From positions 1 to 37,560 of the forward strand of contig JAJQDV010000051.1 in the NCBI GenBank assembly GCA_021202015.1: a DNA stretch of 37,560 nucleotides, in the 5' to 3' direction. Below are positions 1 through 37,560 of the stretch, in pieces. The notes under the pieces are model-generated. The model was not told where the DNA came from. It did no database searches and was given only the letters and a program-made list of their open reading frames with translations. The position numbers were made by a program, and so were the translations under genes. Position 1 is the first letter of the stretch, and every line of letters starts with the position of its first letter. The stretch comes from Clostridiales bacterium (GTDB taxonomy: Bacteria; Bacillota; Clostridia; Lachnospirales; Lachnospiraceae).

Positions 1-300
1 ATTGCAGTCCGGGACGGGCGGAAAGCTCGCTTTCCGATCCGGTCAGGGCTGTAAGGCGATTGGAGGATTGACGGATAGTGAGGAAGCATCGCTTCCGAAC
101 TGTCTGTCGATCCGGCAGTAAGATTCCTGTACTTGGATAAACTGGCTTTTATAACCAGCGTTTCCTTACTGTTTTAGGTTGCGCAATCATTGTTGATTGC
201 ATCGTTCTTGAATAATCTCTTGTGAATCTTTCAAGGTTATTTCACTGTTCAGTTATCAATGTTCTGCTGTCTCAACACAATCGTTTTCTCGCGACAGCTA
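1..300 (-). other. Non-coding structured leader, possibly of an rRNA operon
   Basis: I find no convincing protein gene here. Read leftward from the promoter at 305-333, it has an AT-rich first half and then GC-richer hairpins. One is GGAAAGC-tc-GCTTTCC (about 21-36); another is a longer imperfect stem centred on GGAAGC-atc-GCTTCC (about 82-96). This layout fits an untranslated leader with processing stems, as found upstream of 16S rRNA, but the rRNA itself is not in the window. Confidence 0.4.
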
Positions 301-304
301 TTAC

Positions 305-333
305 ATAATACCACCCGGATTATGCGATGTCAA
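305..333 (-). promoter_or_regulatory. Strong sigma-A type promoter, reading leftward out of the window
   Basis: On the minus strand there is a perfect -35 TTGACA (328-333), a 17-base spacer and a -10 TATTAT (305-310). No protein gene follows in the next 300 bases to the window edge. The transcript would begin with an AT-rich leader containing a segment like the spacers and leaders of Firmicutes rRNA operons (around 235-275). The inference that an rRNA operon lies beyond position 1 is plausible but not proven here. Confidence 0.7.
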
Positions 334-422
334 CACTTTTTTCTCTTTTTTTCGCCGTATTCTTTGCCCGGTTTTTACCGGATTTTCACGCAGTCCAGAT
401 ATTGCTTTTCATGACATTTTCA

Positions 423-522
423 CCACAACATCTGGTGCGCCAACGAAACGGGTTCCCTTCCTGCCGCTCTTCTTTCGCATGTTCTTCATCACAACATCCG
501 GTGCGCCAACGAAGCGGGATCC
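423..522. repeat. Two direct copies of a ~34-bp sequence
   Basis: The sequence starting CACAACATCTGGTGCGCCAA at 423-456 is repeated with about three substitutions at 490-522, a 67-base period. Both copies lie between the regulator stop (531) and the leftward promoter. There is no clear terminator hairpin. The function is unknown. Confidence 0.6.
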
Positions 523-530
523 CCTCCGTT

Positions 531-1220
531 TTAAAGCTTGAAGCGATACCCGACGCCCCAGATGGTCTCGATATACTGCGGTTTTGCCGTATCATACTCA
601 ATTTTTTCACGAATCTTTTTGATATGCACGGTCACGGTGGCAATATCTCCGATGGACTCCATGTTCCAGATTTTTGAAAACAGCTCGTCCTTGGAAAAAA
701 CATGGTTCGGATTCTGCGCCAGAAATGTCAGGAGATCAAATTCCTTGGTGGTAAACTGCTTCTCCTCATCGTTGACCCATACGCGGCGGGCCGTCTTGTC
801 AATGCGGATGCCCCGGATCTCAATGACGTCGTTCTCCTGCGCGTTGCTGCCGATCAGCCGCTCATAACGGGCGAGGTGCGCTTTTACGCGCGCCACCAGT
901 TCACTGGGGGAAAACGGTTTTGTCACATAGTCGTCCGCTCCCAGACCGAGTCCGCGGATCTTATCGATATCATCCTTTTTCGCGGAAACCATCAGGATCG
1001 GTATGTTCTTCGTCTCACGGATCCGCCGGCAGATCTCAAAACCATCCACCCCCGGAAGCATCAGATCCAGAATATACATGTCAAAATTTTCGTTCAGGGC
1101 TCTCTCCAGCCCCCGCGTTCCGTCGTGCTCCAGCTCCACCTCAAATCCGGAAAGCTCCAGATAATCCCTCTCCAGATCCGCAATCGCCTCTTCGTCTTCC
1201 ACAATTAATATTTTACTCAT
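531..1220 (-). CDS. OmpR/PhoB-family response regulator
   Basis: A 229-residue two-component response regulator. Residues 1-120 form the receiver domain, with acidic pocket VEDEE (about 7-11), phospho-acceptor Asp52 in YILDLMLP, a conserved Ser in MVSAKK and Lys in VTKPF. Residues about 130-229 form the winged-helix DNA-binding domain, ending in the typical IETIWGVGYRFKL. The start is supported by AGGAGG about 6 bases upstream. It lies 122 bases downstream of the sensor kinase stop on the same strand and is almost certainly its partner. The phosphorylated form should bind promoter DNA as a dimer; the target genes cannot be read from the sequence. Confidence 0.95.
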   Translation of the reverse strand: MSKILIVEDEEAIADLERDYLELSGFEVELEHDGTRGLERALNENFDMYILDLMLPGVDGFEICRRIRETKNIPILMVSAKKDDIDKIRGLGLGADDYVTKPFSPSELVARVKAHLARYERLIGSNAQENDVIEIRGIRIDKTARRVWVNDEEKQFTTKEFDLLTFLAQNPNHVFSKDELFSKIWNMESIGDIATVTVHIKKIREKIEYDTAKPQYIETIWGVGYRFKL

Positions 1221-1238
1221 TCGACACCTCCTGATACT

Positions 1239-1267
1239 CGAGACTGTTCCGTTCCTTCACAGTCTCG
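1239..1267 (-). promoter_or_regulatory. Intercistronic hairpin between kinase and regulator
   Basis: A perfect 9-bp stem CGAGACTGT / ACAGTCTCG with an 11-base loop lies directly upstream of the regulator ribosome site. There is no U-run, so it is not a classical terminator. It could stabilise or tune the downstream part of the message (inference). Confidence 0.45.
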
Positions 1268-1342
1268 GGGAAAAATCCGTTTAGAATCGCTTCGCGATGG
1301 GATTTTCCCTGCATGATTTTCGTTTCCGGACGATCCACGCAG

Positions 1343-2869
1343 TCACTGCACGGTTCTGTCCTGTATATTTTCCTGATACTTACGTATTACAAAGTACATA
1401 ATCGTACCTGTATTCAGCTTGCTCGTCGCCCAGATCTTCCCCCCGTGATCCTCTATGATCTTCTTAACAATAGAAAGCCCGATCCCGCTTCCCCCCGTAG
1501 AAGAATTCCTGGACGCGTCTGTCCGGTAGAACCGGTCAAATATATAGGGCAGGTCCTGCGCGGCGATCCCCTTTCCGTTATCCTCGATCTCAACCTGTAT
1601 GAAATCCCCCACATCCTTGATACGTATATTGATCTGGCCCTTTCGATCATCCATATATTTGACGGCGTTATTGATAATATTATTGATCACACGCATCAGC
1701 TGCTCGGGATCCGCTATGATGATCGTCTGCTCATCCGCGTAATTAAAATAGGAAAGCCCGATATTTTTCGTCTCCAGATCCAGACCGATCTCATCCACGC
1801 AGTCCGCAAAATATTCCGAAACGAGTATTTTGTTGAAATTATATGGAATCCGGTTCGTGTCGATCTGCGCATACAATGTAAGCTCATTCAGCAGACGATC
1901 CATTTCATTCGCCTTGCTGAAGATCGTGCGGAGATACCGATCCCTTTTTTCCGGCGTATCCGCCACGCCATCCAGAATTCCTTCGGAATATCCCTTCACC
2001 GCGGTGATGGGCGTTTTCAGGTCATGGGCGATATTGCTGATCAGGGCTTTGTTCTCCTGTTCGGTTTTCATTTTTTCCTCGGTAGACTCCTTCAGCCGTT
2101 TCCGCATCTCCTCAAAATTCCGGCACAGGTCCCCCATCTCATCCTCTTCATCGTAATCAATGGTAAAATCCAGATTGCCTTCTTTGATATTCTTTGTCGC
2201 GGTCTGCAGCTTCCGGATCGGCGTGATCGTCCCCCTGTAAATCCAGACCGTCATCACTCCGGCTGTCAGCGCAAGGATCAGGACAACAGCGACTCCCATC
2301 TCGATCAGCATGGTACGGATCTCCGGCAGAATACTTTCAGAGGAAGTGATGATAAAAACACTCCCCTCCGAATCGTCCGTACAGATAAAATCCACCTGCT
2401 TGATCAGCGACTGAGTGTCCCCGTCAATAAAGTATCCCGCTTTCGCAGTGGCATTCTCGCCTGCCTCTCCGTAGGACGGGAGGGTATCCTCCCACGCCTC
2501 ATCATCCAGACTGCTCTCCTCCGGGTATCCGTTATAGACAACGTGTCCATCCTTACAGAAAATAAGAAACGAGCTTTTTTGCTGCAGTTTCTCATTCTCT
2601 TCCTCCAGATAGTCTTCACTCTCGAGGCGTCCCGGGTCCGTCTTTGACAGGTTCAGGATCTCCGTGTAATCGCTCTCCGTATATCGGTTCATCAGCTGCA
2701 GCGTATTGGAAAAAAACACATAGGCATCATCCTCTGTGTCATATCCGTAATTCTGCCGGACAATTCTGCTCTGCAGGGTATAAAACCCAAACAAAGCGGC
2801 AAGGGCCAGCGCAATCGGCAGCAGAATGATAATACAAAAAGCAATAATCAGACGAGTCTTTAACTTCAT
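1343..2869 (-). CDS. Membrane sensor histidine kinase
   Basis: A sensor kinase of 508 residues from the chosen start. TM1 is at about 7-32, an extracytoplasmic sensor region at about 33-190 and TM2 at about 191-211. A HAMP linker follows. The dimerisation domain carries the phospho-acceptor His282 in NIAHDLKTPI. The ATP-binding domain has an N box (INNIINNAVKY, about 395-405), G1 DNGKGI (about 430) and G2 GGSGIGLSIV (about 459). The frame stays open upstream to a TTG at 2989, but that codon sits in a promoter-like TGTGGTATGCT and has no ribosome site. ATG 2869 has GGGGG 9 bases upstream and places MKLK just before TM1; ATG 2878 is an alternative. The signal sensed is unknown. The kinase gene precedes the regulator gene, the reverse of the commonest order. 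Confidence 0.92.
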   Translation of the reverse strand: MKLKTRLIIAFCIIILLPIALALAALFGFYTLQSRIVRQNYGYDTEDDAYVFFSNTLQLMNRYTESDYTEILNLSKTDPGRLESEDYLEEENEKLQQKSSFLIFCKDGHVVYNGYPEESSLDDEAWEDTLPSYGEAGENATAKAGYFIDGDTQSLIKQVDFICTDDSEGSVFIITSSESILPEIRTMLIEMGVAVVLILALTAGVMTVWIYRGTITPIRKLQTATKNIKEGNLDFTIDYDEEDEMGDLCRNFEEMRKRLKESTEEKMKTEQENKALISNIAHDLKTPITAVKGYSEGILDGVADTPEKRDRYLRTIFSKANEMDRLLNELTLYAQIDTNRIPYNFNKILVSEYFADCVDEIGLDLETKNIGLSYFNYADEQTIIIADPEQLMRVINNIINNAVKYMDDRKGQINIRIKDVGDFIQVEIEDNGKGIAAQDLPYIFDRFYRTDASRNSSTGGSGIGLSIVKKIIEDHGGKIWATSKLNTGTIMYFVIRKYQENIQDRTVQ

Positions 2870-2977
2870 ACGAAACATCCCCCACGTCCGCCGCGGCTTT
2901 TTTTTCACAGGCAAAGCTTCCGGGAACTGTTCGGGGAATCCTTCATGCAATTCCTTCTGTCGCAGCGTCTGAATAAC

Positions 2978-3006
2978 AGCATACCACAAAAATACAGAAA
3001 AATGGA
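2978..3006 (-). promoter_or_regulatory. Possible promoter of the kinase-regulator pair
   Basis: A minus-strand -35 TCCATT (3001-3006), 17-base spacer and -10 TATGCT (2978-2983) preceded by TGG (extended -10). The -35 falls inside the metK terminator stem. The -35 is weak, so this is tentative. Confidence 0.4.
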
Positions 3007-3026
3007 GCCCGAAGGCTCCATTTTAT
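3002..3026 (-). terminator. Rho-independent terminator of murA-metK
   Basis: ATGGAGCC-CGAA-GGCTCCAT forms an 8-bp stem with a CGAA loop, followed on the minus strand by TTTTT. It lies about 50 bases after the metK stop and separates that unit from the kinase gene. Confidence 0.85.
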
Positions 3027-3042
3027 AAAAGTTTTATACGTA

Positions 3043-3062
3043 AGGACCTGTCACAAAATAAC
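3043..3062. repeat. 20-bp dispersed repeat (copy 1)
   Basis: AGGACCTGTCACAAAATAAC is found again, perfectly and inverted, at 32312-32331. Here it lies between the metK stop and its terminator. Confidence 0.7.
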
Positions 3063-3074
3063 AGCAGATCTCAT

Positions 3075-4259
3075 TTACAGATATTTTTTCAGATCCTCCG
3101 CCTTGTCCAGCGCCTCCCACGGAAGCTCTACATCGGTACGTCCGAAATGTCCGTAAGCAGCCGTCGGGCGATAGATCGGCCTGCGAAGATCCAGCATCCG
3201 GATGATTCCTGCCGGCCGAAGGTCAAAATTCGCGCGGACGATCTCCACGATCTTCTCATCCGTCAGCTTCCCTGTGCCAAAGGTATCTGCCATAACGGAT
3301 GTCGGCTGCGCTACACCGATGGCATAGGACAGCTGTATCTCACATTTGTCCGCCAGTCCTGCCGCTACGATATTCTTCGCAACATAACGCGCGGCATATG
3401 CCGCGGACCGATCCACCTTCGTGCAATCCTTTCCCGAGAAAGCGCCGCCGCCGTGACGGGCCATTCCTCCATATGTATCCACGATGATCTTCCTTCCGGT
3501 CAGCCCGGCGTCACCGTGCGGTCCGCCGATCACAAAACGGCCGGTCGGGTTGATGAAAAACTTCGTATTTTCATCGATCATTTCCCGCGGAAGCACCTCA
3601 TCAAATACATATTTTTTAATATCCTCATGAATCTGTTCCTGCGTCACTTCCTCGTCATGCTGCGTAGATAACACAACCGCTTCCAGCCGCTTCGGCTTCC
3701 CCGCCTCGTCATACTCTACCGAGACCTGAGTCTTTCCGTCCGGCCTCAGGTAACCAAGAGTACCGTCCTTGCGGACCGTCGCCAGACGAAGCGAAAGCTT
3801 ATGCGCCAGGGAGATCGGATACGGCATATACTCCGGCGTCTCGTTCGTCGCGTACCCGAACATCATACCCTGGTCGCCGGCGCCGGTGTCGAGATCATCC
3901 TCCAGACTGCCCTCTCTCGCCTCCAGTGCCTTATCGACCCCCATGGCGATATCTGCGGACTGCTGATCCAGAGCCACCATGACCGCGCAGGTGTTGCCGT
4001 CGAAGCCGGTCTTCGCATTGTTGTAGCCGATTTCATTCACGGTTCTGCGGACAATTGCCGGAATATCCAGCTGCGCCTTCGTCGTAATCTCGCCCGTCAC
4101 AAGAATAAAACCGGTGCAGGCTGCCGCCTCACACGCCACTCGGCTCATCGGGTCCTGCGCCATGCAGGCATCCAGAATCGAATCGGAAACTGCGTCGCAG
4201 ACCTTGTCGGGATGACCCTCTGTCACAGACTCCGAAGTGAATAATAACTTTTCCATCAT
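3075..4259 (-). CDS. metK: S-adenosylmethionine synthetase
   Basis: Makes S-adenosylmethionine, phosphate and pyrophosphate from methionine and ATP in the cytoplasm. The 394-residue length matches the family. Signature elements are visible: [16 protein letters not shown] (about 14-30), [12 protein letters not shown] (about 117-128), the glycine-rich [13 protein letters not shown] (about 246-258) and [16 protein letters not shown] (about 270-285). GGAGG lies 8-9 bases before the first of two adjacent ATG codons (4259, 4256). The gene follows murA after 66 bases without a terminator or room for a SAM riboswitch, so it is probably transcribed from the murA promoter. Confidence 0.98.
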
Positions 4260-4325
4260 AATTGAGTTCCTCCAAGCTGTATTTATTATGGTATTTATTC
4301 AGAAAAACCGTATCGAATCCCCTGG

Positions 4326-5621
4326 TCAGGAAACAATCTTCAGTCTGAATTTCTGTATCTCCTTCTCAGAAGAAACCTTCTGTATCTCTCCTCCGAGACT
4401 GCGGAACTTTTCGTCAAAAGCCTCATATCCCCGTTCGATATAGTAGATGTCATCCACCGTCGTGATCCCGTCCGCCGCGAGACCCGCGATCACGAGCGCC
4501 GCGCCGGCCCGCAGATCCGGAGCGCTGACCCTGGCGCCGGAATAACGCTCCACACCGTAGATAATGGCAATATTGCCTTCTACTTTAATATTCGCGCCCA
4601 TCTTTGCCAGTTCATCCACATACTTAAACCGGTTTTCAAAAATACTCTCTGTGATCGTGCTTGTTCCGGAGGATAATCCGAGAATCACCCCCATCTGCGG
4701 CTGCATATCCGTCGGAAACCCCGGATAAGGAAGAGTCGTCACCTGCGTATGCCGAAGCGGCCGGTTCACCGTAACGCGAACCGCGTCGTCAAACTCTTCC
4801 ACCCGGCATCCCACCTCCAGCAGCTTCGCCGTAGTGGCCTCAAGATGCTTCGGAATGACATTCTTCACCATAACGTCGCCACCGGTCGCCGCGGCAGCAA
4901 ACATAAACGTCCCGGCCTCGATCTGATCCGGAATGATCGAATACTCTGCTCCGTGCAGGCACTCGACTCCCGAGATCCGGATCACATCCGTACCGGCTCC
5001 CCGGATATTCGCGCCCATGCAGTTCAGGAAATTCGCCACATCCACGACGTGAGGCTCTTTCGCGGCGTTCTCGATCGTCGTCTTTCCGGCAGCCATGGCA
5101 CTCGCCATCATGATGTTGATGGTAGCGCCCACAGACACTTTATCCAGATAAATATGCGTACCGTTGAGCGTCCGGGCCGACGTCTTCACCATGCCGTGCT
5201 GAATCTCCACCTGAGCTCCGAGCGCGCGGAACCCCTTCAGATGAAGATCTATGGGTCGGCTTCCAATAGCACATCCGCCGGGAAGAGCAACCTCCGCGTT
5301 TTTGTATTTCCCCAGAAGCGCGCCCAGCAGATAATAAGACGCGCGGATCTTGCGTATATATTCATTATCCACGGTATATCCGTGAATCGGTGCGCCGTTG
5401 ATCCTTACCGTATGTACGTCCGGGCGCTCTACCGCAGCCCCGATATTTTCAATAGCCTGAATCATGACGTTGATGTCGCGGACATTCGGCAGATTCTCTA
5501 TCGTCACGGTCTCATCCGCCATCACGGCCGCGGCAAGGATCGCCAGTGCCGCATTCTTTGCGCCGCCGATCTCTACACCGCCGTGCAGAGGATTACCGCC
5601 CTTTATCACATATTGATCCAT
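4326..5621 (-). CDS. murA: UDP-N-acetylglucosamine 1-carboxyvinyltransferase
   Basis: Catalyses the first committed step of peptidoglycan synthesis, moving enolpyruvate from PEP to UDP-GlcNAc in the cytoplasm. The protein has 431 residues. Lys22-Asn23 in GGAKNAAL and the catalytic Cys117 in LPGGCAIGSRPIDLH are present. Cys rather than Asp predicts fosfomycin sensitivity of this enzyme (family knowledge). TDMQPQ carries the conserved Asp near residue 300. The start is supported by GAGGTG upstream. It is the first gene of a murA-metK unit with a strong promoter at 5691-5720. Confidence 0.97.
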   Translation of the reverse strand: MDQYVIKGGNPLHGGVEIGGAKNAALAILAAAVMADETVTIENLPNVRDINVMIQAIENIGAAVERPDVHTVRINGAPIHGYTVDNEYIRKIRASYYLLGALLGKYKNAEVALPGGCAIGSRPIDLHLKGFRALGAQVEIQHGMVKTSARTLNGTHIYLDKVSVGATINIMMASAMAAGKTTIENAAKEPHVVDVANFLNCMGANIRGAGTDVIRISGVECLHGAEYSIIPDQIEAGTFMFAAAATGGDVMVKNVIPKHLEATTAKLLEVGCRVEEFDDAVRVTVNRPLRHTQVTTLPYPGFPTDMQPQMGVILGLSSGTSTITESIFENRFKYVDELAKMGANIKVEGNIAIIYGVERYSGARVSAPDLRAGAALVIAGLAADGITTVDDIYYIERGYEAFDEKFRSLGGEIQKVSSEKEIQKFRLKIVS

Positions 5622-5690
5622 CTCGCACCTCTGTGATCCTCTTAGTGCTGCTGTTCAGCACATTTAATATTGACAATTTTTTAGCAAGAT

Positions 5691-5720
5691 ATTATAACTA
5701 CATCCGAAAAAAAATGTCAA
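5691..5720 (-). promoter_or_regulatory. Promoter of murA-metK
   Basis: Minus-strand TTGACA (5715-5720), an 18-base spacer starting with a T-tract, and a perfect TATAAT (5691-5696), about 70 bases before the murA start. Confidence 0.85.
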
Positions 5721-5761
5721 TACCATTTTATGCAGACACGGAACAAAAAGTTAAACAGATA

Positions 5762-5894
5762 TTACTTTTCACAGGCTAGCCAGCCTGTGAACGTAACACG
5801 CTCCGCGGGATGCACACAAAATGCTAAAAAGCAGCATTTTGGCGCTGGCTCGCAGCCACTCAGCGGTGTGAGTGGCTGACGAGTGAAAAGTAAC
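5762..5894 (+). repeat. 133-bp palindrome-rich intergenic repeat, copy 1
   Basis: About 97% identical (four differences) to 11283-11416 in inverted orientation. It begins TTACTTTTC and ends GAAAAGTAA (terminal inverted repeats). Inside are three further palindromes: TTCACAGGCT..AGCCTGTGAA, AAAATGCT..AGCATTTT, and CAGCCACTCA..TGAGTGGCTG. It fills the gap between the SurA-like gene stop (5907) and the murA promoter. It carries no gene and no U-run. It resembles a REP/BIME- or MITE-type element, whose family I cannot name. Confidence 0.85.
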
Positions 5895-5906
5895 AAACGG
5901 ATATTT

Positions 5907-6983
5907 CTATTCGGATACCCCGGTATCTTCCTCCTCTTCTGTCTCCAGAGAGAACACGCTGGTGAATGTCACCTTAGCCCACTGTTCTTCATCCACTTCA
6001 AAATCAGAGTCCTCTGTATAGCCGTCCGTCACCTCTGTATACAGCTCGTCCGCCAGCTCGCCGATCGCAGTCTCCAGCGCGGTCTGCGCCGCGTCGGCAT
6101 CATCCTCACTGTCCAGGCGGATCACATAATAAGCGTCCGTACCCTCGATCACGCCCGAAACCTGTCCGGCCGTCAGGGTGTCCGCCACCTCGATCACAGC
6201 GTCACAGAAGCCGCCGTCATCCTCGCTCGCTTCATCCTCTCCATAAGAATAGGTAGAAACGGTATATTCATAGGTTTCGGCAAGCGTATCCATATCCTCC
6301 CCCGCCTGCAGGGACGCGGCAAACGCCTCGGCGGTCTCCTCAAGCGCCGCCTTCTCTTCGTCGGTATAGGAAACAGTCTCGCCGTCGTCATCCGTATAAT
6401 CACTCACATCAACCACAATATAGCTGAAGGTCCTGCGGGAATAATCATCGATGGACAGCTGCTCGGTCGCCTGTGCTTCCACGTCCTCACTGATGGCATC
6501 CTCCATCCGTGTCGCCACTGTCTGGTAATAAAGGAAATCCTCCACATATTCCTGTGTGGCTCCCATCGCCTTGATCGCTTTGGAAGAATTCTCAGACATG
6601 AACTCTTCGGCCGCAGCCTGAATCGCCGTCATGTCCTCATCCGTGATCTCAATGCCGTAATCATCCATGTGAGCCTCCAGAAGATATTCCAGTTCGATCT
6701 CCTCCAGAATATATTCCTTCACCTCATCCTCCATCGTGTGACCGTCATCGTCCGCGTAGGATTCATTCGTCCAGTAGTCTTCTCCGTAATAGGACACAAA
6801 AAGGCTGTCGTAGGAAGACTGTGTATAATGCGCATAAAAATTCATATATCCCAATGAGATCTCCTGATCCCCGATCGTGGCGCCGACCGCGTTCTGGTCG
6901 ATGCTGTCCCCGCAGCCCGTCAGCGCCAGAGATGCCGCAACTGCAGCCGCAAGCAGCACCGCTGTTGATTTCCCGTGTTTCAT
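5907..6983 (-). CDS. SurA/PrsA-like foldase lipoprotein (putative peptidylprolyl isomerase)
   Basis: A secreted lipoprotein of 358 residues. The signal peptide has a lipobox, LTGC, with the modified Cys24. SurA-N-like helices follow (about 40-170), then a parvulin/PpiC-like region (about 195-320, from TFSYIVV to YYVIRLDS). The mature chain is strikingly rich in Asp and Glu, including a C-terminal EEEED run. Family members help secreted proteins fold outside the membrane. The isomerase activity is inferred, because the PpiC core is divergent. It sits 86 bases after mfd on the same strand, an arrangement common in this bacterial group. Confidence 0.8.
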   Translation of the reverse strand: MKHGKSTAVLLAAAVAASLALTGCGDSIDQNAVGATIGDQEISLGYMNFYAHYTQSSYDSLFVSYYGEDYWTNESYADDDGHTMEDEVKEYILEEIELEYLLEAHMDDYGIEITDEDMTAIQAAAEEFMSENSSKAIKAMGATQEYVEDFLYYQTVATRMEDAISEDVEAQATEQLSIDDYSRRTFSYIVVDVSDYTDDDGETVSYTDEEKAALEETAEAFAASLQAGEDMDTLAETYEYTVSTYSYGEDEASEDDGGFCDAVIEVADTLTAGQVSGVIEGTDAYYVIRLDSEDDADAAQTALETAIGELADELYTEVTDGYTEDSDFEVDEEQWAKVTFTSVFSLETEEEEDTGVSE

Positions 6984-7069
6984 GTTATATATTTCCTCCT
7001 GCGTCTGATTTTTCGTACATGGTAACGATTATAGCCTTTTTTTCACTATACTGCAAGTATTAATTTATA

Positions 7070-10000
7070 CTACCGGGATTCCCCGAAAACAACCTCGAAT
7101 CCCTCCAAAACCGTCTGTACCGCAGCGACCGCGTCCAACCCTGTTTTCTGTTTTGAACCGCGTGTCAGATCATAGATAAAATAAGGGCGGTTCTTATCCG
7201 GCACAAAGCGGAGCCGCGGCTGCATCATTTTCACCAGATCCGGAATCTTCGCCGGATCCAGCTGCGCTTTCTCATACAGATAAAAAATAATCTCCTCCGA
7301 TTTTCCGCGGATCTCCGTCAGGAAAAAACGATGTGCCTGCTCTCTCATCAGAGCCGCCGTCAGCAGATTCTGAACGCTGCGCGGCGGTTCTCCGAACCGG
7401 TCGATCAGCTCATCCAGCATCTCATCCCTCTCCCGTATCGTCCGGATGGCGGCAATTCGCTTATAAATATCCAGCTTCTGGATCTCATCCTCAATATAAG
7501 CAGGCGGTATCCAGGCATCTGTTTCAATATCGATGACGGTCTCAAAGGATTCCTCCGCCGCCTCTCCCTTTGCTGTTCGCACCGCCTCATTCAGCATCCT
7601 GCAGTAAAGATCGTAGCCCACCGCTTCCATGTGTCCGTGCTGCTGCTCCCCGAGCAGGTTCCCGGCTCCCCGGATCTCCAGATCCTTCATCGCGATCCGT
7701 ATCCCGCTGCCCAGTTCCGTAAATTCCCGGATCGCCGACAGTCTTTTTTCGGCTTCTTCGCGCAGTATTTTATCGCGCCGATACATAAGAAACGCATACG
7801 CCGTCCGGCTGGATCTGCCGATACGTCCCCGGAGCTGGTAGAGCTGGGCGAGACCCATCCGGTCCGCGTCGTGAATGATCATGGTGTTGACATTTCCGAT
7901 ATCCAGCCCGGTCTCAATGATCGTGGTGGAAACCAGAACGTTGATCTCGCCGTTGATGAACCGGTACATGACGTTCTCCAGTTCCCGTTCGCTCATCTGG
8001 CCGTGCGCAAAAGCAACCTCCGCGTCCGGCACGAGCCTCGCGATACGCGCCGAGACTTCCGCGATATTCTGCACCCGGTTGTACACATAATAAATCTGTC
8101 CTTCTCTCGCAAGCTCCCTCTCGATCGCCTCCCGCACCATCTCCTCGCTGTACTCCATAATATAGGTCTGTATCGGCATCCGATCCCGGGGAGGCTCCTC
8201 CAGAACGCTCATATCCCGGATTCCGATCAGGCTCATATGAAGCGTCCGGGGAATCGGCGTCGCCGTCAGGGACAGAACATCCACCGTTTTTTTCATCTTC
8301 TTGATCTTCTCCTTATGTGAAACGCCGAACCGCTGCTCCTCATCAATGACCAGCAGACCCAGGTCTTTATATTCCACATCTTTGGAGAGGACACGATGCG
8401 TCCCGATCACAATATCCGTCAGTCCCTGCCGCAGGCGTTTCACGGTCTCACGCTGCTGTGCCTGTGTGCGAAAACGGCAGAGAAGCTCCACGTTAACCGG
8501 AAAATCCTTCAGGCGCTGAACAAAATTATTATAATGCTGCTGCGCCAGAATCGTCGTCGGCACGAGATAAACGACCTGCCTGTTTTCCTGCACCGCCTTA
8601 AAAGCCGCCCGGATCGCCACCTCCGTCTTTCCGAATCCGACATCCCCGCAGATCAGCCGGTCCATGATCTTTGTACTCTCCATATCCGCCTTGACATCGC
8701 GGATCGCCTGCAGCTGATCCTCCGTCTCCTCAAACGGAAACATTTCCTCAAACTCCGTCTGCCATACCGTATCCGCCCCGTAAGAATATCCGGAGGAATT
8801 CTGCCTGACCGCGTACAGATCCACCAGATCCCGGGCTATCTCCTGTACTGCAGTCTTCACCCGGCTTTTCGTCCGTTTCCATTCCGAGCCGCCCAGCCGG
8901 TTCAGCTTCGGCTGTTTTGTATCTGCACCGGCATATTTCTGGATCAGATCCAGCTGCGCCGCGGGCACATAGAGCACCCCGCCCCGGTCATACTCGATTT
9001 TCATGAAATCACGCCGGGTTTTATTGATTTCCACTTTTTCAATGCCGCGGAAAACGCCCAGTCCGTGATTCGCGTGAATGACATAGTCGCCCGGTTTCAA
9101 CGCGTCAGAACCCGTGATCCGCTCCCCCTCACGAAAAGCCTTCTTTTTTCTGACTTTCTTTTCCGCGCCGAAGATATCGGTCTCCGTGAGCACGACAAAA
9201 CGGATCTCCGGGCAGGCAAAGCCTTTTTTCAGCATGCCCGGACGCACCATGACCTCACCGGCCGCGGCCACACGGTCCTCATCCTCGCTGAAAAACGCGG
9301 TCAGCCCCTCGTCCCTCAGCTCTCCCGCCATGCGCCGGGCCCGGGTTCTGGAGCTGCAGAGCAGAATCACGCCGTACTTTTCGTTTTTATAAGCCTTCAG
9401 GTCTTTTACAAGATAAGAAAACCTGCCCTGATAAGTATTTACCGAAACCGTATGGAAAAACCAGCTCCGTTTCGGCGAAAAATCGGACGACTTCATCTCC
9501 AGCGAGGACAGGAGGACCGTATGCATTCGACTGAAAGCGACAGCCGTCGCCGTGGCGTCCGTCAGGACATCCGCCTGCCCGGGCAGTACATAGCCCTTTT
9601 CCAGCCGCTGCCGCATCCCTGAAGAAAACTCCTGCTGCGCCGCCCGGCCCCGCTCCATACAGCGGGTCGGTTCATCCAGAAACACGAGCGCCCGCTCTCC
9701 CCGCGCATCTGCACAGCAGGAAAAATATTCGAGAAAACAGACCGTCTCCCCATAAAAATAGAGAAGGCAGCTCTCCGCCCGGCGAACAGAAGACAACTCC
9801 CGCAGCTGTTCCCGGATCGCCTCTGTCATCTGCCTGACCCGGAAGGCTTCCTCCGTCTTCATTTCCTTTCGAAACTGCTGATACAGTTTTTCGCAGTCCG
9901 ATTCCATCGCCCGGATCCCCGTTTCCATTCGGGCAGGATCCAGCACCAGCTCGCTGGCCGGATAGATCGTCAGTTCCTCCGCTGTTTCCAGCGAACGCTG

Positions 10001-10627
10001 GCTTGCGGGGCTGAAGCTCCGGATCGAATCGACCTCATCTCCCCAGAATTCGACGCGGTAAGGAACCTCCTCCGTCAGAGGGAAAACATCCAGAATGCCG
10101 CCGCGCGCGGAAAACTGTCCCGGCTCCTCCGCCAGATGATTATATTCATAGCCCATAAGGACCAGTTTTTTGCGGATCTCCTCCGGATCCGCCGTGTCTC
10201 CCGCTCTGAAATGAAGCAGAAAAGACTCCATGACACGGGGCGGAACCAGACGATCCATCAGAGCGTCAAACGTCGTAACGACTGTAGGCGATTCTCCCTC
10301 CGCCAGTGCGCGGTAAACCCGCATCCTCTCGCCCGTCAGGGCAGTTCCCCGGATATCCGACTGATAAAACAGGATATCTCTCGCAGGAAAATACAGAACA
10401 TCGGGGTCAAAAAAACGGCAGGCCTCCAAAAGCTCGCGCGCCCTCTGCTCACCGGGCGCGACAACAAGCCGGGAGGTATGCGCCCCCCGGTTCAGCCCGT
10501 AGATCATCTGCGGTTTTTGCGCGTCTATACATCCGGACACCGCGTATACCGCGGGCTCCCCGGACAGCGCCTTCTCAAGCTCCTCAAAATGAGCCAGCCC
10601 CCGCAAAGGCTCCAGAAATGCTTTCAT
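7070..10627 (-). CDS. mfd: Transcription-repair coupling factor
   Basis: A DNA translocase that removes RNA polymerase stalled at lesions and recruits UvrA. The full family length of 1185 residues is present. A UvrB-homology region spans about 1-350. The RNA-polymerase-interacting CarD-like domain spans about 490-570 (GDYVIHANHGLGVF). The RecG-like motor has Walker A GDVGFGKT (about 658-665) and DEEQ (about 760). The C-terminal D7 domain that binds UvrA spans about 1020-1170. Its ATG directly follows the pth stop (TAAATG), so translation is probably coupled. An SurA-like gene follows. Confidence 0.98.
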   Translation of the reverse strand: MKAFLEPLRGLAHFEELEKALSGEPAVYAVSGCIDAQKPQMIYGLNRGAHTSRLVVAPGEQRARELLEACRFFDPDVLYFPARDILFYQSDIRGTALTGERMRVYRALAEGESPTVVTTFDALMDRLVPPRVMESFLLHFRAGDTADPEEIRKKLVLMGYEYNHLAEEPGQFSARGGILDVFPLTEEVPYRVEFWGDEVDSIRSFSPASQRSLETAEELTIYPASELVLDPARMETGIRAMESDCEKLYQQFRKEMKTEEAFRVRQMTEAIREQLRELSSVRRAESCLLYFYGETVCFLEYFSCCADARGERALVFLDEPTRCMERGRAAQQEFSSGMRQRLEKGYVLPGQADVLTDATATAVAFSRMHTVLLSSLEMKSSDFSPKRSWFFHTVSVNTYQGRFSYLVKDLKAYKNEKYGVILLCSSRTRARRMAGELRDEGLTAFFSEDEDRVAAAGEVMVRPGMLKKGFACPEIRFVVLTETDIFGAEKKVRKKKAFREGERITGSDALKPGDYVIHANHGLGVFRGIEKVEINKTRRDFMKIEYDRGGVLYVPAAQLDLIQKYAGADTKQPKLNRLGGSEWKRTKSRVKTAVQEIARDLVDLYAVRQNSSGYSYGADTVWQTEFEEMFPFEETEDQLQAIRDVKADMESTKIMDRLICGDVGFGKTEVAIRAAFKAVQENRQVVYLVPTTILAQQHYNNFVQRLKDFPVNVELLCRFRTQAQQRETVKRLRQGLTDIVIGTHRVLSKDVEYKDLGLLVIDEEQRFGVSHKEKIKKMKKTVDVLSLTATPIPRTLHMSLIGIRDMSVLEEPPRDRMPIQTYIMEYSEEMVREAIERELAREGQIYYVYNRVQNIAEVSARIARLVPDAEVAFAHGQMSERELENVMYRFINGEINVLVSTTIIETGLDIGNVNTMIIHDADRMGLAQLYQLRGRIGRSSRTAYAFLMYRRDKILREEAEKRLSAIREFTELGSGIRIAMKDLEIRGAGNLLGEQQHGHMEAVGYDLYCRMLNEAVRTAKGEAAEESFETVIDIETDAWIPPAYIEDEIQKLDIYKRIAAIRTIRERDEMLDELIDRFGEPPRSVQNLLTAALMREQAHRFFLTEIRGKSEEIIFYLYEKAQLDPAKIPDLVKMMQPRLRFVPDKNRPYFIYDLTRGSKQKTGLDAVAAVQTVLEGFEVVFGESR

Positions 10628-11203
10628 TTAAACAGGTTTCCTCCGATTATACCGGTTCATCGCCTCTTCCGTCTCCCCGCGGACCATCTGCGCAAGCGCG
10701 TCCGCCGCGTCCGCGACCGCCTCGTCCGCCAGCTTCCTGTCCGTCCCGGAAAACCGTCCGAGCACATGGCTGATCAGATCTCCTCCCTCGGGTTTCTCCC
10801 CAACGCCGACCCTCACACGGGCAAACTGATCCGAACCGACCTTCGCGATGATATCCCTGACGCCGTTATGTCCTCCGGCGCTTCCCTTTTTCCGAATGCG
10901 GATGCTGCCCGGGGCAAGGCTGATATCATCGAACACAACGATCAGATCCTTTTCCGGATCCAGTCGAAAAAAACGAACGAGTCGCTGCACGCTGTCGCCG
11001 CTTAAATTCATGTAGGTCTGCGGCTTCGCGAGCAGAACCTTCTGCCCCTCGATAAAACCGGATCCGCAGACGGCCCTCGCCTTTTTTCGATCCATCTTTA
11101 TATTGTATTTATCCGCCAGCGCATCAATCACATCAAAGCCGATGTTGTGACGGGTCTTTTCATATTTCTCTGTCGGGTTTCCGAGCCCTACAATCAGATA
11201 CAC
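10628..11203 (-). CDS. pth: Peptidyl-tRNA hydrolase
   Basis: Releases tRNA from peptidyl-tRNA dropped by ribosomes. The 191-residue length is typical. Family landmarks are MYLIVGLGNPTEKYEKTRHNIGF with the catalytic His near residue 20, KPQTYMNLSG (about 60-69), VVFDDISL with the conserved Asp (about 88-95) and GSAGGHNGVRDI (about 107-118). GGAGGG lies upstream of the ATG. It is the first gene of the pth-mfd-foldase unit and diverges from murC. Confidence 0.97.
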   Translation of the reverse strand: MYLIVGLGNPTEKYEKTRHNIGFDVIDALADKYNIKMDRKKARAVCGSGFIEGQKVLLAKPQTYMNLSGDSVQRLVRFFRLDPEKDLIVVFDDISLAPGSIRIRKKGSAGGHNGVRDIIAKVGSDQFARVRVGVGEKPEGGDLISHVLGRFSGTDRKLADEAVADAADALAQMVRGETEEAMNRYNRRKPV

Positions 11204-11252
11204 AATATTCCCTCCAAACTCCGTTTCGGGTTACGATTCACAATTCCAGAAC

Positions 11253-11282
11253 ATTGTAACACCGGGCATGGTTCCTGCGCAA
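11253..11282 (-). promoter_or_regulatory. Promoter of pth-mfd
   Basis: Minus-strand -35 TTGCGC (11277-11282), 18-base spacer and -10 TACAAT (11253-11258) preceded by TGT. The -35 directly abuts the end of the 133-bp repeat at 11283. Confidence 0.55.
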
Positions 11283-11416
11283 GTTACTTTTTACTCGTCA
11301 GCCACTCACACCGCTGAGTGGCTGCGAGCCAGCGCCAAAATGCTGATTTTTAGCATTTTGTGTACATCCCGCGGAGCGTGTTACGTTCACAGGCTGGCCA
11401 GCCTGTGAAAAGTAAC
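11283..11416 (-). repeat. 133-bp palindrome-rich intergenic repeat, copy 2
   Basis: The inverted near-identical copy of 5762-5894. Here the palindrome next to the outer end is perfect over 24 bases (11388-11411). It occupies most of the space between the divergent pth and murC promoters. The rest of the 345-base intergenic region holds those promoters and the murC leader hairpin. Confidence 0.85.
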
Positions 11417-11455
11417 CCGCGCAACCCCTCATTTCGATCATCCGCTCTTTCAGGA

Positions 11456-11484
11456 TTGAAATCTGTATCTCTTTGTGCTATATA
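11456..11484 (+). promoter_or_regulatory. Likely murC promoter
   Basis: TTGAAA (11456-11461), 17-base spacer, TATATA (11479-11484), about 65 bases before the murC ATG. Confidence 0.55.
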
Positions 11485-11490
11485 TGGTAG

Positions 11491-11509
11491 GGGCGGGTCT
11501 GGCCCGCCC
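11491..11509 (+). promoter_or_regulatory. GC-rich hairpin in the murC leader
   Basis: GGGCGGG-TCTGG-CCCGCCC forms a 7-bp all-GC stem just after the predicted transcript start. No U-run follows, so it is not a terminator. Its role is unknown. Confidence 0.5.
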
Positions 11510-11548
11510 GTTCACACGATTATAAATAAGAATGAAAAGGGAATCATT

Positions 11549-12946
11549 ATGTATACAATCAATTTTAAACATCCGATCCACATTCATTTCATCGGCATCG
11601 GCGGTATCAGCATGAGCGGTCTGGCCGAGATTGTCCTGCGGGAGGGCTTTTCGGTATCCGGATCCGACAGCCGCTCTTCGGAGCTGACGGAACTGCTGGC
11701 AGCGCACGGCGCCCGCATCTGCATCGGGCAGAAAGCCGGAAATATCTCCGCCGATACGGATCTCGTCGTCTATACCGCCGCCATTCACCCGGACAATCCG
11801 GAATGGCAGGCTGCCGCGGCCGCAAAAATCCCCATGCTCAGCCGCGCGGAATTTCTCGGTCAGCTCATGGATAATTACAAACGCTCAATCGCGGTTGCCG
11901 GCACCCACGGGAAGACGACGACCACATCCATGATCGCCCACATCCTGCTGGCGGCAGACACAGACCCCACCATCTCCGTGGGCGGCATGCTCGCGGCCAT
12001 CGGAGGAAATATCCGGGTCGGCGCGTCCGATGTTTTCCTGACAGAGGCGTGCGAGTACACGAACAGCTTTCTGAATTTCCATCCCAGATACAACATCATC
12101 TTAAATATAGAAGAAGACCATATGGATTTCTTTAAGGATCTTCAGGATATACGCCGTTCCTTTCACCGGTTTGCCGCCAATACGCTGCCGGACGGCGTCC
12201 TGATCTTAAACAGCGCCATTGACTGTCCGGAGGAGATCACCGAGGGACTGTGTTCCGGAACCGCGACCTTCGGCATCGGCGGAAAGGAAGACTACACCAC
12301 CGCGGAGATTTCTTTTAACGAAACCGGCTGCGCCTCCTTCGACTTTTATTGCCGCGGAGAGATGTCCGGCCGCGTTTCTCTTAAGGTACCCGGCGAACAC
12401 AATATCTCCAACGCCCTCGCCGCCATTGCCTTCGCAAAGGAGGCCGGCTTTTCCGACGCGCAGATCATTTGCGGTCTGCAGTCCTTCGGAGGCACGGCGA
12501 GACGTTTTGAGTACAGGGGAATCCGGAACGGGGTCACTGTCATCGATGACTATGCCCACCATCCCACGGAGATCCGCGCCACCCTGGCCGCAGCCGCAAA
12601 CTATCCGCACGGGCGCGTCATCTGTGTCTTCCAGCCGCACACCTACACGCGGACAAAAGCATTCTGGCATGAATTCGCGGAAGCGCTCGCGCGCGCCGAT
12701 ATCGTGATCCTGGCTGACGTGTACGCGGCGCGGGAGACTGACACACTCGGCGTGTCCTCCTCTGACCTCGCGAAATCCATCCGGGAGCTCGGAACCGAGA
12801 GCTATTATTTCCCCGACTTCGATCAGATCAAAACCTTTGTTTCAGAGATAAGTATGAACAGAGATCTGTTGATAACTATGGGCGCCGGAGATATTTATCG
12901 CGTCGGCGAAGCGTTTTTAACCGAAAATGAATCAAATTCGGACTGA
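11549..12946 (+). CDS. murC: UDP-N-acetylmuramate--L-alanine ligase
   Basis: Adds L-alanine to UDP-MurNAc using ATP, the first amino acid of the peptidoglycan stem. The protein has 465 residues. It shows an N-terminal Rossmann loop HFIGIGGISMSGLAE (about 11-25), the ATP loop AVAGTHGKTTTTSM (about 115-128), EACEY (about 168), DDYAHHPTEI (about 335) and FQPHTYTRT (about 362). AAGGG lies 9 bases before ATG 11549. The frame is open upstream, but those residues do not match the family and span the leader hairpin, so I rejected them. Confidence 0.97.
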   Translation: MYTINFKHPIHIHFIGIGGISMSGLAEIVLREGFSVSGSDSRSSELTELLAAHGARICIGQKAGNISADTDLVVYTAAIHPDNPEWQAAAAAKIPMLSRAEFLGQLMDNYKRSIAVAGTHGKTTTTSMIAHILLAADTDPTISVGGMLAAIGGNIRVGASDVFLTEACEYTNSFLNFHPRYNIILNIEEDHMDFFKDLQDIRRSFHRFAANTLPDGVLILNSAIDCPEEITEGLCSGTATFGIGGKEDYTTAEISFNETGCASFDFYCRGEMSGRVSLKVPGEHNISNALAAIAFAKEAGFSDAQIICGLQSFGGTARRFEYRGIRNGVTVIDDYAHHPTEIRATLAAAANYPHGRVICVFQPHTYTRTKAFWHEFAEALARADIVILADVYAARETDTLGVSSSDLAKSIRELGTESYYFPDFDQIKTFVSEISMNRDLLITMGAGDIYRVGEAFLTENESNSD

Positions 12947-12985
12947 TAAATTTTTTTTACATAACTTTACCAACTGTTCACTTTG

Positions 12986-13041
12986 TTTTCCACAATTTTG
13001 ACAGGAGATTTCCGGATTTTCCACGAAAAACTGTGGGTATC
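12986..13041. promoter_or_regulatory. DnaA-box-like cluster upstream of dnaD
   Basis: Three near matches to TTATCCACA occur in 55 bases: TTTTCCACA (12986-12994, one mismatch), TTTTCCACG (13017-13025, two) and TGTGGGTAT (13032-13040, reverse strand, two). The region is the 150-base gap between murC and the dnaD-dnaC operon. Whether DnaA binds is unproven. Confidence 0.3.
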
Positions 13042-13097
13042 TTTTTCTTCTCTTTTTTCAGGCGGTATGATATACTTTGGACTTGAGGAGAGAGGAT

Positions 13098-14153
13098 ATG
13101 TCAACCATTACTTTGTACAATGAGCAGCCGGTCACGGCGACTGCTGTGCCGAATATTTTTATCGACGAATATATGACGCAGGCCAACGGAGAATATGTGA
13201 AAATTTACCTGTATCTGCTTCGCAGCATCAACCGCCTGGAGTACAGTTTCTCACTGTCCCAGATCGCGGATCATTTTGACTGCACGGAACGGGATATTCT
13301 GCGTGCTCTGAAATACTGGGAAAAGCTCAGACTGTTTCGTCTGGAGTATGACGACAGCCGGAATCTTTCCGGCATCCGCTTCGTAACAGACGCGCTTACT
13401 GCCGGTACGTCCGTCCTGACGGATGATCAGCCGACGGATACATCCAATCGTTTTATCCGCGCCGCGGCGGGATGCAGTTCCTCCGTTTCCGCGGATCACC
13501 TGAAAGAATTCTGCGAAAAAGAGGACGTGAGGGAGCTTGTCTTTATCGCGGAACAGTACCTGCACCGCACCCTGAACCAGGGCGACCTGAACATGCTCTT
13601 CTTCTGGTATGATGAGCTTGGCTTTTCCACGGAGCTCATTGAGTTTCTCATTGAGAACAGCGTAGCCCGGGGACATACCAGCCTGCACTACATGCAGAAG
13701 ATTGCGGAAGATTACGCCGCCCGGGGGATTCATACCGCGGAAGAGGCCCGCGAGCTTTCCAGTCAGACCTCGGCGGTATACTTCGCGGTCATGAAGTCCT
13801 TCGGGATACGCGGACGCAACCTCATTCCTTCCGAGATGAATTATCTGAGAGCCTGGAGCGGAAAGCTCGGTTTCTCCGTGGAAATGATCTCCGAAGCCTG
13901 CTCGCGTACGATTCAGACCATTCACGAGCCCAGCTTCGGATATGCCAACTCCATTCTGGAGAAATGGCATAAACAGGGGATCCGTACCATGGACGAGGTG
14001 AAAAAGGCCGACGACGCATTTTCGCGCGCCCAGCGCCCGAAAAAGGCGGCCAACGGTTCCGCCGCCGCGCCCAACCGCTTTATCAATTTCAAACAGCGGG
14101 ACAATGATTACGATGAAATTCAGACGATTCTGGTTCAGAACTCATTACAATAA
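13098..14153 (+). CDS. DnaD-domain replication protein
   Basis: A 351-residue relative of DnaD, the primosome component that helps load the replicative helicase in Firmicutes. An N-terminal winged-helix-like segment (about 25-90, with LSQIADHFDCTERDILRALKYWEKL) is followed by two DnaD/DnaB_2-type helical domains. The first is at about 130-205 and the second at about 215-290, the latter ending in YANSILEKWHKQGI. ATG 13098 has GAGGAGAGAGGAT directly upstream; a TTG 21 bases earlier is less likely. It lies 9 bases before the helicase-loader gene, with AAGGAGG for the next start inside its end, so the two form one operon. Confidence 0.9.
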   Translation: MSTITLYNEQPVTATAVPNIFIDEYMTQANGEYVKIYLYLLRSINRLEYSFSLSQIADHFDCTERDILRALKYWEKLRLFRLEYDDSRNLSGIRFVTDALTAGTSVLTDDQPTDTSNRFIRAAAGCSSSVSADHLKEFCEKEDVRELVFIAEQYLHRTLNQGDLNMLFFWYDELGFSTELIEFLIENSVARGHTSLHYMQKIAEDYAARGIHTAEEARELSSQTSAVYFAVMKSFGIRGRNLIPSEMNYLRAWSGKLGFSVEMISEACSRTIQTIHEPSFGYANSILEKWHKQGIRTMDEVKKADDAFSRAQRPKKAANGSAAAPNRFINFKQRDNDYDEIQTILVQNSLQ

Positions 14154-14162
14154 GGAGGTGCC

Positions 14163-15161
14163 ATGCCGCTTACAAACACGCAGTACGATACGATTATGCA
14201 GCGCTATGAAGACAGGCAGCTCCGGCGGCAGCGTCTGATCCTGAAACGAAGAAAAGAGATCGAAGAGCTCACGCCCCGGATGGCAGAGCTCGACGCCGAG
14301 ACCGCCAGGATCAGCGTGGGAAGAGCGCGCAGTCTGCTGAACGGCGAGGATGTGTCCGCAGAGGACATCACCGGCACGCTTGCCGGCCTCTCTGCGCAGA
14401 AACAGGAGCTCCTGCTCTCTCTGGGGTATCCGGCGGATTACTTTGATCCGCCGTATCTCTGTCCGGACTGTAAGGATACCGGCTATATCGGGAACCGCAG
14501 ATGCCACTGTCTGAAGCAGGCCTCCATCGATATGATCTATGAGCAGTCCAATCTTTCTTTCGTTTTGGAGGAGGAGGATTTCGCGCATTTTCGCCCGGAT
14601 TATTACGCGGACGATCTGTTTGCGCCATGCACGGATATATCCTCTCTGAATGCTTCACAGATCTGATACGCGAAATGCCGCCGTTTCGTACAGAATTTTG
14701 ATACCGAATTTCAGAACATTCTTCTTTTTGGAGATACCGGGACGGGAAAGACCTTCCTCACCCACTGTATTGCAAAGGATCTGCTCGCCGCAGGACATTC
14801 CGTGATCTATTTTTCCGCGCATCAGTTTTTTGAACGGCTCGCCGAGGGCACATTTCAGAAAAATGACGCATCTGCGGATTACCGGAATCTTTTTGACTGT
14901 GATCTGCTCATCCTGGACGACCTGGGCACGGAGATGGCCAATTCATTTACCTCTTCCCGGCTTTTTGTCTGCCTGAACGAAAGGATCCTGCACCGGAAAT
15001 CCACCGTGATTTCCAGCAATCTTGACCTTCAGGATATCGCATCGATCTACTCGGAGCGCATTTTTTCCAGGATCACCAGCCACTATCTGCTGCTGCATCT
15101 GTTCGGAAAAGATATCCGTGTACAAAAAAATATAATAGGAGGAACTTCCCCAAATGCATGA
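14163..15161 (+). pseudogene. DnaC/DnaI-like helicase loader ATPase, interrupted by an in-frame TGA
   Basis: The reading frame codes for an AAA+ helicase loader of 331 residues if codon 168 (TGA, 14664-14666) is read through. Before it come a coiled N-terminal part and a CPDCKDTG..CHC zinc-type cluster (about 100-116). After it come QNFDTEFQNILLFG, Walker A GDTGTGKT (190-197) and Walker B LLILDDLG (about 245-252). The same frame is used on both sides, and the spacing between motifs fits the family without gaps, so this is a point change rather than an indel. No start codon lies between the stop and Walker A, so a separate downstream protein (from ATG 14802) would lack the ATP site. It overlaps the next gene by 8 bases. 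Either a broken gene, a sequence error or a recoded stop. Confidence 0.85.
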
Positions 15162-16344
15162 CGACAAAAGAAACCTGGATTCCGTTCCGGAGGGCTCGCT
15201 GGGTATTATCCCCCTGTCGAGCTGCAGGGAAATCGGAGCATCCGTGGACAAGTATCTTGTAAAATGGAGATGCGCCCGCCAGCACGAACACGAGAATGAC
15301 ATCACTTTCAGGGGTTATATGCGCGATTCTTATATTGTAGACGCATCCTGTCCCCGTTTCGGCAGCGGCGAAGCCAAAGGCTGCATCGACCAGAGCATCC
15401 GCGGATACGATCTGTTCATTCTGGTGGACGTTACAAACTACAGTCTGACATACAAGCTGTGCGGGATGGAAAATCATATGTCTCCGGACGATCATTATCA
15501 GGACCTGAAGCGCGTCATCGCCGCGGCCTGCGGAAAGGCGAAACGCATCACCGTGATCATGCCTTTCCTGTATGAGAGCCGCCAGCACAGACGAACCGCC
15601 AGAGAGTCCATGGACTGCGCGCTTGCCCTGCAGGAGCTGGTGAACATGGGTGTGGACAACATCATCACCTTCGACGCCCACGATCCGAGAGTCATAAACG
15701 CCATCCCATTGAGCGGTTTTGAAACCGTTCAGCCGGCCTATCAGTTTGTAAAAGGAATTCTCGGAGCCTGCAATGATATCAGGGTGGACAACGACCATCT
15801 GATGATCATCAGCCCGGACGAAGGAGCGACGGGACGTGCCGTCTTCCTTGCCAGCGTTCTCGGTGTGGATATGGGCATGTTTTACAAGCGCCGCGACTAC
15901 AGCCGTATCGTTGACGGGATGAATCCCATCGTCGCACACGAATTCCTGGGTTCCACCTTAAACGGAAAGGACGTGTGGGTCATCGATGACATGATCTCCT
16001 CCGGCGGGAGCATGATCGATGTGGCAAAGGAGCTGAAAAAAAGAAATGCCGGCCGGATCTTTGTAATCTCCACCTTCGGCCTTTTCACAAACGGTCTTGA
16101 GAAATTTGACCGGGCCGTCGAGGAAGGGCTGATCTATAAAGTGGTCAGCACAAACCTCACTTACCAGTCGCCCGACCTGCTGAGACGCCCCTATTACATC
16201 AGCTGCGATATGAGCAAATATATTGCTTATATCATCGATACCTTAAACCACAACGCCTCCATCAGCGATCTGCTGGATCCGTACAACAGGATTAAAAGTC
16301 TGGTCAGGGCCTACAATGACAATCAGGAAATCGAAGACATGTAA
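15154..16344 (+). CDS. prs: Ribose-phosphate pyrophosphokinase (long clostridial type)
   Basis: Makes PRPP from ribose 5-phosphate and ATP for nucleotide, histidine and tryptophan synthesis. At 396 residues it is longer than the usual ~315. Recognisable elements are RITVIMPFLYESRQHRRTARE (about 129-149), ITFDAHDPRV (about 170-179) and the PRPP-binding loop VIDDMISSGGSM (about 275-286). ATG 15154 follows TAGGAGG and overlaps the end of the loader gene by 8 bases. I used prs because of the enzyme activity, but many clostridia also carry a shorter canonical copy elsewhere. Confidence 0.88.
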   Translation: MHDDKRNLDSVPEGSLGIIPLSSCREIGASVDKYLVKWRCARQHEHENDITFRGYMRDSYIVDASCPRFGSGEAKGCIDQSIRGYDLFILVDVTNYSLTYKLCGMENHMSPDDHYQDLKRVIAAACGKAKRITVIMPFLYESRQHRRTARESMDCALALQELVNMGVDNIITFDAHDPRVINAIPLSGFETVQPAYQFVKGILGACNDIRVDNDHLMIISPDEGATGRAVFLASVLGVDMGMFYKRRDYSRIVDGMNPIVAHEFLGSTLNGKDVWVIDDMISSGGSMIDVAKELKKRNAGRIFVISTFGLFTNGLEKFDRAVEEGLIYKVVSTNLTYQSPDLLRRPYYISCDMSKYIAYIIDTLNHNASISDLLDPYNRIKSLVRAYNDNQEIEDM

Positions 16345-16390
16345 TACAGATGTTCCTTTCACAGCCCATTGGAAAACAAACAGTTTCGAA

Positions 16391-16420
16391 AAAAAACACC
16401 GGCGATCCGCCGGTGCTTTT
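16391..16420 (+). terminator. Terminator after the dnaD-dnaC-prs operon
   Basis: CACCGGCG-ATC-CGCCGGTG (16397-16415) is followed by CTTTTCT and preceded by AAAAAA. The A-run makes it usable from the other strand too, for the HPr-like gene. Confidence 0.85.
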
Positions 16421-16445
16421 CTCGTAATCTTCCGATCTGTTTTAT

Positions 16446-16703
16446 TTACTCTGTACAAAGGAGAAACCGCGCCATAGCCTCCGCTGCGACAGCCTCATCC
16501 TCTCCGCTGGTCTCAATGCAGACATTCTTGCCATCCGTCGGGCTGAATGCCATGATCCCCATAATGCTTTTCGCATTCACTCGATGCTCATCATCTGCCA
16601 GCATGATTGTGCACGTGTACTGACATGCCACACGAACCAGCTCCGCGATCGGATTATCGTATCGCTGCGAGAGGTCCCTGATCACGACTTCCTGTCTACT
16701 CAT
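16446..16703 (-). CDS. HPr-like protein without the phospho-histidine
   Basis: An 85-residue protein with the HPr fold signature NAKSIMGIMAF (about 43-53), and FSPTDGKNVCIETSGEDE in place of the usual strand-helix end. The catalytic GxHARPA segment of HPr is replaced by RYDNPIAELVRVACQ, so His15 is absent. It probably cannot carry phosphate in the sugar phosphotransferase system and may be regulatory (inference). AAGGAAGC supports ATG 16703; an in-frame ATG 27 bases earlier has no ribosome site. Confidence 0.75.
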   Translation of the reverse strand: MSRQEVVIRDLSQRYDNPIAELVRVACQYTCTIMLADDEHRVNAKSIMGIMAFSPTDGKNVCIETSGEDEAVAAEAMARFLLCTE

Positions 16704-16844
16704 TGCTTCCTTAACCTCCGTCCGAAACATGTCTTTATTTTAGTGCAATTTCGATGATTTTACAAGCATCTTTTTACAAATCGTCATTATAGAGAAATGA
16801 CTAAATATTTGCATATCAGAATTATACATTTTTAACAGTCAGTG

Positions 16845-18244
<1,400 letters not shown>

Positions 18245-18309
18245 GGGTTTTCCGATATCCCCCGTAAAAATTAAAGGAAACAACAGATTATTTTGTCATT
18301 TATTATATT

Positions 18310-18696
18310 TCACGCGCTCTCCGTTTCTCCCATGGAACGGTTGATATGATCTTTCAGCGCGGCAAATGTCTCCCTGCTCAGCGTATGCTCGATCTTGCAG
18401 GCATCATCCTCCGCCACGGCTTCATCCACCCCCAGAAACACGAGCCATTTTTTTAATAACAGATGCCTCTCATAGATGCTGGACGCGATCTCCATCCCGG
18501 CATCGGTCAGGGTGATAAACCCGCAGTCGTCCACAACGATATAACCGTTCGTGCGCAGGTTTTTCATCGCCACACTGATGCTCGGCTTGGAATAATTCAT
18601 CTCCGTCGCGATATCGATCGATCGGACCACAGGCCTGATCTTGCTTAATTTTAAAATGCACTCCAGATAATCTTCCGCTGACTGATGTATCTGCAT
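18310..18696 (-). CDS. DtxR/MntR-family metal-dependent regulator
   Basis: A 128-residue protein. It opens with HQSAEDYLECILKL and a winged helix-turn-helix (VRSIDIATEMNYSKPSISVAMKNLRTNGYI, about 23-52). A metal-binding dimerisation region follows (ERHLLLKKWLVFLG..DDACKIEHTLS, about 75-110). It lacks the C-terminal SH3 domain of DtxR, so it is MntR-sized. Family members sense Mn or Fe and repress uptake genes. GGGAGG lies upstream of the ATG. No obvious transporter is adjacent; the P-type ATPase at 32970 is far away. Confidence 0.88.
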   Translation of the reverse strand: MQIHQSAEDYLECILKLSKIRPVVRSIDIATEMNYSKPSISVAMKNLRTNGYIVVDDCGFITLTDAGMEIASSIYERHLLLKKWLVFLGVDEAVAEDDACKIEHTLSRETFAALKDHINRSMGETESA

Positions 18697-18738
18697 AAAA
18701 AATACCTCCCTTTATTTTTATTTATGTGATGGTAATCC

Positions 18739-20067
18739 TTATTTTTCCAGGTTTGCAAACTTCGTATATTGCGGCAGCCAGACGAGATTCACCGTCCCGA
18801 TCGGACCGTTTCTCTGTTTGGCGATATTGACCTCCGCAATTCCTTTATTCTCGGAGTCCTTGTTATAATAATCATCCCGGTAGATAAACATCACCACATC
18901 CGCGTCCTGCTCGATCGCACCCGACTCCCGGAGATCGGACAGCATCGGTCTGTGCTCGGGACGCTCCTCCGGCTTTCTGGAGAGCTGCGAAAGCGCGAGT
19001 ACCGGAACATCCAGTTCCCTGGCGATCTGCTTTAAAGAACGGGATATCTCAGAGATCTCCTGCTGCCTGGAATCGATTCTGCCGGAGCCGACCATCTGCT
19101 GAAGATAATCGATAATGATCAGTTTAATATCATGCTCCAGCTTGAACTTCCTGCACTTACTGCGGAGCGCGGAAACGGTAATTCCGGGTGTATCATCGAT
19201 GATCAGCGAAGACTGCCCGATCGTCCCGGCCCCCTCGATGAGCTTTTCCCAGTCGGAGTCCGAAAGGCTGCCGCTGCGAAGCTGCTGCGCGTCTACCCGG
19301 GATTCCAGGGAAAACAGACGGTTTACCACCTGTTCCTTCGACATTTCCAGACTGAAAATGGCAAGCGGAAGCTTCTCATGAAAAGCGACATACTGAGCGA
19401 TATTTAAAGCCAGCGCCGTCTTCCCCATGGAAGGACGCGCCGCCAGCAGGATCAGGTCTGACTTCTGCAGACCGGAAAGCTTGTAATCCAGATCCGCAAA
19501 ACCGGTGGGTATGCCGGTGACGGTTCCCTGCGCCTGCGACGCCTGTTCGATGCGATCCAGCGCCTGCAGTACAATCTCCCTGATCGGAACAAAATCACGG
19601 CCGCTCCTGCTCTGGAGGATCTGAAAAATGCGCTTCTCCGTATCCTCCAGAATCGTCTCCGGACTGTCGCTCCCCCGATAACAGGAGTCCGCGATCTCCT
19701 CATTTGCCCGGATCAGCCTTCGAAGAAGCGCCTTTTCCTGAACGATCCGCGCGTAATCCCCGACGTTGACCGAAGTGGGAATGGCGGAGATCAGCCCGCC
19801 GATATACTCCAGGCTGCTGATCTCCGGCGGCGCCTGTTTCTCCCGCAGACGGTTCTGAAGCGTAATCAGATCAACCGCGCTTCCGCTGTTAAATAACTCT
19901 GTAATTGTCTCAAAAAGCAGGCCGTACTGCTGATGATAGAAATCATCCTTCCCCAGCATCCCGGAAGCGGTCACGATGGCGTCCCGATCCATCAGCATGG
20001 ATCCGATCACGGACTGCTCCGCCTCCAGGCTGTTCGGCATAACCCTCTTTACAATGGTTTCTTCCAT
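18739..20067 (-). CDS. dnaB: Replicative DNA helicase
   Basis: The ring helicase that unwinds DNA at the replication fork (442 residues, normal length). The N-terminal domain is at about 1-105 and begins MPNSLEAEQSVIGSML near residue 10. The RecA-like motor has Walker A ARPSMGKT (about 208-216), IDDTPG, Walker B IIIDYLQQM (about 310) and the DLRESGAIEQDADVV stretch (about 370-385). GGAGGAG supports the start. It is the third gene of gdpP-rplI-dnaB and is presumably loaded by the DnaD and DnaC-like proteins encoded at 13098-15161. Confidence 0.98.
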   Translation of the reverse strand: MEETIVKRVMPNSLEAEQSVIGSMLMDRDAIVTASGMLGKDDFYHQQYGLLFETITELFNSGSAVDLITLQNRLREKQAPPEISSLEYIGGLISAIPTSVNVGDYARIVQEKALLRRLIRANEEIADSCYRGSDSPETILEDTEKRIFQILQSRSGRDFVPIREIVLQALDRIEQASQAQGTVTGIPTGFADLDYKLSGLQKSDLILLAARPSMGKTALALNIAQYVAFHEKLPLAIFSLEMSKEQVVNRLFSLESRVDAQQLRSGSLSDSDWEKLIEGAGTIGQSSLIIDDTPGITVSALRSKCRKFKLEHDIKLIIIDYLQQMVGSGRIDSRQQEISEISRSLKQIARELDVPVLALSQLSRKPEERPEHRPMLSDLRESGAIEQDADVVMFIYRDDYYNKDSENKGIAEVNIAKQRNGPIGTVNLVWLPQYTKFANLEK

Positions 20068-20144
20068 ACGTTCTCCTCCGTCGTTTTTTCAGGAACTCCG
20101 GGGGCTTCACCCGGCGCCCCGCATCCGGCAGATCAAAAAGACAG

Positions 20145-20591
20145 CTATGCCTCCGATACCTTCACGCGAAGGGTTCCCGTCACCTTCGGATGAAGCTTTA
20201 TGGTAATCTCATAAGTGCCGAGCGCCTTGATCGGCTCCGGCAGGACCATTTTCTTCTTATCGAGCTCCAGGTGCAGCTGCTGCGCGGCCGCAGCGGAAAT
20301 CTCTTTTGTGGAAACCGAGCCGAAGGCGCGCCCGCCCTCGCCGGCGCGAATCTTCACCTCTACGGTTTTATCTTTCAGTTCCTCCGCGAGATGCTTCGCG
20401 TTTTCCAGCTGCTCCTCCGCCACCTTGTCGGCATGTCTGTGCTGCAGCTTTAAATCGTTCAGATTCTTCGCGTTGGCTTCCAGGCCGAGCTTTTTCGGCA
20501 GTATCATATTGCGGGCGTATCCGTCGCTGACATTCACGACGTCGCCCTTTTTCCCGAGAGATTTTACATCCTGCAGTAAGATTACTTTCAT
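20145..20591 (-). CDS. rplI: 50S ribosomal protein L9
   Basis: A 148-residue L9. The N-terminal rRNA-binding domain is [31 protein letters not shown] long connecting helix (about 40-75) and a C-terminal domain ending [14 protein letters not shown] follow. The frame is open 30 bases upstream, but ATG 20591 is the family start, with GGAGG 11 bases before it inside the end of gdpP. Confidence 0.98.
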
Positions 20592-20592
20592 C

Positions 20593-22665
20593 TTATTTGA
20601 TGCCTCCTTCCATGATCTCATCCAGCGTATTCTCTATGGTCTGTCTGGCCTCCAGAAGCGTATAGCCGGTCAGCTGGGCTCCGGCGGAGTTCAGATGGCC
20701 GCCGCCTCCCAGGCGCTCCATAATCTGCTGGACATTGATCTCGTCAATGGAGCGGGCGCTGACATAAATCCTGCCCTTGAACTCGGTCAGTACAAAGGAC
20801 GCCTTGATACCGATGATATTCAGCAGTTCATTGGCCGCCTGCGCGCAGGCGACGGTCGGACTCTCGATATTATCGGCCGGACAGATACTGATCGCAAAGG
20901 CTCCCCTGTAAACCTCGGTATGACGGATAGCCTCCGCCCTCGCCCTGTAGGCGTTCATGTCATTTCTCATCATCTTGCGGACACGGGTCGTCTCCGCCCC
21001 GCAGCGCCGCAGATAAGCCGCCGCCTCAAAAGTGCGCACGCCCGTCTTGGAGACAAAATTGTTCGTATCCATCAGGATTCCCGCGTAGATGGCGTCCGCC
21101 TCCGTGGAGGAAAGCTTAATATCCTCATCAAAATACTGCAAAACCTCCGCGATCATCTCACAGGCGGAGGATGCGTACGGCTCGATATAGGAGAGATCTG
21201 TATTTTTGATCACGTCCTCGCCGCGGCGATGATGGTCAAACACGACGATCGTCCTCGCCCTGGAAAGAAGATCCGGACACTCTGTATAGGAAGGACGGTT
21301 CGTATCCACAACGATCAGAGCCGTCTGTGAATTCACCTGCTCCAGAGCCTCCTCACAGGAAAGAAACATGTCCTCCGGATAACCGTTTTCCGGGGAAAAA
21401 CACTCCCGAAACGGGCGGAGCGTCGTATTTACATTCTCCAGAACGATCTGCGCCCGCTTTCCGAGCTGACGCGCTGCGCAGAAAATACCGATCGCGGCGC
21501 CGAAGGAGTCAATATCCGCGATGTGATGTCCCATAACGAAAAACTTGTCGCGGCTGATCATGATCTCCCGCAGAGCCAGCGCCTTCACCCTCGCCTTCAC
21601 GCGGGTCGTTTTATCCACCTGGCGGTTGCTGCCGCCGTAATAATAGGTCTTTTCCTTCGTCTTGATCACGGCCTGATCGCCGCCGCGCCCGAGCGCCAGA
21701 TCGATCGCCATACGGGAAAAACCGTAATTCTTCGCGTAATCATCGCTCACGCTTCCGATGCCCATGCTGAGCGTCACCGACATCTCATTCCCCACCTTCA
21801 GAGACTTCACATCCTCCAGCAGGCTGAAATTCTCCCTCGCCATCTCATCCAGGGACTTGTGCGGAAACACAACGAAGTATTTATCATTCTCTGTCTTCTT
21901 CACCAGTCCGCCGCGCTCGGAAAAATATTTATTCACCTTCCGGTCCACAAGCGCGACCAGAAGCGACTGCCTGACGTCCTCCAGGCTCTCCAGAACCTCA
22001 TCGTAATTATCAATATATACGAGAGCCGGCACCATCTGCATCTCCTGCTTTTCTCTCAGATACCGGTTCAGAAGCGTCTCATCGAACAGATAGATGACCG
22101 TCAGATACTGATCCGGATCGCTGCTCTCCAGACCGGTACTTTTATCCAGGACATCCGAAAAATAGACCTTGCTGACACTGGCGCGGAAAATCCGCTCATC
22201 CTTCGTGACCTTTATGCTGAGCCGGTCCTCCCTGCCGAGCCTGTCCTTCGTGATCTGCGGAAACACGCTGGCGATCGAGGGATGATGGCTTTTCGTCTTT
22301 CCGGCGATCTCATTAAACCGATGATTCGCCCACATCAGGCGCGCGTTCTGATCCAGCAGGGCATACGGCACCTCAAACTCTTCCAGAAGCCGGCGCTGCA
22401 CCGTCCCGTAGTGCGTCGCGAAATCAATCATCTCATTCAGGATCACATGGCAGCTTCTCCGCCAGGTAAACCAGACTGCCGCAAAATATACGGCGACAAA
22501 TACAGCGCACAGTATACCGGCCCGCCAGTTCAGATACCAGATCCAGACTGTCAGCGCCGCGAACAATATCGTCAGCCACAGCGGCAGCTTCATATAGCTT
22601 TTCAGCCTGCCTTTTAACTTCAAATTCTGACCCATGACTCTGATCTGTGTGCTGTCTGCAGTCAC
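20593..22665 (-). CDS. gdpP: GdpP-type c-di-AMP phosphodiesterase
   Basis: A 690-residue membrane protein expected to cleave cyclic di-AMP. Two TM segments (about 25-65) are followed by a PAS domain, then a degenerate GGDEF domain (about 165-310) in which the GGDEF loop reads ENDKY. DHH comes next ([15 protein letters not shown] about 378-392, DTNRPS about 452, FDHHRRG about 477) and DHHA1 ends in [13 protein letters not shown]. The chosen start is GTG 22665, with GGGAGGG just upstream. The longer GTG at 22704 lies in the promoter and has no ribosome site; ATG 22635 is a less supported alternative. Its stop is one base from the rplI start. Confidence 0.93.
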
Positions 22666-22694
22666 ACACCCTCCCGTTTTGTCACTTACACGAC

Positions 22695-22723
22695 AGTATA
22701 CCACAGATTCGTCAAACTGAAAA
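22695..22723 (-). promoter_or_regulatory. Promoter of gdpP-rplI-dnaB
   Basis: Minus-strand TTTTCA (22718-22723), 17-base spacer, TATACT (22695-22700) with an extended TGG before it, 30 bases from the GTG start. Confidence 0.6.
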
Positions 22724-22774
22724 GAGTTTTTCTTTTTTAGTTAGCCCGCGCTAATCTTTTGCCCTTTATACTGA

Positions 22775-22802
22775 AAAGGGGCTGTAAAAAAACAGCCCCT
22801 TT
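22775..22802 (-). terminator. Terminator between the FG-GAP remnant and gdpP
   Basis: An 11-bp perfect stem AAAGGGGCTGT / ACAGCCCCTTT with a 6-base A/U loop. It follows the FG-GAP remnant on the minus strand and would insulate gdpP from it. Confidence 0.75.
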
Positions 22803-22855
22803 CATTTATCTTATGTATGATTTTCTTTGCTATCGCTCAGGTATGATTTTCTGCG

Positions 22856-23158
22856 TTACTTCCAAACGCCCGCGTATACCTCGTCCGTAGCCCTTCCGTA
22901 GGTCACGGTGGCATACGGCGTGTCCTCCGCGATGCTTTCCTGGAAGAAATAGAGGTCGCCGCGCCGCAGGGCAAGGCTGTCGCAGCCATCGCCGTCCCAG
23001 TCGCCCACGAGGATCTCATCGGTCGATTTCCCGATCGTCACCACTACGCTCGCAATCTCATCCATCAGGTTCTCCTGGAAATAGTAGACATTCCCGTATC
23101 TGCGCACCACCAGCGTGTCGATGCCGTCGCCGTCCCAGTCTCCTTCCTGAATGGACAG
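22856..23158 (-). pseudogene. 3' remnant of an FG-GAP-repeat surface protein
   Basis: About 100 codons encoding tandem FG-GAP/VCBS-type repeats: EGDWDGDGIDTLVVRRYGNVYYFQE, then VGDWDGDGCDSLALRRGDLYFFQE, with TDE(I/V)..G.W linkers, ending VYAGVWK. In clostridia such repeats form C-terminal parts of large secreted or wall-bound proteins. There is no start, signal peptide or upstream domain. Upstream, the frame runs into the inverted repeat at 23159 and meets a stop there. A GTG at 23110 could start a short peptide but has no ribosome site. I infer a truncated gene. Confidence 0.75.
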
Positions 23159-23520
23159 ACATAATGTGTATTATGTCCATGACAGGCGCCCGGAGACCGA
23201 TATACAGCTGTGAAAAACCAGAATATTCTGCGGAAATTAATGAAAAAAAGAAGCAGGGAGGCATTCTCCTTCATAAAAGAGCGCAGGTAATCTTCTCCGT
23301 CGTAAATTCCTTCCACAACGGAGTTATTTGTGTGCAGCAAAAAAAGACTTATGCGCAATCTGCATTAAGTTGTGTTGTATTCGCATATGTGATTTGTGCA
23401 AATGTATTGTTTGTTTTGCACAAATTGTGAAAATATAGATTAAAATATATTATTTTGTCACAAATATGTAAAAATATGCCAATCGTAAAGTGATTATCAT
23501 GGACATAATACACATTATGT
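23159..23520. repeat. 362-bp segment with perfect 24-bp inverted repeats: candidate invertible switch or MITE
   Basis: 23159-23182 is the exact reverse complement of 23497-23520. Each arm also contains a small palindrome (ACATAAT-gtgt-ATTATGT). The ~314-bp interior is AT-rich, unlike its flanks, and holds no convincing gene. It carries a promoter-like sequence at 23425-23453. Before the transposon at 23535 inserted, a tyrosine recombinase gene ended 14 bases from the right arm. That context fits a recombinase-controlled invertible segment; a non-autonomous MITE is the main alternative. No clear target duplication is seen. Confidence 0.7.
23425..23453 (+). promoter_or_regulatory. Promoter-like sequence inside the inverted-repeat segment
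   Basis: TTGTGA (23425-23430), 17-base spacer, TATTAT (23448-23453). As drawn it points right, away from the FG-GAP remnant. Inversion between the 24-bp repeats would turn it toward that remnant. Confidence 0.45.
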
Positions 23521-23652
23521 CCTTCCACCCTTCATGTTATCCTGCAAATTATCTTCACCCAGATTGCATGTAATCCCGGCAAAATAATTGAAGCCCCACA
23601 ATCAATTAAATTGACGTTCCCTCCGTCAGTTTCTTTGATGCTGGAGCTTTTT

Positions 23653-23776
23653 GTGTTATCATAAGCTTTGTAACATAAAGAAAGAGACAGGATCACAAGC
23701 CTGGCAGCCAATCCTGTCTCATACAACATACACCGGGCATTGCCCTGTGTAATAACAAAGCTATGATAACAGTTCC
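23653..23776 (+). promoter_or_regulatory. Nested inverted-repeat leader covering the DUF6431 start
   Basis: The outer arms are TGTTATCATA-GCTTTGT (from 23653) and its near reverse complement ending at 23770, which includes the ATG at 23763. An inner perfect 10-bp stem is GAGACAGGAT (23684-23693) / ATCCTGTCTC (23711-23720). In RNA the long fold would bury the start codon, suggesting translational restraint of transposition (inference). Confidence 0.5.
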
Positions 23777-24284
23777 CGCCAAAGATTGCAATCAGTTTTC
23801 ACAAGATTTTTACGACGAAGCAATAAAAACGCTTCAACTCCATATGGTAGAGTGCACCTGCGGCAAACGGGGATGCCTGATCCGCTACGGACATTACACG
23901 CGCAAGGTAAAGTTTATGTCCGAATTTATCTGTCTATCAGTCCAGCGGGTGCTTTGCAGGGAGTGCCATACCACCCATGCACTCCTTCCATCCCTGATCG
24001 TCCCATACTCGCAGATCCCTCTCGCAGACCAGCAGGAGATCCTGGAGGATGTCAGCAATGGGAAATCCCCAGACGCTGTCATGGAAAGGAACTATCTGAT
24101 TGATGAAAGCAATATCAAACATATCGTCCGCCAGTACCGAAAACATTGGGAACAGCGGCTAATCTCCATCGGGCTTACCCTGCTGGACACCCTGACCATC
24201 CCCTGCCTTCACGCTTATTTCCGGCAGTTCATGCAGATCCACAGAACCCGGAATATACTCTGTACCTGCACCAACACGGCATGA
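23763..24284 (+). CDS. DUF6431 zinc-ribbon protein of the transposon
   Basis: 173 residues. The N-terminal part has a zinc-ribbon pattern, CTCGKRGC (about 31-38) then VLCRECHTTHALLP (about 61-74), with RYGHYTRKV and PYSQIPL between and after. This resembles the N-terminal ribbon of ISL3/IS1595-type transposases. The C-terminal half is helical with a helix-turn-helix look (about 90-130). I recognise it as the DUF6431 type that accompanies DDE/ATPase transposons in clostridia. It may help choose target or end DNA; that is inference. No strong ribosome site precedes the ATG, which lies in a fold-back leader. Confidence 0.8.
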   Translation: MITVPAKDCNQFSQDFYDEAIKTLQLHMVECTCGKRGCLIRYGHYTRKVKFMSEFICLSVQRVLCRECHTTHALLPSLIVPYSQIPLADQQEILEDVSNGKSPDAVMERNYLIDESNIKHIVRQYRKHWEQRLISIGLTLLDTLTIPCLHAYFRQFMQIHRTRNILCTCTNTA

Positions 24285-24344
24285 CCTGACCCAGAGCCAA
24301 AAATCTGCTATGATCTCCCAAAACATACAAAGGAGGTCATGACA

Positions 24345-24794
24345 ATGACAATTCAGGACGTATTTGACAGGCTCCGCCCCATTGAAAAGGCGGCCAGGGA
24401 ACTGATCCGGGACACAGGGTTCGATCCGGATGAGGGGCTTGGTGACAAAGTGCGCCATCTCCCGGATTCGTGCGAGGATGCATTCCTGCGTGACAAGGCA
24501 GAAGGAATACTGGAATCCCTTGAGGATGTCAGCAGTGAAATCAGCTACCTGCGGAAACCCTTGCATGGGGAGCATACACTCAGGAAATTCCCCAATGGCC
24601 GCTACGGCTACACCGGCGGGAACCAGGCTGTCCGCGAATTCACCTGCGGCGACTGTCTGGAAGCAAAGATCCGCGACAGATATGGAAACCTCCGCTGGAT
24701 CACATCCAGCATCGAGCATGACGGGACGGATTACTTCCTCGTGGGATCCCTGGGCGCGCCTCTCAGCGGTCTTACGGTCAGGGAAAGGTGGTGA
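24345..24794 (+). CDS. DUF5348-like accessory protein of the transposon
   Basis: A 149-residue protein. The first half is helical (IQDVFDRLRPIEKAARELIRD..). The second half is beta-rich (FPNGRYGYTG, FTCGDCLEAKIRD, RWITSSIEHDGTDYFLVGSLGAPLSGLTVRER), matching the DUF5348 pattern as I know it. GGAGG lies 8 bases before ATG 24345; the ATG 6 bases earlier is too close. It ends 6 bases before the transposase start. The function is unknown. Its regular place next to the transposase suggests an accessory or regulatory role. Confidence 0.75.
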   Translation: MTIQDVFDRLRPIEKAARELIRDTGFDPDEGLGDKVRHLPDSCEDAFLRDKAEGILESLEDVSSEISYLRKPLHGEHTLRKFPNGRYGYTGGNQAVREFTCGDCLEAKIRDRYGNLRWITSSIEHDGTDYFLVGSLGAPLSGLTVRERW

Positions 24795-25573
24795 GGCAGC
24801 ATGACCCTGGACCAGAGACAACAGGTCGCATTATTCCGCTACAGCGTGATCTCGCCCCTTGAGACCGGGACATCCGACCCGTCCATCAGCAACAATGAAT
24901 TCTTCCGCAGGGCTGCGCAGAAAACCTATACCGGCCCGGATGGGAAAGAGACCACTGTAGGCGCATCCACCATTGAAAAATGGCACCGTGCTTACCAGCG
25001 TGGCGGTTTCCAGGCACTGTTCCCGCAGGGCCGCAGTGACGAAGGCATCAGCCGCAAGCTCACCCCGGAGATCCAGGCACAGATCCGCTTCCTGCTCGTG
25101 GAGCACCCGCGCATCACGGCTGCGGAGATCTACCGCATACTGCTGGCTGGCGGGAGCATCTGTCTGGGTCAGTTCTCTGTTTCCACGGTGGAACGTTTCG
25201 TCCGCCATATCCGGAAGGAGGAAGGATCTGCCCCGGGCAAAGACATGCGGCGGTATGAGCGCCCGCACATCAATGAAGTATGGTATGGGGACACCTGTTA
25301 CGGCCCGTATCTTTCCACACCGGAAGGGAAAAAGCGTGTGTATTTCATAGCTCTGATCGATGATGCGAGCCGCTTCATTGTGGGCGCTGACATCTTTTTC
25401 AATGATACTTATGACAATCTCATGTCCGTCATCCGTTCCGCAGTGTCAAAGTTCGGCCGCCCGAAGCTTTTCGGGTTCGACAATGGCGCCAGCTTCCGTA
25501 ATAAGCAGATGGAACTGCTTGCCGCGCGGATCGGTTCCGCCGTGCATTACTGTGAACCTTACACCCCGACCAG

Positions 25574-25668
25574 CAAATCTTATGTAAAGATATGGGTTAT
25601 GTAAAGAAATGTGTGCCCAGCCCAATGTTTTCAACGAACCGGGCTCATATTTCTTTACATAAAGTTAT
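25574..25668 (+). repeat. Left 95-bp terminal inverted repeat of the RIT element
   Basis: It contains TTATGTAAAGAAAT (25597-25610) and its inverted copy ATTTCTTTACATAA (25649-25662). Each terminus is thus itself a spaced palindrome, like paired recombinase-binding arms. The third recombinase gene ends inside it (25665). Confidence 0.9.
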
Positions 25669-26687
25669 CGCCGATTAAAGGTTTTTAACCAGTCTTTAAG
25701 ATCCGAATCAGAATCCCAGACAGCCTCTTCCTGCGGCAAAATCTCCTTGCTAGCAGCTTCTATAGCTTTGCGTTTTATTTTGGCGTCAGTTCGTGCATAG
25801 ATTTCCGTCGTTGTTACACTGGAATGCCCCAGCAGATCCCTGATATATACCAGATCCACTCCGGATGTAAGCAACTCCATTGCGGTTGTATGCCTCATTT
25901 TGTGCGCTGTCAGGTCTTCTGGTATCAGTTCTTTGTTTATGCCCCTGGCTTTTGCGCCATATTTTTTTAGCACATAGTTTATACCTTGCCGGGTAAACTG
26001 GGCATTCATGTGATTTTTAAAAAGATACTCCTCGTACTTTGTCTCTGAATCATAATGCATGTATGACAAGTAACATTTTATATGGGGGACCGCCGTTTTC
26101 ATCAATGGGACATATCTTCCTTTATTGCCTTTTCCATGGATCCGTATCGTGTATGGTTCAGTTAACGAAATATCCTTGACCTTTATATTGATCAACTCAG
26201 AAACCCGTACTCCAGTAGTATAGAGAATAAGTACCATCACATAATCTCTCAGCCCATTGGTTGCATTCACATCGATCTGGCTGACTAAAAGTTCGACCCC
26301 CTCTGTTTTCATATAAGAGATTTCTTTTTGTTCAACCTTCTTCAATGGGATCCCCAGAATCCGCTGATATTCCTCCATGTAATCAGGAAATTCATACTTC
26401 AGGTAGTGCACAAAGCCTTTCATTGCAGCCAGCCTGTAGTTGCGTGTGGCAGTGCTGTTCCCCCGTTCTTCTTCGAGCCATGTAAGGAAACCGAGTATGG
26501 ATTCCCTGCTGTAATCTTTGACAGATAAATTTTCCGGCTTTATTCCTCTGACAGATTCCATGTACTCAAGATAAAATATGAAAGCATTTCTATAGGAATC
26601 TATCGTCTGTGGGGAACTTCCGCATTCATTTGGCAGATATCTGGTAAAGTATCTGCTGAGGAGGGTTGCGAAATCAGTTGATTTCAT
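25665..26687 (-). CDS. Tyrosine recombinase, third gene of the RIT trio
   Basis: 340 residues. An N-terminal SAM-like DNA-binding domain (about 1-105) is followed by a catalytic domain. The catalytic set is Arg in TTGVRVSELI (about 160), Lys in HGKGNKGRYVP (about 193), HKMRH (about 260-264) and GHSSVTTTEIYAR (about 286-298) with the nucleophilic Tyr. All key residues are present, so this member looks active. Its start overlaps the end of the middle gene by 14 bases. Its last codon lies inside the left terminal repeat. Confidence 0.93.
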   Translation of the reverse strand: MKSTDFATLLSRYFTRYLPNECGSSPQTIDSYRNAFIFYLEYMESVRGIKPENLSVKDYSRESILGFLTWLEEERGNSTATRNYRLAAMKGFVHYLKYEFPDYMEEYQRILGIPLKKVEQKEISYMKTEGVELLVSQIDVNATNGLRDYVMVLILYTTGVRVSELINIKVKDISLTEPYTIRIHGKGNKGRYVPLMKTAVPHIKCYLSYMHYDSETKYEEYLFKNHMNAQFTRQGINYVLKKYGAKARGINKELIPEDLTAHKMRHTTAMELLTSGVDLVYIRDLLGHSSVTTTEIYARTDAKIKRKAIEAASKEILPQEEAVWDSDSDLKDWLKTFNRR

Positions 26688-27661
26688 TCAGATCACCTTC
26701 TTCCACGACACTTCCAAAGACCCTGTCCACCATCAAATGGAACTTTTCTTCAATATATGGAAACATCTGCAATGCAAGTCTTATATATTTTTCAGTGGCA
26801 AAGATTGTTTTATGGCCAAGATATGCTGACAGTATGGGAAGTGCAACGTACATATCCAGCCCGGAATCCGTCATCTGCTTAAATGAATACACCGCCATGT
26901 GATGCCTCCAGTCATGGATCCTCGGGCCATTCCCGCCGCCGATATAAGGGATTCCTGCCTGGGACAGGAACTCTCTGTGTTTCTCATAGACCGTTTTCTC
27001 ATCAAGCCTGCCGCCATTGGCATTTGTAAAAATATAGTCGTCGTCGTTTAAAAGATAGAAGCATTTATCTGCGTACGCATTGATAAGCGCAAGCAGGTCG
27101 TCACTCACCACGACATAACGCTGCCTGCCATTTTTTGTTTCATCCAGAAGTATGATCCCCTTATCAAGATCAATGTCTTTTTTCTTTATTCCAAGAGTTT
27201 CCGTTTATACGGGTACCACAGCAGTAAAGGATCCTGAACAGGACAGGGTACTGTATGGAATCCTTACGGTTTCTTGTACTATAATAGCCGTCAACGGCCA
27301 GAAAATAGTTCTCAGTTTCCGTATCTGTGTATATATGAGGCTGAAAATCAGTCCCTTTATACTTGATGTCGCGGACAACGTATACGTTATATCCTTTTAT
27401 GCTCAGATACTTTAAGAAGTGTTTGCTGGCATTGATCCTTGAATAGTGCGTAGTGTGTGACTCATTCCCCCGCTGTTCAAGCCATTTGGAAGCGTGGAAA
27501 GTAGTAAATACCGGTTCCTGGATCCCCTGTTCTGCACAAAACCGATCAAAACCTATAAGGCTCTGCCTGCAATTAGCCCCGTTAAAACCCGCAGAACTTT
27601 TATCATTTACATAGTTTTGTATTTCATCCGCAAAAACAGATTTGAACTCATACCTTGCCAT
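26674..27661 (-). pseudogene. Tyrosine recombinase, middle gene of the RIT trio, +1 frameshift
   Basis: ATG 27661 has AAGGAGGG 6 bases upstream and overlaps the first gene by 14 bases. The frame runs to CCGTRIN and then shifts. One extra base in the CC at 27201-27202 turns RIN-ETLGIKKKDIDLDKG into a short tail ending at 27170. Removing one base gives a 328-residue recombinase with Arg (GTRINET), RIHDWRHHMA and LGHKTIFATEKYIRL, i.e. all catalytic residues. The lesion is a single base, so it may be real decay or a sequence error. Confidence 0.88.
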
Positions 27662-28904
27662 GGCTGCCCTCCTTACTGTAGAATGGAGAATGGAGCGCGG
27701 GCATCGGCAATGCACACTGCTTCAGCTTGTCATGGTCGACTGATATGTAAACGCTGGTGGTTTCAGTCCTTTGATGACCCATAACAGTGCTTATGACAGG
27801 CATGGCGACATTTTTCCTGAGCAGGTTTGTCGCCAGGCTATGGCGCATTGCATGCGGCCCGTGTTTTTTATTCTGCCAGTTTTTTATACCGGCACGTTTC
27901 ATATATTTTGTCACCACTGAGTGGATCGTCGGGGAGGACAATGGCTTGCCTTTGTTTACATTTTCCATTGACACAATTATCTCAGGCACATCCGTCTCCG
28001 GCCTTGCATACTTAAGATAATCTATGATCGCATTTCCGACAGTGGATAAAAGAGGGAAATCCACTGGTACGTCTGTTTTGTGCTGGTTGAAATGAATGAC
28101 ATTGTTATCCCAGTCAATGTCACCGAAGGAAAATCTTGTGATATCTTTAGCCCTCCAGCCATACTCCGTTGCCAGCAACAGAATAAGATAATCTCTTTTG
28201 CCAATGGCCGAAGCTCTCTCAACAGAGGATATAAGCTCCTTTATTTCATCTTCTTCGTAAGTTGTAGGCAGTTTGCAGTCCTTTTTATAATTGTCTGGCA
28301 GTATAAAAACAGAAGTGTCTTTTATTGATTTCCCATTATCATAGGCGAACTGAAGGAAAAGCTTTATGTTCCTTGCGGCATTGTGCCTTGAAGCCAATGT
28401 ATAGTTCATTGATGCAAAAAAACTCTCTGTCTCCTCAATAGAAAGATCGTCAAAACCTAATCCTTTCACATTTAGATAGTTACAGAAGCTGCATAAATAC
28501 AGCCGTTTATTCTCAAGCGTTTTCTCTGCAAGTACGAGTTCATTTTTACAATAATCAAGGTATGCTAAAGCAGTTTCCCCAACGCTTCCACTAAAAATGT
28601 ACTCCACACTGCGACAGCGGAACTCAAAATCCCCATTCTTCTGGTATGAAATCAGCATTCTTACGGCACGAAGATTTTCCCGGAGTTTTACAGGCGGTCG
28701 CTTTGGCATAAGATGTGTCCCGAAAATCTCATCACAATAGCTGTTCCCAATATCTTCGTTAAACTCTGTGATTTCCTTTTGGCTTAGCCATTCCCGTAAG
28801 CAATCCCATTGTCTGGTGATCCTTACATAATAGCAGGACTCGTATTCTCTGTGTCGTAATTCTTCATCACATAATAATACGAGTTCTTCAAAATCTGTTA
28901 CCAT
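27648..28904 (-). CDS. Tyrosine recombinase, first gene of the RIT trio
   Basis: 418 residues, the longest of the three. The N-terminal ~110 residues are family-specific. A SAM-like core-binding domain (about 110-200) and a catalytic domain follow, with Arg in EYGWRAKDI (about 250), Lys in FNQHKTDVPVD, HAMRH (about 350) and GHQRTETTSVYIS (about 375-387). AAGGAGG lies upstream of the ATG. The gene begins just inside the right terminal repeat and its end overlaps the middle gene. Confidence 0.93.
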   Translation of the reverse strand: MVTDFEELVLLCDEELRHREYESCYYVRITRQWDCLREWLSQKEITEFNEDIGNSYCDEIFGTHLMPKRPPVKLRENLRAVRMLISYQKNGDFEFRCRSVEYIFSGSVGETALAYLDYCKNELVLAEKTLENKRLYLCSFCNYLNVKGLGFDDLSIEETESFFASMNYTLASRHNAARNIKLFLQFAYDNGKSIKDTSVFILPDNYKKDCKLPTTYEEDEIKELISSVERASAIGKRDYLILLLATEYGWRAKDITRFSFGDIDWDNNVIHFNQHKTDVPVDFPLLSTVGNAIIDYLKYARPETDVPEIIVSMENVNKGKPLSSPTIHSVVTKYMKRAGIKNWQNKKHGPHAMRHSLATNLLRKNVAMPVISTVMGHQRTETTSVYISVDHDKLKQCALPMPALHSPFYSKEGSHGKV

Positions 28905-28952
28905 ACATATCTACCTCCTTTTTATGGTTTCGATATACATGGTGCCATAGCC

Positions 28953-29073
28953 ATAACTTTATGTAAAGAAATATGAGCCCGGTTCGTTGAAAACATTGGG
29001 CAGGGCACATATTTCTTTACATAACCTATATCTTTACATAAGATTTGTTATGTAAAGATTACCATAACAAATC
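28953..29073 (-). repeat. Right terminal inverted repeat of the RIT element plus junction palindrome
   Basis: 28953-29047 is the inverted partner of the left terminal repeat. A 26-base tail follows, so that GATTTGTTATG (29042-29052) and CATAACAAATC (29063-29073) form a perfect 11-bp palindrome at the junction. The left end has no counterpart to this tail. Confidence 0.85.
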
Positions 29074-29538
29074 CAAGATAGAGAGATGGTTTTTGACCAT
29101 GCGTATGCAGTACCTGGCTTCGCTCGACATGAGGGATTTCCACAGCCTGGAGGAACTCCGGCAGCATTTCGCCGGTTATGTCTCTCGTTACAATCAGGCG
29201 GTTCATTCTTCCCTGGAAGGGAAAACTCCCCAGGAACGGTTCTTCTCTGAGCCGGAACAGATCCGCAGGCTCACGCCGGAACAGATCGAAACCAGCTTCC
29301 TGCTTGAGACGGAACGCCGCGTATCCGCAGACTGTGTGGTTGTCATTGACAAAACGGAATATGAAGTCCATTACCGCTACGCAAAGCAGCGCATCCGGCT
29401 TCGCTATTCCCCTGATATGGAGACGGTCTATGTTGTGGAGCCTTCCGGAGCCCTCACGCCGATCCGCCTCCTCAACAAGCAGGACAACGCTGTCGTAAAA
29501 CGTGAGCGTGTCCGCCTGAGCGGGGGAGGTGGGGAAGA

Positions 29539-30345
29539 ATGATGGATTATGCTGCACGGTACGGCCTCGAGTTCAACCCTTTTATCAGGAACACGAAAGA
29601 TATCCTGTTGGAAACAGCGGAATCCACCGAAGTCAAGACCCGGCTCGGCACACTGGAGAAAACCCAGGGGTTCGGGATCCTGACAGGGGAACCGGGGCGT
29701 GGGAAGACAACCTGCGCAAGGATATGGGCCAATACGCTGAACCCGTCCCGGTATAAAGTCTGCTATACCAGTCTTTCCAGCCTGACGGTCATGGAGTTTT
29801 ACCGGCAGACCGCCATGCTCCTCGGCGCAGATCCGAGATACAGGAAGAGCGATCTCTTCGAAGATATCCAACGGGAGATCCGGCGCTGCGCCCTTGAAAA
29901 AAGGGTCACACCGGTCATCATCATCGACGAAGCGGATAAGCTCACACATAAAGTACTCTCAGACCTGCAGATCATGTTCAATTTTGACATGGATTCCAGA
30001 GATCTTGCTATGGTCCTCCTGGTCGGGCAGCCCCGCCTGAACATGACGTTAAACCAGAACACTCACGAATCCCTCCGCCAACGGATCGTCATGAACTACC
30101 ACATGGGCGGTATTTCAAAAGAAGAAGGCCGCCGTTACATCACCGGGAAACTCGAAGGAGCCGGCTGTCGGCAGGATGTATTTGACGATAATGCAGTGGA
30201 AGCCATCCTGAACGCGGCCAACGGCACCCCGCGCATGATCAATAAGATCTGTAATCGGAGCATCATGATCGGAGCCAGCTTTAACCAAAATATCATAACT
30301 GCCGAAACGGTAGGGAAAGCAGTTGAAGACATACAGCTTGGATAA
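29539..30345 (+). CDS. ExeA/TniB-like AAA ATPase of the transposon
   Basis: 268 residues. It has Walker A GEPGRGKTT (about 49-57), Walker B VIIIDEADKL (about 125-134), a sensor-1 region LVGQPRLN and a sensor-2-like arginine in NGTPRMINKICN (about 228-239). ExeA/TnsC/TniB-type ATPases select or prime target DNA for a partner DDE transposase. It overlaps the transposase end by 4 bases (ATGA), with GGGGGAGGTGGGGAAG before it, so the two are coupled. It is intact although its partner is split. Confidence 0.9.
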   Translation: MMDYAARYGLEFNPFIRNTKDILLETAESTEVKTRLGTLEKTQGFGILTGEPGRGKTTCARIWANTLNPSRYKVCYTSLSSLTVMEFYRQTAMLLGADPRYRKSDLFEDIQREIRRCALEKRVTPVIIIDEADKLTHKVLSDLQIMFNFDMDSRDLAMVLLVGQPRLNMTLNQNTHESLRQRIVMNYHMGGISKEEGRRYITGKLEGAGCRQDVFDDNAVEAILNAANGTPRMINKICNRSIMIGASFNQNIITAETVGKAVEDIQLG

Positions 30346-30494
30346 TAATACGGAGCCGCACAGGCACAACATGTGTGGCTCTGTTTATTTGCTGAAAGAA
30401 CCCTTTTATATGTGAGCGTCACACTGTCCGGAAGCGAAATCGCCTTAAAATAATCTGCCGAAACCGCCCTCGAATAATTCGCCGGATGACACCT

Positions 30495-31477
30495 TCACAG
30501 CACCAGGCCCAGCCCTTCCAGCTGCTTCATATGCTCCTTCCCGCTCTCCAGAAGATAGATGCGGGTCGTCTCCATCGAAGAGTGCCCGAGGATATCCGCC
30601 AGCCTCTTGATATTTCCGTACTGCTCGTAAAAACTTCTCGCAAAGAGATGCCGCAGATTATGCGGGAAGCTTTTCTCTTTCGCGACGCCGGCCTCCGCGG
30701 CCAGTTTTTTATCTTAAGCCAGACAAAGCCGCGTGACAGGCATTTCCCGGTTCGGGTGATGAAGATCGGGCCGGATTTTATATTTTTCTTCTCTGCGTAC
30801 TGCAGAAGGGATACCGCCAGACTATGCGGGATCAGGATGGCGCGGGTCTTTCCTTTACAGGTGATCACTGCATCCCCTCTGTTTACCGCCTCCACGGTGA
30901 TGAACCTCAGCTCCGACACCCGGATGCCGAGCGCGCACAGAGTCTCCAGCACCAGCACCATCCGGTCCTCGCCTTTCTCTTTTGCGGTGTTGATGAGGAT
31001 CTCGTATTCCTCCCGGTCGATCTCCTTTTTCTCATCACAATACACCTTCCGCTGAACCTTCATATACTTCAGTCCGGAGAGATTTTTCCATCCGCAGGCG
31101 CCCGTCTTTTCCGGGCCGCCGGATTCGGACATATATTTCAGGAGGGCGTTGACCGCAGCGAGGGCGGCGTTGACGCTCGCCGGGGCGAGCTTTGACGCGA
31201 GGCTTGCCTTCCATTCTATGAGCAGATGCTGCGTCACAGGGCGGCCGGCAAGCCAGGTATGCAGCCCGTTCAGTGAACGTCAGTACTGGGATATGGTGTT
31301 GCGGGCGCGCTCCATCTCCCCCAGACAGACGATGCAGTGGGTGAGGATATCCGGGGTGAGGACGAGCGATTCCTGCGTGGGGATCGCTGACGTTGGGGTG
31401 AGCGTCTCCGGCACGGGAATCGTTGAAGCGGAGGTAAACGTAGGGTTTTCATTTTTGATTGTGAACGATGTTGTCAT
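30495..31477 (-). pseudogene. Tyrosine recombinase gene with nonsense and frameshift lesions
   Basis: ATG 31477 follows AAAGGAG. The frame encodes a Ser/Thr-rich start, then RARNTISQY, and an in-frame TGA at 31280-31282. It continues RSLNGLHTWLAGRPVTQHLL, with Arg in ALGIRVSELRF and Lys in ITCKGKTR. Near 30705-30710 a run of six A (seven expected) shifts the frame. The other frame then gives FPHNLRHLFAR, LADILGHSSMETTRIY with the Tyr, and a TGA stop at 30495-30497. The transposon inserted exactly at this stop, and the CCTTCA duplication preserved it. Both lesions are point events. Confidence 0.85.
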
Positions 31478-31487
31478 GAATGAATTT

Positions 31488-31537
31488 CTCCTTTCGCATT
31501 CGCTGATATACTGTCTATTTTGCACAATGCGAAGGAG
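31488..31537. repeat. Inverted repeat overlapping the recombinase ribosome site
   Basis: CTCCTTTCGCATT (31488-31500) pairs with AATGCGAAGGAG (31526-31537), one base unmatched. It covers the ribosome site of the recombinase gene on the minus strand. It could be an operator or an RNA hairpin. Confidence 0.5.
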
Positions 31538-31657
31538 AATATGAATGTAAAATCCCCCGCCGGGGTTTCACACAGATACAGCAGACGGCATTATGCCGTT
31601 TACGGTATTCGGATATGCCCCGGTGGAGGATGTTGCTTAGAATCCGTCTTTGTTCTC

Positions 31658-32092
31658 TTATTTAATCTTTTTCCGGAGCTCACGGATGTGGTCGAGCGGC
31701 TCCAGAAGATCCTCTGCGATCTGCTCTTCGGTCTGACCCGCCGCGAGCTTGCGTTCAATCTGGGAAAGCAATTTCTGCTCGGCTCCCTGATCAATGCCCT
31801 GCCGGATGCCCTCCTGGAGGCCTTCCTGGAGGCCTTCCTCCCGCACGTAATCCTCGCGGGCTTTCCGGTCGCGGACTTCCTTTAAATGCGCTTCGTAACG
31901 CAGGCGCATCCGTTTGCTCAGGCTCATCACCTTTACCTCCTGTATCGCTTCCAAAAGTCCCGGGTTCTGTGTCTTTATCATGTCCAGTTCCTCCTTTGTC
32001 TCCGCGTTGAAAAAACGGATCCAATTAGCAATCTCTGTATTATCGAGCTCCTTCATGCTGCAATCATACTTTGGCGAAATAATCTTCGTCAT
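31658..32092 (-). pseudogene. Rpn/PD-(D/E)XK transposase-type gene with internal deletion
   Basis: A 144-residue frame. It begins like full-length Rpn-family nucleases (MTKIISPKYDCSMKEL) and jumps at once to their C-terminal part (IANWIRFFNAETKEELDMIK, SLSKRMRLRYEAHLKEVRDRKA, then EGLQEGLQEGIRQG repeats). Family members are about 270-320 residues. The missing middle carries the nuclease core, so catalysis is impossible. GGAGGAGG supports ATG 32092. It is a remnant or a small regulatory derivative. Confidence 0.75.
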
Positions 32093-32211
32093 GCATTTCC
32101 TCCTCCCCGGCAGATGGAAATGCACCCATACAGATAAAACAGCATTGCTATAGGAAAAGTATAACGCATCCCCAACATACCAATCAATAGTTTTTTGAAA
32201 ATTTGTAATCC

Positions 32212-32331
32212 TGTGCAGATCGGCACAAACGTCCCCCGGACGTTTAGCACTCCGCTACGCCTACGTTTTTATGGCCTGTGCTTCACGCATTATCCGGCAC
32301 AATCTGCACACGTTATTTTGTGACAGGTCCT
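32212..32331. repeat. Structured intergenic element ending in the 20-bp dispersed repeat
   Basis: TGTGCAGAT (32212-32220) and ATCTGCACA (32302-32310) are inverted around ~80 bases holding smaller palindromes such as AACGTCC-CCC-GGACGTT. It is followed directly by GTTATTTTGTGACAGGTCCT (32312-32331), the inverted copy of 3043-3062. The rest of 32126-32594 holds only the promoter at 32435. Confidence 0.6.
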
Positions 32332-32434
32332 AAGTCTTCCGGATATCCTCCCGGATGCTGCGGATGTGTTCGCCGCGGGTAATTCTGAATAAACAGGGCA
32401 AATATCAACTACACGAAACAAACAGAATATATCC

Positions 32435-32464
32435 TTGAATAACCGCCCTGAGGCATGATATGAT
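32435..32464 (+). promoter_or_regulatory. Likely promoter of the DUF6110-ATPase pair
   Basis: TTGAAT (32435-32440), 18-base spacer, TATGAT (32459-32464), leaving a leader of about 125 bases. Confidence 0.5.
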
Positions 32465-32594
32465 ATCAGAACAACAACATGGGACTCCGGAATCTTTTAA
32501 CAGCAGCGGGAATGAACAGGAGGCAGATTCCCATTTGCAGTCCCGCGCATAAAAAGATTCGGAAGGTACATTATACAATACAGGAGGGCAGATC

Positions 32595-32900
32595 ATGAAT
32601 TCAGTATGGAAAAAAATCGGATTATTTGCGGGAGGCGTTCTGTTTGGGACTGCCGGGATTAAGCTCTTAAGCAGCAGGGACGCGAAGAAGGCCTACACGC
32701 ATACCGCGGCGGCGGTGCTCCGCGCGAAGGAATGTGTGATGACGACGGCAACAGCGATTAAGGAAAACGCGGATGACATTGTGGCGGACGCGAAGGAGAT
32801 CAACGCGGCGCGCGCGGCCCGGGAAGCCGAGGAAGAGGTGGCGGATGCTTTTGCGGAAGCGGAGGAGACAGAAGATGCTTCCGCAGAAGCGGAGGCATAG
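32595..32900 (+). CDS. DUF6110-family small membrane protein
   Basis: 101 residues. A single N-terminal TM segment (KIGLFAGGVLFGTAGIKLL, about 7-25) is followed by a charged helical tail (DAKKAYTHTAAAVLRAKECVM..) ending in Glu/Ala repeats. It matches the DUF6110 family, which I know mainly as the gene just before heavy-metal P-type ATPases. GGAGG lies 8 bases upstream. A partner or stabiliser role for the ATPase, 69 bases downstream, is inference. Confidence 0.85.
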   Translation: MNSVWKKIGLFAGGVLFGTAGIKLLSSRDAKKAYTHTAAAVLRAKECVMTTATAIKENADDIVADAKEINAARAAREAEEEVADAFAEAEETEDASAEAEA

Positions 32901-32969
32901 TGTGAAAGAAAACAGTTCTTTTATTACTGTTTATGCCGCAGGCCGAAGGGCGGCAGAATGGAGATTACG

Positions 32970-35156
32970 ATGAGATGTAAAATCATGCATGAATCCGGCG
33001 GCCGGATGCGGGTGCGCATGCTTTGTCATCACATGACGCTGCACCAGGCGGATATCCTGGAATATTATCTGCGAGCGCAGCGCGGGGTGACAGATGTGAA
33101 GGTCTATGACCGTACCTGTGACGCCGTGATCTTCTATGATACAGGTTTTCTGTGTCATAAAGCGTCTCACGGAGACGCGTCCGCTGCGTCGGATGAGAGA
33201 ACCGTTACGGCCGGGAAACAGGGGAATCCGGTTCGCGCTGACATTATCACGGCGCTTTCACGTTTCCGGTTTGAAAATAACGAGGCGCTGGTGCCGGAGC
33301 ACACGGGCCGGGAGCTCAGCCGCGAGTTTGAGGACAAACTGGTCTTCACGATCGCCGCGCGTATGGTGACGAAGTTTCTGCTCCCGCCGCCGATCCGTAT
33401 ACTGGTGACTGCGGTAAAGTCCGTTCGCTATATCGCGATGGGCATTCGCTCCCTGATGAAGCGGAGGGTCGAGGTGGCACTGCTGGATGCCACGGCGATC
33501 ACGGTTTCGATGCTGCGCGGTGATTTTGACACGGCTTCGTCCGTGATGTTCCTGCTGCGGATCGGTGAGATCCTGGAGGAGTGGACGCACAAAAAGTCTG
33601 TGGATGACCTGGCGCGCACCATGTCCCTGGGGATTGACAGGGTATGGCAGAGGGTGGACGGCCAGGAGATCCTGGTGTCTATCAGCGACATTCAGGTCGG
33701 CGATGAGATCGTCGTCCGCATGGGCAACATGATCCCGCTGGACGGCAAAGTGGTTTCCGGCGAAGTGATGGTGAATCAGGCGTCGATTACCGGAGAATCC
33801 CTGCCGGTGCGAAAGGAAGCGGGCAGTTATACTTATGCCGGTACGGTGGTTGAGGAAGGGGAGTGCGTCATCTGCGTGGACAGGGTCTCCGGCAGCGGGC
33901 GTTATGACAAGATCGTCCGCATGATCGAGGAATCCGAGAAGCTGAAATCCTCAACGGAGGACAGGGCTTCCCATCTGGCGGACCGGCTGGTTCCGTTCAG
34001 TCTCGGCGGGACGCTTCTGACCTGGGTGATCACGAGGAACGCGGCGAAGGCGCTGTCCATCCTGATGGTGGATTTCTCCTGCGCGTTAAAGCTTTCCATG
34101 CCGCTGGCGGTGCTTTCGGCGATGCGGGAGAGCAACGCGTACCATATTTCCGTCAAGGGAGGGAAGTTTCTGGAAGCGGTGTCGGAGGCGGACACCATTG
34201 TGTTTGACAAGACCGGCACGCTGACGCACGCGACTCCTTCCGTAGCGCAGGTCGTGACCTTTGACGGCAGACGGGAGAGAGATGTCCTGCGGATGGCGGC
34301 CTGCCTGGAGGAGCATTATCCGCATTCCATCGCGAAAGCGGTCGTGAACGCGGCGCAGGAACGGAATCTCCTTCACGAGGAACGGCATACGAAGGTGGAA
34401 TATGTGGTGGCGCACGGCATCTCCAGTATTGTGGACGGACAGAAGGTGGTGCTCGGCAGTTATCATTTTGTGTTTGAGGATGAAAACTGCCGGATCCCGG
34501 AGGGCGAACAGGAGAAGTTTGACGCGCTTCCGGATGCGTATTCGCATCTTTATCTGGCGGAGTCCGGTATTCTGACCGCGGTAATCTGTGTGGAGGATCC
34601 GCTTCGCGAGGAGGCGCCGGACGTGATCCGGCGGCTGAAAGGCCTCGGCATCGGAAAGGTTGTGATGATGACCGGGGATAATGAACGGACGGCGCGGGCG
34701 GTCGCCGCGGCGGTCGGCGTGGATGAGTATCACTCGGAAGTGCTGCCCGAGGACAAGGCGGGCTTTATCCGGACAGAGCATGAGGCGGGTCACCGTGTGA
34801 TTATGATCGGCGACGGTGTGAACGATTCCCCGGCGCTCTCGGAGGCGGATGTCGGGATTGCGATCTCGGATGGCGCGGCCATTGCCAGGGAAATCGCGGA
34901 TGTGACGATCTCAGCGGATGATCTGTATGCGTTGGTGACCTTAAAGAGGCTGAGCGATGCGCTGATGAACCGCATTCACGGGAACTACCGGTTTATCATC
35001 GGCTTCAATCTGATGCTGATCATTCTCGGTGTGGCGGGTGTGATGCCGCCGGCGACATCCTCGCTGCTGCATAATACTTCGACGATCGCGATCAGCTTAA
35101 AGAGCATGACGAACCTGCTGGATGCGAAGGATGATTCGCGGGCAGTTGAGATCTGA
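32970..35156 (+). CDS. Heavy-metal translocating P-type ATPase
   Basis: An inner-membrane metal pump of 728 residues. The N-terminal ~60 residues look like a degenerate metal-binding HMA-type domain without the CxxC pair. Then come TM segments, the actuator loop with TGES (about 276-279), the phosphorylated Asp413 in DKTGTLTH, and the hinge GDGVNDSPALSEADVGIA (about 614-631). The metal-site helix reads SCALK (about 369-373) in place of the usual CPC, so the transported metal cannot be assigned. GGAG lies 7 bases before ATG 32970; ATG 32958 is an alternative. Confidence 0.92.
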   Translation: MRCKIMHESGGRMRVRMLCHHMTLHQADILEYYLRAQRGVTDVKVYDRTCDAVIFYDTGFLCHKASHGDASAASDERTVTAGKQGNPVRADIITALSRFRFENNEALVPEHTGRELSREFEDKLVFTIAARMVTKFLLPPPIRILVTAVKSVRYIAMGIRSLMKRRVEVALLDATAITVSMLRGDFDTASSVMFLLRIGEILEEWTHKKSVDDLARTMSLGIDRVWQRVDGQEILVSISDIQVGDEIVVRMGNMIPLDGKVVSGEVMVNQASITGESLPVRKEAGSYTYAGTVVEEGECVICVDRVSGSGRYDKIVRMIEESEKLKSSTEDRASHLADRLVPFSLGGTLLTWVITRNAAKALSILMVDFSCALKLSMPLAVLSAMRESNAYHISVKGGKFLEAVSEADTIVFDKTGTLTHATPSVAQVVTFDGRRERDVLRMAACLEEHYPHSIAKAVVNAAQERNLLHEERHTKVEYVVAHGISSIVDGQKVVLGSYHFVFEDENCRIPEGEQEKFDALPDAYSHLYLAESGILTAVICVEDPLREEAPDVIRRLKGLGIGKVVMMTGDNERTARAVAAAVGVDEYHSEVLPEDKAGFIRTEHEAGHRVIMIGDGVNDSPALSEADVGIAISDGAAIAREIADVTISADDLYALVTLKRLSDALMNRIHGNYRFIIGFNLMLIILGVAGVMPPATSSLLHNTSTIAISLKSMTNLLDAKDDSRAVEI

Positions 35157-35174
35157 ACTTTTGCCCCTGCATAG

Positions 35175-35215
35175 AAAAAACAGCGGGCAGGAGATATTTT
35201 ATCTCCTGCCCGCTG
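35175..35215 (-). terminator. Strong terminator after rpsF-ssb-rpsR, shared with the ATPase gene
   Basis: A perfect 15-bp stem (35181-35195 / 35201-35215, CAGCGGGCAGGAGAT arm) with a 5-base loop. On the minus strand it is followed by TTTTTT. It lies between two convergent units. Confidence 0.92.
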
Positions 35216-35241
35216 CGTTCGTTCTGTTTGATGATGTCGGA

Positions 35242-35502
35242 TTACTCCGCGATATAAGGCATCAGTGCGAGATGGCGCGCTCTCTTGATCGCGGTCGTGA
35301 CGGCGCGCTGATGCTTCGCGCAGTTGCCGGTGATCCTTCTCGGAAGGATCTTGCCCCGCTCAGAGACATATCTCTTTAATTTGCTGACGTCCTTGTAGTC
35401 GATGACATTATCCTTTCCGCAGAATACGCAGACCTTTTTCCTCCTGCGGCCGCCTCTCCTTTTCATCGGAGAATCGCTTCGTCCTTCTTTATTATAAGCC
35501 AT
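35242..35502 (-). CDS. rpsR: 30S ribosomal protein S18
   Basis: 86 residues. A basic N-terminal [14 protein letters not shown] is followed by the S18 core [55 protein letters not shown] precedes the ATG. It is the last gene of rpsF-ssb-rpsR. S18 pairs with S6 on the ribosome platform. Confidence 0.98.
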
Positions 35503-35523
35503 GATTGTTTTCCTCCTGTCTGA

Positions 35524-35979
35524 TTAGTTCCAGGGCAACTCTTCATCAATCCCGTCCGGAATATTCATAAAACCGTCGCTGACGGCCTCGCTCGGCGCGG
35601 GACGGTTCTCTGCTGCCGGAGCAAAGCCCCCGGCATTCGACGCGCCGGCGTTCTTGCTCTCGCAGAACTCATGATCGTCCACGATGACGTCCGTCGTGTA
35701 GACTTTCTGCCCCTCGCGGTTCGTGTAGCTGCCGGTCTGGATCCTGCCGGTGACGGCGATCTTCATACCCTTGCGGAGATACTTCTCCGCAAACTCCGCC
35801 TGCTGGCGGAACGCGACGCAGCTGATAAAATCAGCTGTCTGCTGTCCGTCGTTCCCGTCTCTGCGTCCCCGGCGGTCAACCGCAAGCGTATATCTGGCGA
35901 TGGCCATGGTCTGGTCGTTCTGTGAATATCGGATCTCGGGATCTCTTGTCAGTCTTCCCATCAATATAACTCTGTTCAT
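35524..35979 (-). CDS. ssb: Single-stranded DNA-binding protein
   Basis: 151 residues. An OB-fold spans about 1-105 (MNRVILMGRLTRDPEIRYS, FISCVAFRQQAEFAEKYLRKGMKIAVTGRIQTGSY). A disordered Gly/Ala/Pro linker and an acidic protein-docking tip DEELPWN follow. The tip ends in Trp-Asn rather than the common Pro-Phe. It sits between rpsF and rpsR, the classic Firmicutes order. Confidence 0.97.
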   Translation of the reverse strand: MNRVILMGRLTRDPEIRYSQNDQTMAIARYTLAVDRRGRRDGNDGQQTADFISCVAFRQQAEFAEKYLRKGMKIAVTGRIQTGSYTNREGQKVYTTDVIVDDHEFCESKNAGASNAGGFAPAAENRPAPSEAVSDGFMNIPDGIDEELPWN

Positions 35980-35997
35980 CGTAACCTCTTTCCTTGT

Positions 35998-36288
35998 CTA
36001 TGCCTCGTCTCTTCTGACGATCAGGAACCGAAGTACATTGTCCATGATTCGAACGCGCTGCTCCACATCTGCCGGTGTATGGCTCGGAGCATCGAACCGG
36101 ATGAAGTAGTAGAAGCCTTCGGGCATTTTCTGAATTTCATAAGCGAGACGCTTCTTGCCCCATTCTTCCACCTCTGTCACCGTGCCCTCGAAACGCTCGA
36201 TATAGCCCTTCGCGGTTTCAACAACGGCTGCTCTGGCGTCATCATCGATTTTGGCACTGACAATCAATGCTAATTCATACTTGTTCAT
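35998..36288 (-). CDS. rpsF: 30S ribosomal protein S6
   Basis: 96 residues, with MNKYELALIVSAKID, VEEWGKKRLAYEIQKMPEGFYYFIRFDA and a C-terminal RVRIMDNVLRFLIVRRDE typical of S6. ATG 36288 has AAAGGAGG 10 bases upstream. A longer frame from 36324 runs through the ribosome site and was rejected. First gene of the operon, promoter at 36364-36392. Confidence 0.97.
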   Translation of the reverse strand: MNKYELALIVSAKIDDDARAAVVETAKGYIERFEGTVTEVEEWGKKRLAYEIQKMPEGFYYFIRFDAPSHTPADVEQRVRIMDNVLRFLIVRRDEA

Positions 36289-36315
36289 GCAAATCTTACC
36301 TCCTTTTGGTCTGAT

Positions 36316-36338
36316 GGCTCTCACGATCCTGTGAGAGC
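36316..36338 (-). promoter_or_regulatory. Hairpin in the rpsF leader
   Basis: CTCTCAC-(6 bases)-GTGAGAG forms a 7-bp stem about 35 bases before the rpsF ATG. rpsF leaders of many bacteria bind S6:S18 for autoregulation. I cannot confirm the conserved CCG-containing bulge here. Confidence 0.4.
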
Positions 36339-36363
36339 AAGGAATTGTATATCACGAAGACAT

Positions 36364-36392
36364 ATCATAGCATAATTTTCGCCCGGAGGCAA
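36364..36392 (-). promoter_or_regulatory. Promoter of rpsF-ssb-rpsR
   Basis: Minus-strand TTGCCT (36387-36392), 17-base spacer, TATGAT (36364-36369). Confidence 0.65.
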
Positions 36393-36481
36393 GAGTGTTC
36401 CTGACCTTTTCTGTGTTTTTTTGCTGCGCCGGACGCAGAAGCAGCGGTGAACTGTCCATTGTCTTTCGGCAATCAGGCAGT

Positions 36482-36670
36482 TTACCTGCCCTTTGTCAGA
36501 CCCCGCGTATTTTTCTCTACAACCGTCCGCGGCATCATGACCTGGCGTGCGCAGCCCCTGCATTTGAGACGAAAATCCGCGCCGACGCGCAGAATCTCCC
36601 ATTCAAAACTGCCGCAGGGATGCTTTTTTTTCAGTTTTACCGTATCGCCGACCTCATAGTGATATTGCAT
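36482..36670 (-). CDS. DUF951 small protein
   Basis: 62 residues, matching DUF951: YHYEVGDTVKLKKKHPCGSFEWEILRVGADFRLKCRGCARQVMMPR. The conserved Cys in HPCG and the CxxC in KCRGC suggest a small zinc- or nucleic-acid-binding beta protein, but its role is unknown. GGAGAGGG precedes the ATG. It commonly lies near rpsF-ssb-rpsR in clostridia. Confidence 0.9.
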   Translation of the reverse strand: MQYHYEVGDTVKLKKKHPCGSFEWEILRVGADFRLKCRGCARQVMMPRTVVEKNTRGLTKGR

Positions 36671-36739
36671 GTCCCTCTCCGTTCTGCCGCCTTTTGGCCG
36701 ACGGCAATGCAGGTCGAAAAAAGCGGCTTTTCACGCGGA

Positions 36740-37459
36740 TCACACCTCGATCGCGGAGAAAACCTTTCCGATGGAATCCTGGATCAGCAGATCCGCCTTG
36801 CGGTCCATGGGGGTGGAGGATTTGTTGATCAGCACCAGTTTGTTTCCTTTATAATAGTCGATCAGTCCGGCGGCGGGATAGACAGCAAGGCTGGTGCCGC
36901 CGATGATCAGCATGTCGGCCCGGCTGATGTAGCGGACGGAATCCTGTATGGTCTGTGAATCCAGCCCCTCCTCGTACAGCACCACGTCCGGCTTGATCTG
37001 TCCGCCGCAGTCGCAACGGGGAACGCCTTCGGATTCTTTGATCTGACGGGCCGTGTAGAGTTTCCCGCACTTGCGGCAGTAGTTGCGGTGGACGCTCCCG
37101 TGCAGTTCCAGCACCTCTTTGCTGCCGGCGGCCTGATGGAGTCCGTCGATGTTCTGCGTGATCACGGCCCTGAGTTTTCCGGCTGCCTCGAGCTCGGCCA
37201 GTTTGATATGGGCCGCGTTCGGCCGGGCGTCCAGCGCCAGCATTTTGTCACGGTAAAAACGGAAAAATTCTTCCGTGTGCTCCAGATAGAAAGTGTGGCT
37301 TAAGATCGTCTCCGGCGGATAATCATAGTGCTGATGGTACAGCCCGTCCACACTTCTGAAGTCCGGGATGCCGCTCTCTGTGGAAACGCCGGCTCCGCCG
37401 AAAAACACGATATTGCCGGATTCGGATATCCATTTTTTGAATTGTTCGATAGAGTTCAT
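36740..37459 (-). CDS. Sir2-type NAD-dependent protein deacylase
   Basis: 239 residues. It has the NAD-binding GAGVSTESGIPDFRS (about 23-37), the TQNIDGLHQAAGS motif (about 101-113) with catalytic HGS (about 119-121), four zinc cysteines (YCRKCGK, then RCDCGG) and GTSLAVYPAAG (about 188-198). It removes acyl groups from lysines using NAD. The Sir2 class is clear; the exact acyl specificity is not. AGGAAAGG lies upstream of the ATG. Confidence 0.95.
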   Translation of the reverse strand: MNSIEQFKKWISESGNIVFFGGAGVSTESGIPDFRSVDGLYHQHYDYPPETILSHTFYLEHTEEFFRFYRDKMLALDARPNAAHIKLAELEAAGKLRAVITQNIDGLHQAAGSKEVLELHGSVHRNYCRKCGKLYTARQIKESEGVPRCDCGGQIKPDVVLYEEGLDSQTIQDSVRYISRADMLIIGGTSLAVYPAAGLIDYYKGNKLVLINKSSTPMDRKADLLIQDSIGKVFSAIEV

Positions 37460-37486
37460 ACTTTTTTCACACCTTTCCTGTAAAAT

Positions 37487-37514
37487 ATATTATTTACTAT
37501 GAAAGTGTCGTCAA
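37487..37514 (-). promoter_or_regulatory. Possible promoter of the Sir2-DUF951 pair
   Basis: Minus-strand TTGACG (37509-37514), 16-base spacer, TAATAT (37487-37492). Nothing else is seen in 37460-37560. Confidence 0.45.
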
Positions 37515-37560
37515 TAGACAGACAGATGGGCATGCTTGCATGACCAGATGGCTGGATATT

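Follow-up and report, generated by a model that had tools for sequence, protein, structure and literature searches.

The stretch of DNA analysed here, 37,560 nucleotides of a draft Lachnospiraceae genome and hereafter called the window, very probably contains the relic of an invertible promoter switch, that is, of an inverton operated by a tyrosine recombinase and since decayed. The system is of a known kind, and the locus is a new member of it. At this locus an inverted pair of sites with matching cores surrounds a short segment; the recombinase gene of the cognate family is present as a pseudogene, with an intact relative on contig C41 of the same genome; and the complete target gene that lies downstream in C41 is absent, its 3' end alone remaining. 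Because the recombinase is not intact, we have filed the locus as a relic rather than as a working member of the inverton class. The initial annotation had recognized in the recombinase, the repeat-bounded segment and the surface gene the plan of a phase-variation inverton. This reading is supported, as the plan is complete both in C41 and in a locus of a related species (contig C191 of genome G003) and recurs frequently among the recombinase's relatives.

Sites and neighbouring genes in the window

The locus is delimited by a perfect inverted repeat around an interior of 314 nt, as had been described, with arms of 25 nt where 24 bp had been reported (Table 1). Under relaxed matching the repeat measures 31 nt at 94%. 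It is the longest perfect inverted repeat in the window with a loop of 50-1000 nt, and 30 dinucleotide-preserving shuffles yielded repeats of 11-14 nt. Each arm holds a palindromic 20-mer, GACATAAT-N4-ATTATGTC, whose 4-nt centre is asymmetric, reading GTGT in one arm and the complement ACAC in the other, and the two spacers are thus matched. The 324 nt between these 20-nt core sites have a GC content of 35%.

Table 1. Features of the switch locus, in positions of the window
Feature	Position	Strand	Remarks
Surface-protein-like gene, 3' remnant	22856-23143	-	about 95 codons, FG-GAP-like tail; from Pfam and from similarity to C41 and C42
Left inverted repeat, gene side	23158-23182	+	core site GACATAAT-GTGT-ATTATGTC at 23158-23177
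Candidate invertible segment	23183-23496		AT-rich, 314 nt; similarity to other segments weak and contradictory
Promoter-like TTGTGA-17-TATTAT	23425-23453	+	candidate of the initial annotation; points away from the gene remnant
Promoter-like TTTACA-17-TATATT	23444-23472	-	rival site; points toward the gene remnant; scan score slightly higher
Right inverted repeat, recombinase side	23497-23521	-	core site at 23502-23521; complements the left arm perfectly
DDE transposon	23535-30491		DUF6431 protein, rve transposase, AAA ATPase; separates recombinase from right repeat
Second element, nested in the transposase gene	25574-29047	-	tyrosine recombinases in tandem, bounded by 98-nt inverted repeats (96%)
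Tyrosine recombinase pseudogene, invertase family	30498-31336	-	one TGA and one frame change

Being short, AT-rich and closed by perfect terminal inverted repeats, the element could be taken for a MITE or another small transposable element whose repeats came to lie near a recombinase by accident, which was the main alternative in the initial annotation. A search for the dispersed copies that such an origin predicts returned none. The element occurs as a single copy in its genome, which argues against a dispersed MITE, and of 20 genus genomes two contain its arm when two mismatches are allowed, namely the window's own (G000) and G007. Furthermore, no direct duplication was seen by eye outside the arms, and the arms are internally palindromic with a matched asymmetric spacer, a type of pair that tracks one recombinase family. 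We therefore regard a transposable element as a very improbable source of the repeats. A phage attachment site was also considered and set aside: viral contigs yielded a single exact 20-mer, situated among tRNA genes on a phage-like contig without a second site, and it was taken as a chance match.

The recombinase gene beside the switch matches its family over 30501-31336, split between two frames. In the sequence as assembled, both of the lesions reported earlier were found again, one a TGA within 30704-31336 and the other a shift of frame close to 30704-30710; the latter could stem from misassembly, the source genome being a draft of 73 contigs. The frame ends in LGLVL-stop at 30498, and when the transposon and one copy of its flanking duplication are discounted this stop lies 14 nt from the repeat, exactly as had been proposed. 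A readable piece of 175 aa has best matches that are 40-48% identical, the closest of them in G008 (48%), and is 43% identical to the recombinase of C41.

The ends of the intervening transposon, TGTTATCC... and ...GGATGACA, were recognized by eye, as was the 6-bp duplication CCTTCA that flanks it at 23529-23534 and 30492-30497. Its transposase gene is split by the second element, whose tandem tyrosine recombinases occupy 25665-28904. We take this nested element to resemble a recombinase-in-trio (RIT) element in which the middle recombinase is split. The arrangement is thus one of an element within an element, beside a switch that is apparently dead.

On the opposite side of the segment, the remnant of a surface-protein-like gene ends its frame 14 nt outside the left core site. 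The initial annotation had placed an FG-GAP surface-protein frame against the left repeat; the position stands, while the assignment to FG-GAP is weaker, the match to Pfam FG-GAP_3 (E 4.4e-5, 24.4 bits) being under the cut-off of 26.9. The 95 aa of the remnant align with the extreme C-terminus of the 1493-aa protein of C41 (48%, E 9e-27), a protein in which Pfam returned no FG-GAP match. At the DNA level, and among the matches listed, a gene on contig C42 has a 3' end that agrees with the remnant at 97% across 296 bases.

Since gdpP lies downstream on the same strand, we considered whether gdpP-rplI-dnaB had been captured by it. This is disfavoured, as a promoter-like site before gdpP is conserved in the three relatives aligned and as the remnant and gdpP are separated by a hairpin, albeit one flagged as terminator-like on the plus strand only. 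The gene order around gdpP (22755-37560 in the window) varies among genomes. In the window, the block Sir2-rpsF-ssb-rpsR is oriented toward gdpP and separated from it by the switch and by HMA and P-type ATPase genes; the block also reads toward gdpP in G019 and G002, and it faces away from gdpP in G004, G008 and G009 and, as far as the stretches reach, in G005, G013, G017 and G018. A sulfatase/LTA-synthase-like gene adjoins gdpP in G003, G004 and G008, and in the window's genome it is found at the start of contig C44. A gene-order breakpoint lies between gdpP and the switch.

Sister locus and recombinase family

The locus on C41 was found by searching the genome for the site with two mismatches allowed. 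Along one strand it presents an intact recombinase of 345 aa, 62-nt arms 319 nt apart and the protein of 1493 aa. Both C41 and the window have the core CATAATACACATTATGT with the same 4-nt spacer, and the C41 sites carry CTCATAAT and AACATAAT at one end instead of GACATAAT. The C41 ortholog in G003 (C191) has a recombinase 80% identical to that of C41, 18-nt arms 297 nt apart and a surface protein whose start is, by eye, similar to that of C41. In G007 a site lies upstream of lipoprotein-like genes at two loci, on contigs that each stop about 230 nt beyond it.

The C41 arms (L031, 5859-5920 and 6240-6334) carry 39-nt units, each of which includes a variant site together with a small hairpin. 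There is one such unit next to the gene and there are two next to the recombinase, which would be consistent with a duplication of sites. In the window, the spacer on the gene side (GTGT) has the opposite polarity to that of C41, of its G003 ortholog and of both G007 loci: the recombinase-side spacer is GTGT in the window, ACAC in C41 and GCAC in G003, and the two G007 loci imply a C41-like polarity. As no clear polarity rule emerged across the 43 loci with matched pairs, we draw nothing from the flipped polarity of the window.

Matches to the C41 recombinase at E 1e-12 or better were obtained in 15 of the 20 genus genomes. Besides the gene in the window, the genus holds 26 related recombinase genes, and a site-like inverted pair begins 0-140 nt past the stop in 14. 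The other 12 comprise two at a contig edge, one that is truncated (G003 C48) and nine that are distant (26-33% identity), some of the last with repeats of another kind. The residues R-K-HxxR-H-Y are invariant in 12 relatives, and a 12-member profile matches at least 81 of 299 genomes, with up to eight candidates scored per genome.

To this survey we added a reading of 90 loci, 30 fetched by profile search and 60 hand-picked from its list, ten of the latter forming a low-scoring outgroup. The 80 main loci include C41, and those with at least 500 nt of flank were testable, 66 of them downstream and 77 upstream. A matched pair of motif sites with complementary spacers was found downstream in 43/66 loci, C41 among them, and upstream in 1/77, and in none of the 10 outgroup loci on either side; by the criteria used, 23 of the 66 have no motif pair. 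The count of 43 selects for complementary spacers. When this selection was dropped, the first motif pair, with at most one mismatch per site, was complementary in all 38 of 38 loci. Spacers differ between loci while matching within a pair, as expected of an exchange core. A contig end lies within 500 nt of the recombinase on the downstream side in 14 of the 80 loci, compared with 3 of the 80 on the upstream side. Such an excess is as expected if two orientations or repeats confuse the assembler, and other causes are possible.

Two of the alternatives are best weighed against this pattern. The first is that the repeats are sites of the housekeeping XerC/XerD-dif system, or of a dif-module, and that the nearby recombinase is coincidental. 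In the Xer/dif system, palindromic CATAA/TTATG arms flank a central spacer, and a single site per chromosome is acted on by XerC together with XerD. The likeness extends to the arms, where the CATAA-N6-TTATG geometry matches the inner part of dif, and to the enzymes, which are Xer-like, the best NCBIfam model being of XerA type with 115 bits under a cut-off of 220. The window differs in its two inverted sites, its locus-specific spacer and its dedicated recombinase. A housekeeping role also accords poorly with inverted pairs bearing locus-specific spacers beside one recombinase family at 43 of 66 testable loci, so that we hold it to be highly unlikely. A Firmicutes dif consensus, applied with three mismatches, had no match in the window's genome, a result that does not bear on where dif lies.

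The second is a functionless inverted duplication that lies near a recombinase by chance. This would agree with the contradictory similarities of the window's segment, set out below, and with the single orientation in which the locus is known. It leaves the length of the repeat relative to shuffles, the complete locus in C41 and the family-wide pattern as coincidences, and we give it next to no weight. A decayed member of a switch family is the reading that we retain.

The family offers several further observations. A second decayed switch appears at L064 2811-5000 (JAJBVI010000217.1), a contig of a Lachnospiraceae metagenome-assembled genome and the one relative given by a scan of genome contigs with the C41 recombinase. 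Its recombinase frame ends after 196 aa, and no inverted pair of the motif type was found before its lipoprotein-like gene, which by eye resembles the genes behind the G007 sites. The loci L067, L068 and L070, from three species of the genus, place a switch before a NusG-like gene (identified with Pfam for L067); in L068 and L070 polysaccharide-type genes then follow, judged by eye, as in a capsule-type locus. At least seven to eight matches to the invertase profile, with up to eight scored per genome, were obtained in each of G048, G065, G067, G168 and G271. The spacers tabulated, which cover some of these genomes, are distinct within any one genome, the exception being those of the window and C41 in G000. 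No description of this Lachnospiraceae recombinase family was found in the titles, abstract openings and term counts of the papers listed, a search that most subscription journals lay outside.

Segment orientation and the working of the switch

If the loci of this family are switches, their segments should be encountered in both orientations. We compared 51 segments, one genome per species, in 1225 of the 1275 possible pairs, leaving out pairs with an N-containing segment. Significant likeness was found in 31 pairs, 25 in the same orientation and six in the opposite one. Tested against 1000 dinucleotide shuffles each, the scores of five opposite pairs were never reached and that of the sixth was reached six times. 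Four opposite-pair scores, 92, 74, 65 and 64, stand clear of the control maxima of 50-52, and some of the weakest opposite pairs may be due to chance, given that 1225 pairs of AT-rich segments were compared. A stretch with the promoter-like sequence TTGACT-17-GATAAT illustrates the pattern: it is forward in G012, where it points to a NusG-like gene (Pfam); in G009 and G005, whose next genes are alike by eye, it is reversed (0/1000 shuffles each), as it is in G013, before a different next gene (3/1000). As judged by these alignments, segments of the family occur both ways round, between species or between loci.

The segment of the window itself gives a contradictory picture. It aligns with that of C41 in the forward direction (score 51, reached by 1 of 1000 dinucleotide shuffles), and with those of G003 C191 (score 47) and L107 (score 54) in reverse, neither reached in 1000 shuffles. 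Because the C41 and G003 C191 segments agree with each other (score 139), at least one of the window's alignments must mislead. An assignment of the present state as OFF, made from the forward C41 alignment, was dropped, as the segment aligns reversed with G003 C191 and L107.

The claim of one good promoter within the segment could not be upheld from sequence. A promoter scan of 23100-23600 returned four promoter-like sites, two per strand, where 1.6 are expected, and the best score in the segment, 7.3, is below the 95% shuffle value of 7.5. Among 15 segments, 14 from the genus and that of the window, the best score exceeded the 95% value of 40 shuffles in eight. In the one forward alignment, TTGTGA-17-TATTAT of the window stands opposite TTGTGA-17-TATAAT of C41. 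In the reading retained here, the window's segment would have inverted in the past and a promoter would lie inside it.

Tyrosine recombinases in general act as pairs of protomers bound to the arms of each site; strand exchange takes place in the centre, and it requires the centres to match. In the proposed mechanism, the recombinase encoded just upstream would bind the palindromic arms ACATAAT/ATTATGT of both sites, and strands would be exchanged in the short centre, GTGT/ACAC, which is equal in both. The segment of about 314 nt would thereby invert together with the promoter inside it, and the promoter would then face the surface-protein gene downstream or, in the other orientation, the recombinase. 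Decay would have followed as the recombinase became a pseudogene, a transposon landed between the recombinase and the switch, and the surface gene was lost down to its 3' end.

With its enzyme gene broken and its target lost, the switch is probably locked now. The genome does, however, also encode an intact recombinase associated with an identical site core, that of C41, and the relic may still be flipped in trans by this enzyme. It would then persist as an active satellite switch and could take part in C6-C41 rearrangements; we consider this conceivable, if on balance unlikely. The C41 gene is the only other match to the invertase profile above 80 bits in the window's genome, and together with the shared core this makes action in trans possible. 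The two loci, identical in CATAATACACATTATGT and its spacer, are the sole pair sharing a spacer among the 25 same-genome locus pairs tabulated. A precedent is offered by RecV of Clostridioides difficile, described as acting on several switches distant from its gene (PMC5903667). On the other hand, the C41 arms are longer, with the extra 39-nt units and with CTCATAAT/AACATAAT at one end, so that the core alone may not suffice for the C41 enzyme; the recombinase of the window is a distant relative of that enzyme (43%); and the spacer could be shared through common ancestry, or because one locus descends from the other.

A more general form of this idea, and one we advance still more tentatively, is that the arms of the sites serve as a common currency and the spacer as a private address by which the switches of a genome are held separate, with the window, whose spacer is that of C41, as the exception. 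The orphan switch of the window might then be driven, and perhaps synchronised, by the C41 recombinase, and the pair might be able to rearrange the stretch of chromosome that separates them. A decayed and probably locked switch remains our preferred reading of the locus.

These findings bear on how such switches can be recognized. From sequence alone, one recombinase family can be tied to a site, ACAKAAT-N4-ATTMTGT, that lies just past the recombinase stop and whose spacer is matched within each pair. Invertons are usually found by reads in both orientations, and locked or dying ones are therefore missed. A recognisable site past the stop would allow a simple listing of switches across the Lachnospiraceae; this would show how switches die and would open to experiment the question whether an enzyme's choice of switch depends on the spacer.

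Relation to known systems

One comparison is with the intact loci of C41 and G003 C191. These share with the window the site core, which is identical in C41, the recombinase family and the gene order; C41 also shares the tail of the surface protein. They differ from it in having an intact recombinase and target, in the expanded arms of C41, and in a segment that resembles that of the window weakly and inconsistently.

Invertible promoters of gut bacteria have reportedly been described by Jiang et al. Invertons that depend on a tyrosine recombinase are a well-known kind of system (PMC11892184, PMC11868660, PMC5903667, PMC7096588). Those of gut bacteria are described as having inverted repeats of 10-40 nt around a short segment that is often intergenic and near surface-related genes, with the invertase often close by (PMC11892184). 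As far as that account goes, the window has the same layout of repeat, segment, surface gene and invertase, and it differs in that its invertase and target are broken and that it is known from its sequence alone.

In C. difficile, RecV and the Cdi1-Cdi7 switches likewise combine a tyrosine recombinase with short segments bounded by terminal inverted repeats, one recombinase serving several of them (PMC5903667). For strain R20291, the same source names only Cdi7 as having a recombinase in its vicinity (PMC5903667). Relative to the C. difficile switches as described there, the family to which this locus belongs keeps recombinase gene and sites close together, its sites usually beginning within about 140 nt of the recombinase stop.
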